From: Solirubrobacterales bacterium
GTDB lineage: Bacteria; Actinomycetota; Thermoleophilia; Solirubrobacterales; Solirubrobacteraceae
Direction: 5' to 3'
Assembly: GCA_003132505.1 (NCBI GenBank)
Contig: PKXY01000025.1
Span: 136-64,135, forward strand
Length of the DNA: 64,000 nt
Part shown: positions 1-64,000 of the stretch, in pieces
Layout of the letters: each line of letters begins with the position of its first letter
How positions within the stretch are numbered: position 1 is the stretch's first letter
The notes under the pieces: generated by a model
What the model saw: the letters and a program-made list of their open reading frames with translations, nothing else
Databases searched by the model: none
Told to the model about the DNA's origin: nothing
Program-made: the position numbers and the translations under genes

Positions 1-2
1 CG

Positions 3-851
3 CAGGTCGTCCCGATCCTCAAGCCCTACAAACTCTCTTCGTCGCAGCTGCGCCCGACGGGCGCGCGCTCGGTGTTCGAGATCGGTGGCCGGCGGATCGG
101 CGGCGGCAACTTCGCGCTGATCGCCGGGCCGTGCACCGTGGAGTCGCGTGAGCAGCTGCTCGAGACGGCGCGCGCGGTCAAGGACGGCGGCGCGACGATG
201 CTGCGTGGCGGCGCCTACAAGCCGCGGACGTCCCCATACGCGTTCCAGGGACTCGGCCAGGAGGGGTTGCGGCTGCTCGCCGAGGCCAAGGCTGAAACGG
301 GGATGCCGATCGTCACCGAGCTGATGGACGTGCGTGACATCGAGGCCGTTGCCGAGGTCGCCGACGTGGTCCAGGTCGGTGCACGCAACATGCAGAACTA
401 CACGCTGCTCTCGGAGATCGGGCGCAGCGGCCTACCGGTCCTGTTGAAGCGTGGCCTGGCGGCAACGCTCGAGGAGCTGTTGATGGCGGCGGAGTACGTG
501 CTGAAGGAGGGCAACGAGCAGGTGATCCTCTGCGAGCGCGGGATCCGCACGTTCGAGACGGCTTACCGCTTCACGCTCGATTTGATGGCCGTGCCGACGC
601 TGCAGCGGCTCTCGCACCTGCCCGTCGTCGTCGATCCGAGCCACGCCGCCGGGCGGCGTGACCTCGTCGGCCCGCTGTCGCTGGCGGCCGCCGCGGTCGG
701 CGCCGACGGGATCATCGTCGAGGTCCACCCGAACCCGGAAGAGGCGATCTGCGACGGACCGCAGCAGCTGCGCCTCGAGGACTTCGCCGAGTACGCGTCA
801 CTCGTCGAGCGGGCAGCCCAGATCGCGGGCAAGGCGTTCTCCAACGCGTGA
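3..851 (+). CDS. aroF: 3-deoxy-7-phosphoheptulonate (DAHP) synthase, 5' truncated by window edge
   Basis: Catalyses the first step of the shikimate pathway, condensing PEP with erythrose 4-phosphate. The reading frame is open from base 3 and reads [11 protein letters not shown] before the core, which matches the linker that follows the small N-terminal ferredoxin-like domain in Thermotoga/Bacillus-type DAHP synthases, so the real start lies upstream of the window. Core motifs are [31 protein letters not shown], the LLKRG strand and VVDPSHAAG near the C-terminus. The GTG at 72 is internal. The stop overlaps the tyrA start (GTGA), so the two are probably translationally coupled in one aromatic amino acid operon. 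Confidence 0.93.
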
Positions 852-1912
852 ACGTCGCCGTCGTCGGCGTGGGGCTGATCGGGGGATCGATCGGCCTCGC
901 GCTGCAGCAGCGCCTCGGCGCGTCGGTGACGGGCTACGACCCGGCTGCGGAAGTGTGCGAGGAGGCCCTTCGGCGGGGGGCGATAGGCGCCGTCGCGGCT
1001 AGCGCTGCCGAGGCCGCACACGATGCGGACATCGTCTTCGTCGCGGCGCCGGTCAGTGCTCTGGCGGAGGCGATCGATACGGTCCTCGCCGCCGCCGGCG
1101 GCGACTGTGCGGTGAGCGATGTCGGCTCGACCAAGCGCGAGCTGATCGCCGGACGCAGCGACGAGCGTTTCATCGGTGGCCATCCGCTCGCGGGCGCCGA
1201 GACCTCGGGCGTCGAGCACGCCCGCGCCGACCTGTTCGACGGCGCGACGTGGTATCTGACGCCGGGGCCCGGGACCTCGGGCGCCCTGTATCAGCGCCTG
1301 CATAAGGCGCTCGCCGGGATCGGCGCCAAGCCGACCGCGATCGACGCCGCCGACCATGACCGCGTGATGGCGAGCGTGTCGCACCTGCCGCACGTGTTCG
1401 CGAACGTGCTCGTCGCCCAGGCCGCGCGGGCGCTGTCGGGTGAGCACGTGCCGGCGACCGGACCGAGCTTCCGCGACGCGACGCGCGTGGCCGGTGCGAG
1501 CGCGACGATCTGGCCTGACATCTACCTGTCCAACCGCGAGGCGCTGGTGACGCTGATCGACGAGGCGCAGGGTCGCCTGAGCGAGGTGCGCGACGCGCTC
1601 GCGGGCGCTGATCGCGGCGCGATCGAGCGCTGGCACGAGGCGGCGCGCCTCGACCGCGACGCACTGCTCGGCGCGGGTCTCGCCGGCGGTGCGGTCTACG
1701 AGTTGCGCGCGGCGGTAGCGGACCGGCCGGGGGTCGTCGCGGAGATCGCGCTCGCGCTCGGGCGGGCCGCCATCAACATCGTCGACATGGCGCTGTCACC
1801 GGCCCAGGACGGCAGCCAGGGCGTCGTCGCACTGTGGATTCAGGGCGAGGATCAGGCCGACCGGGCGGTCGGTTTGGTCAGCGCGCTCGGCATCCCCGTG
1901 GCGCGAGCGTGA
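848..1912 (+). CDS. tyrA: Prephenate dehydrogenase with C-terminal ACT domain
   Basis: Oxidative decarboxylation of prephenate to 4-hydroxyphenylpyruvate in tyrosine synthesis; cytosolic. The 354-residue protein opens with a Rossmann NAD-binding motif [10 protein letters not shown] (residues 7-16), followed by DVGSTK (91-96), GGHPLAG (110-116) and the active-site SHLPH (178-182). The last ~70 residues ([17 protein letters not shown] onward) look like an ACT domain, consistent with feedback control by an aromatic amino acid. GTG start overlaps the aroF stop by 4 bp, and the stop overlaps the aroA start by 4 bp. Confidence 0.93.
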
Positions 1913-3168
1913 GCGCGGCGGCGCTCGCGCGCGTCGAACCGCTCGCATCGCCGCCGGACGCGGTGGTGCGGCTGCCCGGCTCGAAGAGCATCACCAACCG
2001 CGCGCTGCTGTGCGCGGCGCTGGCATCGGGGACCAGCGTGCTGCGCGGCGCGCTGTTCGCCGATGACACGCGTGCGATGCTCGGCGCAGTTGGTGCACTT
2101 GGCGCCGGCGTCGATGCACGGGAGAGCGAAGCGACGGTGCGCATCGTTGGTGGGCGCCTCGCTAGCGCACCGGCGCGGATTGATGCGGGGCAGTCGGGGA
2201 CGACTTCGCGGTTCATTTTGGCGGCTGCGGCGCTCGGGAGTGCGGAGTCCGTTGTCGACGGCGACCCGCAGCTTCGCGCGCGGCCGTTCGCTCCACTCGT
2301 CGACGCGCTGGTCCAGCTCGGCGCCTCGGTGCGGGCGCTGGACGAGCCCGGCCACCTGCCGCTGGCGGTCCGGGGGCCGCTGGCAGGGGGGGACGTTGCG
2401 ATCCCGGGGCACATCTCGAGCCAGTTTCTCTCCGGCCTGATGCTGGCGGGACCGCGAATGGAGCACGGGCTCACAGTCGAGCTGACCTCGCCGCTCGTCT
2501 CCGCGCCATACGTCGAGATGACGCGCTCGGTGATGGCCGCGTTCGGCGCCACCGGCGATGGCCTGCGCGTCGAGCCGGGCGAGTACCACGCGGCGGACTT
2601 CGCCGTCGAGCCGGACGCCAGCGCGGCGTCTTACTTCTTCGCCGCGGCGGCGATCAGCGACGGGCGCGTGACCGTCATGGGCCTCGGCCGCGACTCGATC
2701 CAGGGTGACCTCGCCTTCGTCGACGTGTTGGAGCGGATGGGAGCGCGCGTCGAGCGCGGGCGCGACTCGACCACAGTCGCCGGCGCCGGCGCGCTGCGCG
2801 GGATCGAGGTCGACATGTCCGAGATCTCCGACACCGCGCAGACCCTGGCCGCGGTCGCGGTCTTCGCCGACGGACCGACGCGCGTTCGCGGCATCGGCTT
2901 CATCCGCCGCAAGGAGACCGACCGGATCGCCGCGACCGTCGGCGAGCTGCGGCGCGCTGGCATCGAGGCGACCGAGGAGGACGACGGCTTCGTGATCGTG
3001 CCCGGGCCGGTCAAGCCGGTGCGCTTCGAGACCCACGACGACCACCGCATGGCGATGAGCCTGGCGCTGCTCGGTCTGCGCGTCGAGGGCATCGAGCTCG
3101 CGAACCCGGGCTGCGTCGCGAAGACATACCCGGGCTTCTTCGAGGATCTTGCGATGCTTCGCGCGTGA
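1909..3168 (+). CDS. aroA: 3-phosphoshikimate 1-carboxyvinyltransferase (EPSP synthase)
   Basis: Transfers enolpyruvyl from PEP to shikimate 3-phosphate. 419 residues, normal family length. Visible motifs: LPGSKSITNRALL (residues 22-34), DAGQSGTTSRF in place of the common GNAGTT loop, the RRKETDRI segment, and THDDHRMAMSLALLGL near the end. The GTG at 1909 is chosen because it gives a 4-bp overlap with tyrA and a normal N-terminus; a longer frame from 1834 would run inside tyrA. Codon use between about 2060 and 2240 is slightly less GC-biased than in its neighbours. Confidence 0.95.
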   Translation: MSAAALARVEPLASPPDAVVRLPGSKSITNRALLCAALASGTSVLRGALFADDTRAMLGAVGALGAGVDARESEATVRIVGGRLASAPARIDAGQSGTTSRFILAAAALGSAESVVDGDPQLRARPFAPLVDALVQLGASVRALDEPGHLPLAVRGPLAGGDVAIPGHISSQFLSGLMLAGPRMEHGLTVELTSPLVSAPYVEMTRSVMAAFGATGDGLRVEPGEYHAADFAVEPDASAASYFFAAAAISDGRVTVMGLGRDSIQGDLAFVDVLERMGARVERGRDSTTVAGAGALRGIEVDMSEISDTAQTLAAVAVFADGPTRVRGIGFIRRKETDRIAATVGELRRAGIEATEEDDGFVIVPGPVKPVRFETHDDHRMAMSLALLGLRVEGIELANPGCVAKTYPGFFEDLAMLRA

Positions 3169-3755
3169 TCATCGCGATCGACGGACCAGCCGGCGCGGGG
3201 AAGTCGAGCGTGGCACGCGCGGTCGCCGAGCGTCTCGGAGCGCGCTATCTCAACAGCGGCGCGATGTACCGCGCCGTCGCGCTGGCGAGCATCGAGGACG
3301 CCAGCCGCACGCCGGCAGAGCTCGCGGCGGCGATCCAGATCGAGGTTGGTCGGCGAGTGCTGCTCGACGGCCGCGACGTAACGGCCGCGATTCGCGCACC
3401 CGAGGTGTCCGCACAGGCATCGCTGATCGCGACCGATCCCGATCTTCGCAGCGCGCTCGTATCGCAGCAGCGCGAGCTGCTCGCGACCGGCGACTGGGTC
3501 GCCGAGGGCCGCGACATCGGCACGGTCGTGGCGCCGCACGCCGACCTCAAGATCTTCCTGACGGCAAGCGAGGCCGAGCGGGCGAAGCGACGCGGCGAAG
3601 CAGTAGGTGCAAGGGATCGACGTGACGCCACGCGCATCCACAGCCCCCTCCAGCCGGCCGCCGACGCAAGACTGCTGGATAGCACAAGCCTTACGCTGGA
3701 CCAAGTGGTCGAGCAGATCGTCAACCTGGCAGAGACCGGCGTCGCAGGCCGCTGA
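3165..3755 (+). CDS. cmk: Cytidylate kinase, compact form
   Basis: Phosphorylates CMP/dCMP with ATP. P-loop [10 protein letters not shown] near the N-terminus, then [13 protein letters not shown], the EGRDIGTVV segment and the C-terminal [17 protein letters not shown]. At 196 residues it is shorter than the usual ~220-230. The lid between AKRR and RDRRD has only about six residues (GEAVGA), where E. coli Cmk has about 22, and the NMP-binding region is also a few residues short. GTG start overlaps aroA by 4 bp and the stop overlaps der (TGATG). Order aroA-cmk-der is common in Actinobacteria and Firmicutes. Confidence 0.93.
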
Positions 3756-5077
3756 TGACAAAAGTCGCCGTCGTCGGCTATCCCAATGTCGGCAAGTCCT
3801 CGCTCGTCAACCGCCTCACCGGGACTCGCGAGGCGATCGTCCACGAGCGACCAGGGATCACGCGCGACCGCAAGGAGCTCGACTGCGAGTGGAACGGCCG
3901 TGCGTTCACGCTGATCGACACCGGTGGCGTCGACTTCGCCGACGAGGATCCACTCGCCGGCTCGATCCGCGACCAGGCGCGCGCCGGTCTCGCCGACGCG
4001 GACGTCGCGATGCTCGTCGTCGATGCGCGAGCCGGCTGTCGCCCGGGGGACGACGAGATCGCCGACCTGCTGCGACGCTCCGGGCAGCCGACGCTGGTCG
4101 CCGCCAACAAATGCGACACGGCCGTCGACATGAGCCTTGCGGCCGAGTTCCATCGGCTCGGACTGGGTGAGCCGATCGCGGTCTCGGCGGCACAGGGCCT
4201 CGGGACCGGCGACCTGCTCGACCGCCTCGTCGAGCTGTTGCCGGACGAGTCGGAGGACGGGGAGGGCGCCGACGACACGATCCGCCTCGCGGTGATCGGA
4301 CGACCGAACGTCGGCAAATCCTCGCTCGTCAACCGCTTCGCCGGGGAGGAGCGCGTGATCGTCTCGGAGCTCGCCGGGACGACGCGCGACGCGATCGATC
4401 TGCCGCTCGAGGTCGACGGTCGTCGGCTGGTGATCGTCGACACCGCCGGCATGCGCCGCCAGTCGAAGGTGGCGGAATCGGTCGAGTACTACACGACGCT
4501 TCGCTCGCAACGAGCTGCCGAGCGCGCTGACGTGGCACTGGTCGTCTGCGATGCCGGCGACGGCGTGACGGCGCAGGACCTGCGAATCGCCGAGCTCGCG
4601 ATGAAGACCGACTGCGCAACGCTGCTCGTCCTGAACAAGTGGGACGAGCACCCGGAGACGCTCGACCTCGACTACGAGCGCGCCCGCGTCGCCGAGAAGC
4701 TGCGCCAGCGGCCGCGCGTGCTGACCGCCTCGGCGCTGAGCGGACGCAACGTGCGCCGCCTGTTGGACGAGACGATCATGCTCGGCGACCGTCGCGCGGC
4801 GCGGATCCCGACGCCGGAGTTGAACCGCTTCCTCTCCGAGGCTGTCCAGGCACGCCAGCCGCCCGCCAAGCAGGGCCACCGCCTCAAGTTGCTCTACCTG
4901 ACCCAGATCGGCACGAGCCCACCGCGCTTCGCGCTCCAGGTCAATTCGCGATCGCGCGTCACGCGCGACTACGCCTACTTCATCGAGAACCGCATGCGGG
5001 CGCGTTACGCGCTCGACGGGGTGCCGCTGATCCTCGACTTCGTCGAGCGCGGGCAGCGCCGCTCGGAGCGACGGTAG
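3755..5077 (+). CDS. der: Ribosome-assembly GTPase Der (EngA)
   Basis: Essential double GTPase for 50S subunit maturation. Two tandem G domains are visible: [16 protein letters not shown] at residues 7-22 with DTGGVDF and NKCD, and [16 protein letters not shown] starting near residue 181 with DTAGMRR and NKWD. A KH-like C-terminal domain follows ([21 protein letters not shown]). 440 residues is normal. ATG start overlaps the cmk stop by 1 bp; last gene of the aroF-tyrA-aroA-cmk-der run. Confidence 0.96.
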
Positions 5078-5129
5078 GGCTCCGCTAAGGTGTGCGTTCG
5101 TTTATTCCGATCCTCTAAGGGTGTCGCCT

Positions 5130-6365
<1,236 letters not shown>

Positions 6366-6452
6366 GGACACTCGTGACCGCAGGCCTGCGTCGACGCCGG
6401 CAATCGCGTCTTGCGCGCCGGCGCGTAGTCCGTGGCGTCTGCCGGCGCCGTC

Positions 6453-6833
6453 ATGATCCGCGCGATGCTCAGGCGCGCAGCAGGCCCGTTCTTCATCCTC
6501 GCGGGCACACTCCACTTCGTGATTCCCGAGGCCTACGTGAAGGTCGTGCCGCGCTTCCTGCCGGCCCGCCGCGCGCTCGTTTACGCGAGTGGTGTCGCCG
6601 AGATCGCAGGCGGCGCGGGGTTGATGCACAGAAGGACGCGGGGCGTGGCGGGACGGTGGTTGATCGCGACGCTCGCGGGCGTGTTCCCTGCGAACGTCAA
6701 CATGGCGCTGCACCCCGATCGCTTCGGCGCAACCACGGCGGCTCGGAAGCGGATGTTGATAGCGCGACTTCCCCTTCAGCTGCTGTTGGCGGCGTGGGTT
6801 CGCTGCGCCGCGAGCGACGTGGCGCCGTCATAG
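6453..6833 (+). CDS. DoxX-like small membrane protein
   Basis: Predicted membrane protein of about 126 residues with roughly four hydrophobic segments. GPFFILAGTLHFVIPEAYVKVVPRFLP followed by VYASGVAEIAGGAGL is typical of DoxX/DUF4870-style proteins in which an H-F-x-x-P segment follows the first helix. Function unknown in this family; some members act in redox or quinone contexts. ATG 6453 gives a clean N-terminus (MIRAMLRRAAG); GTG 6432, seven codons upstream, is possible. No obvious partner; lies between metK and an L,D-transpeptidase. Confidence 0.7.
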   Translation: MIRAMLRRAAGPFFILAGTLHFVIPEAYVKVVPRFLPARRALVYASGVAEIAGGAGLMHRRTRGVAGRWLIATLAGVFPANVNMALHPDRFGATTAARKRMLIARLPLQLLLAAWVRCAASDVAPS

Positions 6834-6868
6834 CTCGCTCCCCGACGCCGGACCCGCTCCGCGTTTGG

Positions 6869-6882
6869 TAGCGTCGCGGCCC
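6869..6882 (+). promoter_or_regulatory. Putative -10 box close to the L,D-transpeptidase start
   Basis: TAGCGT at 6869-6874 is followed by 8 nt and then the ATG. The spacing suggests a leaderless or nearly leaderless transcript, as at several other genes in this window. No good -35 hexamer was recognised. Confidence 0.4.
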
Positions 6883-7893
6883 ATGCGCAGGGTTGCCTTT
6901 CTCCTCGCCATCGCGGCGCTGTTTGCGTGCGTGGCTGCGGCGTCTGCCGCTGCGGCGCCGTTCCCCGCCGCCACGCCGGTCGTTGGTAGCGACGGTGCGG
7001 TCCTCGCAGTCGCGGTAAATGCCAAGGACGTCCACGGCGCGCTTGATGGCGTCATCAACGGCGTCGACTGGGGCGTCAGCGGCACGATCTCGGTCTACGT
7101 GCCCGGCGAGACGGTGTCCGTTGCCGTATATCGCGACGGCGTCCTCGCCACGACGCAGACCGTCCCGATCGACGCGGCCACGACCGGCACGGGCGGAGCG
7201 TTCACCGCGTCTTTCGTCCTCTACGGCACGGGTGCTCTGACCGTTCAGGCAACGCACGCGCTCTCGGCGCAGCAGGAGTTGCTCGTGTCCGCCCCGGTTT
7301 ACCTGACTCTTGCGCGCTCCAACCTGCGGGCGGGACAGCGGAGTCTCGCCGCGCGAATCCTCCAGCTCGAGTTGACTGCCGCGCACTTTGTCGTTGGGCG
7401 ACCCGGCGTCTACGACGCAAGGACGCAACGGGCGGTCCTCGCGTTCCGCAAGCTCGCCGACATGCCCCGCACGATGGTCGCCGACCGCGCGGTCTTCAAG
7501 GCGCTCGCGGCCGGGCGCGGGAAGTTCAAGGTGCGCTACCCGCTCCAGGGACGCCACGCTGAGGGCGATCTCACGCATCAGGTCCTCGCCCTGATCGGCC
7601 CGCACGGCGAGGTCCAGCGCATCTACCCGATGAGCTCGGGCAAGCCTTCGACGCCGACGCAGCCGGGCCTCTTCAGGGTCTGGCTGCGCACGCCTGGGGT
7701 CAACAACGACGACATGGTCGATTCGAGCTTCTTCAACGGAGGCGACGCGATCCACGGCTACAACCCCGACCCGCCATACGCGGCAAGTCACGGCTGTCTG
7801 CGGGTACCGGTCCCGGATGCACTCAGCATCTACGACTGGATCGGCGGTACCGGCGTGCCGGTCGACGTCTACTACCGCGGCCAAACCCCTTAG
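6883..7893 (+). CDS. Secreted L,D-transpeptidase (YkuD) with peptidoglycan-binding-like domain
   Basis: Cell-wall enzyme expected to form 3-3 crosslinks or attach proteins to peptidoglycan, outside the membrane. The first ~26 residues (MRRVAFLLAIAALFACVAAAS...) are a classic Sec signal peptide, which is why ATG 6883 is preferred over GTG 6865. Middle part resembles a PG_binding_1 helix bundle (LQLELTAAHFVVGRPGVYDARTQRAVLAF). The catalytic YkuD signature is visible as IHGYNP followed by ASHGCLRVP, with the active cysteine in SHGC. Monocistronic between metK/DoxX and priA. Confidence 0.88.
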   Translation: MRRVAFLLAIAALFACVAAASAAAAPFPAATPVVGSDGAVLAVAVNAKDVHGALDGVINGVDWGVSGTISVYVPGETVSVAVYRDGVLATTQTVPIDAATTGTGGAFTASFVLYGTGALTVQATHALSAQQELLVSAPVYLTLARSNLRAGQRSLAARILQLELTAAHFVVGRPGVYDARTQRAVLAFRKLADMPRTMVADRAVFKALAAGRGKFKVRYPLQGRHAEGDLTHQVLALIGPHGEVQRIYPMSSGKPSTPTQPGLFRVWLRTPGVNNDDMVDSSFFNGGDAIHGYNPDPPYAASHGCLRVPVPDALSIYDWIGGTGVPVDVYYRGQTP

Positions 7894-7945
7894 GCCTTAG
7901 CGCGAGCGCCGGCCCGGCTCGAGCCGCGACGACCGCAACCGCCGG

Positions 7946-7960
7946 TAGGCTCGCCGGACA
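7946..7960 (+). promoter_or_regulatory. Putative -10 box TAGGCT before priA
   Basis: TAGGCT at 7946-7951 followed by 9 nt and the GTG start of priA. One of several TAGGCT boxes near starts in this window; implies a very short or absent 5' leader. Confidence 0.45.
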
Positions 7961-10111
7961 GTGGCTGCGATCGCTCAGGTCGAGCCGCTCACGAGCGCGC
8001 GAGCGCTCAGTGGGCCGTTCGACTACGCACTTCCCGAAGACCTCCGCGCGAGCGTGCGGATCGGCTCGCTGCTCGTCGTGCCCTTCGGGCGCCAGGAGCT
8101 GCTGGGCGTGGTCGTCGGCCTTGCCGAGCAGAGTGAGCTGGGAGCCGAGCGGTTGCGCGCGCCACGCAGCACGGTTGATGGCGACGTGCCGCGCGATCTC
8201 GTCGAGCTGGCGGGCTGGATCGCCTCGGAATACTGCTCGACGCCGGCGCGGGCGCTTTCCCTCGTGCTGCCGCCCGCAGCCCGCAAGGGCAACCGGGAGC
8301 TCACACGTCTGGTCGCGACGCTCACGGCTGCTGGAGCTGCCGCGCTCGGCGGTGGCGCTCGGCTGACGCCGCGGCAGCGCACGTTGCTCGCGCGCTTGGC
8401 CCAGGCGGGGCCGGTAGCGGCCAGCGCGCTCCAGGTGGACCACGGAACGCTCCGGCGACTTGAGGCGCGCGGACTTATCGCGTTGAGCTCGGAGTCCGTG
8501 CGACGTGCGCCGGAGCACGTTTCCGTCGGCGCAACGCGGGAGGCGGCGGTCACGCTGAGCGCGAGCCAGCAGGCAGCCGTCGCTGAAGCTCGCGCGGCGA
8601 TCGCTGCGCGCGCGCCCGCGTCTTTCCTGTTGTTCGGCGTGACGGGCTCCGGCAAGACGGAGGTCTACCTGCAGGCCGCCGCGAGCGCGCTCGCACACCG
8701 GCGCGGCGTGATCGTGCTCGTGCCCGAGATCGGCCTGACGCCGCAGACCGTGTCGCGCTTCGTCGAGCGCTTCGGCGACACCGTTGCGGTCCTGCACTCC
8801 CGCCTGTCGGCCGGCGAGCGCCACGACGAGTGGCAGCGCTTGCGCCGCGGCGAGGCGCGGATCTGCGTCGGCCCACGCTCCGCGGTTTTCGCGCCGATCG
8901 CCAACCTCGGGCTGATCGTCGTCGACGAGGAGCACGACTCCTCCTACAAGCATGAGGGGGATCCCCGCTACGACGCGCGTCACGTCGCCGCTCACCGGGC
9001 TGAGATCGCGGGCGCGCTGCTACTGGCGGGCAGCGCGACGCCTCGACCCGAGAGCTTCGCCACGCTGCGTCGACTCGAGTTGCCGGCGCGAGCCGACGGT
9101 GGCCGCCTGCCGAGCGTCGAGATCGTCGACATGCGCGCCGCCCGCGGGGCGCTGCACGAGCGGACCGCCGAGGCGCTCGGTGAGCTGCGCCGCTCCGGCG
9201 GCAAGGGGATCGTCCTGCTCAATCGCCGCGGCTGGTCGAACTTCCTCTCCTGCCGGCAGTGCGGCAAGGTCTGGGGCTGCCCCGAGTGCGATGTCGCCCT
9301 GGTGCTCCATCAGGCGGAGCACGCGATCGCCTGCCACCACTGCGGCCATCGCGAACGAGTGCCCGAACGCTGCGAGGACTGCGGCTCCGCGGCGCTCGCA
9401 CGCCACGGCCTCGGCACCGAGCGGCTCGAGCATGAGCTGACGCGCGCGCTCGGCGGTGCCGATTTCCCGCTGTTTCGCCTCGACGCCGACGTCGCGACGT
9501 TGAAGGGCCGCGCCGCGGCCGTCCTCGCGCGCTTCGATCAGGCCGAGGCAGGCGTCCTCATCGGGACGCAGATGGTCGCCAAGGGACACGATTTCGAGGG
9601 TGTCTCACTCGGCGTCGTGCTCGACGCCGACGCGACGCTTCGTTTCCCCGACTTTCGCGCCGAGGAGCGGACGTTCGCGCTGCTCGCGCAGCTCGCCGGG
9701 CGCACCGGACGTGGTCGCGGCGATGGGCGCGTGCTCGTTCAGACGCTGGCGGGCGATGCGCGCGCGATCGTCTACGCCGCGCGGCACGACAGTGCCGGCT
9801 TCCTGACCGGCGAGCTCGAGCGTCGCCGCGCACTCGGCTACCCGCCCTACGGCGAGCTGATCCGGATCGTCTGCTCGGCGCAGGCGGCGGGGAGCGCCAT
9901 GCGCGCAGCCTGCGAGTTGCGTCAGCGCTTGGTGATCGACACCGCCCAGATCCTCGGTCCGGCGCCGCTATTCCGTCTGCGCGGTCGAGATCGTGCGCAG
10001 CTCCTGATCAAAGCGAGCGACCGAGCCGCTGCCGTCGCAGCCGTCGGAGCAGCCGTCGCTTCGCCGCTCGGTCGAGACGTTGCGGTGAGCGTCGACGTCG
10101 ATCCGCAGTGA
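7961..10111 (+). CDS. priA: Primosomal replication-restart helicase PriA
   Basis: Superfamily 2 helicase that reloads the replisome at stalled forks. 716 residues. The N-terminal DNA-binding part is followed by Walker A GVTGSGKTEVYLQ (about residue 226), the DEEH box in VDEEHDSSYK (about 320), then the PriA zinc-binding insertion with paired cysteines CRQC, CPEC, CHHC and CEDC (about residues 430-475), all eight present. C-terminal helicase motifs include GTQMVAKGHDFEGV and LAGRTGRGRGDG. GTG start. Followed by def, the usual order in many bacteria. Confidence 0.95.
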   Translation: MAAIAQVEPLTSARALSGPFDYALPEDLRASVRIGSLLVVPFGRQELLGVVVGLAEQSELGAERLRAPRSTVDGDVPRDLVELAGWIASEYCSTPARALSLVLPPAARKGNRELTRLVATLTAAGAAALGGGARLTPRQRTLLARLAQAGPVAASALQVDHGTLRRLEARGLIALSSESVRRAPEHVSVGATREAAVTLSASQQAAVAEARAAIAARAPASFLLFGVTGSGKTEVYLQAAASALAHRRGVIVLVPEIGLTPQTVSRFVERFGDTVAVLHSRLSAGERHDEWQRLRRGEARICVGPRSAVFAPIANLGLIVVDEEHDSSYKHEGDPRYDARHVAAHRAEIAGALLLAGSATPRPESFATLRRLELPARADGGRLPSVEIVDMRAARGALHERTAEALGELRRSGGKGIVLLNRRGWSNFLSCRQCGKVWGCPECDVALVLHQAEHAIACHHCGHRERVPERCEDCGSAALARHGLGTERLEHELTRALGGADFPLFRLDADVATLKGRAAAVLARFDQAEAGVLIGTQMVAKGHDFEGVSLGVVLDADATLRFPDFRAEERTFALLAQLAGRTGRGRGDGRVLVQTLAGDARAIVYAARHDSAGFLTGELERRRALGYPPYGELIRIVCSAQAAGSAMRAACELRQRLVIDTAQILGPAPLFRLRGRDRAQLLIKASDRAAAVAAVGAAVASPLGRDVAVSVDVDPQ

Positions 10112-10134
10112 GCGGATCGCGCCCGGCGACGTCT

Positions 10135-10146
10135 TAGACTTGATCC
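10135..10146 (+). promoter_or_regulatory. Putative -10 box before def (leaderless spacing)
   Basis: TAGACT at 10135-10140, 6 nt, then the GTG start. With a start site 6-7 nt after the -10 box, transcription would begin at the start codon. No Shine-Dalgarno sequence lies between. Confidence 0.5.
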
Positions 10147-10725
10147 GTGCCATCAGAAGCAGAGACGACTGAGCAACCGACCCCCTCCGAGGAGCTCTCA
10201 GCGGAGGAGCGCGCGCGACGCGACGCGGCGACGGCGCAGATCCGCCAGCTTGGCGATCCGGTGCTGAAGACAAGTGCGCTGCCCGTGTCGCGCTTCGATG
10301 CGGAGCTGCGAAAGCAGGTCGACTGGATGCGCGATGTGATGGAAGGAGCAAACGGCATCGGCCTCGCCGCGACGCAGGTCGGGATCGTCGAGAGCGTGCT
10401 CGTCTACCGCGTCGAGCGCGACAGCCCGATCGTTGCGGTCATCAACCCCGAGATCCAGTGGCGTGGAGGGGAGACCGAAATCGCCGAGGAGGGCTGCCTG
10501 AGCATTCCCGGAATCCACGTGGACGTCGAGCGCGACATCCACGTTCGCGTCGCCGCGGTCGACGAGACCGGCAGTCCATACACGATCGAGGCGTCTGGAC
10601 TCGAGGCGCGCGTGTTGCAGCACGAGATCGACCACCTCGACGGCGTCTTGATGCTCGACCGGACGACGCGCGAGCAGCGCCGCGACGCGATGCGGACCTG
10701 GCGCGAGCTGCAACAGACGGAGTGA
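10147..10725 (+). CDS. def: Peptide deformylase
   Basis: Removes the formyl group from nascent N-terminal methionine. All three metal/catalytic motifs are intact: GIGLAATQVG, EGCLSIPG and QHEIDHLDG. 192 residues; the first ~30 (PSEAETTEQPTPSEELSAEER) form a hydrophilic extension beyond the usual start. The GTG at 10147 lies 6 nt after a TAGACT box. The stop overlaps fmt by 4 bp, pairing deformylase with the formyltransferase. Confidence 0.95.
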   Translation: MPSEAETTEQPTPSEELSAEERARRDAATAQIRQLGDPVLKTSALPVSRFDAELRKQVDWMRDVMEGANGIGLAATQVGIVESVLVYRVERDSPIVAVINPEIQWRGGETEIAEEGCLSIPGIHVDVERDIHVRVAAVDETGSPYTIEASGLEARVLQHEIDHLDGVLMLDRTTREQRRDAMRTWRELQQTE

Positions 10726-11588
10726 CGCTCGCCTACATAGGCACCTCGCCCTTCGCCGCGACGGTGCTCGAGGCGCTCGCCGGCTCGCGGCACTCCCCGG
10801 CGCTCGTGATAACCAAGCCGCCCCGACCGAAGGGCCGCGGACAGCGGGTCGAGATCACAGCGGTCGCCCGCAGCGCCGAGCGTCTCGGACTGCCGCTGCT
10901 CGCTCCCCAGCGGCTCGGCGACGCGGCCGCCGAGCTCTCAGCGCTATCCCCCGAGGTCGTGTGCCTCTGCGCCTACGGCGCGTTGGTCCGTGAGCCGATC
11001 CTGTCGGCCTACGAGATCCTCAACGTCCATCCGTCGCTACTCCCGCGCTGGCGCGGCGCGGCACCCGTCGAGCGGGCGATCATGGCCGGCGACGAGCGGA
11101 CCGGCGTGTCTCTGATCAGGCTCGTCGCAGAGCTCGACGCAGGACCAACTTGCGCCGTTGGAGCAACCCAGATCGAGCCCCAAGACGATTACGCGGGGCT
11201 CGCCGGCAGGCTCGCGGAGATCGCTTCAAGGCTGCTGATCGAAGCGCTCGACGGTCCTCGCACCTATGTCCGCCAACCGGAAGACGGCGTCAGCTACGCC
11301 GAGAAGATCACGCCAGCCGATCGCATCCTCGACCCGTCGAAAACCGCTGCCGAGCTCGAGCGCGTCGTGCGAGCGCTCCATCCCCACATCGGCGCGAGAA
11401 TCCCGAGCGGTCTAGGCGTCGCCGAGGCGCGCGCGCTCGAGCAGGGCGGAGTGCCCGAAGGACAGCTCAAAGTCGTCAACGGGCATCTGCTGTACGGCGC
11501 GCAAGGCCCTTTGGAGCTCCTCCGTGTCAAGCCTCCCGGCGGTCGCGAAATGGACGCCGCCGCTTACATCCGCGGGCATGCCCTCTGA
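10722..11588 (+). CDS. fmt: Methionyl-tRNA formyltransferase
   Basis: Formylates initiator Met-tRNA using 10-formyl-THF. Motifs: VTLAYIGTSPFAATVL at the N-terminus, and the catalytic region NVHPSLLPRWRGAAPVERAI followed by TGVSLIRLVAELDAGP. 288 residues, slightly short of the usual ~310. GTG 10722 overlaps the def stop by 4 bp; a longer frame from 10458 would run inside def and is rejected. Its 3' end overlaps rsmB by 11 bp. Confidence 0.94.
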   Translation: MTLAYIGTSPFAATVLEALAGSRHSPALVITKPPRPKGRGQRVEITAVARSAERLGLPLLAPQRLGDAAAELSALSPEVVCLCAYGALVREPILSAYEILNVHPSLLPRWRGAAPVERAIMAGDERTGVSLIRLVAELDAGPTCAVGATQIEPQDDYAGLAGRLAEIASRLLIEALDGPRTYVRQPEDGVSYAEKITPADRILDPSKTAAELERVVRALHPHIGARIPSGLGVAEARALEQGGVPEGQLKVVNGHLLYGAQGPLELLRVKPPGGREMDAAAYIRGHAL

Positions 11589-12888
11589 CGCACGCCGCGT
11601 CGCGCTCGAGGTGCTGCGCCGCACCTTCGAGCGGGCCGCCTACACCGACCGCGCCTTCCAGGCCGCGGCGCACGGTCTGGGCCAACGCGACCGAGCGCTC
11701 GCGATGCGCCTCGCCTACGGCGCCGTCCAGCGGCGGGCCACGCTCGATCACCTGATCGAGTGCTGCGCCGAGCGGCCCGTCGCAAAGCTCGACCCGCTGG
11801 TGGCGGGTGCGCTGCGCCTCGGCGCCTACGAGCTCTGCTTCACCCATGACGCCGAGCACGCGGCGGTCAACGACGCCGTGGAGCTGGCACGGGATTCGCC
11901 CGGAAAAGCGCTCGTAAATGCGGTCCTCCGTCGCCTCGCCCGCGAGAAGACGCAACTCCTGGCGGCGCTCGACGATAGAACGCCCGCCGGCGCCGCCACG
12001 CTTCATTCGGTCCCGCGGTGGCTCGCCGAGGAATGGTTTGAGAGCCTCGGCGCCGATGGCGCCCGCGCGCTCCTTGCGCGCTGCAACGAGCCCGCGGAGC
12101 ACGCGCTGCGCGCCAACACGCTCGTCACCGACGCGGCCAACCTCGCGGCAGCGCTCGACGTCCAGACGACGCTCCCAGGCGACCCGCCAGAGGCGGTGAT
12201 CGTGCGAGGGCAGTTCGACGCCCACGGCTCACCGCTCTGGAGCGCCGGCCACTTCATGCCGCAGTCGCGCGCATCGATGCTCTCCGCCCACGCACTCGAT
12301 CCACAGCCCGGCGAGCGAGTCCTCGACATGTGCGCTGCACCCGGAGCCAAGACGACCCACCTCGCGGCACTCATGCACGACCGCGGCAGCATCACAGCGA
12401 TCGAGCGCCACAAAGGCCGCGCCGCAGCGCTACGGACAACCATTGCCAGGATGAAGGTGCACATCGCCGACGTCCAGGTCGCAGACGTCGGCGAATTGCC
12501 GACCAAGGGCCCGCAATTCGGCTGCGTCCTGTTGGATGCCCCGTGCTCCGGCCTCGGTACGATCCACTCGAGGCCCGACCTGCGCTGGCGGGTCTCGCCA
12601 GACACTGTGCAAGTGCTCGCTTGCGAGCAGGCACGGCTATTGTCCGCAGCAGCTCTCGCGACGGCCCCTGGCGGAAAGCTCGTCTACTCGACTTGCACGA
12701 TCTCGGCGGCCGAGAACGAGCGGCAGATCGGAGCCTTCCTCGATGGGCAGCAGCAGTTTCAAGCGATCGACCTCGAGCCCCTCTTCCCGGCGTGGCGGCA
12801 TCCCCGCGGCGGCGGCCAGCTGCTCGCACTGCCGCACGTCCAGGGCAGTGACGGCTTCTTCGTCGCGGCACTGCGGCGAGAGGGGTGA
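11578..12888 (+). CDS. rsmB: 16S rRNA m5C967 methyltransferase RsmB
   Basis: SAM-dependent rRNA cytosine-5 methyltransferase. N-terminal NusB-like helical domain (residues ~1-130), then the Rossmann core with LDMCAAPGAKTTHLAAL, LLDAPCSGLGTIHSRPDLRW (catalytic PC motif) and VYSTCTISAAENE (second cysteine). ATG 11578 gives MPSDARRVALEVLRRTF, a normal N-terminus, within the last 11 bp of fmt; 436 residues. def-fmt-rsmB order is common in bacteria. Confidence 0.93.
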   Translation: MPSDARRVALEVLRRTFERAAYTDRAFQAAAHGLGQRDRALAMRLAYGAVQRRATLDHLIECCAERPVAKLDPLVAGALRLGAYELCFTHDAEHAAVNDAVELARDSPGKALVNAVLRRLAREKTQLLAALDDRTPAGAATLHSVPRWLAEEWFESLGADGARALLARCNEPAEHALRANTLVTDAANLAAALDVQTTLPGDPPEAVIVRGQFDAHGSPLWSAGHFMPQSRASMLSAHALDPQPGERVLDMCAAPGAKTTHLAALMHDRGSITAIERHKGRAAALRTTIARMKVHIADVQVADVGELPTKGPQFGCVLLDAPCSGLGTIHSRPDLRWRVSPDTVQVLACEQARLLSAAALATAPGGKLVYSTCTISAAENERQIGAFLDGQQQFQAIDLEPLFPAWRHPRGGGQLLALPHVQGSDGFFVAALRREG

Positions 12889-13115
12889 CCGTGATCGCTG
12901 AGGCACAGTTCGGGCCGCTCTGCCCGCATTGCAACGAGCCCTGGCTGCGGCCGACGAACCTCCCGGGACGCTACCGCTGCGTCTACTGCCTGCACCGCTT
13001 CGAGCTGGTCTCGGTTTGCCCCGACTGCGGCGAGCATTCGACGATCGTGCGGATGGAGACCACAGCGATCGTCATCTGCGGCAACTGCGGCGGGAACATG
13101 CTCGTCGAGATATGA
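12885..13115 (+). CDS. Small zinc-ribbon protein with four CxxC knuckles
   Basis: 76-residue hydrophilic protein not recognised as a named family. It has four CxxC pairs: CPHC, CVYC, CPDC and CGNC, enough for two zinc ribbons or one interleaved site. It is locked between rsmB (GTG overlapping the TGA by 4 bp) and rpe (ATG overlapping its TGA by 4 bp), so it should be co-translated. The setting suggests an RNA- or DNA-binding role, but no function is assigned. GTG 12891 is an alternative start. Confidence 0.8.
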   Translation: MTVIAEAQFGPLCPHCNEPWLRPTNLPGRYRCVYCLHRFELVSVCPDCGEHSTIVRMETTAIVICGNCGGNMLVEI

Positions 13116-13798
13116 GGCCGGCGCAGCTAGCGCAGCCGCGCGTCGCGCCGTCGATCCTCGCCGCCGACTTCTCCCAGCTCGGCGCGCAGGTGCGCGACGT
13201 CCTCGAGGCGGGCGCGCGGATCATCCACGTCGATGTGATGGACGGCCATTTCGTGCCGCCGATCACGATGGGCCCGCTGGCCGTCGGCGCGCTGCGCGGA
13301 CTGACGAGCGAATACGGTGCGCTGCTCGATGTCCACCTGATGATCGAGCGCCCCGAGCATCAGGTCAGCGAGTTCACGCGCGCCGGCGCTGACATCGTCA
13401 CGATCCACGCGGAGTCCACGCCGCACCTCGACTATGCGCTGGCGGAGATCCGCGCCGGCGGCGCCGCCGCCGGGCTCGCGGTCTGCCCTTCTACGCCGGT
13501 CACGGTCTACGGGGAGGTGGCAGCGGCGATCGATCTGGCGCTGTGCATGACCGTCAACCCGGGCTGGGGCGGCCAGCAGTTCATCGAGGCCTCGATCGGC
13601 AAGTTGGCGCGTCTGGCGCCACTGCTCGCCGAAGGCGTGGCGCTCGCAGTCGACGGTGGCATCGCGCCCGGGACGGCCGAACGCTGCAAGGCCGCCGGGG
13701 CCGGCGTGTTCGTGGCCGGCACCGCGGTGCTGGGCACGAAGGACCCGGCCGGCAGCTACGTCGCGCTCGCCGAGGCCGTCGGCGACCCGCGGCGGTAG
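13112..13798 (+). CDS. rpe: Ribulose-phosphate 3-epimerase
   Basis: TIM-barrel enzyme of the pentose phosphate pathway. Motifs: VAPSILAADFSQL, HVDVMDGHFVPPITMG, DVHLMIE, MTVNPGWGGQQFI and VDGGIAP, covering the metal- and phosphate-binding residues. 228 residues from ATG 13112, which overlaps the zinc-ribbon stop. Its last 43 bp overlap the 3' end of the minus-strand flippase, so the two are convergent with no spacer. In many actinobacteria rpe is followed by ribD; here a glycan cassette lies between. Confidence 0.95.
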   Translation: MRPAQLAQPRVAPSILAADFSQLGAQVRDVLEAGARIIHVDVMDGHFVPPITMGPLAVGALRGLTSEYGALLDVHLMIERPEHQVSEFTRAGADIVTIHAESTPHLDYALAEIRAGGAAAGLAVCPSTPVTVYGEVAAAIDLALCMTVNPGWGGQQFIEASIGKLARLAPLLAEGVALAVDGGIAPGTAERCKAAGAGVFVAGTAVLGTKDPAGSYVALAEAVGDPRR

Positions 13799-15102
13799 AG
13801 CAGCGCCAGCCCGAGCGCCAGCAGGCCGGCGGCGCCAGCGTAGCCGACCTCTGTCCGGCGGACCTGGTCGCCGATCGGACCGAGCAGCATCCAGACCACG
13901 AACAGCGCCGCTGCGGTGAGCCACAGCGCCGCAGCGCGCCCCGCCTGGCCGCGCGCGAGCGCGGCCTGGTTGAGAGTGCCCGCCGACAGGTGTAGACCCA
14001 TGCCGACCGCGACGACCGCGAGCCCGAGGCGACCGTAGGGGTAGTTGTAACCGAACACGTGCTGCATCACGGATGGGCCGACAGCGACCAGCCCGAGCGC
14101 CGTCGCGAGCGAGAACACGGCGATCGCCGCGATTGTGATGCGGATCGCCCGGGCGAATGCAGCCCCGCCGGCCGTTGCCTCGAGTCCCGCCAGGTGCGGT
14201 AGCAGCGATGTCTGGATCGCCTGGAAGAGCTGCAGCGGCGCGCGCGTGATGAGCAGCAGGTCGAACACCGTGCCCGGCAGCGATGCCTTGGTACTCGTGG
14301 CGTAGACCGTCAGCACGGCGGCGTTGAGCAGCGTCTGCTCGGCGAGCTGGATGCCCGAGACGGAGATCGCGAAGCGGCCGCCGCGGCGGATCGACAGGTC
14401 GCTGGCCGCCTCCTCGATCCCCTCCGCGGCCGGCCCTTCGAGCGCCGCGTCGCCCACCGGCGGCGTGCGGCCCGCGCGCTGTGCGCGGCTGGCGAAGGCC
14501 GCCGGCACGACGACCAGCGAGACGAATGGCGCCGCCGCGATACCGATCGCGATCGCCGACTGGCCGTGCGAGATCCCGACCGCGGCGGCGAGCGCGAACG
14601 CGAACCGCGACGCCGACTCCATGAAGACGAGGCCGCCGTAGAGCGCGAAGTACTTGTGCCCAGCGAGCCAGCCGCGCGCAAAGTAGCTCGCCGCGTAGGC
14701 GATCACGCCGACGACGAGGATCCAGTAGAGCGTCGTCGAGTGAAACACGCCGTGGGCGAGGGTGTGGTGCGCCGGCAGCGCAACCGCCAGGAAGACGAGC
14801 GCGAACGCCCCCTGGATCGCCATCGGCACGCGCAGGCGCTGGCGTGCGAGCCCACGCGCGCGGCGATCGGCGATCGTGCGTGAGAGCAGCTGCTCGATCG
14901 GCCGGTAGATCACGCTGATGATCACGAACATCACCGACCACAACACGTCGATCTTGCTGTACTGCGCCCGCTCGCGGCCGAGCACGTGGCTCGCGACCGC
15001 GAAGTAGGCGAAAGTCAGGACGCCGGTGGAGGCGATCCCGATCGAGAGCATCCGCGCGCCGCTCGCATAGGAGCGGCCAGCGCCCCGCTCAGACGTGGAC
15101 AA
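13756..15102 (-). CDS. Polysaccharide/lipid-linked glycan flippase-like membrane protein
   Basis: 448 residues, largely hydrophobic, with about 12-14 membrane segments, resembling Wzx/MATE-like oligosaccharide exporters (opening GARMLSIGIASTGVLTFAYFAVASHVLG). Expected to move a lipid-linked saccharide across the membrane. The frame opens with TTG at 15102, inside the last 14 bp of the methyltransferase gene; an ATG at 15051 (MLSIGIAS) is the alternative. Third gene of a minus-strand unit GT2-methyltransferase-flippase. The exact transporter family is not certain from sequence alone. Confidence 0.75.
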   Translation of the reverse strand: MSTSERGAGRSYASGARMLSIGIASTGVLTFAYFAVASHVLGRERAQYSKIDVLWSVMFVIISVIYRPIEQLLSRTIADRRARGLARQRLRVPMAIQGAFALVFLAVALPAHHTLAHGVFHSTTLYWILVVGVIAYAASYFARGWLAGHKYFALYGGLVFMESASRFAFALAAAVGISHGQSAIAIGIAAAPFVSLVVVPAAFASRAQRAGRTPPVGDAALEGPAAEGIEEAASDLSIRRGGRFAISVSGIQLAEQTLLNAAVLTVYATSTKASLPGTVFDLLLITRAPLQLFQAIQTSLLPHLAGLEATAGGAAFARAIRITIAAIAVFSLATALGLVAVGPSVMQHVFGYNYPYGRLGLAVVAVGMGLHLSAGTLNQAALARGQAGRAAALWLTAAALFVVWMLLGPIGDQVRRTEVGYAGAAGLLALGLALLYRRGSPTASASAT

Positions 15103-15712
15103 GCACCATCGTCCAGGGGAAGGGCGAGCGCTTCTCGATGACCTCGCCGTGCTCGTTGCAGAGCGCGACGATCGCGCGCAGCGAGAAGTGGTTGACGTGC
15201 CCGGGGGTGTTGCCGAGATCGCGCAGATAGGCGCCGCGCGCCATGTTGACCGCGCGCCAGAGCGGCTCGCGCGGGACCGAGATCAGCACGTGGCGCTGCG
15301 CGCAGCGCACCATCTCGGCCAGCGTGTGCGCCGGATCCGGCACGTGCTCGAGAACCTCGGTCGCGGTCACCACGTCGAACTCGCCGTCGGCGAACGGCAG
15401 GTGTTCGGCGCGATGGGCGATGTACTCGAGATTCGGCTCGGCGCGCTTGGCCCACTCGGCCGCGATCTCCGGATCGTCGAGGTCGACGCCGACGACGCGC
15501 GCCGGCGCGAGCCGCTTCGCCCAGCGCTGGGTGAGCACGCCCTCGCCGCAGCCCAGGTCGAGCAGCGACTGTGGGTCGGTGCTCTCCAGCAGGTCGTCGA
15601 GGTTGCGTTGGAAGCCGCGCATCAGGAGCCGTGCGACCGGGTTGCGGGTGTTGTACTTGTCGTAGGTGTTGCCCAGCACGACGCCGTCGGCCGAATAGGT
15701 CGCGTTGCTCAT
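15089..15712 (-). CDS. Class I SAM-dependent methyltransferase
   Basis: 207 residues with a Methyltransf_11-type core: LLDLGCGEGVLTQRW (SAM motif I), VVGVDLDDPE (motif II acidic residue) and FDVVTATEVLEHVPDP. The HVNHFSLRAI segment near the end is common in methyltransferases of glycan clusters. Substrate unknown; the position between GT2 and a flippase suggests it modifies a lipid-linked sugar or carrier. ATG overlaps the GT2 stop by 4 bp. Confidence 0.85.
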   Translation of the reverse strand: MSNATYSADGVVLGNTYDKYNTRNPVARLLMRGFQRNLDDLLESTDPQSLLDLGCGEGVLTQRWAKRLAPARVVGVDLDDPEIAAEWAKRAEPNLEYIAHRAEHLPFADGEFDVVTATEVLEHVPDPAHTLAEMVRCAQRHVLISVPREPLWRAVNMARGAYLRDLGNTPGHVNHFSLRAIVALCNEHGEVIEKRSPFPWTMVLVHV

Positions 15713-16812
15713 GAAGGCACGCTCTCAGGCGCGCCAGCGGGGCTCGCTTCCGCTGCTTCCGCGGCCGCCACCGCCGCGACCGCCGACGGATCGTCAGCAC
15801 CGTGCGCCGCAACGGCCGACCCACCACCGCCGCCCGGCTCGTAGTGAGACGGCTCAACGCCGAGCTTCAGTTCGATCCGGCGGACACGCTCGAAGGTGCG
15901 CTGGATCATCGTCCGCTGTGCGCTCAGCAGGTCGCCGATAACACCAAGCGCCCCCACCATGACGGCCGCGTTGAACAGCACGGCGCCGAGGATCAGCGAC
16001 TGTACGTGGCCGCTGCCGTTGCCTTCGATGTAGGCGACGACGAAGCGCGTCCAGACGCCGATCGCCGCAAGGCCGAGGACCGCCGCTACCGCGAGGAAGA
16101 CGCGCAGCGGCTCGTACTGGGAGTAGATGCGGAAGATCGAGATCGCGCTGCGGCGAACGTAGGCGCCGACCGAGGTGAACAGTCGCGACTCGCGCGTCTT
16201 CGGGTTGGTGCGAACCGGGACATGGTCGATCGCGACGAGCTGCTTGCCGGCTTGGATCACCCCTTCCAGCGTGTAGGTGAAGCTCGAGACGACCATGATC
16301 TGCAGCGCCGCCTCGCGGTTGTAGGCGCGGAACCCGGAGGTCGTGTCGGGCACGGTCGTGCCGGAGGCGTGCCGGACGACCCACGAGCCGAGCCGTTGCA
16401 GGCGCTTCTTGCGGCGCGAGAAGTCGGCGATCGAGTCGACCTCGCGGTCCCCGATCACCATGTCGGCGCGACCGGCAACGATCGGCTCGACAAGCTTCGA
16501 GATGTCGGCGCCGTAGTACTGGTTGTCGGCGTCGGTGTTGACGATCACGTCCGCGCCGAGCTTCAGCGCAGTGTCGAGACCGGCCTGGAAGGCGGTTGCG
16601 AGGCCCTTGTTGTTCGGCAGGCGAACGATGTGGTCGACCCCGTGCGCACGAGCGACCGCGACGGTCGCGTCGGTCGATCCGTCGTCGATGATCAGCCATT
16701 CGACGGTGTCGAAGCCCGGCAGCTGGCGCGGTAGGTCGGCGAGCGTCGCGGGCAGCTGCGCCGCCTCGTCCTTGCACGGAATCTGGATGATCAGCTTCAT
16801 CGGTAGCCGCAT
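15709..16812 (-). CDS. Family 2 glycosyltransferase with two C-terminal membrane helices
   Basis: Resembles polyprenyl-phosphate sugar transferases (DPM1/GtrB-like). N-terminal GT-A fold: IIQIPCKDEAAQLPATL, LIIDDGSTDAT, and the metal-binding NTDADNQY. Two hydrophobic helices follow (FLAVAAVLGLAAIGVW and SLILGAVLFNAAVMVGALGV). The C-terminal ~50 residues are a Gly/Ala/Pro-rich low-complexity tail. ATG 16812 (MRLPMKLIIQ) is preferred because GAGAG lies just upstream on this strand; ATG 16800 is possible. First gene of the minus-strand unit. Confidence 0.85.
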   Translation of the reverse strand: MRLPMKLIIQIPCKDEAAQLPATLADLPRQLPGFDTVEWLIIDDGSTDATVAVARAHGVDHIVRLPNNKGLATAFQAGLDTALKLGADVIVNTDADNQYYGADISKLVEPIVAGRADMVIGDREVDSIADFSRRKKRLQRLGSWVVRHASGTTVPDTTSGFRAYNREAALQIMVVSSFTYTLEGVIQAGKQLVAIDHVPVRTNPKTRESRLFTSVGAYVRRSAISIFRIYSQYEPLRVFLAVAAVLGLAAIGVWTRFVVAYIEGNGSGHVQSLILGAVLFNAAVMVGALGVIGDLLSAQRTMIQRTFERVRRIELKLGVEPSHYEPGGGGGSAVAAHGADDPSAVAAVAAAEAAEASPAGAPESVPS

Positions 16813-17040
16813 TCTCTCTCGCCCTGCAGGTGAGCTCGTCGCGGTCGCTCGCGGCGAGGCGGCCGCTCGCTGCGTCCACGGCGGTGCCGTAAACTCGCCG
16901 CGCATCATCCCAGAGTTGCGCGGGCAGACCAAGGCCCTCGCGGGTCGGGCCGGCCCTGGGCCGTCTTAGGGGCCTATGCCGGTAGGGCAAGGTCGCTCGT
17001 TGGATGCGCGGCCGCGGCCGCCGCAGCCGCTCCGCTCGGC

Positions 17041-17063
17041 CAGCCCGTGCCCCGAACGGGCTG
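17041..17063. repeat. 8-bp perfect inverted repeat upstream of GT-C promoter
   Basis: CAGCCCGT, 7-nt spacer, ACGGGCTG. It lies about 33 bp upstream of a TAGGCT box in the ~300-bp divergent region between the GT2 unit and the GT-C genes. Could be an operator; untested. The rest of 16813-17109 holds GC-rich palindromic patches (such as GGGCCGGCCC) and no gene I can support. Confidence 0.4.
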
Positions 17064-17095
17064 CGACCACCCCAACTTCGCGCTCCCTACCGCCA

Positions 17096-17109
17096 TAGGC
17101 TCTACCGCA
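17096..17109 (+). promoter_or_regulatory. Putative -10 box TAGGCT before GT-C gene
   Basis: TAGGCT at 17096-17101, 8 nt, then ATG 17110. No Shine-Dalgarno sequence between; suggests a leaderless or nearly leaderless mRNA. Confidence 0.45.
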
Positions 17110-18600
17110 ATGGAAAGTGCGACAGCCAGCGGGGTGAAGCCCCCGTTGCTCACGCGGCTGCGCGCCGTCCCGCCTGCGACGTGGGCGAAGCTCGCCTTCG
17201 CCGTGCTCTGCCTGGCGGCGCTGATCGGCTTCTTCGTCTTCCCGACATACCCGATCTACGACTCCGAGTACTACCTGCTCTGGGGCCGCGAGATCCTGCA
17301 CCTGCATACGCCCTCGTTCACGGCCTACGACGCACCGACCGAGCACCCGCTCGCGGTCGCCTTCGGCACCGTGCTCGCGATGTTCGGCGGCTCCGCGCTT
17401 CGGATCGAGGTGCTCTGCGCGATCGCCTCGTTCATGGTTCTCGCCGCGGGCCTCTACCGTCTGACGCGCGTCGCCTTCGCACCGATCGTCGCCGCCGTCG
17501 CGGTCTTCCTGCTGCTGACGCGCTTCAACCTCGCGTTCCTCGCGATCCGCGGCTACGTCGACATCACCTACCTCGCCGCGATCGTCTGGGCCGCCGCGCT
17601 CGAGGTCGAGCGCCCGCGCCGCGGCACGCCCGTTTTCGCCCTGCTCCTGATCGCCGAGCTGATCCGCCCCGACGCCTGGCTGCTGGCAGGTCTCTACTGG
17701 CTGTGGTGCGCACCGGCAGTCGCCTGGCCGGCGCGAATCCGCTGGGCGGCGCTGATCGCCGTCGGACCGATCGTCTGGGCGGGGCTCGACCTGATCGTCA
17801 CCGGCAACCCGCTCTGGTCGCTGCAGGCCACCAACAACCTCGCGGTCGCGCTCAACCGCACGGTGCCGCTGAGCGGCGTCCCCGCCGCGACCGGCAAGTA
17901 CCTCACCGGCCTGATCAAGGCGCCGCTCGTCGCCGGCGGGGTCGCCGGCATCCTGCTTTCGGCCTGGCTGATGCCGAAGCGGATGTGGACCGCGCTCGCC
18001 GTGCTCGTCTCCGGCCTCGCGACGTTCGTCGTCATCGCCGGCGCCGGACTGTCGGTGATCGACCGCTATCTGCTCCTGCCGGCCGTGATGCTGCTCGCCT
18101 TCTGCGCCTTTGCTCTGACCGGCTGGACGATGCTCCGCCACGGCCCGGCCCGCCGGATCTGGTCGCTCGCCGCCGCGGCGCTGGTGATCTACGGCGTCTA
18201 TAGCTACGCGTCGGTCCTCAGTCTCGGCTACGTGGAGAGCGAGCTCGGCTTTCGCGACAACGGGCACACTTCGCTCGCGGCGATCCTCGCGAAGCCGCGG
18301 GTCAAGCAGGACCTGCGCTGCGGTCCGGTCTCGGTGCCCAACCACAAGCTGATCCCCGACACGCGCTGGCTGCTCGACCGCGGCGCCGGCGGCGTCATCG
18401 CCCGCAGCCGCGCCGACCACGACCCGCGGCTCGAGGCGCGAATCAGCCACGGCGTCGCGCTCTACGCGCTCGGTCTCGCGCAGGTCCGCTACGCGCTCGT
18501 CGAGCCGACCGACAACCCACTCGATGAGGTGCCGCTGGCCGGCTTCAAGCGGATCGCGAGCACCGACTATTACGCCGCCTACGCTCGCTGCGCGCGATGA
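17110..18600 (+). CDS. GT-C type membrane glycosyltransferase (PMT/ArnT-like) 1
   Basis: 496-residue polytopic membrane protein, about 10-11 hydrophobic segments, with a soluble extracytoplasmic C-terminal part (about residues 400-496, including CGPVSVPNHKLIPDTRWLL). The acidic loop after the first helix, YPIYDSEYYLLWGREIL, matches the active-site loop of GT-C enzymes that use polyprenyl-phosphate sugars. Acceptor unknown. ATG 17110 is chosen over the upstream GTG 17047 because of the TAGGCT box. Overlaps the next GT-C gene by 4 bp. Confidence 0.82.
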   Translation: MESATASGVKPPLLTRLRAVPPATWAKLAFAVLCLAALIGFFVFPTYPIYDSEYYLLWGREILHLHTPSFTAYDAPTEHPLAVAFGTVLAMFGGSALRIEVLCAIASFMVLAAGLYRLTRVAFAPIVAAVAVFLLLTRFNLAFLAIRGYVDITYLAAIVWAAALEVERPRRGTPVFALLLIAELIRPDAWLLAGLYWLWCAPAVAWPARIRWAALIAVGPIVWAGLDLIVTGNPLWSLQATNNLAVALNRTVPLSGVPAATGKYLTGLIKAPLVAGGVAGILLSAWLMPKRMWTALAVLVSGLATFVVIAGAGLSVIDRYLLLPAVMLLAFCAFALTGWTMLRHGPARRIWSLAAAALVIYGVYSYASVLSLGYVESELGFRDNGHTSLAAILAKPRVKQDLRCGPVSVPNHKLIPDTRWLLDRGAGGVIARSRADHDPRLEARISHGVALYALGLAQVRYALVEPTDNPLDEVPLAGFKRIASTDYYAAYARCAR

Positions 18601-20312
18601 ACGCGCTTCGCCGCTTGCCGCCGCGCGCCCGCTGGGGGACTGCCCTCGGCGCGATCCTCGTGCTCGCTCTGCTGCTCCGTCTGTGGGGGATCAAGAGCGG
18701 CCTGCCCTACGTCTACGACACCGACGAGGACCAGCACTTCGTCCCGCACGCGATTGCGCTGCTCGGCCACGAGGGCAACCCCAACTACTTCGATAACCCG
18801 CCGGCCTACAGCTACCTGCTGGCGATCGTCTACGAGCTCTATTTCGGCGGCCGCGCCGCGCTCTCCCACGCTTTCGCGGTGAATCCGACCGAGGTCTGGG
18901 TGATCGCCCGCGTGATCACCGCAGTGCTCGGCGTGCTCGCGGTCTGGCTCCTCTACCTGATCGCGCAGCGCCTCTTCGACCGTCGCGTGGCCCTGCTCTC
19001 GGCGGCCCTGATGGCCGTCGCCTTCCTGCCCGTCTTCTACTCCAAGCTCGCGCTCAACGACGTCCCGACGCTGGTTCCGCTCGAAGTCTCGCTCTGGGCC
19101 AGCGCCGCGATCCTGCGCGGCGGGCGCCGGCGCTACTACGCGCTCGCCGGCCTCGGCCTCGGCGTGGCGGCCGCAACGAAGTACACCGGCGGCATCGTCA
19201 TCCTCCCGCTTGTCGCAGCGATCTGGTTCCAGGATCGCGCCGACCGCCGCACGCTCGCGCGCAACACGGCCCTCGCCGCGGCGGTCGCAGTCCTCGCCTT
19301 CGTCATCTGCGACCCGTACTCGCTGCTCGCATTCACTGCCTTCAAAGCGGGCCTCGCGATCCAGGGCGCGGAGAGCGCGGCCGCATCGGGCAAGCTCGGC
19401 CTGACGCACGGCAGCGGCGTCCTCTACTACCTCTGGACCGCGACCTGGGGCGTCGGCTGGGTGCCCGCGATCGCCGCCGTCCTCGCGATCCCCTGGCTCT
19501 ACCTCCGCGAGCGTCGCTTGCTGGCGTTCTTCCTGCCCGCGCTCGTCGTCTACCTCCTCTTCATGGGTCTCCAGGGGCGCTACTTCGGTCGCTGGCTGAT
19601 GCCGGTAGTCCCGATCATCTGCATCCTGGCGGCATATACCGCGATCGCGGCGGCAGACACGCTGGCAAGTCGCCTTCCCCGCCTTGCTCTGCCTGCTGCG
19701 CTCCTCGCCGGTGCGCTGCTCTGCGCCCAGGGCCTCGGCTACAGCATCCACTCGGGCCTCGCGAACTCGCGGCCCGACACGAGAAACATCGCGCGTGCCT
19801 GGCTCGTCGCGCACATCCCAATCGGGACGCGGGTCGTGATCGAGCCCGTCGTGCCCGAGGAGTGGGGGCTTGACATTGGCCACCCGCTGGCGACACACAA
19901 CGGCTACCGCTGGGGCGGCTTCCCGGTCCTGCGCAAGAACGAGCTCGACGGCAGGCTCGCGCTCGACCAGGGCGCGAGCGTCACGATCGAGAACTACGAG
20001 CACCTGCTGAAGCCCGCGCTGATCCCCTTTTACGAAGCGAACGGCTTCTGCTACGTCGTGACCGGCTCGCAGCAGTACGGTCGCGCGCTCGTGGACCCCG
20101 CGGCGGTGCCGCAGGCGATCGCCTACTACCGCGCACTCGCCCGTGACGGCAAGCTCGTCTACGAATCCTCGCCCTACGCCCGGGGTGCCAAAGGCGTCGA
20201 GTTCAACTTCGATTGGGCCTTCGACTACTACCCGCTCGCCTATGTGCGACCTGGACCGATGGTGAAAATCTTCCGTCTTTCCGGCGGCGGCTGCGCCAAC
20301 GTGCGATCCTGA
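18597..20312 (+). CDS. GT-C type membrane glycosyltransferase (PMT_2/GT39-like) 2
   Basis: 571 residues. First helix (GTALGAILVLALLLRLWGI), then the acidic loop YVYDTDEDQHFVPHAIAL expected of family 39/83-like enzymes, then FDNPPAYSYLLAIVYELYF and many further membrane segments. An extracytoplasmic C-terminal region starts near residue 390 (RNIARAWLVAHIPIGTRVVIEP). Co-translated with the preceding GT-C gene (ATGA overlap). Donor and acceptor are not known; membership of an envelope glycan cassette is inferred from the neighbours. Confidence 0.82.
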   Translation: MNALRRLPPRARWGTALGAILVLALLLRLWGIKSGLPYVYDTDEDQHFVPHAIALLGHEGNPNYFDNPPAYSYLLAIVYELYFGGRAALSHAFAVNPTEVWVIARVITAVLGVLAVWLLYLIAQRLFDRRVALLSAALMAVAFLPVFYSKLALNDVPTLVPLEVSLWASAAILRGGRRRYYALAGLGLGVAAATKYTGGIVILPLVAAIWFQDRADRRTLARNTALAAAVAVLAFVICDPYSLLAFTAFKAGLAIQGAESAAASGKLGLTHGSGVLYYLWTATWGVGWVPAIAAVLAIPWLYLRERRLLAFFLPALVVYLLFMGLQGRYFGRWLMPVVPIICILAAYTAIAAADTLASRLPRLALPAALLAGALLCAQGLGYSIHSGLANSRPDTRNIARAWLVAHIPIGTRVVIEPVVPEEWGLDIGHPLATHNGYRWGGFPVLRKNELDGRLALDQGASVTIENYEHLLKPALIPFYEANGFCYVVTGSQQYGRALVDPAAVPQAIAYYRALARDGKLVYESSPYARGAKGVEFNFDWAFDYYPLAYVRPGPMVKIFRLSGGGCANVRS

Positions 20313-20323
20313 ATGTTCCGCTC

Positions 20324-21451
20324 ATGGACACTCTTGCCTGCACGACGTTCGATCGCGTCTATCTCCAGCGCGCGATCGAACTGGCCGGACGCGGCCTTGG
20401 CTTCACCAACCCCAACCCCGTGGTCGGGGCGGTGGTCGCGACCGAGCACACGATCCTCGGCGAGGGCTGGCACGAGCGCCTCGGCGGCCCGCACGCGGAG
20501 GTCAACGCGATCCGCGCCTGCGGTGGCGCCGACCTCTCGAACGCGACCCTCTACGTCTCGCTCGAGCCCTGCTGCCACCACGGCCGGACGCCGCCGTGCA
20601 CCGAGGCGATCATCGCCGCGGGGATCAACCGCGTCGTCGTCGCGAGCGACGATCCGACCGAGAAGGCGAACGGTCGCGGGCTCGGGGTCCTGCGCGACGA
20701 GGGCGTCGAAGTGGTCTTCGCCGACGAGGACATGGCGCGCTCGGCGCGCCTGCTGAACCAGGCTTTCCGCAAGCAGGCCCGCGTCGGGCGCCCCTGGGTC
20801 CTCTTCAAGTCGGCGATGACGCTCGACGGCAAGGTGGCGACTCGCGACGGCGACTCGCGCTGGATCTCCGGTGAGCGCAGCCGCGAGCTCGCACACCACT
20901 GGCGCGCCACGGTCGACGCGGTAGCGATCGGGATCGGCACGGCGCTCGCAGACGACCCGCAGCTGACCGCGCGCGTCGAGGGCGTGCACCGCCAGCCGCG
21001 CCGCGTCGTCTTCGACTCGCTCGCGCGCCTGCCCGTCAGCTCCCGGCTCGTCAAGGCAGCCGTCGAGGTCCCGCTGATCGTCGTCGTGTCTCGCGCCGCC
21101 CCGCGCAACGACACCGAAGCCCTGTCCGCCGCGGGTGTCGAGGTGATCGTCGCGAGCGGCGAGAACGAGCCCGCCCGCGTGCGCTCGGCGCTTGATCAGC
21201 TCGCCGGCCTCGACATCGCGGCGGTCCTGCTCGAGGGCGGGCCGCACCTCGCGGGAGCCTTCCTCGACGCCGGCGAGATCGACGAGGTGCGCCTCTTCCT
21301 CGCGCCGATGCTGCTCGGCGGCGCCAACGCGCGCGACCCGCTCGAGGGCGAAGGCGTCGCCCGCATCAACGACGCGATCAAGGCGATGACGCTCGATTGT
21401 TCGCGCGTCGGGGATGACGTCCTGATTAGTGCCCGCCTGCGGGAGTGGTAA
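20324..21451 (+). CDS. ribD: Bifunctional riboflavin deaminase/reductase RibD
   Basis: Deaminase and reductase steps after GTP cyclohydrolase II. N-terminal deaminase: NPVVGAVV, GGPHAEVNAI and the zinc site EPCCHHGRTPPCTEAI. C-terminal reductase: PWVLFKSAMTLDGKVAT, ISGERSRELAHHWRATVDAV and LLEGGPHLAGAFL. ATG 20324 (MDTLACTTFDRVYL) follows the GT-C stop by 11 bp, so there is no room for an FMN riboswitch. 375 residues. First gene of ribD-ribE-ribBA-ribH. Confidence 0.95.
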   Translation: MDTLACTTFDRVYLQRAIELAGRGLGFTNPNPVVGAVVATEHTILGEGWHERLGGPHAEVNAIRACGGADLSNATLYVSLEPCCHHGRTPPCTEAIIAAGINRVVVASDDPTEKANGRGLGVLRDEGVEVVFADEDMARSARLLNQAFRKQARVGRPWVLFKSAMTLDGKVATRDGDSRWISGERSRELAHHWRATVDAVAIGIGTALADDPQLTARVEGVHRQPRRVVFDSLARLPVSSRLVKAAVEVPLIVVVSRAAPRNDTEALSAAGVEVIVASGENEPARVRSALDQLAGLDIAAVLLEGGPHLAGAFLDAGEIDEVRLFLAPMLLGGANARDPLEGEGVARINDAIKAMTLDCSRVGDDVLISARLREW

Positions 21452-21473
21452 GACTCGCCTCAGGGGGCGTTCG

Positions 21474-22052
21474 ATGTTTACGGGGCTGGTTGCTTATCTC
21501 GGGACGGTAGTGGGCCTGGAGACGCGTGCGGGAGGCTCGCGGCTGACGATCGCGAGTGATCGGCTTACGGACGACCTCTCCGTGGGAGATTCGATTTCGG
21601 TCTCCGGCGCCTGTTTGACGGCCGTCTCGGTGGATGAGTCTCGGTTTGTTGCTGACGTTGTGGCGGAGACGCTTCGACGCACGACGCTGGGGGAGTTGGC
21701 GGTCGGATCGCGCGTGAATCTCGAGCTGCCGCTGCGGGCTTCCGATCGGCTGGGGGGGCATGTCGTGCTGGGGCACGTTGATGGTGTGGCGACGGTTTTG
21801 GAGCTGCGTGCCGATGACTCGGTTGTGTTCGAGATCGACCGCTCGCTTGCCCGCTACGTCGTTGAGAAGGGCTCGATCGCACTCGATGGCGTCAGCCTGA
21901 CGGTGGCGTCGGTGGACGAAAGTTCGGTCACCATCGCGCTGATTCCCGAGACGCGCCGGAGCACGACGCTCGGCTTCGTCAAGATAGGTAGTCGAGTGAA
22001 CGTGGAAGTCGACATCCTTGCGAAGCACGTTGAGAAGCTGGTGGCGGCATGA
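21474..22052 (+). CDS. ribE: Riboflavin synthase, alpha chain
   Basis: Dismutates two 6,7-dimethyl-8-ribityllumazine molecules to riboflavin. Starts [16 protein letters not shown] and shows the duplicated lumazine-binding halves (first with [10 protein letters not shown], second with [14 protein letters not shown]). 192 residues. ATG 21474 is preceded by AGGGGG, a good ribosome-binding site; the frame from 21429 is too long. Codon use here is markedly more T-ending and G-ending (GTT, GCT, TTG, GGG) than in ribD or ribBA. Confidence 0.94.
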
Positions 22053-23347
22053 GTGCGCCGGCCGCGCGGCGGCTGGTCGATGCCAGCTCCCCCTTCTCGA
22101 CGATCGACGACGCGATCGAGGAGATCCGCATGGGTCGGATGGTCGTCGTCTGCGATGACGAGGACCGCGAGAACGAAGGCGATGTGGTGATGGCGGCACA
22201 GTTCGTGACGCCTGCCGCGATCAACTTCATGGCGAAGGAGGCGCGCGGCTGGATCTGCCTGGCGCTGACCGGCGAGCGCTGCGAGGAGCTCGGGCTCGAC
22301 CTCATGACGGCTCACAACGAGTCACCGCATGGGACGCCGTTCACCGTGACGATCGAGGCGCGCGAGGGTGTCACGACCGGAGTGTCCGCGCACGATCGAG
22401 CGCACACGATCCAGGTCGCGATCGACCCCCGCAGTGGCGCCGACGATCTCGTTCAGCCCGGCCACGTCAACCCGCTGAAGGCAAAGGCCGGCGGGGTGCT
22501 CGAGCGGACCGGACATACCGAGGCGAGCGTCGACCTCGCGCGGCTCGCCGGCCTCAACCCGGCGGGCGTGATCTGCGAAGTGATGAACGACAACGGAGAG
22601 ATGGCGCGCGTCCCCGACCTCGAGGTCTACTGCAAGCGCCACGGCCTGAAGATGGTCACGATCAAGGATCTGATCGCCTACCGGCGGCGCAACGACCTGC
22701 TGGTTGAGCGCGTCGTTTCGGCGCGGCTGCCGATCGAGGCCGGCGAGTTCGAGGTGGTCGGCTATCGCTCGGTGCTAGACGACAAGCATCACCTCGCACT
22801 CGTCAAGGGCGAGGTGGCGGGCAGGCAGGACGTGCTCGTCCGCGTCCACTCGGAGTGCGTGACCGGCGACGTCTTCCACTCGCGGCGCTGCGACTGCGGC
22901 GAGCAGCTCGACGCGGCGCTGGCGATGATCGAAGAGGAGGGGGAGGGCGTGCTGCTCTACCTCGCCCAGGAGGGCCGCGGCATCGGGCTGCTCAACAAGC
23001 TGCGCGCTTACAAGCTCCAGGAAGAGGGCCTCGACACGGTCGAGGCGAACGAGCGCCTCGGATTGCCTGCAGACCTGCGCGACTACGGCATCGGCGCCCA
23101 GATCCTCGTCGACCTTGGCCTCTCGACGATCCGCATCCTGACCAACAACCCGAAGAAGATCCGCGGCCTCGAGGGCTACGGCCTGTCGGTGACGGGGCAG
23201 ATCCCGATCGAGCCTGAGCCGAACCCCGACAACGCCGCCTACCTGCGCGCGAAGCGCGACAAGCTCGGCCACACGCTGCACCACCAGGGCCTCGATCTCG
23301 ACGCCGAGCTGCTGCACAGTTCGCGGGTCGAGAAGCGTCGCCGCTGA
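22049..23347 (+). CDS. ribBA: Bifunctional DHBP synthase / GTP cyclohydrolase II
   Basis: Supplies both riboflavin precursors. N-terminal RibB half (residues ~15-210) has [25 protein letters not shown] and [12 protein letters not shown]-terminal RibA half has the zinc-binding [22 protein letters not shown] and [16 protein letters not shown]; both halves look intact. ATG overlaps the ribE stop by 4 bp and the stop overlaps ribH by 1 bp. 432 residues. Confidence 0.96.
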
Positions 23348-23793
23348 TGGCCGCACGCTACGCGATCGTCGTCGCGCGCTTCTACGTCGAAGTGGCTGAC
23401 CGCCTCGTTGCCAGCGCGCGCGGCGTGTTCGAGTCCGACGGCGCCGAGGAGATCGACGTCTTCGACGTCCCGGGAGCGTTCGAGCTGCCGCTCGCCGCGC
23501 TCTACGTCGCGCAGACCGGTCGCTACCGCGGGATCGCCTGCCTCGGAGCCGTGATCCGCGGCCAGACCGATCACTATCTCTATGTCTGCACCGAGGCCGC
23601 GCGCGGCATCCAGGACGTCCAGCTCCGCACCGGCATCCCCTGCGCCTTCGGCGTGCTGACGGTCGAGTCGATGGCCCAGGCGCTCGAGCGCGCCGGCGGG
23701 AGCAAGCGCGACCACGGCGCCCAGGCAGCCCATGCCGTCCTCACGCTCGCCAACCTACGCGACACGCTCGCTCCCGAGTCCAGCTCAGCGTAG
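23347..23793 (+). CDS. ribH: 6,7-Dimethyl-8-ribityllumazine synthase
   Basis: Penultimate riboflavin step; family members form pentamers or icosahedral capsids. 148 residues; VVARFYVEVADRL, the substrate loop DVPGAFELPLAA, and CLGAVIRGQTDHYLYVC with the catalytic histidine (canonical GAVIRGxTxHYxYV). End segment has MAQALERAGGSK. ATG overlaps the ribBA stop (TGATG). Last gene of the rib operon; a short GCCGC/GCGGC hairpin at 23797-23812 follows and may act as a weak terminator. Confidence 0.95.
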   Translation: MAARYAIVVARFYVEVADRLVASARGVFESDGAEEIDVFDVPGAFELPLAALYVAQTGRYRGIACLGAVIRGQTDHYLYVCTEAARGIQDVQLRTGIPCAFGVLTVESMAQALERAGGSKRDHGAQAAHAVLTLANLRDTLAPESSSA

Positions 23794-23824
23794 GGCGCCG
23801 CGCAGCAGCGGCCGGCTATCCGCT

Positions 23825-24118
23825 CTAGCTCGCCTTGGCGATGATGCCCCTCATCTCGTCGGCCGTGAATGCGCGCAGCGTGCTCGTCCGAAGATTGCCC
23901 ACCGCGCCGAGCTTCAGCAAGGACGCGGCCAGTGTTTCCTCGTCGGGTGCCTCGAGGATCGCAACCATGTCGTAGGCGCCGATCGTCCAGTAGATGTCCT
24001 TGAACTTTATGCCCGCCGCGTTCAGCTCGGCGTCGGCAGCGTCGGCTCGGTCGACGGTGGCCTCGAAGGTCTTGATGCCCTGCTCGGTCCAGTTCATCAA
24101 CGTGACGTAGTTCGGCAT
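23825..24118 (-). CDS. GYD domain protein
   Basis: 97 residues. YVTLMNWTEQGIKTFEATVDRAD and DIYWTIGAYDMVAILEAPD are characteristic of the GYD family, named for its Gly-Tyr-Asp motif (here GAYD). Ferredoxin-like dimeric fold expected; function unknown. Strong ribosome-binding site GAGGGGGAG just upstream on the minus strand. Convergent with ribH. The 238-bp region upstream (24119-24356) also carries the promoter of the divergent MFS gene. Confidence 0.85.
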   Translation of the reverse strand: MPNYVTLMNWTEQGIKTFEATVDRADAADAELNAAGIKFKDIYWTIGAYDMVAILEAPDEETLAASLLKLGAVGNLRTSTLRAFTADEMRGIIAKAS

Positions 24119-24276
24119 TGACTCCCCCTCTGTCAGGTGTTCATGACCGGCCGAGCGTACTCCGCCGCCGCGTCGTGCGGGTCGCGTTTGTCAGGCCCAC
24201 ACTTCGCGCGCCGCGTCGGGGACTGTCGCTTCCCGTGGGGAGGGTCCGTCTGGGCGAGGGTGTCGTTGAGCGCTGT

Positions 24277-24344
24277 TAGGCTGGATCCCAAGCCACCCAG
24301 GCCAGCGATCGTTGAAGTTAGCTTGGCCAAGCGTCGCCGAGGAG
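24277..24344 (+). promoter_or_regulatory. Promoter and 5' leader of MFS exporter with a 12-bp palindrome
   Basis: TAGGCT at 24277-24282 is a candidate -10 box. The leader contains the perfect palindrome GCTTGGCCAAGC at 24321-24332 and a GAGGAG ribosome-binding site near 24338-24344. A palindrome inside the leader of a drug-exporter gene is where a TetR- or MarR-type repressor could bind; no such regulator is encoded next to it. Confidence 0.4.
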
Positions 24345-24356
24345 CAAGCACCAACT

Positions 24357-25835
24357 ATGAACAGCGTCGATAGCCGTGCGCGTTGGATCGCGCTTCTGAT
24401 CCTTTGTCTCGGCACCCTGATGATCGTGCTCGACACGACGATCGTGAACGTCGCGTTGCCGACGATCAAGCGGAGCCTTGGGTTCAGTGCCTCTTCGCTT
24501 GCCTGGGTCGTCAATGGCTATCTGTTGACGTTCGGGGGATTCCTTCTGCTCGGCGGACGACTCGGCGACATGTTCGGCCCGCGTCGTCTCTTCATCGGCG
24601 GCATCGCACTGTTTACGCTCGCCTCGCTCGCCTCGCTCGCCTGCGGCCTCGCCGACAGCCAGGGCATGCTCGTGGCCGCGCGCGTGATCCAGGGCTTCGG
24701 TGGGGCGACGGTGTCCGCGGTCTCGCTCGCGTTGACGATGACGCTGTTCGTCGAAGAGGGCGAGCGTGCCAAGGCGATGGGGATCTTTGGCTTCGTCGCG
24801 GCGGGCGGCGGTTCTGTCGGCGTGCTGGCCGGCGGCATCTTGACCGACCTTTTCAGCTGGCACTGGATCTTTCTCGTCAACGTGCCGATTGGCGTCTGCG
24901 TCTCTGTGCTCGCGTTTCGCGTTCTGCCCGAGGGCAGTCGCGCCCACGCCGATAGGCAGCTCGACCTGGGCGGCGCGGTGAGCATTACCGCTGCACTCAT
25001 GCTGGCTGTTTATGCGATCGTCAATGGCAACCAGGCTGGCTGGACGTCCGCGCAGACGCTCGGACTGCTTGGCGGCGCGGTCGCACTCCTCGCGGCATTT
25101 CTGACGATCGAGTCGCGCGTGAGTGCGCCGCTGATGCCGCTCGGATTGTTCCGCTCGCGCAACCTCGCGACCGCAAACGGCCTCGGCGTGCTGTGGGCGG
25201 GCGCGCTGTTCGCGTGGTTCTTTTTGAGCGCGCTCTATCTGCAGCTGGTGCTCGGCTACAGCCCGCTCAAGGTCGGCCTTGCGTTCTTGCCGGCGAATCT
25301 GATCATGGGCGCGCTGTCAATCGGGGTATCGGCGATGCTGGTCATCCGCTTCGGACTCAAGCGGCCGTTGGTGGCGGGCCTGCTCCTAGCGTGTGCGGGA
25401 CTCGTGCTATTCGCACGAGCACCGGTCCACGGCAGCTTCGTCGCTGACGTCCTGCCGCCGATGATCCTGCTCGGCCTGGGCGGTGGGATCGTCTTCAACC
25501 CGATGCTGCTAGCGGCGATGGGCGATGTCGAGGCCAGTGACTCGGGGCTCGCTTCGGGCCTCGTCAACACATCCTTCATGATGGGCGGCGCTCTCGGCCT
25601 CGCGATCCTCGCGAGTCTCGCCGCGTCGCGCAGCTCGAGCCTGCTCGCCGCACACCACAGCCACGCCGCCGCGCTAGTCGGCGGGTACCACCTTGCGTTC
25701 GTGGTCGGCGCAGGCTTCGCGCTGATCGCGGCCGCAGTCGCCGCGGTCAGCCTGCGCGATCGATCCGAAGTGCCCGCGACCGCTCACGGCGGCGGGCTGC
25801 ACGCTGCCGAAACGCTCACTGAACGGGGCGTATAG
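24357..25835 (+). CDS. MFS exporter, DHA2 (EmrB/QacA) family
   Basis: Proton-driven multidrug-type exporter in the cytoplasmic membrane. 492 residues with about 14 hydrophobic segments. Motifs: LDTTIVNVALPTIKRSLG in helix 1, WVVNGYLLTFGGFLLLGGRLGDMFGPRRLF (motif A), ARVIQGFGGATVSA, and motif C (GVLAGGILTDLFSWHWIFLVNVPIG). ATG 24357 is chosen for the ribosome-binding site GAGGAGC; a TTG at 24312 would bypass it. Substrate unknown. Confidence 0.9.
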   Translation: MNSVDSRARWIALLILCLGTLMIVLDTTIVNVALPTIKRSLGFSASSLAWVVNGYLLTFGGFLLLGGRLGDMFGPRRLFIGGIALFTLASLASLACGLADSQGMLVAARVIQGFGGATVSAVSLALTMTLFVEEGERAKAMGIFGFVAAGGGSVGVLAGGILTDLFSWHWIFLVNVPIGVCVSVLAFRVLPEGSRAHADRQLDLGGAVSITAALMLAVYAIVNGNQAGWTSAQTLGLLGGAVALLAAFLTIESRVSAPLMPLGLFRSRNLATANGLGVLWAGALFAWFFLSALYLQLVLGYSPLKVGLAFLPANLIMGALSIGVSAMLVIRFGLKRPLVAGLLLACAGLVLFARAPVHGSFVADVLPPMILLGLGGGIVFNPMLLAAMGDVEASDSGLASGLVNTSFMMGGALGLAILASLAASRSSSLLAAHHSHAAALVGGYHLAFVVGAGFALIAAAVAAVSLRDRSEVPATAHGGGLHAAETLTERGV

Positions 25836-25846
25836 GAGCGCGCCAG

Positions 25847-25875
25847 GCCGGGCTTCGCGCAGAGGCCAGCCCGGC
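25847..25875. terminator. Hairpin between convergent genes
   Basis: GCCGGGCT and AGCCCGGC form a perfect 8-bp stem with a 13-nt loop. It sits between the stops of the MFS gene (25835) and the minus-strand gene (25882), so it could terminate from both sides. No U-tract, so termination by hairpin alone is uncertain. Confidence 0.45.
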
Positions 25876-25881
25876 GAGTGC

Positions 25882-27420
25882 TCAGGAACGCCGATCGAGC
25901 GGGACCACTTCGATGCGGGCATCGGCCACATCGGCGGGATACTCGGTGACGTATGCGTTCGTGCCGTCGAGGGCGATCGTTCCGAGCGTGATCTTCCCGC
26001 CGGGCCCGGCGGCGCGGTTCGGGCAGTGGCTCGCCGAGTCCCAGTTGCGCTGGTAGCCAGGCTGGTAACCCGGGTCGCGCCGGACCGTTGACGGGAGGCC
26101 CAGTAGAAGCCGGCTTCGCGCACCGCGGGTCGCCGGGCCGACCAGCAGCTTCTGCTCGCAGCGGCCGACCTTCTCGTAAAGCAGCCGGCGGCCCGAGAGC
26201 ACCGGGTTTTGGAGCGAGTAGTTGGCGTGCGTTGCGTGAAGCTTGGTCCGCGTCCCGGTCGCCAGGTCGACCTCAATGATCGCGCTGGAGCGGGCGCTGC
26301 TCGCACTGAAGACCAGGTCGGAGCCGTGGATCGCGGGGCGTCCGATCTCTCCCGCGAGCGGCGCCGTACTGATCGGTGTGCTTGTCGTCGGGTCGGCTAG
26401 CGAGACCGCGACCAGCTCTGCCCCGCCGCCGACCGGCAGAGCGCTGATCACCAGCCAGCTGGCGGAAACGGCGAGCGCGCTCAGCGTCGCGCGGGCTGGC
26501 AGCGGAACCGTGGCTTCGGTCGCGAGTGTCGTCGCGTTTGCAACCACGATGTCGGCCCCCTGCTCCCAGGCAACGTTCGCATTTCCGAGCGCGGGAAGAT
26601 CGCCCGGTAGCGGTGACTCGGCGCCGGTCGCGCGCTGCAGGACACCGCCGCCGCCGATGCTCTGCCAGGCGACCAGTCCGCCGGCGGCGGAGGGGTCGGT
26701 CGCGGAGCTGGCGAGCGTCGTCAGCTTTGGGCCGAGGCTGTTGCCGAGCGCAGTCGCGGCGGCGAGCGCAACAACGCAAAGGGTGAGCCCGAGCGCGCCG
26801 ACGCGGCGCAAGCCGAGCCACAGGCGCGGGTCGACCGAGATACGGTCGAGGCGCCGCTGCCCATCCTCGCTGCCCAGTTGCGGCGTCAGACAGGCGATCG
26901 GTATGGCGCGACCGACGCCGAACGCGGCGCCGACGATGATGCCAAGGCTCACGCTGTCGCCGGCGACACTGATAGCCGCGAGCGCCCAGACGGCGAAGGC
27001 GAGCACGAAGGTCGTGAAACCGAGTCCGAGCAGGACGCCGTAGAGCCCGCAGGCGAGCGGCAGAGGCATGATCCAGCGCCAGCGCTCCGGGACCTGGCGG
27101 CGGATCTGCGGCGCGATCCGCAGACCGCGCCAGTCGGCGACCGCGGCCGCCGAAGCGATGACGCCGGCGAGTACGTCCCGAAGCTGCCCGTCGCCGCCGA
27201 GAAGCTCGCCGAGCAGCGCGAGGCCACCGAACGTGACGACGCCGCCGAGGACCGCTCCGATCGTGAACGTCGCGACTGCAAGCAACATCATCGAGCGACG
27301 GGCGTCGCCCAGCGCGCTGCCGATCGTGTCCAGCATCGAAAGGCCGCACGGCGACCATGCGCCAGCGATGCCTGCGACGACTGCGGTCAGTCCCGCGCTC
27401 ACAGCGAGCATGCTCAGCAC
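25882..27420 (-). CDS. CcdA/DsbD-like thiol-electron membrane protein fused to a propeller-like domain
   Basis: 512 residues. Residues 1-230 are polytopic membrane sequence opening with VAGIAGAWSPCGLSMLDTIG; C25 in the first helix and C124 (PLPLACGLYGVLLG) sit like the redox pair of CcdA/DsbD transmembrane domains. Residues ~245-505 are soluble, with repeated short strands such as GGLVAWQSIGGGGVL, NVAWEQGADIVVAN and DLVFSASSARSSAIIEVDL, suggestive of TolB/propeller blades; C421 and C466 may form a disulfide. The last helix (207-226) should place this domain outside. GTG 27420 overlaps the MauA-like stop by 7 bp; ATG 27411 is an alternative. Probably carries electrons to the MauED-type thioredoxin domain (inference). 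Confidence 0.75.
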   Translation of the reverse strand: MLSMLAVSAGLTAVVAGIAGAWSPCGLSMLDTIGSALGDARRSMMLLAVATFTIGAVLGGVVTFGGLALLGELLGGDGQLRDVLAGVIASAAAVADWRGLRIAPQIRRQVPERWRWIMPLPLACGLYGVLLGLGFTTFVLAFAVWALAAISVAGDSVSLGIIVGAAFGVGRAIPIACLTPQLGSEDGQRRLDRISVDPRLWLGLRRVGALGLTLCVVALAAATALGNSLGPKLTTLASSATDPSAAGGLVAWQSIGGGGVLQRATGAESPLPGDLPALGNANVAWEQGADIVVANATTLATEATVPLPARATLSALAVSASWLVISALPVGGGAELVAVSLADPTTSTPISTAPLAGEIGRPAIHGSDLVFSASSARSSAIIEVDLATGTRTKLHATHANYSLQNPVLSGRRLLYEKVGRCEQKLLVGPATRGARSRLLLGLPSTVRRDPGYQPGYQRNWDSASHCPNRAAGPGGKITLGTIALDGTNAYVTEYPADVADARIEVVPLDRRS

Positions 27421-28019
27421 GGCACGCTCGTGTCGTAATAGGTGCAGCAGAAGACATGCCGGCCGGCGTAGCAGTATCCGGTGAGGGCCTGGTCGCCGTT
27501 GATGCGAATGTTGGTCTCACCGCAGCAATCGCGGATCCGCCGGACGTGCCCGCCGCAGCAGCGATACCACGAGCCGTCGAGGCTCAGATCGAGGCCGTGG
27601 TCCCGCCCGGCTGTCTGGCAGACCCTTGTCCGCGGCGCGGGCGTGACCGGCGTCCCATCGGGGTTCAGCAACAGTTCGCCCTTCGCGTTGATCGGCTGAT
27701 CTCGCGAGTTGACCGGACGGCCGAGGTCATCGACCGGCACGCCGTCGCTCGCTCGCACGGGGTAACCGTTGCGATCGATGCGTGGGAGCCCGGTCGGGGC
27801 GGGACAGTTGCCGGTGGTCCACGTGTGGCCGCAGAAGTTTGTGTAGGGCTGCGCGTCGGCCTCGGATGGCAGCACGAACTGCGCGACGGTCTTAGCTCCA
27901 GCAAGCGCGATCACGGCGCCGCCGAGCCTCTCGAGAAAGCCACGCCGGCCACTTCGGCGTAGAACCTCGTCGCCGAGTGATTGCTCAGGCAGCAACAGCG
28001 AGGCCCGGCTGACGAGCAC
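27414..28019 (-). CDS. MauA-like (methylamine dehydrogenase small-subunit-like) Tat-exported cysteine-rich protein
   Basis: 201 residues. A long leader with SGRRGFLERLGG (RR at 25-26) followed by a hydrophobic stretch is a Tat signal, as in MauA proteins. The mature part has 11 cysteines (63, 72, 134, 154, 155, 165, 166, 183, 191, 192, 201). SWYRCCGG (150-157), RIRDCCG (161-167) and GYCYAG (181-186) parallel the SWVASC, YRDCCG and IIWCFGA segments of Paracoccus MauA from memory. W151 matches the first TTQ tryptophan; the second aligns with Y182. The extra segment ~75-130 (repeated DGxPV-like turns) is not in MauA. GTG start overlaps the MauED gene by 35 bp. Enzymatic function not shown. Confidence 0.7.
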   Translation of the reverse strand: MLVSRASLLLPEQSLGDEVLRRSGRRGFLERLGGAVIALAGAKTVAQFVLPSEADAQPYTNFCGHTWTTGNCPAPTGLPRIDRNGYPVRASDGVPVDDLGRPVNSRDQPINAKGELLLNPDGTPVTPAPRTRVCQTAGRDHGLDLSLDGSWYRCCGGHVRRIRDCCGETNIRINGDQALTGYCYAGRHVFCCTYYDTSVPC

Positions 28020-28875
28020 GGGCTGTGGCGACGATGCTCTCGAGCTGGGTTAGGTTGTTGAACGTGCCCTTCGCGAGCGCGACGCCTGAGCCGTCGAGCG
28101 CAACGGCGTAGGGGCTCCCCGGGATATTGGCTGCCGACCAGGTTGCTGCGCCGGCTACCTCATCGAAAACGCGTACGGCGAGGAGCGGGTCCGCCGCGAC
28201 GTAGGTGATCGCCGGCTCCACCCGCCGGCACACCGGGCACCCCTCGGAGCTGAAGATCGCGAGCGCGAGCAACTCGCCTCGACCGACAGGGAGTGCTGCC
28301 GCCCAAGCCTGGTGGTCGCCGACCGAGGGACCCTCCTCGGGGATCTCGAGCGCTCCCTGTCCGGCGATCGAGAGTCGCAGCACGCCGACCTCGCGTGCGA
28401 GCGCGAGCACGACAGCGGCTAGCCCAACCACGGCGATCAGCGCCGCGACGAGACCGACCGTCAGCCACCGGTCATAGCTCGACGGCGCTGCCGGCAGCAC
28501 GCCACTGGCAGCCACGGCGGCGAGCGCGGCGAGCGCGATCGAGCGCAGCGGTGAAGTCCAGCGGAGCCGTGAGCGGCTCCCGAAGCACGCGCAGGGCAGG
28601 CCTTCACGGCCAGCGAGCAGGGCCCCGAGGGTCGCAAGCGCGAACACGGCAAAGAGCGCGACGGTCGCCCAAGCCGCTGCGCTCAGCCCCGCGACGAGGC
28701 CAACGGCGAGGCCGACCTCGACGACGGCCACCACGCCCAGTACGGCATAGCGGGTTACACCCCCGGCGATCCCGTAGACAGCGAGTGCCATCGCGCTACG
28801 AGTTGGATCGCGAACCTTCAGCCCTGCCGCCAGCACGAGCAAAGCGGCTAGTCCCAACTCCAGCGCCGTAGTCAC
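27985..28875 (-). CDS. MauE-MauD fusion: DoxX-like membrane domain plus thioredoxin-like domain
   Basis: 296 residues. Residues ~1-130 form four membrane helices of the MauE/DoxX type with the conserved CACFG cysteines (95-99). A further helix (about 138-160) leads into VLALAREVGVLRLSIAGQGA, which strongly resembles the N-terminal anchor of MauD. The thioredoxin-like domain has the active site SSEGCPVCRRVEP (C213, C216) and a cis-proline GSPYA (P255). MauE and MauD are normally separate and help fold the disulfide-rich MauA, so this fusion beside a MauA-like gene makes functional sense. GTG start; divergent from rpmB. Confidence 0.78.
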   Translation of the reverse strand: MTTALELGLAALLVLAAGLKVRDPTRSAMALAVYGIAGGVTRYAVLGVVAVVEVGLAVGLVAGLSAAAWATVALFAVFALATLGALLAGREGLPCACFGSRSRLRWTSPLRSIALAALAAVAASGVLPAAPSSYDRWLTVGLVAALIAVVGLAAVVLALAREVGVLRLSIAGQGALEIPEEGPSVGDHQAWAAALPVGRGELLALAIFSSEGCPVCRRVEPAITYVAADPLLAVRVFDEVAGAATWSAANIPGSPYAVALDGSGVALAKGTFNNLTQLESIVATARARQPGLAVAA

Positions 28876-28934
28876 TGTAGTAGGAGCCGGCCAGTTCGAC
28901 GAGAGGTGGCCCCCATACAGCGCGCCAACCTATC

Positions 28935-28975
28935 AGTGATCACTCGACGACACCGCCCATTACACTGCCGAGCAG
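28935..28975 (+). promoter_or_regulatory. Putative rpmB promoter with 10-bp palindrome over the -35 region
   Basis: TACACT at 28961-28966 fits a -10 box, 9 nt before the rpmB ATG. The perfect palindrome AGTGATCACT at 28935-28944 sits where the -35 element should be. It lies in the short divergent spacer shared with the Mau-like genes, so a bound regulator could affect both. Confidence 0.35.
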
Positions 28976-29167
28976 ATGGCAAAGGTCTGTCACAGCTGCG
29001 GCAAGGGTCCCGCGTTCGGCAACAATCGCAGCCACTCGATGGTCGCCACCAGGCGGCGCTTCGATCCCAACCTGCAGAAGGTGAGGATCATCGAAGCCGG
29101 CGCGCCGCGCCGCGTCTACGTGTGCACGCGCTGCCTCAAGGCGGGAAAGGTAACGAAGGCGCTCTAG
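28976..29167 (+). CDS. rpmB: 50S ribosomal protein L28
   Basis: 63 residues. [21 protein letters not shown] followed by [12 protein letters not shown] is the standard L28 signature. Two CxxC pairs (CHSC near the start and CTRC near the end) make it the zinc-binding form. Lies upstream of the FakA-like and recG genes, a conserved order. Confidence 0.95.
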
Positions 29168-29181
29168 CGGGTGCGCGGGTC

Positions 29182-30807
29182 GTGACAGACCCCAACATCG
29201 TCCGCTTTCGCACGATTGTCGCTGGTGCGCTGGCGCACCTCGAGTCGCGCCGCGAGGAGGTCAACGACCTCAACGTGTTCCCCGTCGCCGACGGCGACAC
29301 CGGCGACAACATGGTGCTCACGCTCCGCGCGGTCGTCGACGAGCTCGACCGCTTCGGCGCTGACGGGGATCGCACGATCGACGAGATCGGCCGCGACGAG
29401 ATCGTCGACGCGGTCGCGCGTGCCGCGCTGCTCGGGGCGCGCGGCAACAGTGGCGTGATCCTCTCGCAGCTGATCCGCGGCGCCGCCGAGGAGCTCGTCA
29501 GCCGTCCCGGCGAGCTGATCGACGCGACGCTGATCGGCGCTGCGCTCGCCCGCGCCGCCGACCGCGCCTATGCCTCGGTGCGCGACCCGGCGGAGGGAAC
29601 GATCCTCACGGTCGTTCGCGAGATGGCGCATCGTGTCGCGGTCGAGCTGGCGCACATGCCGGATCCGCGTCTTGCGCCGGACGCGCCGTCCGAGCTGCAG
29701 GACGACACCATCGCTGTGCTGCTCGAGCGCGCGGTCGCGGCGGGCGAGGCCTCGGTGATGCGCACCCCCGATCTGCTCGCCGTGCTCCGTGAGGCCGGGG
29801 TCGTCGACGCCGGCGGCTACGCGCTGACCGTGATCTTCGCCGGCATCGTCGCGGCGCTGCGCGGCGACGAGCCGCCACCGCTCGAGCACCACGCGCCTGC
29901 TCGCATCACGCACCCGCAACACGCCTCATCGACCTACCGCTACTGCACCAACTTCGCCGTCATCGGCGAGGGCCTCGAGCCGAGCCTCTTCGTCGGCGCG
30001 CTCGAGCAGCTCGGCGACTCGGTCTTCGTCGTCGGCGACGCGGCCACGCTCAAGATCCACCTCCACACAGACCAGCCCGAGAGCGCGACGGCGGTGTTCG
30101 CCGACGCCGGGGAGGTGTCCCACCTCGACGTCGCCGACATGCATGACCAGCTCGCCCGTCGCGCAGCGGCGAGACCGGCACACTGCGGCGTCCTCGCGGT
30201 GGTCGCGAGTTCGGGCATCGGCGCGCTATTCGAGAGCCTCGGCGCGAACGTCCTCGACGGCGGGCCGACGCTCAACCCGTCCACCTACGAGCTGCTCGCC
30301 GGGATTCACGCGGTTCCCGCCGAGCAGGTGGTCGTCCTGGCCAACAACCCGAGCGTCATTCTCGCCGCCGAGCACGCCGCCGAGCTCTCGGACAAGAACG
30401 TCGTGGTCGTACCGTCCCGCTCGCAGCAGACGGCGCTCGCCGCGCTCGTCGCCTACTCGCCGGAGCGAAGCGCTGCCGAGAACGCCGCGGCGATCGAGGC
30501 GGCCCTCGAGCGCGTCCGCAGCGGCTCGGTCGCTCCGGCCGCCCGCGATGACGCTGAGGGCCGCTTCCGTGCCGGCGACGCCGTCGGCTTCGTCGATGAG
30601 ACCCTCGTCGCCTGGGGAGCGCCCGAGGCGACCCTGACGCAGGTTCTCGTGACCCTCGGTGACGGCAGCGAGCTGATTACCTGCATCGCCGGCGAGGACG
30701 CGCCGCTCGCCAGCGAGCGCGTCGCCACGCTGGTCCCCAACGAGGTCGAGCTCGAGCACCGCGACGGCGGCCAGCCCGGGCACTGGTGGTTGCTTAGTGC
30801 CGAATGA
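29182..30807 (+). CDS. fakA: DAK2-domain protein, fatty acid kinase FakA-like
   Basis: FakA phosphorylates FakB-bound fatty acids for phospholipid synthesis. N-terminal DAK2 nucleotide domain: NVFPVADGDTGDNMVLTL and LLGARGNSGVILSQLIRGAAEEL with conserved Asp/Asn residues. The C-terminal half (YRYCTNFAVIGEGLEPSLF; VVLANNPSVILAAEHAAEL) matches the FakA/YloV layout. GTG 29182 gives VTDPNIVRFRTIV and 541 residues, typical length; the in-frame extension to 28906 would cover rpmB. Next to recG, as in many Gram-positives. FakB was not seen here. Confidence 0.88.
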   Translation: MTDPNIVRFRTIVAGALAHLESRREEVNDLNVFPVADGDTGDNMVLTLRAVVDELDRFGADGDRTIDEIGRDEIVDAVARAALLGARGNSGVILSQLIRGAAEELVSRPGELIDATLIGAALARAADRAYASVRDPAEGTILTVVREMAHRVAVELAHMPDPRLAPDAPSELQDDTIAVLLERAVAAGEASVMRTPDLLAVLREAGVVDAGGYALTVIFAGIVAALRGDEPPPLEHHAPARITHPQHASSTYRYCTNFAVIGEGLEPSLFVGALEQLGDSVFVVGDAATLKIHLHTDQPESATAVFADAGEVSHLDVADMHDQLARRAAARPAHCGVLAVVASSGIGALFESLGANVLDGGPTLNPSTYELLAGIHAVPAEQVVVLANNPSVILAAEHAAELSDKNVVVVPSRSQQTALAALVAYSPERSAAENAAAIEAALERVRSGSVAPAARDDAEGRFRAGDAVGFVDETLVAWGAPEATLTQVLVTLGDGSELITCIAGEDAPLASERVATLVPNEVELEHRDGGQPGHWWLLSAE

Positions 30808-30892
30808 GCGTCGTCTCGGTCCGCCTGCGCGGCCTGGACGAGCTCACTATGGCGCCATGAGTCGCGACCGTGCCGGTGGTCATCATGGGGGG

Positions 30893-33046
30893 ATGGCTGT
30901 GGACACCACACCGGTTCGCGGTTTCGCCGGCTTGCAGACGGCGGATCGCGCGGCTCTGCTGGCGGCCGTGAGGTGGTTGCAGCCGTCTCGCCTGGCGCAG
31001 CCGCTCGCGCTGAAAGGCAAGGTTGGCGAGGCGGCCGCGTCGCTCGGCCTCGAAACGGTCGGTGATCTGCTCGAGCACGTGCCGCGCGCACGGCGGGAGG
31101 GACGGACCGTGGCGGCACTGAGCGCGGGGGAGACCGCGACGGTGCTCGTCGAGGTGCGGACGATCACGCAGCGGCCGGTTCGTCGCCGTGGCATGCGTCC
31201 GATCGTCGAAGCCACAGTTGCCGACGACAGCGGTCCGATGGTGGCTACGTTCTTCAACCAGCCGTGGCTCGCGGCACGCTACGTTGCCGGGACGCGGCTC
31301 GTGCTGCACGGGAAGTACGAGGGGCGCAGTCGCTTTCGCGTCGCCGCCCACGCGAGGACCGACGACGTCGCCTCCGGCGAGGAAGGCGTTTCCCACTACG
31401 CCGCGACCGAAGGAATCTCGAGCACGCAGATCCTTGCGCTGATGCGTGAGGCGCGCAATCTGCTTGGCGATGTGGTCGAGCCGCTGCCGGGTCGCATCCG
31501 GGCCGCGGAGCGGTTGCCGGGCCGCGGCGCCGCGCTCGAAGCGATGCATTTCGCCGTCGCTGAGGCTGACGTAGAGCTGGGGCGCCGCCGGCTCGCGTTC
31601 GAGGAGCTGCTGCTGTTGCAGCTCGCACTGCTGCAGCGCCGTGCGCGACGCAGCGGAGACGCACACGCGCTCGCGCTAAGCGAGCCGCCCTCGCTGACGG
31701 CACGCTGGCTGGAGGGCGAGCTGCCGTTCGAGCTGACGGGCGACCAGCGCACCGCGATCGAGGTGATCGGCCACGAGCTCGAGTCCAGCCGCCCTGCGCA
31801 GCGCCTGCTGATGGGCGAGGTGGGGAGCGGCAAGACAGTCGTAGCGCTGTTTGCGATGCTGCGCGCCGTCGAATGTGGCTCGCAGGCCGCGCTCATGGCG
31901 CCGACCGAGACGCTTGCCGAGCAACACTTCGCGACGATCCAGGCGCTGCTCGGATCAGAGCCGGTGACGCTCGCTCTGCTGACCGGCTCGACGCCGGCGG
32001 CACGCCGCACACAACTCCTCGAGCGACTGCAGAGTGGCGAGCTCTCGCTGATCGTTGGAACCCACGCGCTGATCGAGCAGCCGGTCCGCTTTCGCTCGCT
32101 CGCGCTCGCGGTCGTCGACGAGCAGCACCGCTTCGGCGTGCGCCAGCGTGCGGCGCTGGATGCGAAGGCGCGTGCCGGCTATGCCCCGCACGTGCTGCAC
32201 ATGACTGCGACGCCGATTCCCCGCACGCTCGCGCTCTGCCGCTACGGCGATCTCGACCAGACGCGGCTGGCGGAGCTGCCGGCGAGGCGGCAGCCGATCG
32301 AGACCCACGTCGTCGCCGGCGCGCCAGCACGAGCGCGCGCCTATGAGCGGATCGCCGAGGAGCTTCGCGACGGACGCCAGGCGTTCGTCGTCTGCCCGCT
32401 GGTCAGCCTCACAGATACAGGCGAGCAGTCCGACGAAGGCTACGGCGGCGACGTGCGGGCGGCAACGGCCGAGTTCGAGCGCCTCCGAGCGGGCGAGCTG
32501 CGCGACTTCCGCGTCGTGCTGATGCACGGGCAGCTCTCACACCGCGACAAGCAGGCGGCGATGACCGCATTCGCGGCCGGCGAGGCCGACGTGCTTGTCG
32601 CGACGACTGTTATCGAGGTCGGGATCGACGTACCCAACGCGACCGTGATGCTGATCGAGAACGCGGAGCGCTTCGGCATCTCGCAGCTGCACCAGCTTCG
32701 CGGCCGTGTCGGCCGCGGCGAGCACGCGGCGCTCTGCCTGCTCTGCGGTCCGAAGGACTCGCCGCGGCTGAACGCGCTGGCTCGCCACAGCGACGGCTTC
32801 GAACTTGCCGAGATCGACCTCTACCAGCGCAAGGAGGGTGAGCTGATCGGCACGCGGCAGTCAGGGCTCGGCCAATTCGCGCTCGCGAGGCTGCCCGAGG
32901 ACGAGCCGCTGCTCGCCAGGGCGCGACACTGGGCCGAGACGCTTCTCGTCGCCGACCCGGAGCTCGAGGATCCCGCGAACGTCCTGCTCGCCCGCGCGCT
33001 GTCGGACAGTCACGGTGAAATCGCGGTGCGGCCGATCGCGGCCTGA
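30893..33046 (+). CDS. recG: ATP-dependent DNA helicase RecG
   Basis: Branch-migration helicase acting at stalled forks. OB-fold wedge domain in the N-terminal third (VLVEVRTITQRPVRRRGMRPIVEATVADDSG), Walker A LLMGEVGSGKTVVALFAM (about residue 306), VVDEQHRFGVRQR (about 408), and helicase C motifs ATTVIEVGIDVPNA and LHQLRGRVGRGEHAALCLL. ATG 30893 gives 717 residues and is preceded directly by a G-run; ATG 30857 is an in-frame alternative. Overlaps rsmD by 1 bp. Confidence 0.94.
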   Translation: MAVDTTPVRGFAGLQTADRAALLAAVRWLQPSRLAQPLALKGKVGEAAASLGLETVGDLLEHVPRARREGRTVAALSAGETATVLVEVRTITQRPVRRRGMRPIVEATVADDSGPMVATFFNQPWLAARYVAGTRLVLHGKYEGRSRFRVAAHARTDDVASGEEGVSHYAATEGISSTQILALMREARNLLGDVVEPLPGRIRAAERLPGRGAALEAMHFAVAEADVELGRRRLAFEELLLLQLALLQRRARRSGDAHALALSEPPSLTARWLEGELPFELTGDQRTAIEVIGHELESSRPAQRLLMGEVGSGKTVVALFAMLRAVECGSQAALMAPTETLAEQHFATIQALLGSEPVTLALLTGSTPAARRTQLLERLQSGELSLIVGTHALIEQPVRFRSLALAVVDEQHRFGVRQRAALDAKARAGYAPHVLHMTATPIPRTLALCRYGDLDQTRLAELPARRQPIETHVVAGAPARARAYERIAEELRDGRQAFVVCPLVSLTDTGEQSDEGYGGDVRAATAEFERLRAGELRDFRVVLMHGQLSHRDKQAAMTAFAAGEADVLVATTVIEVGIDVPNATVMLIENAERFGISQLHQLRGRVGRGEHAALCLLCGPKDSPRLNALARHSDGFELAEIDLYQRKEGELIGTRQSGLGQFALARLPEDEPLLARARHWAETLLVADPELEDPANVLLARALSDSHGEIAVRPIAA

Positions 33047-33579
33047 TGCGGGTCGTCGGCGGCGAATACGGTGGTCGCCGCCTCGAGGCCCCGCGCGGAC
33101 GCTCGACAAGGCCGACGTCCGAGCGGACACGCGAGGCTGTGTTCGCGATGCTCGGCGACATCAACGGCGCTCGCGTGCTCGATCTGTTCGCCGGCTCGGG
33201 TGCGCTTGGCATCGAGGCCCTGTCGCGTGGCGCGGCGCACGCGACGTTCGTCGACCGAGGGCAACCGGCGATCGCCGCGATCACGCGCAACCTCGAGCAG
33301 CTGGGGCTACGCGAGCGCGCGCAGATCACGAAGCTCGACGTGCGAGCGCTGGCCCCTCACAGCGATACCTACGACCTCGTGTTCGTTGATCCGCCGTACG
33401 GCGAAGCGACTGATCTGGGGCCTCTGCTCGCGCGTGAGCTGCCCGCGCAGCTCACCCCGGGCGCCCGGGTCGTCAGCGAGAGCGACCGCCGTGCCCCGCT
33501 CGAACTGGGCCTACCGACGATCCGTGAACGCCGCTACGGGGATACGCTGATCCGCATCCACCAGTTCGCAACCAGATGA
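33046..33579 (+). CDS. rsmD: 16S rRNA m2G966 methyltransferase RsmD
   Basis: 177 residues. Opening MRVVGGEYGGRRLEAPRG, SAM motif VLDLFAGSGALGIEALSRG, and catalytic DLVFVDPPYGEA (NPPY-like motif). Translationally coupled to recG (TGATG) and to coaD (ATGA overlap); recG-rsmD-coaD is a conserved order. Confidence 0.94.
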   Translation: MRVVGGEYGGRRLEAPRGRSTRPTSERTREAVFAMLGDINGARVLDLFAGSGALGIEALSRGAAHATFVDRGQPAIAAITRNLEQLGLRERAQITKLDVRALAPHSDTYDLVFVDPPYGEATDLGPLLARELPAQLTPGARVVSESDRRAPLELGLPTIRERRYGDTLIRIHQFATR

Positions 33580-34070
33580 CGCAGGCGCCACGGATCGCCG
33601 TCTGTCCCGGGTCCTATGACCCGATCACCAACGGCCATGTCGACGTCATCACGCGCACGGCTGCCCTGTTCGACGAGGTCGTCGTGGCCGTGGTCGGCCA
33701 GTCGCGGAAGTCGGACGCGCTGTTCTCACTCGAAGAGCGGCTCGAGTTCATCGCTGTCGCGACCGGGCATCTCGCCGGCGTGCGCGCCCAGCCGTTCGAC
33801 ACGCTAATCGTCGAGTTCGCGCGCACTGTCGGTGCTACGACGATCGTCAAGGGCTTGCGCGCGATCTCGGACTTCGAGTACGAGTTCGAGATGAATCAGC
33901 TGAATCGCAAGCAGGCGCCAGGGATCGAGTCGCTGTACATCATGGCGAGCGCGGAGTACAGCTTTCTCTCCTCGAGCGGGGTCAAGGAGCTCGCGACGTT
34001 CGGCGGCAACGTCGAGCCCTACGTCCACGAGCTGATCGCAACGCGCTTGCAGGAGGAGCTCAGCCGCTAG
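33576..34070 (+). CDS. coaD: Phosphopantetheine adenylyltransferase
   Basis: Penultimate step of coenzyme A synthesis. 164 residues with the nucleotidyltransferase motif CPGSYDPITNGHVDVITR, GLRAISDFEYEFEMNQLNRK and YSFLSSSGVKELA. ATG start overlaps rsmD by 4 bp. Placed ahead of acyl-lipid genes, for which CoA is needed. Confidence 0.95.
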   Translation: MTQAPRIAVCPGSYDPITNGHVDVITRTAALFDEVVVAVVGQSRKSDALFSLEERLEFIAVATGHLAGVRAQPFDTLIVEFARTVGATTIVKGLRAISDFEYEFEMNQLNRKQAPGIESLYIMASAEYSFLSSSGVKELATFGGNVEPYVHELIATRLQEELSR

Positions 34071-34119
34071 CGAAACCTGGGATGTAGCGTGCGTGCTTTG
34101 CGTTGCGGCATCGACCCTC

Positions 34120-34132
34120 TAGGCTGTAGACA
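34120..34132 (+). promoter_or_regulatory. Putative leaderless promoter of the SepIVA-like gene
   Basis: TAGGCT at 34120-34125, 7 nt, then ATG 34133. A possible -35 TTGCGT lies at 34098-34103 with 16-bp spacing. No Shine-Dalgarno sequence precedes the ATG. Confidence 0.5.
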
Positions 34133-34597
34133 ATGGATGTCCTTGTACTGATCGACAAGCTCGACGACTTGGTGCACAACGCCAAGCAGGTTCCCCTGAC
34201 CGATCAGGTGCGCGTCGACAAGGAGGAGATCTACGACCTCCTCGACCAGATGCGGGCCACGATCCCGGAAGAGATCAAGCAGGCACGGTGGATCGTCAAG
34301 GAGCGGCAGGAGATGCTCGCCGAGGCCAAGCGCGAGGCTGAGCGGATCGTCAAGGAAGGACGCGAGCGTCAGGAACGGCTGATCGCTGACGAGGAAATCG
34401 TCAAAGCGGCCGAGCGCGCAGCCGAGGACATCATCGAGGACGCGCGCGCCCATGAGCGCGAGATCCGGCTCGGCGCCGAGGACTATGCGGACGAGATCCT
34501 CGACACGCTCGAGACCAACCTCTCGAAATTCATCGCAGCGGTCCAGCGCGGACGCGAGCGGCTTCAGGGTCGCGACGAGCCAGCCGGGGTCTCCTAG
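34133..34597 (+). CDS. sepIVA: SepIVA/DivIVA-like coiled-coil septation protein
   Basis: 154-residue, highly charged, helical protein. MDVLVLIDKLDDLVHNAKQVPL is a DivIVA-like N-terminal segment; residues ~45-145 form a long coiled coil rich in Glu, Arg and Lys (KREAERIVKEGRERQERLI). Position after rsmD-coaD and before DUF177 is the conserved position of mycobacterial SepIVA, which organises septation and envelope precursor enzymes. Assignment rests on synteny and composition; it could be another DivIVA-family member. Confidence 0.75.
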   Translation: MDVLVLIDKLDDLVHNAKQVPLTDQVRVDKEEIYDLLDQMRATIPEEIKQARWIVKERQEMLAEAKREAERIVKEGRERQERLIADEEIVKAAERAAEDIIEDARAHEREIRLGAEDYADEILDTLETNLSKFIAAVQRGRERLQGRDEPAGVS

Positions 34598-34672
34598 GCG
34601 CGGACGGCAAGGCCGTCGGGCGTTGCGAAGATCTTCTCGTTCGAAGTCGGACCTCGTAGTCGGATACGCGGC

Positions 34673-36310
34673 GTGAGACCGCTCAGGCGTCTACTGACGA
34701 CGCTGCACACGGGCCTCGCGCTCGCGCGCTCGGGCGTGCTGCGGATCGAGCGGCCCGACCACACCATCCGCGCACTGCTGTTGCTCAAGCGGTGGGGTCC
34801 GACGCCGGCCTCGGGCTACGCGATCTCGGCGATGCGCGACCCGCAGCGGGCGGCGATTCACGACGACCGTGGCACGATCTCCTTTCGGGAGCTGCACGAG
34901 CAGACAAACGCGCTCGCGCATAGCCTGCGCGCGGCAGGTGTCGGCGAGGGCGACGGGATCGCGATCCTCTGCCGCGACCACGCCGACTTCGTCAAGTCGA
35001 GCGTCGCGGCGTCGAAGCTTGGTGCGACGGTGCTGCTGCTTAATACCTCGTTCGCGGGGCCGCAGATCGCCGAGGTCTGCGAGCGCGAGGAGCCGCGCGT
35101 CTTCATCTACGACGAGGAGTTCACCGAGCTGTGCGCCGCCGCATCGCAGGGCCGCACGGCGGTGATCGCCTGGCATGACAATCCCCCGCCAGCGGGTTTC
35201 ACCACGATCGACGCGCTCGTCGAAGCTGGCCTGCGCGAGGACCTGGCGCCAGCCGCCGACCGCGGTCGCGTCGTGATCCTCACATCCGGCACGACCGGAG
35301 CGCCGAAGGGCGCGTCGCGCCATCAGCCGCGCTCGCTCGACCCGGCGGCCTCGTTCTTCTCACGGATCCCGCTGCGTGCTCGCGGGACGACGGTGATCTC
35401 CTCACCGCTGTTTCACTCCTGGGGCTACGGCAACTTCACGCTCGCCCTCGCGCTCTCCTCGACGCTGGTGCTCCACCGCCGCTTCGAGCCCGAGCAGGTG
35501 CTCGCCTCGATCGAGCGCTACCGCGCGGACGCGCTGGTCCTCGTGCCGGTGATGCTCCAGCGGATCCTCGAGCTCGGGCCCGAGACGATCCGCCATCACG
35601 ACACACGCTCGCTGCGGATCATCGCCGTCAGCGGCTCGGCGCTGCCCGGCGAGTTGGCGCTGCGCGCGATGGACACGTTCGGCGATGTCCTCTACAACCT
35701 CTACGGCTCGACCGAGGTCGCGTGGGCGACGATCGCCTCGCCGCGTCAGCTGCGCGCGGCGCCCGGCACGGCCGGCACACCCCCATACGGAACCCGTCTG
35801 CGGCTGTTCGACGAGCATGGCCGCGAGCTGCGACGGCGCGGCGAGCCCGGCCGCATCTTCGTCCATAACGAGATGGTCATGGACGGCTATACCACGGGCG
35901 ACGGCAAGGCTGTGCTGGAGGGCCTGATCGCGACCGGCGACGTCGGCTATGTCGACCGCCAAGGCCGGCTGTTCGTTTCCGGGCGCGATGACGAGATGAT
36001 CATCTCGGGCGGCGAGAACGTCTTTCCACGCGAGGTCGAGGACCTGCTCGCAAACCACCCGGCGATCGAGGACGTCGCGGTGATCGGCGTGGCGGACAAG
36101 GAGTTCGGCGAGCGTCTGCGAGCGTTTATCGTGCCTGAGCCGGGGACCGAGATAGACGCCGAGGCCGTGAAGGCGCACGTGCGCGACAACCTCGCGCGCT
36201 TCAAGGTGCCGCGCGACGTCGTCTTCGTCGAGGAACTGCCGCGCACGGCGACCGGGAAGGTGTTGAAGCGGCTGCTTGACCGGGGCGAGGCTCCGAGCGT
36301 GCAAAATTGA
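34673..36310 (+). CDS. AMP-dependent fatty acyl-CoA ligase
   Basis: 545-residue ANL-superfamily enzyme. Motifs: VVILTSGTTGAPKGASRHQ (P-loop A3), NLYGSTEV (A5), ATGDVGYVDRQGRLFVSGRDDEMIISGG (A7-A8) and the catalytic lysine in LPRTATGKVLK near the end. The N-terminal ~60 residues (RPLRRLLTTLHTGLALARSGVL) resemble long-chain FadD-type ligases of actinobacteria. GTG start. It is inserted between the SepIVA-like gene and DUF177, alongside a desaturase, PlsX and ACP, suggesting a role in membrane lipid supply. Confidence 0.9.
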   Translation: MRPLRRLLTTLHTGLALARSGVLRIERPDHTIRALLLLKRWGPTPASGYAISAMRDPQRAAIHDDRGTISFRELHEQTNALAHSLRAAGVGEGDGIAILCRDHADFVKSSVAASKLGATVLLLNTSFAGPQIAEVCEREEPRVFIYDEEFTELCAAASQGRTAVIAWHDNPPPAGFTTIDALVEAGLREDLAPAADRGRVVILTSGTTGAPKGASRHQPRSLDPAASFFSRIPLRARGTTVISSPLFHSWGYGNFTLALALSSTLVLHRRFEPEQVLASIERYRADALVLVPVMLQRILELGPETIRHHDTRSLRIIAVSGSALPGELALRAMDTFGDVLYNLYGSTEVAWATIASPRQLRAAPGTAGTPPYGTRLRLFDEHGRELRRRGEPGRIFVHNEMVMDGYTTGDGKAVLEGLIATGDVGYVDRQGRLFVSGRDDEMIISGGENVFPREVEDLLANHPAIEDVAVIGVADKEFGERLRAFIVPEPGTEIDAEAVKAHVRDNLARFKVPRDVVFVEELPRTATGKVLKRLLDRGEAPSVQN

Positions 36311-36314
36311 CGGC

Positions 36315-36830
36315 ATGGCTCGCGCCGACATCTTCGAGCTTGGCGGGCTTCGCCTACACGCCGGAGAGGCCAGACACCTCGAACTCGAGGTGCCGCTCGC
36401 GTCGCTCGACCTCGGCGGCCAGCGTTATCTCGCCCAGCCAGACCTCGTGCCCGCCGCGCTCGACGTCTCACGCACCAATGGTGGCGGCTACGCACTGCGC
36501 CTTCGCTTTGACGCCGCGGTAGCGGGACCCTGCATGCGCTGCCTCGCTGATGCAGCGCCGGCGCTGCGCGTAGACGCGCGCGAGGTCGACCTGCCGGGCG
36601 GCGGCGAGGAACTCGACAGTCCCTACATCGACGGCGAGCGGCTCGACTTGCAGACCTGGGCCCACGACGCGTTTGCCTTGGCTGTGCCCGACCAGGTGCT
36701 CTGTAGTGCGGAGTGCCTCGGGCTCTGCGCAGTCTGCGCGGTGCCGCTGCGTGACGCCGGTCCTGACCACCATCACGACAGCGGCGCTGACCCGCGCTGG
36801 GCCAAGCTGGCCGAGCTGCGCCTCGAATAG
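36315..36830 (+). CDS. DUF177 (YceD) family protein
   Basis: 171 residues. The N-terminal part has a strand-rich DUF177 pattern (LELEVPLASLDLGGQRYLAQP); the middle has CMRCLADA; the C-terminal zinc-like cluster CSAECLGLCAVCAVPL matches the CxxxCxGLCxxCG of this family. YceD homologues affect 23S rRNA/L32 accumulation and usually lie next to rpmF; here a desaturase gene separates them. ATG 36315 gives MARADIFELGGLRLHAGE. Follows the ligase stop by 4 bp. Confidence 0.88.
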   Translation: MARADIFELGGLRLHAGEARHLELEVPLASLDLGGQRYLAQPDLVPAALDVSRTNGGGYALRLRFDAAVAGPCMRCLADAAPALRVDAREVDLPGGGEELDSPYIDGERLDLQTWAHDAFALAVPDQVLCSAECLGLCAVCAVPLRDAGPDHHHDSGADPRWAKLAELRLE

Positions 36831-36866
36831 CAGCCGCGGGCCAGCGCCCGCGCCGGACCCTGTGCC

Positions 36867-38051
36867 ATGATTCGTGTGGGGCCGTTACGCAAGCTGCTCT
36901 GCGGGCGAAACGGAAACACTGGTGGCAGCCGGAATCCCGTCCCGACACACGCTGCCGGAAACGGTGAACACGTGGCGGCAACGATAGAGAGCCCAAGCCG
37001 CCCGAACGGAGAGGCAGTCGCGGCTGTTCCCGCGCGCGCAGCGGGCGAGTTCCAGACGCCTGGTCGTTTCAACGCGCTGGACAAGCTCGCCACCCTGGTG
37101 GCGACGGCCGTGCCCGTCGCTGCCCTGACGGCCGGCGTGTGGCTGGCCTGGGACAACTCGCTCTACTGGCAGGACATCGTGATCTTCCTCGCCTGCTACA
37201 TCCCGTCGGCGCTTGGAATCACCGTCGGCTACCACCGCCTGCTGACGCACCGCAGCTTCCGCTGTGGCCCCGTCGTCCGCGCGCTGCTCATCATCTGTGG
37301 CGCTACGGCGCTCGAAGGCCCACCGATCGAATGGGTCGCGAACCACCGCAAGCACCATGCGTTCTCCGACGAGCACGGTGACCCGCACAGCCCCCACGTC
37401 GGCCATGGCACGGGCTGGCGCGCGCCGCTGCGCGGCCTCTGGCACGCCCATCTCGGCTGGGTCTTCGGCGACGGCTTCGCCAACCAGCGCCGCTACGCGC
37501 CGGACCTGTTCGACGATCCCGTGATCGTCTTCATCGATCGCACCTTCCTGTTGTGGGCGCTGGTCGGCCTCGCGATCCCGTTCGGACTCGGCTACGCGCT
37601 CACCGGCACGCTCACAGGTGCGCTGCTCGGCCTGCTCTGGGGCGGCGCCGTTCGCATCCTCGTCCTCCATCACGTGACCTTCTCGATCAATTCGCTGTGC
37701 CATTTCTTCGGTCGTCAGGACTACGCCACAGGCGATGAGTCGCGCAACCTCGCCTGGCTCGCGCCGCTGTCCCTCGGCGAGGCGTGGCACAACAACCACC
37801 ACGCGTTCCCGACGTCGGCCGCGCACGGCCTGCGCCGCCGCCAGCTCGACCTCTCGTGGCTCCTGATCGAGGCGTTGTCCAAGGTCGGCCTGGCGAGCGA
37901 CGTGGTCACCATCAGTAGCGATCGTCGCGAGAAGAAGCGTTGCGGTCCGAGCGCAGACCCGCGGTCGCCATCCTGCGCCGATCGGAACGACCCCGTGGAG
38001 TTGCTAGGCTTGCCGGCCGATGCAAGCACCGAAGCAGAAGCAGTCGCATAG
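36867..38051 (+). CDS. Delta-9-type acyl-CoA/acyl-lipid desaturase
   Basis: Membrane di-iron desaturase that introduces a cis double bond into fatty acyl chains. 394 residues. The three histidine boxes are present: HRLLTH, HRKHHAF and HNNHHAF, plus an NSLCHFFG segment. An ~60-residue hydrophilic N-terminal extension precedes the first helix. The C-terminal tail is hydrophilic and its last 32 bp overlap the start of rpmF in another frame. Confidence 0.92.
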   Translation: MIRVGPLRKLLCGRNGNTGGSRNPVPTHAAGNGEHVAATIESPSRPNGEAVAAVPARAAGEFQTPGRFNALDKLATLVATAVPVAALTAGVWLAWDNSLYWQDIVIFLACYIPSALGITVGYHRLLTHRSFRCGPVVRALLIICGATALEGPPIEWVANHRKHHAFSDEHGDPHSPHVGHGTGWRAPLRGLWHAHLGWVFGDGFANQRRYAPDLFDDPVIVFIDRTFLLWALVGLAIPFGLGYALTGTLTGALLGLLWGGAVRILVLHHVTFSINSLCHFFGRQDYATGDESRNLAWLAPLSLGEAWHNNHHAFPTSAAHGLRRRQLDLSWLLIEALSKVGLASDVVTISSDRREKKRCGPSADPRSPSCADRNDPVELLGLPADASTEAEAVA

Positions 38052-38229
38052 CCGCACGGCCAAGCGCCGCGCTCAGCACAAGATGGCCGCGCCCGCGCTC
38101 AACGCGTGCCCGCGCTGCCACAGTCCTCGCCGCCCCCACCGGGTTTGCCCGGTCTGCGGGACGTATGCAGGACGCGAGGTCGTGGCGCCGCCAGAGCACG
38201 ACCACGACCACGAGCACGATCACGGCTAG
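38020..38229 (+). CDS. rpmF: 50S ribosomal protein L32 with histidine-rich tail
   Basis: 69 residues. QKQSHSRTAKRRAQHKMAAPAL is a clear L32 N-terminus, followed by the zinc ribbon CPRC and CPVC. The tail ends in EHDHDHEHDHG, an alternating His/Asp run that L32 normally lacks and that could bind metal. ATG 38020 lies inside the end of the desaturase gene. plsX starts 18 bp after the stop, preserving the classic rpmF-plsX pairing. Confidence 0.93.
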   Translation: MQAPKQKQSHSRTAKRRAQHKMAAPALNACPRCHSPRRPHRVCPVCGTYAGREVVAPPEHDHDHEHDHG

Positions 38230-38247
38230 CAGGCCTTCCGGGTTGTC

Positions 38248-39270
38248 ATGACGGTCATCGCCGTCGACGCGAACGGCGCCGACCTCGGACCGGCCGAGGT
38301 TGCAGCCGGTGCCCGTCTTGCGGCAGCGCAGGGGGTGGAGGTCCTGCTGTTCGGGCCGGCGGCGCAACTCGGTGCCCCGGGCCGCGGTGTCGAGATCGTC
38401 GATGCGCCGCGTTCGATCGCCAAGGACGAGAACCCGGCGAGCGCCGTCCGCGGCGCTCCTGACGCGTCGATCGTGCAGGCAGCTCGCGCCGTCAGCGAAG
38501 GCCGCGCAGCGGCGCTCGTCTGCAACGGCTCGACCGGCGCGGCACTGGTGGCCGCTCAGCTCCACATCCGCCGGGCGCCGGGCATCTATCGCCCCGCGCT
38601 GGCGATCACGGTCCCAGTTCCCGGGCGGCCGGTGACGCTGCTCGACGTCGGTGCCAATCCCGACGTGCGCGTCGAGTATCTCGTGCAGTTCGCCTTCATG
38701 GGGGCGGCCTACGCGAGCGCCGTGCTCGGCATCGCGCGCCCGCGGGTCGGCCTGCTGTCAAACGGCAGCGAGCCGGAACGCGGCAGCCAACTCGTCATCG
38801 AGGCCCATGAGGCGCTGCTCGAGCGCACTGCCGACAGCGATGCGCTTACGTTCGTCGGCAACGTCGAGGGCGATGGCCTGACACAAGGGGTCGTCGACGT
38901 CGCGGTCACCGATGGCTTCACGGGCAACGTCACGCTGAAGGTGATCGAGGCCGTCTCCCAGACGATGCTGCTGACGATTCGCGACATCGCGCAGGCGTCA
39001 ACGCGCGGCAAGCTCGGTGGCCTGCTGCTTTCGGGTGGCCTGCAACCGTTTGTCGAGGAGATCGACCCCGAGGGCCAGGGCGGCGCGTACCTGCTCGGTC
39101 TGCGCCAGCTCGGCGTCGTCGCACACGGCAGCTTCACGCGCCACGGCATCGCCCGCGCGATCTTGCGGGCGCGACTCGGCGTCGAGGAGGACGTCGTCGG
39201 TCGCACCCACAGAGCGCTCGATGCGGCCGGGGCTCTGCGCCCACGGGCCGGCGTGCCGGCCGCGTCCTGA
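38248..39270 (+). CDS. plsX: Phosphate acyltransferase PlsX
   Basis: Converts acyl-ACP to acyl-phosphate in phospholipid synthesis. 340 residues; opens MTVIAVDANGADLGP, with GSTGAALVAAQLHI, LLDVGANPDVRVEYLVQFAFMG, VGLLSNGSEPERGS, FVGNVEGDGLTQG and VDVAVTDGFTGNVTLK. Sits between rpmF and acpP, the conserved bacterial order. Many PlsX begin VDAMGGD; here DANGAD, a mild variant. Confidence 0.94.
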   Translation: MTVIAVDANGADLGPAEVAAGARLAAAQGVEVLLFGPAAQLGAPGRGVEIVDAPRSIAKDENPASAVRGAPDASIVQAARAVSEGRAAALVCNGSTGAALVAAQLHIRRAPGIYRPALAITVPVPGRPVTLLDVGANPDVRVEYLVQFAFMGAAYASAVLGIARPRVGLLSNGSEPERGSQLVIEAHEALLERTADSDALTFVGNVEGDGLTQGVVDVAVTDGFTGNVTLKVIEAVSQTMLLTIRDIAQASTRGKLGGLLLSGGLQPFVEEIDPEGQGGAYLLGLRQLGVVAHGSFTRHGIARAILRARLGVEEDVVGRTHRALDAAGALRPRAGVPAAS

Positions 39271-39296
39271 GTCGCCGCTATCGTGAGCGGCTGCCG

Positions 39297-39545
39297 ATGA
39301 CTGGCGACGAGGTTCTCGAGCTGATCCGTACGCACCTGTCCGACGAGCTTGGCATCGACCCTGCGCGGATCGAGTCGCAGACGCGTTTCAGGGAGGACCT
39401 CGCGATCGACTCGCTCGACCTGTACACGATGATCCAGGAGCTCGAGGACACCTACGGCATCGCGATCAGCGACGAGCAGGCCGAGGGGCTCCAGACCGTC
39501 GGGGCGACCATCGATTTCGTCCGCTCTCACGACTCTGACCGCTGA
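39297..39545 (+). CDS. acpP: Acyl carrier protein
   Basis: 82-residue acidic helical protein. The phosphopantetheine attachment serine is S39 in AIDSLDLYTM. Downstream of plsX and upstream of rnc, as in many bacteria. The DSLD site is intact. Confidence 0.94.
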   Translation: MTGDEVLELIRTHLSDELGIDPARIESQTRFREDLAIDSLDLYTMIQELEDTYGIAISDEQAEGLQTVGATIDFVRSHDSDR

Positions 39546-39571
39546 AGCTCCTCCGCGACCTGCTGGGCGAG

Positions 39572-40267
39572 TTGCCCGAGGACCTGCACCGCCAGGTCTT
39601 CACCCATGCCTCGTGGACCCAGCGGCGCAGCGACTCCTACACGCGCCTTGCCTTCCTGGGCGACAGCGTCCTCGCACTGGCGGTGACCGCGCACCTCTAC
39701 CCGCGGCTCGAGGCCGAGCACTTCGGTGCGGGTCGTCTCACGAAGATCCGCGCCCAGGCGGTATCGGGGCCATCGTGTCGCGCCGTCGCCGAGGAGCTTG
39801 GCGTGGTCGAGTTGCTGCTCGCAGCGGCGCCGCCGGAAGCTGCGCCGTCTGCAGCCGCGGTGGTCGAGACCGAGCGCGTGCTGGCGTCGGTGATCGAGGC
39901 TGTGATCGGCGCTTGCTACCTGCAGTTCGGCTACGACCGTACGGCAGCTGCCGTCGTCGAGGCGTTCGCAACGCAGATCGACGAAGCACTCGAGAACCCG
40001 GTCGACTTCAAGTCGACGCTGCAGGAGCAACTCGCGCGTCACGGCGAGGTCGTCCAATACGAGGTGATCGAGCAGCACGGGCCGCCGCACGACCGGATGT
40101 TCGTCGTCGAGGCCCGCTCCAGCGACGGCGAGGCCCTCGGCCGCGGCACGGGCCGCAGCAAGAAGCATGCGGAACAGGGCGCCGCGCGCCTGGCGCTGGA
40201 GGCAGCCGGCCAGGAGGCGGAGCCGAACGCGGGTCAAACGCCGAGCAAGCGACGCGCCAGGCAATGA
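39572..40267 (+). CDS. rnc: Ribonuclease III with altered metal-binding residues
   Basis: RNase III domain followed by a standard dsRNA-binding domain (DFKSTLQEQLARHGEVVQYEV; SKKHAEQGAARLALEAAG). The signature reads TRLAFLGDSVL instead of ERLEFLGDSVL, so E. coli E41 is alanine (A27 from TTG) while D45 is kept (D31). The second motif reads ASVIEAVIG instead of ADTVEALIG, so D114 is serine (S106) while E117 is kept (E109). The frame is blocked by TGA at 39536, and the only starts are TTG 39572 or CTG 39542, the latter overlapping the acpP stop. Synteny acpP-rnc-smc is conserved, so orthology is secure; activity is not. Confidence 0.88.
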   Translation: MPEDLHRQVFTHASWTQRRSDSYTRLAFLGDSVLALAVTAHLYPRLEAEHFGAGRLTKIRAQAVSGPSCRAVAEELGVVELLLAAAPPEAAPSAAAVVETERVLASVIEAVIGACYLQFGYDRTAAAVVEAFATQIDEALENPVDFKSTLQEQLARHGEVVQYEVIEQHGPPHDRMFVVEARSSDGEALGRGTGRSKKHAEQGAARLALEAAGQEAEPNAGQTPSKRRARQ

Positions 40268-40268
40268 G

Positions 40269-43200
40269 ATGCACCTGAAAGCGATCACGATCAAGGGCTT
40301 CAAGTCCTTCCCCGATCGGACCAGACTCGCCTTCGGCGAGGGCGTCAGCGTAATCGTCGGCCCGAACGGCTCAGGCAAGTCGAACATCACCGACTCGGTC
40401 CTCTGGGCGCTCGGCGAGCAGTCGCCGCTCGCCGTTCGCGGTCAGTCGATGCAGGACGTGATCTTCTCGGGCGGGCGCGGCGTGCAGGCGCGCGGCGAGG
40501 CGGAGGTCGAGCTCGTGCTCGACAACGAGGACGGTCTCCTCGGCGTGCCGGCGAGCGAGATCTCGATCTCGCGGCGCCTCAACCGGGCCGGCGAGGGCGA
40601 ATACCGCGTCAACGGTGCGCGCTGCCGGCTCGTCGACGTGCTCGAACTGCTTTCCGACACTGGACTCGGCAAAGAAGCCCACTCGGTGATCTCGCAGGGG
40701 CGCGTCGAGTCGATCGTCACCTCCAAGCCGCGCGACCGGCGCCAGCTGATCGAGGAGGCTGCCGGACTCGGCAAGCACCGCAAGCGCCGCCGGCGGGCGC
40801 AGCTGAAGCTCGAGCGCACCGCCGAGAACCTCGACCGCGCGCTCGACGTGGAGCGCGAGGCGCGTTCGCGGTTGCGCCCGCTGAAGCGCCAGGCCGAGGC
40901 TGCCGAGTTGCACGAGCGCCTCGAGCGCCAATCGCTGGAGGCTCGCTGGACGCTCGCGCGCGAGGAGCTCCGCCGGCGCCGCGAGCGCCTCGGCGTGGCC
41001 GAGCTGGCGGCGGCGCAGACGCGGCAGGCGCGCGACGATGTGCAGGCCGAGCTGGCGGCCGGGGCAGAGCGCCGCCAGCGGGCCGAGCTCGCGCTGACGA
41101 GCCGCAGCCTGCGCCACGACGAGATCGCTGGGCGCACGTTCGCGGCGCGCGCGGCCCACGACCGCGTCGAGCTACGCCTCCAGCAGGCGCGTGAGCTCGC
41201 GCCGCGTATCGCCGCGCGCGGAGAGCGTCGCGATGCAGAGCTGACGGCACGGGCGGCTGAAGCCGGCAGCGAACAGCACGGCGGCGCGCAGCGAATCGAG
41301 CAGCTCGAGGCAGAGTTGGCGTTGCTCGAACGTGAGAGCGAGAAGCGACTCGAGCTCGAGCTGGAGGAGCTCGCACAGCGCCTCACTGCGGCGGCCGGCG
41401 AGGTCGCGGCGCTGGCGGCGAGGAGCGAGCAGCGTAACGCTGAGCGCGAGGCTGGCGAGTCGCAGGCAACGGCCGCGCGAGAGGCGGTGCGGGAGGCCGA
41501 GCGAGCGGTCGAGCAGGCGCGGCGCGAGGCGGCACGCGTCGGCGCCGAGTTGGCTGGCGCGAACCAGTTCCTTCGAAGCCACGCCGGCCGTGGCGGCGGC
41601 ACGGAGGCGCTCGAGCGACGGATCCAGGTGCGCGCCGGCTACGAGCTGGCACTCGCCGCCGCCCTCGGCGGCCGGCTCGGCGCATTGATCGCAAGTGACC
41701 GTGGCGGCGCCGAGCGTCTGCTCGAGGCAGTCGGGGACGAGGGCGCACGTGCCTTGGTGGCCGGCGGCCCGGCCAGCTCTGTGCAGGAACCGTCGCCGTC
41801 GGCTGGCGCCGAACGCCTGATCGAGCTCGTCACTGGCGATAGCGAGGCGCTCGAGATCCTCGGACGACTGCTCGCCGATACCTGGGTTGTCACGGAGCTG
41901 ACAAGCCTGCCCGAGGACTTCAACGGCGTCGCCGTCACGCAATCGGGCCGCGTCTGGGACGCAACGCTCGGCGAGCTGAGGCAGGCGCCGAGTGGCGGCC
42001 GCGAGCGTGCGCTCGAGCAGCGCAACCGTCGCGACGCGCTGATCGCCGAGACGGAGCTCGCGGCAGGGGCCGAGCAGCGCGCGATCGCGGCAGCGTCTGC
42101 AGCAGCTGTGGCCGAGCAGCGGGCGCTCGATCAGCGCGAGACCGCCGACGGCCTGCTGCGCGCGGCCGAGCGTGAACACGCCGAAGCCCTGGAGCGCGAG
42201 CGCCTGGCAGGCTGGCTAATCGAGCAGCGACGCATTGCACCGGATGCCGGCGAGCTGGCGGTGCGCCGAGCCGAGCTCGATGGCGAGCTGGCCGCCGAGC
42301 GTCGCGGGGTTGAGCGTCTCGAGCGCGAGCGTCTGTTGCGCGAGCGCCGCGGGGCGATGCTCGCGCGGCAAGCCGAGATCGACGCTCGCCTGGGGCCGCA
42401 GCTCGTGCGCTTCGAAGCGGCGCTCGAGCTGCTCAAGGGCGCACTCGAGGAACGCCTCGCCGTGCTCGAGGAAGAGCTGGTGGCGGACCGCGCTGCCGGG
42501 GAGGCGCTCGCCGGCGAACTGCGCGAGTACACCGGCGCGGAGGCCAGTCTGCAGGCCCGACTGCGCGAGCGTGGCGACGCCGTCACGACCGCCGAGGTTC
42601 AGGCTCAGCAGGCTCGCGACCAGGCAGCCGAGACCGATCTCGAGCTGCAGGGATTCGCCGCCCGCCTGGGCCTCGACGCGCTCCCCGGTGAGGAGCCGCT
42701 GAGCGAGGCCGATCGCGACGGACTGCTTGACCGGGTGCAACGACTCGCGCGCCGCCGCGAGCAGCTCGGGCCGGTCAATCCGCTCGCCGCCGAGGAATAC
42801 CGCGAGGCGCTCGAGCGGGCCGACGAGCTAGAAGCTCAGCGCACCGATCTCGAGGCAGCGATCCGTGAGCTGACGCTCCTGATTCGCGACGCCGATCGCC
42901 AGATCAGCGAGAGCTTCCAGACGACGTTCCAGGCGGCCGCACAGAACTTCGAGGATCTGATCGAGGACGTCTTTCCCGGTGGCCGGGGTCGGCTGCGCCT
43001 CGTGAGCGACGACACCGCGCCGCGCCCGGTGCTGGGCGGGCAGGAGCCCACGGCGGGCGAGGAGGCGGCCGAAGATGAGGCCGAGCTCGCACAGGCGCTC
43101 GGCGAGGGCGAGGGTCCCAACGAGATGCTCGGCGTCGAGATCGAGGTCACGCCGGCCGGCAAGTCGATGCGGCGGCTGTCCTTGCTCTCCGGCGGGGAGA

Positions 43201-43535
43201 AGTCGATGACCGCGATCGCCTTCCTCTTCGCAGTCTTCCTTGCCCGACCCTGTCCCTTCTACATCCTCGACGAGGTGGAGGCAGCGCTCGACGACCTCAA
43301 CATCGACCGCTTTCTCGCGCTGCTGCGCCGCCACAGCGGCCGCGCTCAGTTCATCGTCGTAACCCACCAGAAGCGGACGATGGAGGCGGCCGACTGGCTC
43401 TACGGAGTGTCGATGGGGAGCGACGGCGTCTCCAAGGTCGTCTCGCGGCGGCTCGACGAGACTGGCCTGCGCGAGCTCGAGGAGGTCGGCGCCGCGAACG
43501 AAGTCGCGGAGCTGACGGCCGCCGACGCGGCTTAG
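40269..43535 (+). CDS. smc: Chromosome segregation ATPase SMC
   Basis: Condensin core subunit. 1088 residues, slightly short. Head motifs: MHLKAITIKGFKSFPDRTRL then GPNGSGKSN (31-39), and at the C-terminus LLSGGEKSMTAIAF (about 973) with FYILDEVEAALDD (about 996). Two long Glu/Arg/Ala coiled-coil arms flank a hinge at about residues 445-580. ATG 40269 starts 1 bp after the rnc stop. mutM, which often lies between rnc and smc in actinobacteria, is absent here. Confidence 0.96.
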   Translation: MHLKAITIKGFKSFPDRTRLAFGEGVSVIVGPNGSGKSNITDSVLWALGEQSPLAVRGQSMQDVIFSGGRGVQARGEAEVELVLDNEDGLLGVPASEISISRRLNRAGEGEYRVNGARCRLVDVLELLSDTGLGKEAHSVISQGRVESIVTSKPRDRRQLIEEAAGLGKHRKRRRRAQLKLERTAENLDRALDVEREARSRLRPLKRQAEAAELHERLERQSLEARWTLAREELRRRRERLGVAELAAAQTRQARDDVQAELAAGAERRQRAELALTSRSLRHDEIAGRTFAARAAHDRVELRLQQARELAPRIAARGERRDAELTARAAEAGSEQHGGAQRIEQLEAELALLERESEKRLELELEELAQRLTAAAGEVAALAARSEQRNAEREAGESQATAAREAVREAERAVEQARREAARVGAELAGANQFLRSHAGRGGGTEALERRIQVRAGYELALAAALGGRLGALIASDRGGAERLLEAVGDEGARALVAGGPASSVQEPSPSAGAERLIELVTGDSEALEILGRLLADTWVVTELTSLPEDFNGVAVTQSGRVWDATLGELRQAPSGGRERALEQRNRRDALIAETELAAGAEQRAIAAASAAAVAEQRALDQRETADGLLRAAEREHAEALERERLAGWLIEQRRIAPDAGELAVRRAELDGELAAERRGVERLERERLLRERRGAMLARQAEIDARLGPQLVRFEAALELLKGALEERLAVLEEELVADRAAGEALAGELREYTGAEASLQARLRERGDAVTTAEVQAQQARDQAAETDLELQGFAARLGLDALPGEEPLSEADRDGLLDRVQRLARRREQLGPVNPLAAEEYREALERADELEAQRTDLEAAIRELTLLIRDADRQISESFQTTFQAAAQNFEDLIEDVFPGGRGRLRLVSDDTAPRPVLGGQEPTAGEEAAEDEAELAQALGEGEGPNEMLGVEIEVTPAGKSMRRLSLLSGGEKSMTAIAFLFAVFLARPCPFYILDEVEAALDDLNIDRFLALLRRHSGRAQFIVVTHQKRTMEAADWLYGVSMGSDGVSKVVSRRLDETGLRELEEVGAANEVAELTAADAA

Positions 43536-43556
43536 CTGCCTGAGTCGGTGACCGTC

Positions 43557-43569
43557 TAGGCTCACGGGA
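43557..43569 (+). promoter_or_regulatory. Putative leaderless promoter of ftsY
   Basis: TAGGCT at 43557-43562, 7 nt (CACGGGA), then GTG 43570. The spacing puts the transcription start at or next to the start codon. Confidence 0.45.
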
Positions 43570-44601
43570 GTGGCGCGCGACTGGGACGATCTCTTCCTGG
43601 TGGCGCGGGGGCGCCGGGCGGCGTCGACTGTTCCCGACGACGTGGACGATCCTGAGGGCCGTCGCGCCGGCGGGTTGGCGCGGTTGCGCGCGAGCCTCCG
43701 CGCCACGCGCCAGGCGCTCGGGACCGGGGTCGCGGCCGGCTTCTCCAAGACGCTGGCCGACCACGACTGGGAGGCGCTCGAGGAGTCGCTGATCCTTGCC
43801 GACGTCGGTGCGCCGGCGGCTGCCGAGATCAGCGAGAGCCTCGAGGCGACGGTTCGCCGCGAGCGACTTGACAGCGACGCACTCCGCGCGAGGCTCGTCG
43901 AACTGCTGGCCGAGCAAGCTAGGGGCCGCGATCAGGACGGGCAGCCGCTGCAGGCAACGATCGACCTGCGACCCCAGCCGACGGTGATGCTGATGGTCGG
44001 CGTCAACGGCACGGGGAAGACGACCACCCTCGGCAAGCTCGCATGGCAGATCCAGCACCGCCTCGGTCTGCGCGTTCTGCTTGCGGCCGGCGACACGTTC
44101 CGCGCTGCGGCGACCGAGCAGCTCGAAGGATGGGCGGAGCGGGCCGGATGCGAGATCGTCACCGGCGCTGCCGGCGCGGACCCCGGCGCGGTCGCATTCG
44201 AGGCTGTCGTTCGAGCGCGCGCCGAGGCCTTCGACGTCGTCCTCGTCGACACGGCCGGGCGGCTGCACAACCAAGAGCCGCTGATGGCCGAGCTGGCAAA
44301 GGTACGCCGCGTGCTCGCCGGCCAACTCGACGGCGCTCCGCACGAGACGCTTCTCTCGCTCGATGCCAGCACCGGTCAGAACGGGCTGCGTCAGGCCGAG
44401 GCGTTCGCTGCGGCGGTTGCGGTCAACGGGATCGTCCTGACGAAGCTTGACGGCAGCGCGAAGGGTGGCATAGCACTCTCGATCGCGCGCGAGCTGCGGA
44501 TCCCGGTCAAGCTGATCGGGATCGGCGAGCAGCTCGAGGATCTGCGTCCGTTTGACGCCGTCGAGTACGCCGACGCCCTGATCGACGGTGGCGCAGAATG
44601 A
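43570..44601 (+). CDS. ftsY: Signal recognition particle receptor FtsY
   Basis: SRP GTPase that docks ribosomes to the membrane. 343 residues: a short N-terminal extension, N domain helices (LGTGVAAGFSKTLADHDWEALEE), then the G domain with MVGVNGTGKTTTLGKLA (about residue 143), DTFRAAATEQLEGWA, VDTAGRLHNQEPLM and LTKLDGSAKGG. The 137-nt gap after it contains no SRP RNA that I could recognise. Confidence 0.95.
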   Translation: MARDWDDLFLVARGRRAASTVPDDVDDPEGRRAGGLARLRASLRATRQALGTGVAAGFSKTLADHDWEALEESLILADVGAPAAAEISESLEATVRRERLDSDALRARLVELLAEQARGRDQDGQPLQATIDLRPQPTVMLMVGVNGTGKTTTLGKLAWQIQHRLGLRVLLAAGDTFRAAATEQLEGWAERAGCEIVTGAAGADPGAVAFEAVVRARAEAFDVVLVDTAGRLHNQEPLMAELAKVRRVLAGQLDGAPHETLLSLDASTGQNGLRQAEAFAAAVAVNGIVLTKLDGSAKGGIALSIARELRIPVKLIGIGEQLEDLRPFDAVEYADALIDGGAE

Positions 44602-44703
44602 AAACCGCTTTCAGTCGTGCCTCGCCCAGCTTGGCTGTGCCAGCAGCGGGTGGCCGTGAACCGCCCGGACGCAGCCTCATTTTGTAAGCCGTTCTGCGCC
44701 GCT

Positions 44704-44738
44704 TTGCGCCCGGAGCGGCCGCGCGCCATAATCGACAC
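44704..44738 (+). promoter_or_regulatory. Putative leaderless promoter of nfeD
   Basis: TTGCGC at 44704-44709, 17 bp, CATAAT at 44727-44732, 6 nt, then ATG 44739. This is the most complete -35/-10 pair noticed in the window. No ribosome-binding site precedes the ATG. Confidence 0.5.
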
Positions 44739-45170
44739 ATGGGCTTATGGGTTCTGTGGGTGGTTGTAGCGGGAGCGTTCACCGTAGGGGAGGTACACAC
44801 GAACGGCTTTTACCTCGCGCCGTTCGCCTTGGGCGCGGTGTTCGCCGCAGTGCTGAGCCTGGTCGGCGTGGGCGGAGCCGTCTCGGCGGTCGGTTTCCTC
44901 GCCGCCTCGCTCGCGATCATCCTGCTGCTGCGCCCACTCGCATTGCGCCATCGCAGACTGCCGCCGGCGCTCCGCACCGGCGCGGCGGCGCTGGTCGGGC
45001 AGCACGCACTGGTCGTGGAGCGGATTGCCAACCACGAGGGTCTTGGCACCGTGAAGATCGGCGGCGAGGTCTGGACCGCCCGCTCGTTTGACGAGGACCG
45101 CGAGATCGAAGCCGGCCAGCAGGTCGAGGTCATCGAGATCAAGGGCGCCACTGCGCTCGTTCTCCCCTAA
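44739..45170 (+). CDS. NfeD-like membrane protein (short form)
   Basis: 143 residues: two or three hydrophobic helices (residues ~1-70), then an OB-fold domain (LRTGAAALVGQHALVVERI; GTVKIGGEVWTARSFDEDREIEAGQQVEVIEIKGATALVL) typical of NfeD. No N-terminal serine-protease domain, so it is the short class that partners a slipin. The slipin gene follows 18 bp downstream of the stop. Confidence 0.9.
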   Translation: MGLWVLWVVVAGAFTVGEVHTNGFYLAPFALGAVFAAVLSLVGVGGAVSAVGFLAASLAIILLLRPLALRHRRLPPALRTGAAALVGQHALVVERIANHEGLGTVKIGGEVWTARSFDEDREIEAGQQVEVIEIKGATALVLP

Positions 45171-45191
45171 CCCGCTAGCAAGGAGTCAGTG

Positions 45192-46085
45192 ATGGTCGCA
45201 GCGATCGTCGTCGTCGTGCTCGTCCTCGTGGCGCTGTTCGTTGCGTCACGGTCGATCCGCGTCATCCCGCAGGCGAGGGCCGGGGTGCTCGAGCGCCTCG
45301 GCCGCTACAGCCGAACGCTCGAGCCCGGGCTGAATATCGTCGTGCCCTTCGTCGAGCGTGTGCGGCCGCTGATCGACCTGCGCGAGCAGGTGGTGAACTT
45401 CAAGCCACAGCCCGTGATCACGAAGGACAACGTCGTCGTGGCGATCGAGACCGTCCTCTACTTCACGATCAACGACCCGCGTGCTGCGACCTACGAGATC
45501 GCCAGTCCGCTCCAGGCGATCGAGCAGTTGACGGTCACAACGTTGCGCAACGTGATCGGCGGCATCACGCTCGAGGAGTCACTCACGAGTCGCGAGAACG
45601 TCAACACGCAGCTGCGCGGAGTACTGGACGAGGCGACCGGAAAATGGGGCATCCGCATCAACCGCGTCGAGATCAAGTCCGTCGACCCGCCGCCCGACAT
45701 CAAGGCGGCGATGGAGAAGCAGATGCGCGCCGAGCGCGACCGCCGCGCCGCGATTCTGACGGCCGAGGGCACCAAGCAGGCGGCGATCCTCACCGCCGAG
45801 GGCGAGAAGCAGTCTGCGGTGCTGAAGGCCGAGGGGGCGCGCTCCGCGGCGATCCTTCGGGCGGAGGGTGAAGCGAAGGCGATCGCGACGGTATTCGCCG
45901 CGATCCACGAGGGCGACGTCGACCAAAAGCTGCTCAGCTACCAGTACCTGCAGATGTTGCCGCAGCTCGCACAGGGCGAGGCCAACAAGGTGTTCGTCAT
46001 CCCGTCCGAGTTCACCCAGGCTTTCGCCGGCATCAGCGACGCCCTCAGCAAGAGCGGGACGACGGCGAAGCCGATCGACAAGTGA
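45192..46085 (+). CDS. SPFH/slipin (stomatin-like) membrane protein
   Basis: 297 residues. N-terminal hydrophobic anchor, then the SPFH domain (RVIPQARAGVLERLGRYSRTLEPGLNIVVPFVERV; LDEATGKWGIRINRVEIKSVDPP). A helical region with repeated AILTAEG / AVLKAEG / AILRAEG units is normal for slipins and drives oligomer packing. ATG 45192 is preferred because AGGAG lies at 45181-45185; GTG 45189 is one codon earlier. Likely organises a membrane domain together with NfeD. Confidence 0.92.
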   Translation: MVAAIVVVVLVLVALFVASRSIRVIPQARAGVLERLGRYSRTLEPGLNIVVPFVERVRPLIDLREQVVNFKPQPVITKDNVVVAIETVLYFTINDPRAATYEIASPLQAIEQLTVTTLRNVIGGITLEESLTSRENVNTQLRGVLDEATGKWGIRINRVEIKSVDPPPDIKAAMEKQMRAERDRRAAILTAEGTKQAAILTAEGEKQSAVLKAEGARSAAILRAEGEAKAIATVFAAIHEGDVDQKLLSYQYLQMLPQLAQGEANKVFVIPSEFTQAFAGISDALSKSGTTAKPIDK

Positions 46086-46726
46086 CCCTGCTCGCGAACC
46101 CTGCGGTCGAGGGCTACGCCGAGGCGCACACAACTCCACTGCCGCCTGAGCTGGTCGAGGTCGCACGCGAGACGGCGGAGACGCTGGGCTCGCCGCAGAT
46201 GCTGAGCGGGCCGGTCGTTGGCCGCCTGCTTGACATCCTCGTTCACGCGCTGCGCGCGCAGCTGGTGCTCGAGATCGGCACGTTCTCGGGTGTCAGCGCG
46301 ATCGTGATGGCGGCCCAGCTAGCCCCGGGAGGACGTCTGATCAGCTGTGAGGTGAACCCGGTGCACGCGGAGTTCGCACGGCGGCGAATCAGCGACGCCG
46401 GCTTTGCCGATCGCGTCGATGTTCGTCTCGGTCCGGCCCTCGAAACGATTGCCGAGATCGACGGACCAATCGATCTCGTCTTCATCGACGCCAACAAAAC
46501 GGGCTACCTCGACTACTACGAGGCGGTGCTGCCGAAGCTCGCCCGCTTCGGCCTGATCGTCGCGGACAACACGCTGCGCGAGGGCCGGATCGTCGAGCCT
46601 CCCGAAGGTGACGCCGATACGGCCGCGATGTTGCGTTTCAACGAGCAGGTCCGAAACGACGAGCGTGTCGTGGCGAGCCTGCTGAGCGTTCGTGACGGCG
46701 TTACGGTGATCCGCCGCAGCGCCTGA
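46082..46726 (+). CDS. O-methyltransferase (class I, catechol-OMT-like)
   Basis: 214 residues. SAM site VLEIGTFSGVSAIVMAAQLAPGG, acidic ISCEVNP, and the metal-binding VFIDANKTGYLDYYEAVLPKL with VADNTL, as in cation-dependent O-methyltransferases (family 3). GTG overlaps the slipin stop by 4 bp, so it is co-translated with it. Substrate unknown. Confidence 0.88.
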   Translation: MTLLANPAVEGYAEAHTTPLPPELVEVARETAETLGSPQMLSGPVVGRLLDILVHALRAQLVLEIGTFSGVSAIVMAAQLAPGGRLISCEVNPVHAEFARRRISDAGFADRVDVRLGPALETIAEIDGPIDLVFIDANKTGYLDYYEAVLPKLARFGLIVADNTLREGRIVEPPEGDADTAAMLRFNEQVRNDERVVASLLSVRDGVTVIRRSA

Positions 46727-46728
46727 TC

Positions 46729-48060
46729 GTGTTCGAAGCGCTCTCCGAGAAGCTGCAGGCCACGCTCGGCAGCCTGCGAGGCCGCGGCACGCTGAGCGAG
46801 GAGGACGTCACGCGGGCGATGCGCGAGATCCGCCTCGCGCTGCTCGAGGCGGACGTCAACCTCGAGGTCGTCAAGCAGTTCACGACCGCGGTCCGCACTC
46901 GCGCCGTTGGCGCCGACGTGCTGGGGCAGCTCAATCCGGGCCAGCAGGTGGTCAAGATCGTCGACGAGGAGCTGACCGAGCTGCTTGGCGGCCCCGCCGC
47001 CGCAATCCGGTTCGCCTCGCGCCCGCCGACCGTGATCCTGATGGTCGGGCTGCAGGGCTCCGGCAAGACGACGGCGGCGGCGAAGCTGGCGCGCTACCTG
47101 CACGCCGAGTATCAGAGTTCCGTCGCGCTCGCAGCCTGCGACACGTATCGCCCGGCCGCGGTCGAACAGCTCGTCACGGTCGGCACGAACGCCGGCGCAG
47201 CCGTCTACGAGCAGGGCACCGAGCGCAGCCCGGTGGAGATCGCGACGTGGGCGCTCGAGCGCGCCCGCAAAGAGGGCAAGGACGTGTTGATCGTCGACAC
47301 CAGCGGCCGTCTGCATGTCGACGCCGCGCTGATGGCCGAGCTCGTCGAGATCCACGCTGCGACATCAGCGACCGACGTGTTGCTGGTGCTCGACGCCATG
47401 ACCGGTCAGGATGCGGTCAACGTCGCCGAGCAGTTCTCGGCCGCACTGCCGCTCGACGGCACCGTGATCACCAAGCTCGACGGCGACGCGCGTGGCGGCG
47501 CGGCGCTGTCGGTCCGCGCCGTCAGCGGCAAGCCAATCCTGTTCGCCTCCACCGGCGAGAAGCTCGACCAGTTCGAGCGCTTCCACCCGGAGCGGATGGC
47601 GCAGCGCATCCTCGGTATGGGCGACGTCCTGACGCTGATCGAGAAGGCGGACAAGGAGTTCGACGAGCGTGAGAGCGAACAGCTCGAAAAGCGCCTGCGC
47701 GCCGGCGAGTTCGATCTGGACGACTTTCTCGGCCAGCTTCGCATGATGCGCCGCATGGGTCCGCTTCAGGGACTCCTGTCGATGATCCCCGGGGTCGGAT
47801 CACAGCTCAAGGGCATGAAGGTCGACGAGCGCGAAATCGATCGCATCGAGGCGATCATCCTCTCGATGACGGCCGAGGAGCGCCGCCGCCCCGACCTGAT
47901 CAAAGGTTCCCGGCGACTGCGCATCGCACGTGGCTCGGGCACCAACGTCCAAGCGGTCAACCAACTCGTCAAGCAGTTCGCGCAGGTTCGCAAGGTGATG
48001 CGCCAGGTCGGCCGCGGCAAGATGCCCGATCTCGGGGCACTGGCGCGCCAGCAGCGCTGA
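46729..48060 (+). CDS. ffh: Signal recognition particle protein Ffh
   Basis: 443 residues. N domain (MFEALSEKLQATLGSLRGRG), G domain with GLQGSGKTTAAAKLARYL (about 107), DTYRPAAVEQL, VDTSGRLHVDAALM (Ser in place of the usual Ala) and TKLDGDARGGAALS. Methionine-containing M domain near the C-terminus (FLGQLRMMRRMGPLQGLLSM). GTG start 2 bp after the methyltransferase stop. Partner ftsY lies 2.1 kb upstream, separated by the NfeD-slipin-OMT insert. Confidence 0.95.
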   Translation: MFEALSEKLQATLGSLRGRGTLSEEDVTRAMREIRLALLEADVNLEVVKQFTTAVRTRAVGADVLGQLNPGQQVVKIVDEELTELLGGPAAAIRFASRPPTVILMVGLQGSGKTTAAAKLARYLHAEYQSSVALAACDTYRPAAVEQLVTVGTNAGAAVYEQGTERSPVEIATWALERARKEGKDVLIVDTSGRLHVDAALMAELVEIHAATSATDVLLVLDAMTGQDAVNVAEQFSAALPLDGTVITKLDGDARGGAALSVRAVSGKPILFASTGEKLDQFERFHPERMAQRILGMGDVLTLIEKADKEFDERESEQLEKRLRAGEFDLDDFLGQLRMMRRMGPLQGLLSMIPGVGSQLKGMKVDEREIDRIEAIILSMTAEERRRPDLIKGSRRLRIARGSGTNVQAVNQLVKQFAQVRKVMRQVGRGKMPDLGALARQQR

Positions 48061-48112
48061 GTCATGCTTGCACGGCTGCCACTCCCGATCGACGGTCCGG
48101 CGGTTGCTCCGC

Positions 48113-48149
48113 TACCCTGGATGGTCAGCAATCCGAACGAAGGACGACA
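48113..48149 (+). promoter_or_regulatory. Putative promoter and ribosome-binding site of the rpsP operon
   Basis: TACCCT at 48113-48118 is a possible -10 box. GAAGGA at 48139-48144 is a ribosome-binding site 5 nt before GTG 48150. This gene, unlike several others here, has a conventional leader. Confidence 0.45.
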
Positions 48150-48395
48150 GTGGCTGTACGACTGAGGCTAACCCGCATTGGCGCGCGCAAGGATCCGATC
48201 TGGCGGGTCGTCGTCGCCGACCAGCGCTCGCAGCGCGACGGTCGCGTGATCGAGACGGTCGGGCACTACAACCCGCAGACCAACCCGTCGGCTATAACGA
48301 TCGACGAAGAGCGGGTGCGCCATTGGCTCGCGCAGGGAGCGCAGCCGACGCAGACCGTCCGCAAGCTGCTGCGTACGCAGGGCATCGCGGCCTAG
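48150..48395 (+). CDS. rpsP: 30S ribosomal protein S16
   Basis: 81 residues. AVRLRLTRIGARKDPIWRVVVADQRSQRDGRVIE and GHYNPQTNP are standard S16. Heads the conserved operon rpsP-khpA-rimM-trmD-rplS. GTG start with GAAGGA upstream. Confidence 0.96.
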   Translation: MAVRLRLTRIGARKDPIWRVVVADQRSQRDGRVIETVGHYNPQTNPSAITIDEERVRHWLAQGAQPTQTVRKLLRTQGIAA

Positions 48396-48406
48396 CCGCC
48401 GGAGCG

Positions 48407-48643
48407 ATGGACCTCAGCGAGCTGCTCGCGTATCTGGCCGAGGGGCTCGTCGACGACCCGGAGTCCGTGACGGTCGATCGCTTCGAAGACCGCGGCACGA
48501 TCGTGCTCGAGCTCGCAGTCGCCACCGACGACTACGGCAAGGTGATCGGCCGCGGCGGTCGCACGGCACAGTCGCTGCGGCGCGTGATCAGGGCCGCCGG
48601 TGCGATCAGCGGCCAGCGGGTGCTCGTCGACATCGTCGATTAG
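48407..48643 (+). CDS. khpA: KH-domain RNA-binding protein KhpA
   Basis: 78 residues, a single type II KH domain with the GxxG loop in KVIGRGGRTAQSLRRVIRAA. KhpA binds RNA, in some bacteria with KhpB, and is nearly always encoded between rpsP and rimM. ATG 48407 is preceded by GGAG. The longer frame from 48068 would cover rpsP. Confidence 0.93.
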   Translation: MDLSELLAYLAEGLVDDPESVTVDRFEDRGTIVLELAVATDDYGKVIGRGGRTAQSLRRVIRAAGAISGQRVLVDIVD

Positions 48644-48653
48644 TGGGTCACCA

Positions 48654-49133
48654 GTGCTGGTAGCGGGCCTGGTCGGTCGCGCTCACGGCCTCGATGGCAG
48701 CTTCTACGTGGCCCGCCCGAAGGTGGATCTGCTCGGCGTCGGTGCAATGCTCACGCTCAGCGGTCACTCGACCACGGTGGTGCGGCGGGCCGGGACCGAG
48801 GCGCGGCCGATTGTCCGTGTCGCGAGCTGCGGCGACCGCAGCACCGCCGAGGCGCTGCGCGGTCAGGAGCTGATCGTCGCCGACGCCGATGCGCCACCGC
48901 TCGGGCCGGACGAGTACCGCGCCGAAGAGCTCGTCGGGGCGCTCGTCGTGGACGGTGTCCAGGAGCTCGGCGTGGTGCGTGAGCTGATCGCGCTGCCGTC
49001 CTGCGAGTGCCTGGCCGTGACCCGCGGTGACGGTGGGGCCGATCTGCTCGTGCCCCTCGTGCGCGACGCGATCCGCTCGATCGACGTGCAGCTAGGGGTC
49101 ATCGAGGTCAACCGGAGCTTTCTCGGCGAGTGA
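48654..49133 (+). CDS. rimM: 16S rRNA processing protein RimM
   Basis: 159 residues. VLVAGLVGRAHGLDGSFYV is the RimM opening, followed by a PRC-barrel half (YRAEELVGALVVDGVQELGVV; LLVPLVRDAIRSIDVQLGVIEV). Helps 30S maturation and binds S19. GTG 48654 chosen; start overlaps nothing and lies 10 bp after khpA. Stop overlaps trmD by 4 bp. Confidence 0.92.
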   Translation: MLVAGLVGRAHGLDGSFYVARPKVDLLGVGAMLTLSGHSTTVVRRAGTEARPIVRVASCGDRSTAEALRGQELIVADADAPPLGPDEYRAEELVGALVVDGVQELGVVRELIALPSCECLAVTRGDGGADLLVPLVRDAIRSIDVQLGVIEVNRSFLGE

Positions 49134-49816
49134 ACCTCGACATCGTCACGCTGTTCCCCGAGGCCTTCGCCTGGTTTCGCACGCAGCGCCACGTCGCCAA
49201 CGTGCTGGCTGCCGGGAGCACGCTGACGACGATCAATCCGCGTGATCACACGCCGCTGAGCGGCGGCCAGGTCGACGACGCGCCGTTCGGCGGCGGCGCC
49301 GGAATGGTCCTACGCGTCGACGTGATCGACGCCGCGCTCCGCGCCCACTACGAGCTCGATCCGGTGACACTTCGCGAACAACGCCGCGTCGTCCTGCTCA
49401 GCCCGGCCGGGCGCCTGCTCGACGACGCGCTCGTCACGGAACTGGCCGGCGCACCCGCGATCACCGTGCTCTGCGGCCGCTACGAGGGCTTCGACGAGCG
49501 CATCGCCGAGCACTTTGCAGGCGACGTCATCTCGATCGGGCGCTACGTGCTCGCCGGTGGCGAGCTGCCGGCGATGGTCCTCGCCGACGCCGTGCTGCGA
49601 AAGCTGCCGGGCGCGCTCGGGCACGAAGAGTCGGCTGTCGAGGAGTCCTTCAGCGACGCCCTCGAGGGCATGCCCGAGTACCCGCAATACACGCGACCCG
49701 CCGAATATCGCGGCTGGCCCGTACCCGAGGTGCTGCTCGGCGGCCACCACGAGCAGATTCGCCGCTGGCGGCTCGAGCGGGCGCGCGAGCGCCACGCGCG
49801 GGGGCCGTCGGCTTAG
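49130..49816 (+). CDS. trmD: tRNA (guanine37-N1) methyltransferase TrmD
   Basis: 228 residues, SPOUT/trefoil-knot enzyme. LDIVTLFPEAF, DDAPFGGGAGMVLRVD, LCGRYEGFDERIAEHF and ISIGRYVLAGGELPAMVLADAVLRKLPG, all family hallmarks of the SAM knot. GTG overlaps the rimM stop. A leader with a terminator-like hairpin separates it from rplS. Confidence 0.95.
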   Translation: MNLDIVTLFPEAFAWFRTQRHVANVLAAGSTLTTINPRDHTPLSGGQVDDAPFGGGAGMVLRVDVIDAALRAHYELDPVTLREQRRVVLLSPAGRLLDDALVTELAGAPAITVLCGRYEGFDERIAEHFAGDVISIGRYVLAGGELPAMVLADAVLRKLPGALGHEESAVEESFSDALEGMPEYPQYTRPAEYRGWPVPEVLLGGHHEQIRRWRLERARERHARGPSA

Positions 49817-49825
49817 AAGGCGCGC

Positions 49826-49879
49826 TAGGATTCCTCTGCGCGGAGGCGAAGGTTCCTCGTCCGCGCCTCTTTTTTTGTC
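49826..49879 (+). promoter_or_regulatory. rplS leader: -10 box plus terminator-like hairpin ending at the start codon
   Basis: TAGGAT at 49826-49831 could be a -10 box. GAGGCG (49843-49848) pairs with CGCCTC (49864-49869), directly followed by seven T residues (49870-49876) and GTC, then ATG 49880. A competing stem GCGCGGA (49838-49844) with TCCGCGC (49860-49866) is possible, and CCTC (49833-49836) could also pair with GAGG (49843-49846). This looks like an intrinsic terminator or attenuator placed exactly where a Shine-Dalgarno sequence should be; no SD is visible. Confidence 0.55.
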
Positions 49880-50467
49880 ATGAGCACCGTCATCGATACG
49901 ATCGAGCGCGACCAACTGCGCCGTGTCCCGCGCTTCCAGCCCGGCGACCGCCTGAAGGTGCACTTCCAGGTGATCGAGGGAAGTCGCCGGCGAACGCAGG
50001 TGTTCGAGGGCGTCGCGATCAAGCGCCAGGGACATGGCGTCCGCGAGACCTTCACCGTGCGCAAGCAGTCTTTCGGCGTCGGCGTCGAGCGCACGTTTCC
50101 GCTGCACTCGCCAAAGATCGAGCGGATCGAGGTTGCGGCGCGCGGCGACGTTCGTCGGGCGAAGCTCTACTACCTGCGCGATCGCGTCGGCAAGGCGGCT
50201 CGCGTGCGCGAGCGCGGCTACGTCGGCCCCGAAGACGCAATCGAGCCCGGCTTGCTCAACGTGCAGGCCGAGCCGTCGGCCTCGACAGAGGATGATCCGC
50301 AAGCTCAGACAGAGTCGCCCGAGTCGCAGGACGTGGACCAGACGCTTGAGCCGGAGGCTGCCGGCGTCGACGCGGTGGAGGTTGAGGCGGAAGCCGCGCA
50401 GGTACCCGGCGACACTGACGATGAGGATGCCGCCGCGTCTACGGAGCCCGCTGGCGACACGACGTGA
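49880..50467 (+). CDS. rplS: 50S ribosomal protein L19 with long acidic C-terminal tail
   Basis: 195 residues, against about 115 for a typical L19. Core: [53 protein letters not shown] and [13 protein letters not shown]. The last ~75 residues are acidic, low-complexity sequence rich in Glu, Asp, Ala and Ser with few basic residues, ending [11 protein letters not shown]. The start ATG follows a U-tract with no ribosome-binding site. Stop overlaps lepB (GTGA). Confidence 0.95.
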
Positions 50468-51102
50468 AGTTGAAGCAGGCCGGCGCGCGTTTTCGGCGAT
50501 TCGCGCGCGGGAACCAGTTCGTCGAGTTCGTCCTGATCATTGCGCTGGCGCTCGGGCTCGCCTTTGCGATCCAGGCATTCATCGTCAAGCCGTACGGCAT
50601 TCCCAGTGGGTCGATGGAGCCGACGCTTTCGATTGGCCAGCGGGTGCTGGTCGATCGGATCGGCAACGATTTCTTCGGCCCGTCGATCGGCGACATCGTC
50701 GTCTTCCATCCGCCGGTCGGTGCGATCACCGGTGACGGAATCTGCGGGGCCCGTCAGAAGCCAGACGAGCCCTGCCCGCGACCCACGCCGAAGGAGTCGA
50801 GCATCAACTACATCAAGCGGGTAGTCGCCGTCGGTGGCGACACGATCGCGATCCGCGGCGGTCACGTCGTCCTGAACGGGAAGCGTCAGAGCGAGCCGTT
50901 CGCCAGCTTTGCCGGCTGCTCGAGCGATCCGGGCTGCACGTACAGCGAACCGATCACGGTGCCCCGCGGCTACTACTTCATGATGGGGGACAACCGGGCT
51001 AACTCCGACGACAGCCGCTTCTGGGGCCCCGTGCCGCGTGGGTGGATAATCGGCGAGGCTTTCGCGACTTACTGGCCGCCGGACCGCATCGGCTTCTTCT
51101 AG
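50464..51102 (+). CDS. lepB: Type I signal peptidase (copy 1)
   Basis: Cleaves signal peptides of secreted proteins at the outer membrane face. 212 residues; one N-terminal helix ([20 protein letters not shown]), nucleophile S50 in PSGSMEPTL, general base K118 in [14 protein letters not shown], and [18 protein letters not shown]. Four extracytoplasmic cysteines (GICG, EPCP, FAGC, GCTY) are shared with copy 2 and may form disulfides. Co-translated with rplS. Shares long near-identical stretches with the second copy 1.4 kb downstream. Confidence 0.94.
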
Positions 51103-51172
51103 GCCGACGAGGTAGGGCGGCCGCATTCCGCGCTGGTCACAATCCGATGGTGTTCGCGCGACTAGCTGACTG

Positions 51173-51739
51173 ATGCGTTTCCCCAACATAGCGAGCGACC
51201 GCGACCTGTTGCGCTCGACGCCGGAGGATGCACAGGCTTTCGGCGAGTTCTACCGCCGGCATGAGCGGCGCTTGCTCGCCTACCTGGTTCGACGGACCCG
51301 CAGCGGCGAGCTTGCAGCCGATCTCTGTGCGGAGGCCTTCGCGGCGGCGCTCGCGTCTTGCTGTGCCGGCGTCGACGTGCCGGAGGTTCCGGTCGCATGG
51401 CTCTTCGGCATTGCCAATCACAAGCTCGCTGACGCTGCGCGCCGCTCGTGCGTCGAGGACCGCGCCCGAATTGTGCTACAGATGCGGGCGATCGAGCTGA
51501 CGCGGGGCCAGATCTCGGACATCGAGCGGCTCTGTGGCGACGCCGAAGCCGCGACACTGCTCGATGGCCTCGCCGCGGATCAGCGTCGCGCGCTGCGCGC
51601 GCACGTGATCGATGATGAGCCCTACGGTGACATCGCCGTCGGGCTCCGCTGCTCGCAGTCGGTCGTGCGAAAGCGGGTCAGCCGCGGTCTCGCGCAGCTG
51701 CGGCTGGCGCTGGGGGAGGGCGCCGATGCTGCTGCCTGA
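51173..51739 (+). CDS. ECF-type RNA polymerase sigma factor
   Basis: 188 residues. Region 2: FGEFYRRHERRLLAYLVRRT through AWLFGIANHKLADAARRS; region 4 helix-turn-helix: LDGLAADQRRALRAHVIDDEPYGDIAVGLRCSQSVVRKRVSRGLAQLRLAL. ATG 51173 has no clear ribosome-binding site. Lies between two signal peptidase genes and is followed by an overlapping single-helix protein that may act as its anchor. Target promoters are unknown. Confidence 0.88.
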   Translation: MRFPNIASDRDLLRSTPEDAQAFGEFYRRHERRLLAYLVRRTRSGELAADLCAEAFAAALASCCAGVDVPEVPVAWLFGIANHKLADAARRSCVEDRARIVLQMRAIELTRGQISDIERLCGDAEAATLLDGLAADQRRALRAHVIDDEPYGDIAVGLRCSQSVVRKRVSRGLAQLRLALGEGADAAA

Positions 51740-51923
51740 GGTATACGACGAACTCGTCCGAGCGGCCGCCGCAGCCAGGGCTCGCCGGCGGGTCGGCGCG
51801 CGGACGATGGGCGCGCTGGCAGCAGCGCTCCTGGCGCTGTTGCTTGCTGCGCCGGTCGCCCGGGCGGGGATCCCGCTCGTCGCGAGCGCCACGCCGATCG
51901 CGCAGGTCCAGGAGCGCGCATGA
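51726..51923 (+). CDS. Short single-helix membrane protein, possible anti-sigma partner
   Basis: 65 residues: a basic cytoplasmic N-terminus (MLLPEVYDELVRAAAAARARRRV), one hydrophobic helix (GALAAALLALLLAAPVARA), and a ~17-residue outer tail. ATG 51726 overlaps the sigma gene by 14 bp and the stop overlaps lepB copy 2 by 4 bp. No zinc anti-sigma (HxxxCxxC) motif. An anti-sigma or sigma-tethering role is inferred from position only. Confidence 0.6.
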   Translation: MLLPEVYDELVRAAAAARARRRVGARTMGALAAALLALLLAAPVARAGIPLVASATPIAQVQERA

Positions 51924-52540
51924 GGATCTTGAAGCTGGCGCGTGGCAATCAGCTCGTCGAGCTCGTGCTGGTCGTCGTCATCGCTCTCGGATTGGCGTTC
52001 CTGGTTCAGGCCTTTGTCGTGAAGCCGTACAAGATCCCGACGGGGTCAATGGAGCCGACCCTGATCCCCGGGCAGCGGGTCCTGGTCGATCGGATCGGCA
52101 ACGACTTCTTCAGCCCCCAGGTCGGCGACATCGTCGTCTTCCATCCGCCGGCCGGCGCGGAGGTCGGCGGCGACGGGATCTGTGGCGTCACGATGACCGC
52201 GAACGAGCCGTGCCCGCGACCGACGCCGAAGGAGTCGAGTACGACCTACATCAAGCGGGTGGTCGCGATCGGGGGCGACACGATCGCGATCCGCGACGGT
52301 CACGTGATCCTCAACGGGAAGCTCCAGAAGGAGCGGTTCGCGGACTTCGCGGGTTGCGTCGGCGATCCGACCTGCACTTACCCAAAGCCGATCAAAGTTC
52401 CCGCCGGTTACTACTTCATGATGGGCGACAACCGTGGGAACTCCGACGACAGCCGGTTCTGGGGACCGGTGCCCGACGCCTGGATCATCGGTGAGGCCTT
52501 CGCCACCTACTGGCCGCCCGACCGCATCGGGATCTTCTAG
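51920..52540 (+). CDS. lepB: Type I signal peptidase (copy 2)
   Basis: 206 residues with the same design as copy 1: N-terminal helix (LVELVLVVVIALGLAFLVQAFVV), nucleophile S43 in PTGSMEPTL, base K112 in [32 protein letters not shown], and the same four cysteines. The two proteins are closely similar throughout. Multiple sip genes next to rplS are known in Streptomyces, but here an ECF sigma factor and a small membrane protein separate them. ATG overlaps the upstream stop. Confidence 0.94.
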   Translation: MRILKLARGNQLVELVLVVVIALGLAFLVQAFVVKPYKIPTGSMEPTLIPGQRVLVDRIGNDFFSPQVGDIVVFHPPAGAEVGGDGICGVTMTANEPCPRPTPKESSTTYIKRVVAIGGDTIAIRDGHVILNGKLQKERFADFAGCVGDPTCTYPKPIKVPAGYYFMMGDNRGNSDDSRFWGPVPDAWIIGEAFATYWPPDRIGIF

Positions 52541-52619
52541 CTCCAACGCGCGCTCACGCCGCTCCGCGCGACGGCGGCGGAGCGGACACCGTCTATTTGC
52601 GTTCGACCGCGCGCTCGGC

Positions 52620-53210
52620 GTGCGGCTGATCGCCGGAGCAGACGAGGCCGGCCGCGGCTGTCTTGCCGGGCCGCTCGTTGCCGCTGCGGTGCTTTTCGAC
52701 CACCAGGCGCTGAGCACGCGCGAGCTGCGCTCGCTCAGCGCGCTGAACGACTCGAAGCAGCACGATCACGCGGCACGCGAGGAGCTCTACCCGCGTGTTC
52801 TGGCGAGTGCTCGCGCCGTCGCAGTCGTATCGCGGTCGGTGCGGACAATCGACGGCGGTGGCCTCCACGTCACGAACCTCGGGGCGCTCGCGGACGCGCT
52901 GGCGGCTGTCGCGTGCGCCGACTGCCTCTGCCTCGTGGACGGCTTTGCGGTGCCCGAGTTCGGCTACGAGCAGCGCGCGATCATCGACGGGGATGCGACG
53001 AGCGCCGCGATCGCCGCGGCTTCGATCATCGCGAAGGTCACGCGCGACCGGCTGATGCATCGCGCGGACGCGCTGCACCCCGGCTGGCAGTTCGCGACGC
53101 ACGTCGGCTACTCGACGCCCGAGCATCGCGCGGCGATCGCACGCCAGGGAGTTTCGCCGTTGCACAGGATGTCCTTCCAGTCCTCGGCGTACGAGCAGCT
53201 GGCGCTTTAG
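52620..53210 (+). CDS. rnhB: Ribonuclease HII
   Basis: Removes RNA from RNA-DNA hybrids and misinserted ribonucleotides. 196 residues; GADEAGRGCLAGPLVAAAVL with the DE pair, LNDSKQ, and IIDGDATSAAIAAASIIAKVTRDRLM. The only plausible start in this frame after the lepB stop is GTG 52620. No strong ribosome-binding site seen. Followed by a perfect hairpin that spans the stop codon. Confidence 0.93.
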   Translation: MRLIAGADEAGRGCLAGPLVAAAVLFDHQALSTRELRSLSALNDSKQHDHAAREELYPRVLASARAVAVVSRSVRTIDGGGLHVTNLGALADALAAVACADCLCLVDGFAVPEFGYEQRAIIDGDATSAAIAAASIIAKVTRDRLMHRADALHPGWQFATHVGYSTPEHRAAIARQGVSPLHRMSFQSSAYEQLAL

Positions 53211-53220
53211 AAGCGCCAGC
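53198..53220. terminator. 10-bp perfect inverted repeat around the rnhB stop codon
   Basis: GCTGGCGCTT, TAG, AAGCGCCAGC: the three-base loop is the rnhB stop codon. It lies between convergent genes (rnhB and the minus-strand gene ending at 53229), so it may terminate or insulate both. No U-tract follows on either side. Confidence 0.5.
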
Positions 53221-53228
53221 GAGAGGTT

Positions 53229-53582
53229 CTACGGACCGGCGGCCGGGCCGAACGTGACGGTCACGGACACTGACGGAACCGGGCCGATCACGGCGATCGA
53301 GCAGGACTGAAAGCCCAGTTGTCTGGCGATATCGGCCAGCTTCTTGCGCAGCGCCTTGATCCACTGCTTCAGGCGCCCCAGAAGGTCGTCGCTGATGCTG
53401 CCCTCGCTGCCCGTTCCCCTGCTCTGGTCCTGGTGGATCTCGGCGTTCATCACGATGATGAGCCCGACCATCTCGGCGTAGGCATCCTCCGCCTCCGCGG
53501 GCGTCGCGGTGGACAACTCGTCGATCGCCTCGATGCGGTTCGCACGAAAGGCCGCTGAGAGATCAACCGTTGCGATGCTCAT
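53229..53582 (-). CDS. Uncharacterised protein
   Basis: Not recognised. 117 residues from ATG 53582 (MSIATVDLSAAFRANRIEAIDEL). Helical N-terminal two thirds with a KQWIKALRKKLADIARQLG amphipathic segment, then a hydrophobic strand-like end (CSIAVIGPVPSVSVTVTFGP). A longer frame to 53633 is open but low complexity. Minus strand like yraN upstream, 98 bp apart. One cysteine; no signal peptide. Confidence 0.55.
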   Translation of the reverse strand: MSIATVDLSAAFRANRIEAIDELSTATPAEAEDAYAEMVGLIIVMNAEIHQDQSRGTGSEGSISDDLLGRLKQWIKALRKKLADIARQLGFQSCSIAVIGPVPSVSVTVTFGPAAGP

Positions 53583-53680
53583 GTGCGAATGCGCGTGAGG
53601 CGCCGGTGGCCGACGACGGGCGGTTGCGTCCATCGCCGCAGCCTACCGGGCCGGGCTGCGCCGGTCAGCGCCCGCGGACC

Positions 53681-54046
53681 TCAGGCGACACCTTCGAGCT
53701 GCTCGAGGGCAACCAGCTCGCCGATCTGGTCGAGCACCACGGCGACGGCATCGAAGCGCAGCTCGGCGCGGCGGGGATGGTCGGGATGCTCGGCGAGCCA
53801 CTCGGCGGCCAGCGCGCGGATCCTGCGTCGCTTTCGCGGTGTAATCGAGACCAGAGGGTCCAGCCCTCCGGCGCGACGCGTCTTGACTTCGACGAACACG
53901 ATCGCCCGGCGGTCGGCGACGATCAGGTCGAGCTCGCCGGCGCGCGTCCGGTGGTTGCGAGCGAGCAGCTCGAAGCCGAGTCGCTCGTAATGCTCGAGCG
54001 CGAGCCGCTCGCCGGCGCCACCGAGCATCTGGCGTGTCGTCGGCAT
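53681..54046 (-). CDS. yraN: YraN/UPF0102 family endonuclease-like protein
   Basis: 121 residues. GAGERLALEHYERLGFELLARNHRTRAGELDLIVADRRAIVFVEVKTRR carries the restriction-endonuclease-like E-D-ExK pattern (GELDLI and EVKTR). Usually encoded in the same direction as rnhB and comM; here it is on the opposite strand, so the block has been rearranged. Precise function unknown. Confidence 0.9.
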   Translation of the reverse strand: MPTTRQMLGGAGERLALEHYERLGFELLARNHRTRAGELDLIVADRRAIVFVEVKTRRAGGLDPLVSITPRKRRRIRALAAEWLAEHPDHPRRAELRFDAVAVVLDQIGELVALEQLEGVA

Positions 54047-54090
54047 CCATGCGCGACCGTAAAGCCGCCGCGCCAGTCAATCGATGAAGG

Positions 54091-54110
54091 AGTGCGACAA
54101 AAGTGCGACA
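54091..54110. repeat. Two direct AGTGCGACA repeats, 11-bp period
   Basis: AGTGCGACA at 54091-54099 and again at 54102-54110, so the repeats lie on the same helix face. They sit in the divergent spacer between yraN (minus) and the ComM-like gene (plus), a likely operator position. No further structure was seen in 54047-54164. Confidence 0.4.
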
Positions 54111-54164
54111 GGACTGTGAAGGCTCGCTCGCTCGACGAGTTGCGACGCCGGCGCGTGGTGCCAT

Positions 54165-54788
54165 GTGGAAATGCTCGTATGTGCGCACGCCTTTGCCATC
54201 GACCGCGGCACGGCGGTGCACGTTGACGTCGAGCTGGATCTGCGCGCCGGGCTTCCGGGAGTCGCCGTCATCGGTCTCGGCGGCGGCCCGGCGCGTGATC
54301 TGCGGGAGCGTCTGCAGGCGGCGGTGCTGAATAGCGGCTATGGCTTTCCCCGCCGCCGCGTCACGGTCAACGTCGCTCCGGCGCCGCGGCGCTGCGGTGG
54401 CGAGCTCGACCTCGCCGTCGCCTGCTGCGTGCTCGTCGCGGGCGGTCAGCTCGACCGATCGCGGCTCGAGCGGATCGGCTTCTGCGCCGAGCTCGGCCTC
54501 GGCGGTGAGCTGCGCGCCTGCGGCGCAGGCGCTGCGGTCGCCGACGCGGCCTCGCAGGCCGGCCTGGCCGGCGTCGTCGTGGCCACGGGCGACCGCGAGA
54601 GCACGGCGCTCCCGGGCTGCATCCCGGTTGCGGGGGCGGGAAACCTGCGAGACGTGATGAGGCTCCTCGAGCGGCCGTCGCGCGGCGGCGCGCGATCGAC
54701 CAAGCCGACCGGCGCCAGGACCGTTGGAGCCCCTCCGCGCGCTTCGCCCGCGACCGCCGTGAGCGCAACGACATACTCCGCTCGATGA
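54165..54788 (+). CDS. ComM/YifB-like protein reduced to the N-terminal ChlI domain
   Basis: 207 residues. Residues ~1-165 match the ChlI-type N-terminal domain of ComM (VDVELDLRAGLPGVAVIGL; RERLQAAVLNSGYGFPRRRVTVNVAPAP; FCAELGLGGELRACGAG). Normal ComM is about 500 residues and continues into an AAA+ Mg-chelatase ATPase domain; here only a low-complexity tail follows before the stop, which overlaps thiD by 4 bp. Either a degraded pseudogene or a small stand-alone domain. ATG 54171 is an alternative start. Confidence 0.75.
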   Translation: MEMLVCAHAFAIDRGTAVHVDVELDLRAGLPGVAVIGLGGGPARDLRERLQAAVLNSGYGFPRRRVTVNVAPAPRRCGGELDLAVACCVLVAGGQLDRSRLERIGFCAELGLGGELRACGAGAAVADAASQAGLAGVVVATGDRESTALPGCIPVAGAGNLRDVMRLLERPSRGGARSTKPTGARTVGAPPRASPATAVSATTYSAR

Positions 54789-55609
54789 CCAACGTGCCGC
54801 GAGTGCTCACAATCGCCGGATCCGACTCGGGCGGCGGCGCCGGCATTCAGGCCGACCTGAAGGCATTTGCGCGCTGTGGCGTCTACGGCACCTGCGCGAT
54901 AACGGTGGTGACGGCGCAGAACACGCGGGGCATCGTTGGCGTACACGAGGTACCCCCGGCGGTGGTTCGGGCGCAGATCGAGGCGGTTGCCGGCGACATC
55001 GGCTTCGATGCGGTCAAGATCGGGATGCTCGGCTCCGCAGCAACCGTGCACGCCGTCGCGGACTGCTTGAGGGAGCTCGTCGATCCCGCGACTGCGATCG
55101 TCGTCGATCCGGTGCTCATGGCAAGCAGCGGCGCACGGCTGCTCGCAGACGAGGCCGTCGCGACATTGATCGCCGAGCTGTTGCCGCTCGCCGGCGTGGT
55201 GACGCCGAACCTGCCGGAGGCGCGAGCGCTCGTCGAACATGTCGGCTTCGACCCACCTCAGACGGACGCCGATCTGGCACGTGCCGTGCTCGAGCTCGCT
55301 CCGCGCAGCGTCGTGCTGACCGGCGGCCATCGCAGGACGCCGGGCGACATCTACTGCGACGCAGGGCAGCTGGTCGAGATCGAGACGTCCCGTCACGACT
55401 CGAGCGCAACCCACGGCTCCGGCTGCACCCACTCCGCCGTCCTCGCGGCAGAGCTGGCGAAAGGCCGCACACCACTCGAAGCGGCCCGTACCGCCGCTCG
55501 ACTCGCGGGGGAAGCAGTCCGCAATGGCCTCGAAGAAATCGGCTTCGGCGCTGGCCCAGTCGACATTTTCGGCATGACGGCTGCGCGTGACGCGCGTTCA
55601 GTGAGCTAG
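54785..55609 (+). CDS. thiD: Hydroxymethylpyrimidine/phosphomethylpyrimidine kinase
   Basis: Two-step kinase of thiamine pyrimidine synthesis or salvage. 274 residues; VLTIAGSDSGGGAGIQADLKAFARCGVYGTCAITVVTAQNT, AVKIGMLGS, VVDPVLMASSG and the C-terminal HGSGCTHSAVLAAELAKG anion hole. Coupled to the ComM fragment. No TPP riboswitch upstream within the reading frame. Confidence 0.94.
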   Translation: MTNVPRVLTIAGSDSGGGAGIQADLKAFARCGVYGTCAITVVTAQNTRGIVGVHEVPPAVVRAQIEAVAGDIGFDAVKIGMLGSAATVHAVADCLRELVDPATAIVVDPVLMASSGARLLADEAVATLIAELLPLAGVVTPNLPEARALVEHVGFDPPQTDADLARAVLELAPRSVVLTGGHRRTPGDIYCDAGQLVEIETSRHDSSATHGSGCTHSAVLAAELAKGRTPLEAARTAARLAGEAVRNGLEEIGFGAGPVDIFGMTAARDARSVS

Positions 55610-55634
55610 CGAAGTTACGCCGCCACCGGCGGCG

Positions 55635-55646
55635 TAAGCTTCGCCT
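55635..55646 (+). promoter_or_regulatory. Putative leaderless promoter
   Basis: TAAGCT at 55635-55640, 6 nt, then ATG 55647. No Shine-Dalgarno sequence. Confidence 0.45.
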
Positions 55647-55892
55647 ATGAGGCTCCTCGCGATGCGGCCGGGTCATGGTGAGGTTCTGATCGCCGAGGGC
55701 GACATCGAGGATGCCGAGCAGGAGCGGACGCTGATCGCGGCCTTCCGGGCGCAACTCGATCTCGGGATGTGGGCGGCGGTGCCGCTCCGCGAGCCGGGCG
55801 GCCGGCGCGCGGCTGAGCTCGTCAAGAGCTTCGATGAGGTCCCCCGGGACGCCGACCGCGTGATCTTTTTCCCACGCGCCGCGGGCGGGTAG
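55647..55892 (+). CDS. Uncharacterised 81-residue protein
   Basis: Not recognised. MRLLAMRPGHGEVLIAEGDIEDAEQERTLIAAF is followed by DLGMWAAVPLREPGGRRAAELVKSFDEVPRDADRVIFFPRAAGG. Compact, soluble, mixed alpha/beta. Stop overlaps the next gene by 1 bp (TAGTG), so the two form a unit. Own leaderless-type promoter. Confidence 0.65.
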   Translation: MRLLAMRPGHGEVLIAEGDIEDAEQERTLIAAFRAQLDLGMWAAVPLREPGGRRAAELVKSFDEVPRDADRVIFFPRAAGG

Positions 55893-56350
55893 TGGGCGTA
55901 CTCGCGGCGCCCGAGGCCTATGACGCGGCGCGGGAAGCTCGCGCCGAGGAACGCGCCCGCGAGCTGTTGCGTAGCTGCGTCAACGCGGAGGAGTGGGCGA
56001 CGTATGAGGCGCACGGACTGATCCGTGTCTACCGGCAGGCGAACCGCAGCCCCACCGGGCCGGCGAGCGGCAGTACGACGACCTATGCATATTTGATCTA
56101 TCCGCACAAGCCGATCGTCGCCTACGTCGTCGAGTCTGCGCGGTTGTTGGGCGAGTATTGCGTCGCGTTCGGCAGCCCGCGCCTGCCGCCGTCAGATGAC
56201 GTGCTCGCGAAGTGGCTGGCGCTGACCGGCGATGAGCGCGGCCTTCTCGCGAGTGCGAGTGTGCATCCTGTCGGCCGCCAGATCGATCCGGAGCGCGTGC
56301 GGCGTGACCTCGCACGGCTAGCGCTCTGGCAGGAGAAGTCCGGCCGGTAG
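55892..56350 (+). CDS. Uncharacterised 152-residue protein
   Basis: Not recognised. Helical N-terminus (AYDAAREARAEERARELLRSCVNAEEWATYEAHGLIRV), then a strand-rich middle (TTTYAYLIYPHKPIVAYVVESARLLGEYCVAFG), then a helical end with LAKWLALTGDERGLLASASVHPVGRQIDPERVRRDLARL. GTG start overlaps the preceding gene; ilvD starts 12 bp later. Function cannot be inferred. Confidence 0.65.
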   Translation: MGVLAAPEAYDAAREARAEERARELLRSCVNAEEWATYEAHGLIRVYRQANRSPTGPASGSTTTYAYLIYPHKPIVAYVVESARLLGEYCVAFGSPRLPPSDDVLAKWLALTGDERGLLASASVHPVGRQIDPERVRRDLARLALWQEKSGR

Positions 56351-56362
56351 TCTTCCCGGCCC

Positions 56363-58042
56363 GTGAGCACCACTTTCGATCTCAAGCATCGCAGCCGCTT
56401 TCTGACCGAGGGTCCGACGCGAGCGGCTGCGCGCGCCTACCTCAAGGGGATCGGCTATGACGACGACGCGCTCGCCAAGCCGATGGTCGCGGTGGCCTCG
56501 ACGTGGATCGAGACGATGCCGTGCAACTTCCACCTGCGGGCGCTCGCTGCGCAGATCAAGGAGGGGATCCGCGAAGCCGGCGGGACGCCGATGGAGCTCA
56601 ACACGATCGCGATCTCCGACGGGATAACGATGGGGACGGCGGGGATGAAAACGTCGCTCGTCTCGCGCGAGGTGATCGCCGACTCGATCGAGCTCGTCGT
56701 GCGCGGCCACTACTTCGACGCTGTGATCGCCCTGTCGGGATGCGACAAGACGATCCCCGGGACGGTGATGGCGCTCGCTCGTTGCGACGTGCCGGCGGTG
56801 ATGCTCTACGGCGGCTCGATCGCGCCGGGGCGCTTCCACGGTCACGACGTGACGATCCAGGATGTCTTCGAAGCGATCGGCGCGAACGCGGCGGGAAAGA
56901 TGACCGACGAGGAGCTCGCCGAGCTCGAGGCGGTCGCGTCTCCGGGGGCGGGCGCCTGCGGCGGCCAGTTCACCGCGAACACGATGGCGATGGCGTTCGA
57001 GATGCTCGGGATCTCACCGATCCACGACTCGTCGATCCCGGCGCAGGAGCCGACGAAGGCGGCGGCGGCGCGGGCCAGCGGCCGCCTCGTCGTCGACGTG
57101 CTGCGCAGGGGTCTGCGGCCGAGCGCGATCATCACGCGCGACGGCCTCGAGAACGCGGTCGCCGCGGTCGCCGCCAGCGGCGGCTCGACCAACGGCGTGC
57201 TGCACCTCCTGGCGCTCGCCCGCGAGGCGGGGGTCGAGCTCGAGATCGACGACTTCCACGCGATCAGCGAGCGCACGCCGCTGCTCTGCGATCTCAAGCC
57301 CAGTGGGCGGTTTGTCGCCACGGATCTCTACGCGGCCGGCGGCGTGGCGGTTCTGGCGAAGCGGCTGCTCGACGCCGGCCTGCTGCACGGCGACGCGCCG
57401 ACAGTCACGGCACAGACGATCGGGGAGATCGCCGAGGCGGCGCAGGAGACGCCCGGGCAGGAGGTGATCCGCCCGCTGGCGAAGCCGCTCGCGCCGACCG
57501 GCGGACTCGCGATCCTGCACGGCAACCTGGCGCCGGAGGGCTGTGTGGTCAAGGTCGCAGGACATGTCCGGCGACGGCAGCGCGGGCCGGCACGCGTGTT
57601 CGAGGGCGAGGAGGCGGCGATGGCGGCTGTGACCGGCGGACGGATCAAGGCTGGTGACGTCGTCGTGATCCGCAACGAGGGGCCGGCCGGCGGGCCGGGA
57701 ATGCGCGAGATGCTCTCGGTCACGGCCGCGATCAACGGCGCGGGGCTCGGCGACGACGTCGCGCTGCTGACCGACGGGCGCTTCTCCGGGGCCACGCACG
57801 GGCTGATGGCAGGGCACGTCGCACCGGAGGCCGCCCGCGGCGGTCCGATTGCCGCTGTCGCCGATGGCGATGAGATCACCTTCGACGTCGATCAGCGCCG
57901 ACTCGATGTCGCGCTCAGCGACACCGAGATCGCGGAGCGAGTGGCCGCCTATCGGGCGCCCGAGAGCCCGGACCTCACAGGCGTGTTGCGGAAGTATGCA
58001 CGCGTCGTCTCGAGCGCGGCGCAGGGCGCGATAACGATCTGA
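56363..58042 (+). CDS. ilvD: Dihydroxy-acid dehydratase
   Basis: Iron-sulfur dehydratase of valine, leucine and isoleucine synthesis. 559 residues. PMVAVASTWIETMPCNFHL, SGCDKTIPGTVMALARCDVPAVMLYGGSIAPG, GAGACGGQFTANTMAMAFEMLG, and GRFSGATHGLMAGHVAPEAA with the metal ligands. A TAGTCT box at 56348-56353 lies 9 nt upstream of the GTG. Confidence 0.95.
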   Translation: MSTTFDLKHRSRFLTEGPTRAAARAYLKGIGYDDDALAKPMVAVASTWIETMPCNFHLRALAAQIKEGIREAGGTPMELNTIAISDGITMGTAGMKTSLVSREVIADSIELVVRGHYFDAVIALSGCDKTIPGTVMALARCDVPAVMLYGGSIAPGRFHGHDVTIQDVFEAIGANAAGKMTDEELAELEAVASPGAGACGGQFTANTMAMAFEMLGISPIHDSSIPAQEPTKAAAARASGRLVVDVLRRGLRPSAIITRDGLENAVAAVAASGGSTNGVLHLLALAREAGVELEIDDFHAISERTPLLCDLKPSGRFVATDLYAAGGVAVLAKRLLDAGLLHGDAPTVTAQTIGEIAEAAQETPGQEVIRPLAKPLAPTGGLAILHGNLAPEGCVVKVAGHVRRRQRGPARVFEGEEAAMAAVTGGRIKAGDVVVIRNEGPAGGPGMREMLSVTAAINGAGLGDDVALLTDGRFSGATHGLMAGHVAPEAARGGPIAAVADGDEITFDVDQRRLDVALSDTEIAERVAAYRAPESPDLTGVLRKYARVVSSAAQGAITI

Positions 58043-58090
58043 CAGCGGGCGGCAGGTCGTCGGGCTGGCGGCGCGAAGAACGCAGAAGCG

Positions 58091-59017
58091 ATGCCCGAAC
58101 CCGCCACAACCGAGCCTGCGACGGCGCTCAGCGGGCGCTGGACGGTTGCGCTCGGTCAGCTCGACGACGACTTGCGAGCTCGAGCGGCGGCCGAGAAGAC
58201 CCGGCATGCCTATGGCAGCGACGTCGAGCAGTTCGCGCTCTGGTGTTCGGCGCGCGGCCTCGAGCCGGCGGCGGTGGCGACGCGCGATCTGCGCCGCTTC
58301 GCCGCGTCGCTCTCCGAAGCCGGCCTCAAGGCGACCTCGCTGGCGCGGAAGATCGCCTCGCTGCGAGCGCTCTACCGCGTGCTGCGCGAGCACGGCGAGG
58401 TGGCCGGCAACCCGGCCGAGCTGATGACTTTGCCGAAACGACCACGGACGCTGCCGCACGTCCTGCGCCCGGCCGAGGTGACCGCGCTGCTCGACAGAAT
58501 TCCCGCAACGACCCCGCTCGAGCTGCGTGATCGTGCGATGTTCGAGCTGGCCTATGCCTCGGGGCTGCGCGCCGAGGAGCTCGTCGATGTCACTGTCGCG
58601 GCGATCGACTTCGATGGCGAGCAGGTGCGGATCGAGGGCAAAGGGTCGAAGACGCGCTTCGTGCCGGTCGGCGAGCCGGCGCTGGCGGCGATCGCCCGCT
58701 ATGTCGAGCGCGGGCGCCCGGCGCTGGCACACGATGATGACCCGACGCTCTTCCTCTCCAAGTCCGGCCGCCAGCTGTGCACCTCCGACGTGCGCCGCCG
58801 GCTGCGGGCCTGGTCGGGGCGGGCCGGCCTCGGTGGCACCGTGCACCCGCACGCGCTCCGTCATTCGTTTGCAACACACCTGCTCGACGGTGGAAGCGAC
58901 CTGCGGGCTATCCAGGCGATGCTCGGACATTCGAGCATCTCGACAACGCAGGTCTACACTCGGGTAGAGTCGGCGCGCTTGAAGCGCGCTTATGCCAGCA
59001 GCCATCCGCGGGCCTGA
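58091..59017 (+). CDS. xerD: Tyrosine recombinase, XerC/XerD family
   Basis: 308 residues. N-terminal SAM-like DNA-binding domain (TRHAYGSDVEQFALWCSARGLEPAAVATRDLRRF), then the catalytic domain with the arginine in ASGLRAEELVDV, lysine in EGKGSKTRFVPVG, HALRHSFATHLL and the nucleophile in TTQVYTRV. All R-K-H-R-H/W-Y residues appear present. Expected to resolve chromosome dimers; no dif site was seen. Adjacent to a WhiG-type sigma gene, as in the conserved actinobacterial block, so not likely a mobile-element integrase. Confidence 0.9.
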   Translation: MPEPATTEPATALSGRWTVALGQLDDDLRARAAAEKTRHAYGSDVEQFALWCSARGLEPAAVATRDLRRFAASLSEAGLKATSLARKIASLRALYRVLREHGEVAGNPAELMTLPKRPRTLPHVLRPAEVTALLDRIPATTPLELRDRAMFELAYASGLRAEELVDVTVAAIDFDGEQVRIEGKGSKTRFVPVGEPALAAIARYVERGRPALAHDDDPTLFLSKSGRQLCTSDVRRRLRAWSGRAGLGGTVHPHALRHSFATHLLDGGSDLRAIQAMLGHSSISTTQVYTRVESARLKRAYASSHPRA

Positions 59018-59032
59018 AAGCCTCCGAAGCTT

Positions 59033-59812
59033 GTGGTGCAGTCGAACGTAAAAGCTGTTGAGCTTCGTGATCTGTGGCGGCGCTACAAGTCGTCCGGTGA
59101 TCAGCGCGCGCGCGAGCGGCTCGTCGTTGCCTACTCGCCGCTCGTCAAGTACGTCGCGGGACGCATGGCGACCGGCCTGCCGGCGCACATCGATGAAGCC
59201 GATCTGATCTCCTACGGACTCGGCGGCCTGATCGCCGCGATCGAGCGCTTCGACATGAGTCGCGAGATCCGCTTCGAGACCTACGCGATCACGCGCATCA
59301 AGGGCGCGATCCTCGACGAGCTGCGGGCGCTCGACTGGGTGCCCCGCTCGGTTCGCGCCCGCGCACGCCAGATCGAGCGCGCCAACGTCAAGCTCGAGGC
59401 GAAACTGCAGCGCGTGCCGACCGACGAGGAGCTCGCAGCCGAACTCGAAATGAGCGTCGAAGAGTTTCGCAGCGCCCTGCTGCAGATCGCGAACTCTTCG
59501 ATCCGGGCGCTCGACGAGCTCTGGAGCCCATCGGATTCCAGCGGCGACAGCATGTCGCTGCTCGACACCCTGAGCGACTCAAATGCTCCGGACCCTGAGC
59601 GGATCGTCGAGCAGAACGAGCTTCGCGACCGGATCGCCGAGGCCCTGGAGCGGCTCCCCGAGCGCGAGAAGCTGGTGATCGCGCTCTACTACTACGAGAA
59701 CCTCACGCTGCGCGAGATCGGCGAGGTGCTCCGCGTGACCGAGTCGCGCGTCTCCCAGCTCCACACCAAGGCAGTGCTCGGCCTGCGCGCTTCGCTCTCG
59801 CAGATTCGCTGA
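59033..59812 (+). CDS. whiG: RNA polymerase sigma factor, FliA/WhiG family
   Basis: 259 residues. Region 2: LVVAYSPLVKYVAGRMATGLPAHIDEADLISYGLGGLIAAIERFD and FETYAITRIKGAILDELRALDWVPRSVR, diagnostic of FliA/WhiG; region 3 (RVPTDEELAAELEMSVEEFRSAL); region 4 HTH (LPEREKLVIALYYYENLTLREIGEVLRVTESRVSQLHTKAVLGL). WhiG controls sporulation in Streptomyces and FliA controls motility elsewhere; neither role can be chosen here. GTG start 15 bp after xerD. Confidence 0.9.
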   Translation: MVQSNVKAVELRDLWRRYKSSGDQRARERLVVAYSPLVKYVAGRMATGLPAHIDEADLISYGLGGLIAAIERFDMSREIRFETYAITRIKGAILDELRALDWVPRSVRARARQIERANVKLEAKLQRVPTDEELAAELEMSVEEFRSALLQIANSSIRALDELWSPSDSSGDSMSLLDTLSDSNAPDPERIVEQNELRDRIAEALERLPEREKLVIALYYYENLTLREIGEVLRVTESRVSQLHTKAVLGLRASLSQIR

Positions 59813-59879
59813 ACGACCCTGGCACGTTGGTGCGGTTTCGCGCTATGTTGCGCTCCCCCCTAGGGAGAGGAGATACGGC

Positions 59880-61946
59880 ATGCGCCACCAGGCGGAGACA
59901 ATTCGCAATGTCGCGCTCGTCGGGCACCGCGGCACTGGCAAGACGTCGCTGAACGAGGCGCTGCTGTTCGAGGCCGGCGCGCTGACGCGACTCGGCAGCG
60001 TGGTGGACGGCACCACCGCGTCCGATGTCGACCCTGATGAGCAGTCGCGGCAGCTCTCGATCTCGGCGGCGCTGACGTCGTTCGATTGGTCCGGACGGAA
60101 GATCAACCTGATCGACACGCCCGGCGACCCGAGCTTCATCGCCGACGCGCTTTGCGCGCTGCGCGTCTGCGAGGCGGCGGTCTTCGTCGTCAACGCCGTG
60201 ATGGGCACGGAGGTCACGACGACGCGGCTTTGGAAAGCGGCGGCCGAACGCGACATCGCGCGCATGCTGTTCGTCAACATGCTCGACCGGGAGCGCGCCG
60301 ACTTCTTCCGCACGCTCGAGTCGCTCAAGGCCGCGTTCGGGCCGCACGTCGTCGCAACCGAGATCCCGATCGGCGGCGAGCACGAGGTCTCAGGGGTCGT
60401 CGACCTCGTCGACATGCGCGCCTACAGCTACACGCAGGCCGGACGCGGCAACGCGGTCGAGGTCGAGATCCCCGACGCGGCGCGGGCCCGCGCCGAGGAG
60501 TATCGCGAGAAGCTGATGGACGAGGTCGCGGAGGTCTCCGACGAGCTGATGGAGCGCTACCTCGAGGGCTCTGAGATCACGCACGCGGAGATCGTCGACG
60601 CCCTGCGCCGGGGCACGAACCACGGCTCGATCTTCCCCGTGGTCTGCGGCGTTGCGACGCGCAACCTCGGCACCAACCGGCTGCTCGACGCGATCGTCGA
60701 AGACCTGCCCTCCCCGGTCGAGCATGGTGGCCTGCAGCTACCCGAGGTGACGCTCGAGCCCGACGAGGCGCGCGAGCTCTTCGCCTACGTCTTCAAGACG
60801 CGAGCCGACCCCTACGCGGGGCGGATCAACCTGTTCCGCGTCTATCAGGGCGTGATGCGCCACGACGCGCAGCTGCTGAACACGCGGACCCATCAGAAGG
60901 AGCGCATCGGGCAGCTGGTCGTCTTCACGGGCAAGGGGACGACGCACGTCGACGAGCTCGGTGCCGGTGACTTCGGCGCCGTCGCAAAGCTCAAGGAGAC
61001 GCGCGCCGGCGACTGGCTGGCGGCGCGCGATGAGCCGATCCGGATGCCGGCCGACCAGCTCCCGGCGCCGGTGATGGCGTTTGCGGTCGAGCCGCGGACG
61101 AAGGGCGATGAGGACAAGGTGTTCACCGCGCTTCGCCGCCTGCAGGAGGAGGATCCGACGATCGATCTGCACCGCGACCCGCAGACCGGTGAGCAGATCG
61201 TCGCCGGCCTCTCGCAAATTCACGTCGAGGTCATCGTCGATCGCCTGCGCTCGCGCTTCGGCGCCGAGGTGACGCTGAAGCCGCCGCGCGTGCCCTACCA
61301 GGAGACGATCCGGAGCTCGGCGAAGGCGCACGGGCGCCACAAGAAGCAGTCCGGCGGCCGTGGGCAGTTCGGCGACTGCCACGTCTCGATCGAGCCGAGC
61401 GAGCCCGGGGCCGGTTTCGAGTTCGTCGATCGCATCAAAGGCGGCGCGATCCCGCGCTCGTTCATCCCGGCTGTCGAGAAAGGCGCCCGCGACGCGCTCG
61501 AGCACGGCGTGCTCGCCGGCTACCCGGTCAAGGATGTGCGCGTGACGCTGTTCGACGGAGCGTTCCACGCCGTCGACTCCTCAGAGCTCGCGTTCAAGCT
61601 GGCCGGCGCGCTGGCCGTCAAGCAGGCGCTCGAGCAGGCCGACCCGGTGCTGCTCGAGCCGGTGATGCTCGTCACGCTCTCGATCCCCGAGGACACGGTC
61701 GGCGACGTGATCGGCGATCTCAACAGCCGCCGCGGACGCCCGCAGGGGATGGAGCCGGCTGGAACGATGACCGAGGTAAAGGCCGAGATACCGATGGCCG
61801 AGCTGCTCGGCTACGCCCCAGAGCTGCGTTCGCTGACCGGTGGACAGGGCGATTACACGATGGAGTTCCTGCGCTACGAAGAGGTCCCGGGGCACCTCGT
61901 CCAGAAGCTCCTCGCGGCGGCGAGCGGGGAGGCAGTGCACGCTTAG
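59880..61946 (+). CDS. EF-G-like GTPase (FusA2 type)
   Basis: 688-residue translational GTPase paralogue of elongation factor G. G1 GHRGTGKT (15-22), DTPGDPSF (G3), G4 read as NMLDRERAD instead of NKxD, as in the divergent FusA2 group. Domains II-V follow (YVFKTRADPYAGRINLFRVYQG; KPPRVPYQETI; KKQSGGRGQFGDCHVSIEP; SRRGRPQGMEPAG). Strong ribosome-binding site GGAGAGGAG at 59864-59872, inside a CTCCC/GGGAG hairpin; TATGTT at 59844-59849 may be a -10 box. Main EF-G must be elsewhere. Confidence 0.9.
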   Translation: MRHQAETIRNVALVGHRGTGKTSLNEALLFEAGALTRLGSVVDGTTASDVDPDEQSRQLSISAALTSFDWSGRKINLIDTPGDPSFIADALCALRVCEAAVFVVNAVMGTEVTTTRLWKAAAERDIARMLFVNMLDRERADFFRTLESLKAAFGPHVVATEIPIGGEHEVSGVVDLVDMRAYSYTQAGRGNAVEVEIPDAARARAEEYREKLMDEVAEVSDELMERYLEGSEITHAEIVDALRRGTNHGSIFPVVCGVATRNLGTNRLLDAIVEDLPSPVEHGGLQLPEVTLEPDEARELFAYVFKTRADPYAGRINLFRVYQGVMRHDAQLLNTRTHQKERIGQLVVFTGKGTTHVDELGAGDFGAVAKLKETRAGDWLAARDEPIRMPADQLPAPVMAFAVEPRTKGDEDKVFTALRRLQEEDPTIDLHRDPQTGEQIVAGLSQIHVEVIVDRLRSRFGAEVTLKPPRVPYQETIRSSAKAHGRHKKQSGGRGQFGDCHVSIEPSEPGAGFEFVDRIKGGAIPRSFIPAVEKGARDALEHGVLAGYPVKDVRVTLFDGAFHAVDSSELAFKLAGALAVKQALEQADPVLLEPVMLVTLSIPEDTVGDVIGDLNSRRGRPQGMEPAGTMTEVKAEIPMAELLGYAPELRSLTGGQGDYTMEFLRYEEVPGHLVQKLLAAASGEAVHA

Positions 61947-61985
61947 AGCGCGTTCAAAATGAGTACCGTGCGCGCGCGGGGACTG

Positions 61986-61997
61986 TAGGCTGACGCG
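61986..61997 (+). promoter_or_regulatory. Putative leaderless promoter
   Basis: TAGGCT at 61986-61991, 6 nt, then GTG 61998. Confidence 0.5.
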
Positions 61998-62669
61998 GTG
62001 GCCACGCGAGAGCTCAAGATGCGTTGGGATCCGGCCGTCTGCGAGATCTGTCAGCGAAGCCTGCTGCGCGGCGAGTACGCGGTCACCTACTACGACGATG
62101 ACCGCGCGCACGCCGTCTGCGAGCTCTGCACGCCCCGCGCACATCGCCAGGGCTGGATCCGCGAGGGCACGGAGGTCGCCGAGCTTGCGCCGGCGGCACA
62201 CGCGGAGCGCGCTCGCTCGCTCGTGGCACGGCTGCGTGGTCGCCGCGAGCAGGGGCAACTCGATCCGGCGACGCGACAGCGGCGGGCTGAGCAGGCGGAT
62301 GGGGGGGAGGAGACAACGCTTGCGCACGACGATCTGCCACATCACGTTCGAGCGATGCCCAGCGGCGCCGATGCGCAGGCAGCCATGGCGCTCGCACTGT
62401 TCAACGCAAGCGAGCACGCGCGCACGATCGGCGGCGTGGTGCGCTCGCTCGGCGCGCCCTACGTCCACGCCGCCCGCGCCGCTGGCGGGCCGCTGGTCGA
62501 GGTGCTCGTCGTCTGGGAGCTCTGCTGGTATCGCTACGAGGCGGACCTCGAGAACTCCGCCGTGCGCCTGCGCGGCCAGGGCTATGAGCTCGGCGAGTTG
62601 GGCGGCGAGCTGCCGGCGGCGAATGCGGCAGCCGATGAGAGCGGCAAGCTGAGCTTGCTAGCGGACTAG
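61998..62669 (+). CDS. Uncharacterised protein with N-terminal zinc-binding CxxC pair
   Basis: 223 residues, not recognised. N-terminus has CEICQRSLLRGEYAVTYYDDD and HAVCELCTPRAHRQGWIREG, two CxxC knuckles that should bind one zinc ion. A charged linker (residues ~70-115) follows, then a helical C-terminal domain (AMALALFNASEHARTIGGVVRSLG; EVLVVWELCWYRYEADLE). Leaderless-type GTG start. Confidence 0.75.
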   Translation: MATRELKMRWDPAVCEICQRSLLRGEYAVTYYDDDRAHAVCELCTPRAHRQGWIREGTEVAELAPAAHAERARSLVARLRGRREQGQLDPATRQRRAEQADGGEETTLAHDDLPHHVRAMPSGADAQAAMALALFNASEHARTIGGVVRSLGAPYVHAARAAGGPLVEVLVVWELCWYRYEADLENSAVRLRGQGYELGELGGELPAANAAADESGKLSLLAD

Positions 62670-62697
62670 CGCGCCGTCGCGGCCGCTCGATAGGCAC

Positions 62698-62709
62698 TAA
62701 GCTCAGGGC
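62698..62709 (+). promoter_or_regulatory. Putative leaderless promoter
   Basis: TAAGCT at 62698-62703, 6 nt (CAGGGC), then ATG 62710. Confidence 0.45.
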
Positions 62710-62949
62710 ATGTCCTACTGCGTTGTTCCCCGGCCGCTTGAGGCGGCACTGCTCGAGACGCTGCGTACGCACTACGCCGGCGACCCGGACATGACGGTGA
62801 TCGTCGACCGCCGTGAGCGTGAGCGGCGGCACCCGTCGTTGCGGGGCGGCGAGCACGAGAAGCGCGTACTGCGCGATCGTCGTCGCCGGCGTATCAGCGG
62901 TGATGTGCCACCGCTCTACGGCGAGCCGGGCGCGTTCGTCGCTGAGTGA
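62710..62949 (+). CDS. Small arginine-rich uncharacterised protein
   Basis: 79 residues, not recognised. N-terminus SYCVVPRPLEAALLETLRTHYAGDPDMTVIVDRRERERRHPSLR, then a strongly basic EKRVLRDRRRRRISGDVPPLYGE. May bind nucleic acid. Stop overlaps the RNase HI start by 4 bp, so it is co-translated with it. Confidence 0.6.
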   Translation: MSYCVVPRPLEAALLETLRTHYAGDPDMTVIVDRRERERRHPSLRGGEHEKRVLRDRRRRRISGDVPPLYGEPGAFVAE

Positions 62950-63356
62950 AGGTCGTCGTCCACGTTGACGGCGGCTCGCGCGGCAACCCGGGGCCCTCGG
63001 CCGCCGCTGCAACGCTCGCGAGCCCGTCAGGCGAGCTGCTCGACGAAGTGAGCGAGCTGATCGGGCCGGCGACTAACAACGTCGCCGAGTACCGGGGCGT
63101 GCTGCTCGGTCTCCGGCGCGCGAAGGAGCTGGGCGCCACGCAGGTCGAGCTGATCAATGACTCCGAGCTCGTCGCGCGCCAGCTGAATGGCGACTACAAG
63201 GTCAAGCATCCGTCGATGATCCCGCTGTTCGGGGAGGCGCGAGCTGCGCTCGCCGGCTTCGAGCAGTGGTCGATCCGCACGGTCCGCCGTGAGGACAACG
63301 CGCGCGCCGATGCGCTCGTCAACGTGGCGCTTGACGCTGCCGAGAAAGCGCTGTAG
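62946..63356 (+). CDS. rnhA: Ribonuclease HI-family protein
   Basis: 136 residues. VVVHVDGGSRGNPGPSAAAAT with the first catalytic Asp, NNVAEYRGVLLGLRRA with Glu, INDSELVARQLNGDYKV with the second Asp, and the C-terminal REDNARADALVN with Asp. Complete catalytic set. Compact RNase HI like the N-terminal domain of mycobacterial RNase HI/CobC. GTG start. Confidence 0.9.
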   Translation: MKVVVHVDGGSRGNPGPSAAAATLASPSGELLDEVSELIGPATNNVAEYRGVLLGLRRAKELGATQVELINDSELVARQLNGDYKVKHPSMIPLFGEARAALAGFEQWSIRTVRREDNARADALVNVALDAAEKAL

Positions 63357-63382
63357 CCGCGCGCTCGATCGGCCGCGCAGAC

Positions 63383-63395
63383 TACGCTCCGCAGG
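63383..63395 (+). promoter_or_regulatory. Putative leaderless promoter of the FtsW/RodA gene
   Basis: TACGCT at 63383-63388, 7 nt, then GTG 63396. Confidence 0.45.
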
Positions 63396-64000
63396 GTGCT
63401 CGGCCCGCGCAACAGAGAGCTGATCGGGCTGATTCCGTCGGCGCTGCTCGTCACCGCGGGCTTCGCCGCGATCTTCATCCAGAGCGAGGGGAAGCTCTCG
63501 AGCGTGTCGCTGACCTACGGCGCGGCGTTCATGGGGCTGTGCCTGGCCACTCACCTCGTGATCCGCCGCGCGGCGCCGTATGCGGACCCCTACCTGTTCC
63601 CGCTCGCGGCGGTGCTGTCGAGCATCGGCATCGTCGAGCTGTACCGGATCAGCAACTACCCGGGGATCCCCAACTATGCACGCGAACAGGGGCAGTGGAT
63701 GGTGGTTGGCCTGATCCTGTTCTCAGCCACGATCATCGCGCTGCGGGACGGCCGCTACCTGCAGCTTGAGAACTATCGCTACCTGATCGCCATAGTTGGC
63801 GTCGGGAGCCTCCTGTTGCCGCGGCTACCTGGCATCGGTCAACAGGTCAATGGCGCCTACCTGAGCATCCACATCGGGTCGATCTCGTTCGAACCAGCCG
63901 AGTTCGGAAAGATCGCGATCGTCATCTTCCTCGCGTCCTATCTGCGCGACAACCGTCAGCTGCTTGTCACTGCGGGGAGGCGCATCCTCTGGGTCACGCT
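63396..64000 (+). CDS. FtsW/RodA/SpoVE-family cell-wall polymerase, 3' truncated by window end
   Basis: SEDS glycosyltransferase that polymerises lipid II at the septum or along the side wall. The first 201 codons are visible and open to the end. They contain about six membrane segments (IGLIPSALLVTAGFAAIFI; LFPLAAVLSSIGIVELYRI; WMVVGLILFSATIIAL) and the family hallmark GAYLSIHIGSISFEPAEFGKIAIVIFLASYL, equivalent to NGARRWIxxG-FQPSEFAK. GTG start after a TACGCT box. Whether it is FtsW or RodA needs the flanking genes. Confidence 0.88.
   Translation, partial: MLGPRNRELIGLIPSALLVTAGFAAIFIQSEGKLSSVSLTYGAAFMGLCLATHLVIRRAAPYADPYLFPLAAVLSSIGIVELYRISNYPGIPNYAREQGQWMVVGLILFSATIIALRDGRYLQLENYRYLIAIVGVGSLLLPRLPGIGQQVNGAYLSIHIGSISFEPAEFGKIAIVIFLASYLRDNRQLLVTAGRRILWVT

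Follow-up and report, generated by a model that had tools for sequence, protein, structure and literature searches.

A MauDEF-type thiol-redox locus with a small exported protein of predicted MauA fold in a Solirubrobacterales bacterium, and a probable selenocysteine form of MauF in its relatives

Introduction

The mau operon of Paracoccus denitrificans (of the mauFBEDACJGMN type, with the gene order mauF-B-E-D-A) is the described system closest to the locus presented here, as in both cases homologues of MauF, MauE and MauD lie beside a small, disulfide-rich, Tat-exported protein. The disulfide-rich MauA of the methylamine dehydrogenase (MADH) system depends on MauD and MauE, and MauF is a further member of the gene set for which, to our knowledge, no role has been established. 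The present locus differs from the operon of P. denitrificans in that it lacks MauB, MauG and amicyanin and that its genes are fused, while its small protein has 10 rather than 12 conserved cysteines, fails the MauA light chain model PF02975 and seems to carry a tyrosine at the place of Trp108; in addition, MauF is apparently often a selenoprotein in relatives of this locus. A 2026 catalogue lists 119 prokaryotic selenoprotein families, mostly of the thiol-redox kind and encoded by UGA with a bSECIS element, and counts membrane proteins and DsbD fusions such as TsoB among them (PMC13188914); neither MauF nor MauE nor any other Mau-type family is among the 119. The open-access literature likewise held nothing relevant on MauF or Mau in connection with selenium, and a report outside open access is possible.

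Results

Layout and conservation of the locus

The window, i.e. the whole stretch of 64,000 nucleotides that was analysed (contig PKXY01000025.1 of assembly GCA_003132505.1), contains three overlapping open reading frames on the minus strand, exactly where the initial annotation had placed them:

27985..28875, minus strand: gene 1, MauE-MauD fusion of 296 aa with a GTG start (ORF, Pfam, TIGR02661, hhalign)
27414..28019, minus strand: gene 2, Tat-exported protein of predicted MauA fold, 201 aa, with 10 conserved Cys (ORF, alignment, predicted fold)
25882..27420, minus strand: gene 3, MauF-propeller fusion of 512 aa (ORF, hhalign, structure model)

Of 299 genomes of the class Thermoleophilia, 40 have the small protein specified by gene 2 (38 strong and 2 weak partial matches), mostly at 46-58% identity. 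Whether the three genes stay together across this class had been raised by the initial annotation, and the neighbouring genes were indeed found adjacent to gene 2 in nearly all loci; in two genomes of one genus (L039 and L041) MauF is 3.7 kb distant. A second lineage within the phylum (families f13 and f19 and one f71 genome) has the small protein as well, there without a stretch of approximately 20 residues. Domain fusions differ across the relatives, being MauE-MauD, MauF-propeller or, in the other lineage, MauF-MauE, and one genus apparently possesses a MauE-MauD-MauA fusion. Chance is ruled out by this spread among relatives and, as judged from sequence comparison, the three genes are a genuine, overlapping and conserved locus.

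Models for MauB and MauA, each used with positive controls, found no match in the 18 genomes with the locus that were searched, and MauG (PF03150) was detected in just one of these 18, which is not the genome under study. The absence of a stand-alone MauB or MauG gene, previously noted for the window, thus extends to the whole of this genome, in which no MauB, MauA or MauG family match was obtained (with positive controls for MauB and MauA); a separate mauB/mauG set elsewhere in the genome was looked for and not found.

Gene 1 combines MauE with a MauD-type thioredoxin

The features of gene 1 are as follows:

28510..28869, minus strand: MauE membrane domain (PF07291), residues 3-122; Pfam E 2.9e-14, 53.9 bits against a cut-off of 27
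28585..28593, minus strand: C-x-C motif of MauE (C95 and C97; CAC), invariant in 31 aligned fusions, codons confirmed
28021..28467, minus strand: MauD-type thioredoxin domain, residues 137-285 (hhalign, TIGR02661)
28228..28239, minus strand: CPVC redox motif, C213/C216, both Cys invariant in the 31 aligned fusions

The proposal that gene 1 encodes a MauE-MauD fusion with a CPVC motif was corroborated by the PF07291 match and by hhalign comparison with both P. denitrificans proteins, in which the MauE part aligned to MauE with an E value of 5.6e-16 and the thioredoxin part to MauD with an E value of 1.4e-18. Profile comparison leaves no doubt that the two parts are homologous to MauE and MauD. 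The thioredoxin part is termed MauD-type, as its score with the MauD equivalog TIGR02661 (39.5 bits) is below the curated cut-off of 188.6 bits, yet its homology is evident from hhalign.

Gene 2 encodes a small exported cysteine-rich protein

Four features of gene 2, with their conservation among 63 members, are of relevance here:

27942..27947, minus strand: twin-arginine pair of the leader (R25 in 63/63, R26 in 60/63; match to TIGR01409 weak)
27567..27569, minus strand: Trp151, invariant (63/63), putative counterpart of MauA Trp57 by hand matching
27528..27530, minus strand: Asp164 before Cys165-Cys166, invariant (63/63), matched by hand to MauA Asp76
27474..27476, minus strand: Tyr182 before Cys183, invariant (63/63), putatively at the place of MauA Trp108

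The description of this product as a MauA-like Tat protein held in part: the leader, the 10 conserved cysteines and a light-chain-like predicted fold stand, whereas a match to PF02975 and a profile match of the mature region do not. None of 39 members matched PF02975, even at an E value of 10, and hhalign of the mature region against MauA was not significant in any cut tried, including a local alignment that puts the DCC motif on the DCC of MauA. The leader is the sole part that matches MauA by profile (hhalign E 3.2e-8). Searches of Pfam and NCBIfam returned the Tat leader and, by chance, an RZ zinc-finger match but nothing else, and sequence searches of the PDB with the protein and with its profile identified no relative. 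The predicted structure has a pLDDT above 90 for most of residues 70-200 and, while Foldseek alone gave no significant match for this model, a second look by structural alignment against 998 chains placed light chains of methylamine or aromatic amine dehydrogenases (MADH/AADH) in all of the best 18 rows, with about 75-88 residues aligned and Z scores of 3.5-4.2, which are low in absolute terms, so that the weight of this result lies in the uniform identity of these rows rather than in any single Z. The product of gene 2 may accordingly be described as a Tat-exported protein whose predicted fold has its best matches among these light chains. The likeness to MauA/AauA lies in the leader, the match of the predicted fold and the DCC motif; in contrast to these light chains, the mature part has one invariant tryptophan and, in most small proteins of the class but not in those of the second lineage, a repeat-like linker.

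By hand matching, W57/C61, D76-C77-C78, W108-C109 and C121 of MauA would correspond to W151/C155, D164-C165-C166, Y182-C183 and C191, and the invariance of W151, D164 and Y182 includes the very divergent member in L128. If this matching is right, a tyrosine takes the place of the second TTQ tryptophan, which precludes TTQ in its known form; TTQ chemistry in this protein is unlikely, both for this reason and because 17 of 18 genomes lack MauG. There is a slim chance that the protein instead forms a new cofactor from Trp151 and Tyr182, with the catalytic-base Asp retained, independently of MauG and in need of a selenol/thiol MauDEF; if true, soil actinobacteria would have a new redox enzyme of the quinone type.

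The membrane part of gene 3 is MauF

Gene 3 comprises the following features:

26836..27420, minus strand: MauF membrane domain, residues 1-195 (hhalign to P. denitrificans MauF)
27346..27348, minus strand: TGC codon of Cys25 in WSPCG, replaced in 40 relatives by an in-frame UGA (putative selenocysteine)
25885..26733, minus strand: six-bladed beta-propeller, residues 230-512, with 24 strands in the structure model

Gene 3 has no match in Pfam or NCBIfam, and neither collection holds a curated model matching MauF itself, NCBIfam release 20 being without a MauF model. Comparison of the family profile with P. denitrificans MauF by hhalign gave an E value of 2e-20 over 190 columns, which include WSPCG and PQ-R-QVP, while the MauF part alone gave 1.3e-22 and a pairwise comparison 6e-4. 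By profile comparison the membrane part of gene 3, which has several helices, is MauF, and the earlier assignment of a CcdA-like membrane domain had to be abandoned. Gene 3 does resemble CcdA/DsbD in being a membrane protein with an SPC motif at the first helix and a periplasmic thioredoxin partner; it differs in that it belongs to none of the Pfam or NCBIfam families, that the second Cys is not conserved and that it carries the MauF-specific PQxRRQVP...YGxxLG. The sole invariant Cys/Sec among 47 aligned MauF members is at the WSP[C/U]G position, at the end of the first helix, in place of two intramembrane cysteines, and identity with CcdA was rejected on these grounds together with the hhalign result.

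The same observations bear on the direction in which such a module would work. MauF might send electrons outward in the manner of CcdA/DsbD, so that MauD and the small protein stay reduced and the latter acts in redox or peroxide handling, and this reading can draw on the SPC motif, on a weak match of one Sec-form MauF to DsbD (E 0.14) and on selenocysteine often serving reductive chemistry. We consider it unlikely, as CcdA/DsbD requires two intramembrane cysteines where MauF has one invariant Cys/Sec, and as MauD and MauE act for the disulfide-rich MauA in the MADH system.

An in-frame UGA replaces the MauF cysteine codon in relatives

Gene 3 is split by the ORF finder in many relatives at GAWSP-stop-GFSM, where the window has GAWSPCGLSM. 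In a codon scan whose pattern allowed solely Cys or a stop at the WSP[C/U]G position, 57 distinct sequences comprised 40 with TGA, 15 with TGC, 2 with TGT and none with TAA or TAG. Sequencing error was rejected as the UGA is present in 40 genomes. Reassignment of the UGA code was likewise rejected, since more genes in the loci end normally in UGA than in any other stop (212 of 355), and the gene just upstream does so in 19 of 21 cases. The bSECIS model of PMC13188914 (loop 16-37 nt from the UGA, a G among the first two positions of the loop, energy <= -7.5) accepts 37 of the 40 UGA forms, where shuffling synonymous codons within these proteins predicts 14, and 2 of 17 Cys forms, where such shuffles predict 2.2. 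The hairpin helix of the main group keeps to a single register in which 94.5% of cells are paired, falling to 41-69% in slid registers, and five of its seven pairs have changed on both sides, a degree of covariation attained by none of 500 shuffles; Rfam has no family at this hairpin. At least four Sec/Cys changes were counted on a tree of the MauF domain, which is a quick tree with many weak branches. Three UGA forms that are nested within a Cys clade carry the hairpin at +20 rather than +32, pointing to an independent acquisition of Sec.

SelA was found in 34 of the 40 genomes with the UGA form, and in 16 of the 16 that are at least 95% complete, while five UGA-form drafts (78-94% complete) had no clear Sec gene. 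In 15 genomes tested that have the Cys form SelA was present in nine and absent in six; the nine imply that codon form and machinery are only partly linked and that Cys forms can persist in the presence of this machinery. The locus L056 has selA and selB directly before the operon and selD (recognised by eye) just before those, with a tRNA-Sec upstream on the same stretch; the tRNA-Sec anticodon is TCA. The genome under study (G000) has no SelA, no SelB and no tRNA-Sec above the tRNA background, and its MauF is the Cys form (TGC) and not a selenoprotein; since the window carries Cys, the selenocysteine form is invisible from the window alone.

It might be argued that the UGA is a true stop, yielding a short peptide followed by a restart at a Met a few codons on, as a start codon (MVET...) is often situated four codons past the UGA. 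This is very improbable, given that the protein is conserved on both sides (AGVSGAWSP before and GLSMVET after it) with the Cys aligned exactly, that UGA is the sole stop used, and that the covarying hairpin is absent from Cys forms while Sec genes co-occur and can adjoin the operon. The UGA at the place of a conserved Cys, the SECIS hairpin and the Sec machinery together lead us to infer that selenium is inserted and that MauF is a selenoprotein family in many actinobacterial relatives.

The propeller is an accessory of the class

The C-terminal propeller of gene 3 was confirmed by a structure model (m0e6a89dc3da7; mean pLDDT 89) with 24 strands in six blades, whose best structural rows are the designed Pizza6 (Z 21) and TolB (Z 19-20). 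Its proposed role as a stand-in for MauB did not find the same support: the propeller has no MauB profile match by hhalign, gene 3 has no Pfam match to the heavy chain family PF06433, and MauB is not among the listed structural rows, which by itself proves nothing. In the second lineage, MauF of f13 is without a propeller, and that of f19 is extended by a MauE domain instead (PF07291, E 2e-22 and 4.5e-21). In loci L046 and L051 (genomes G122 and G007) the gene after the small one encodes a propeller protein that has no membrane domain. On the basis of this second lineage and of the free-standing propellers, the propeller is an accessory of the class and not an obligatory MauB.

These data also bear on the possibility of an amine-dehydrogenase-like enzyme, with a TTQ-like cofactor in the small protein, a CcdA feeding the thioredoxin and the propeller in place of MauB. 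The MauA-like predicted fold, the occurrence of Trp151, Asp164 and Tyr182 at the hand-matched places of MauA Trp57, Asp76 and Trp108, and a propeller fused in cis or following the small gene would fit such an enzyme. We regard it as quite improbable, as the second Trp is Tyr in all 63 members, MauG is found in one of 18 genomes, the propeller has six blades and no likeness to the MauB profile, and the second lineage has MauD, MauE, the MauA-like protein and MauF without any propeller.

Discussion

The best explanation of the locus is probably a MauDEF thiol-oxidation module that serves the folding of a small protein of MauA fold, MauF being a new selenoprotein family in relatives. MauD (a CxxC thioredoxin), MauE (CxC, in the membrane) and MauF (a single Cys/Sec, in the membrane) would make up a thiol-redox module outside the cytoplasm, dedicated to introducing or reshuffling disulfides in a single secreted protein of MauA fold, the one with 10 conserved cysteines. 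Electrons may pass from the small protein to the CxxC of MauD and on to the CxC of MauE and the C/U of MauF, an order and direction that, like the oxidising role itself, we infer by analogy with the MADH system. The WSP[C/U]G residue of MauF would take part in thiol/selenol exchange, and its being a single Cys/Sec favours a monothiol mixed-disulfide step over a CcdA-like pair. The small protein would then be the target of MauDEF-assisted folding, and the locus would correspond to that half of the methylamine dehydrogenase system which handles maturation, here applied to another product and lacking MauB, MauG and amicyanin. The homology of MauD, MauE and MauF, the conservation of the locus and the joint occurrence of UGA, SECIS hairpin and Sec machinery are directly apparent from the sequences.

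The novelty thus lies in the product of an otherwise known maturation module and in MauF as a new selenoprotein member. The natural exchange of Cys and Sec marks one residue of MauF as its redox centre, so that the question of its role becomes directly testable. A membrane protein family whose genes ORF finders interrupt at the UGA would be added to the selenoproteome, and Sec-using Thermoleophilia and their relatives would gain a concrete user of selenium. The MauDEF machinery, finally, would not be tied to methylamine dehydrogenase and would serve a broader class of secreted MauA-fold proteins.

The MauF protein, which occurs in the window as a cysteine form fused to a propeller, has homologues carrying an in-frame UGA (selenocysteine) codon within the WSP[C/U]G motif, and in family f19, of the second lineage of the phylum, this selenocysteine form is joined to MauE (L109:8983-10233, PF07291 E-value 2e-22; L116:8650-9882, E-value 4.5e-21), an arrangement which differs from the fusions in the window. 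A MauE-MauD-MauA fusion is possible in genus g2, where MauE-MauD and the MauA-like protein apparently form a single ORF of approximately 442 aa (L038:8777-10105 and L061:5976-7307). The membrane part of MauF is absent below position 8740 in L046 (genome G122) and L051 (G007); in both loci the MauA-like gene is followed directly by a propeller protein that is apparently exported. In the distant relative G548 (L128:7215-9894) the MauA-like domain is N-terminal in a larger protein of 476 aa, the remainder of which resembles, by eye, cell-wall-binding repeats, and MauF is again of the UGA form, with a lipobox-like tail. Within the window, the ORF called for the adjacent DAK-type gene (28906-30807) extends too far at its 5′ end, and its initial segment resembles ribosomal protein L28 read in a shifted frame.

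In L056 the operon is adjoined by selenium-insertion genes, a single run (1035-10718) comprising tRNA-Sec, selD, a TauE-like gene, selA, selB, mauED, the mauA-like gene and UGA-form mauF. The UGA-form mauF genes of L003, L033 and L034 are nested within the cysteine clade, their SECIS hairpin lies at +20 nt as compared to +32 nt otherwise, and serine follows the selenocysteine (WSPUSLSM); selenocysteine may have been independently regained in these three loci. Horizontal transfer is suggested for L055 (G296, same order), because its UGA-form MauF clusters with that of the other lineage (f13).
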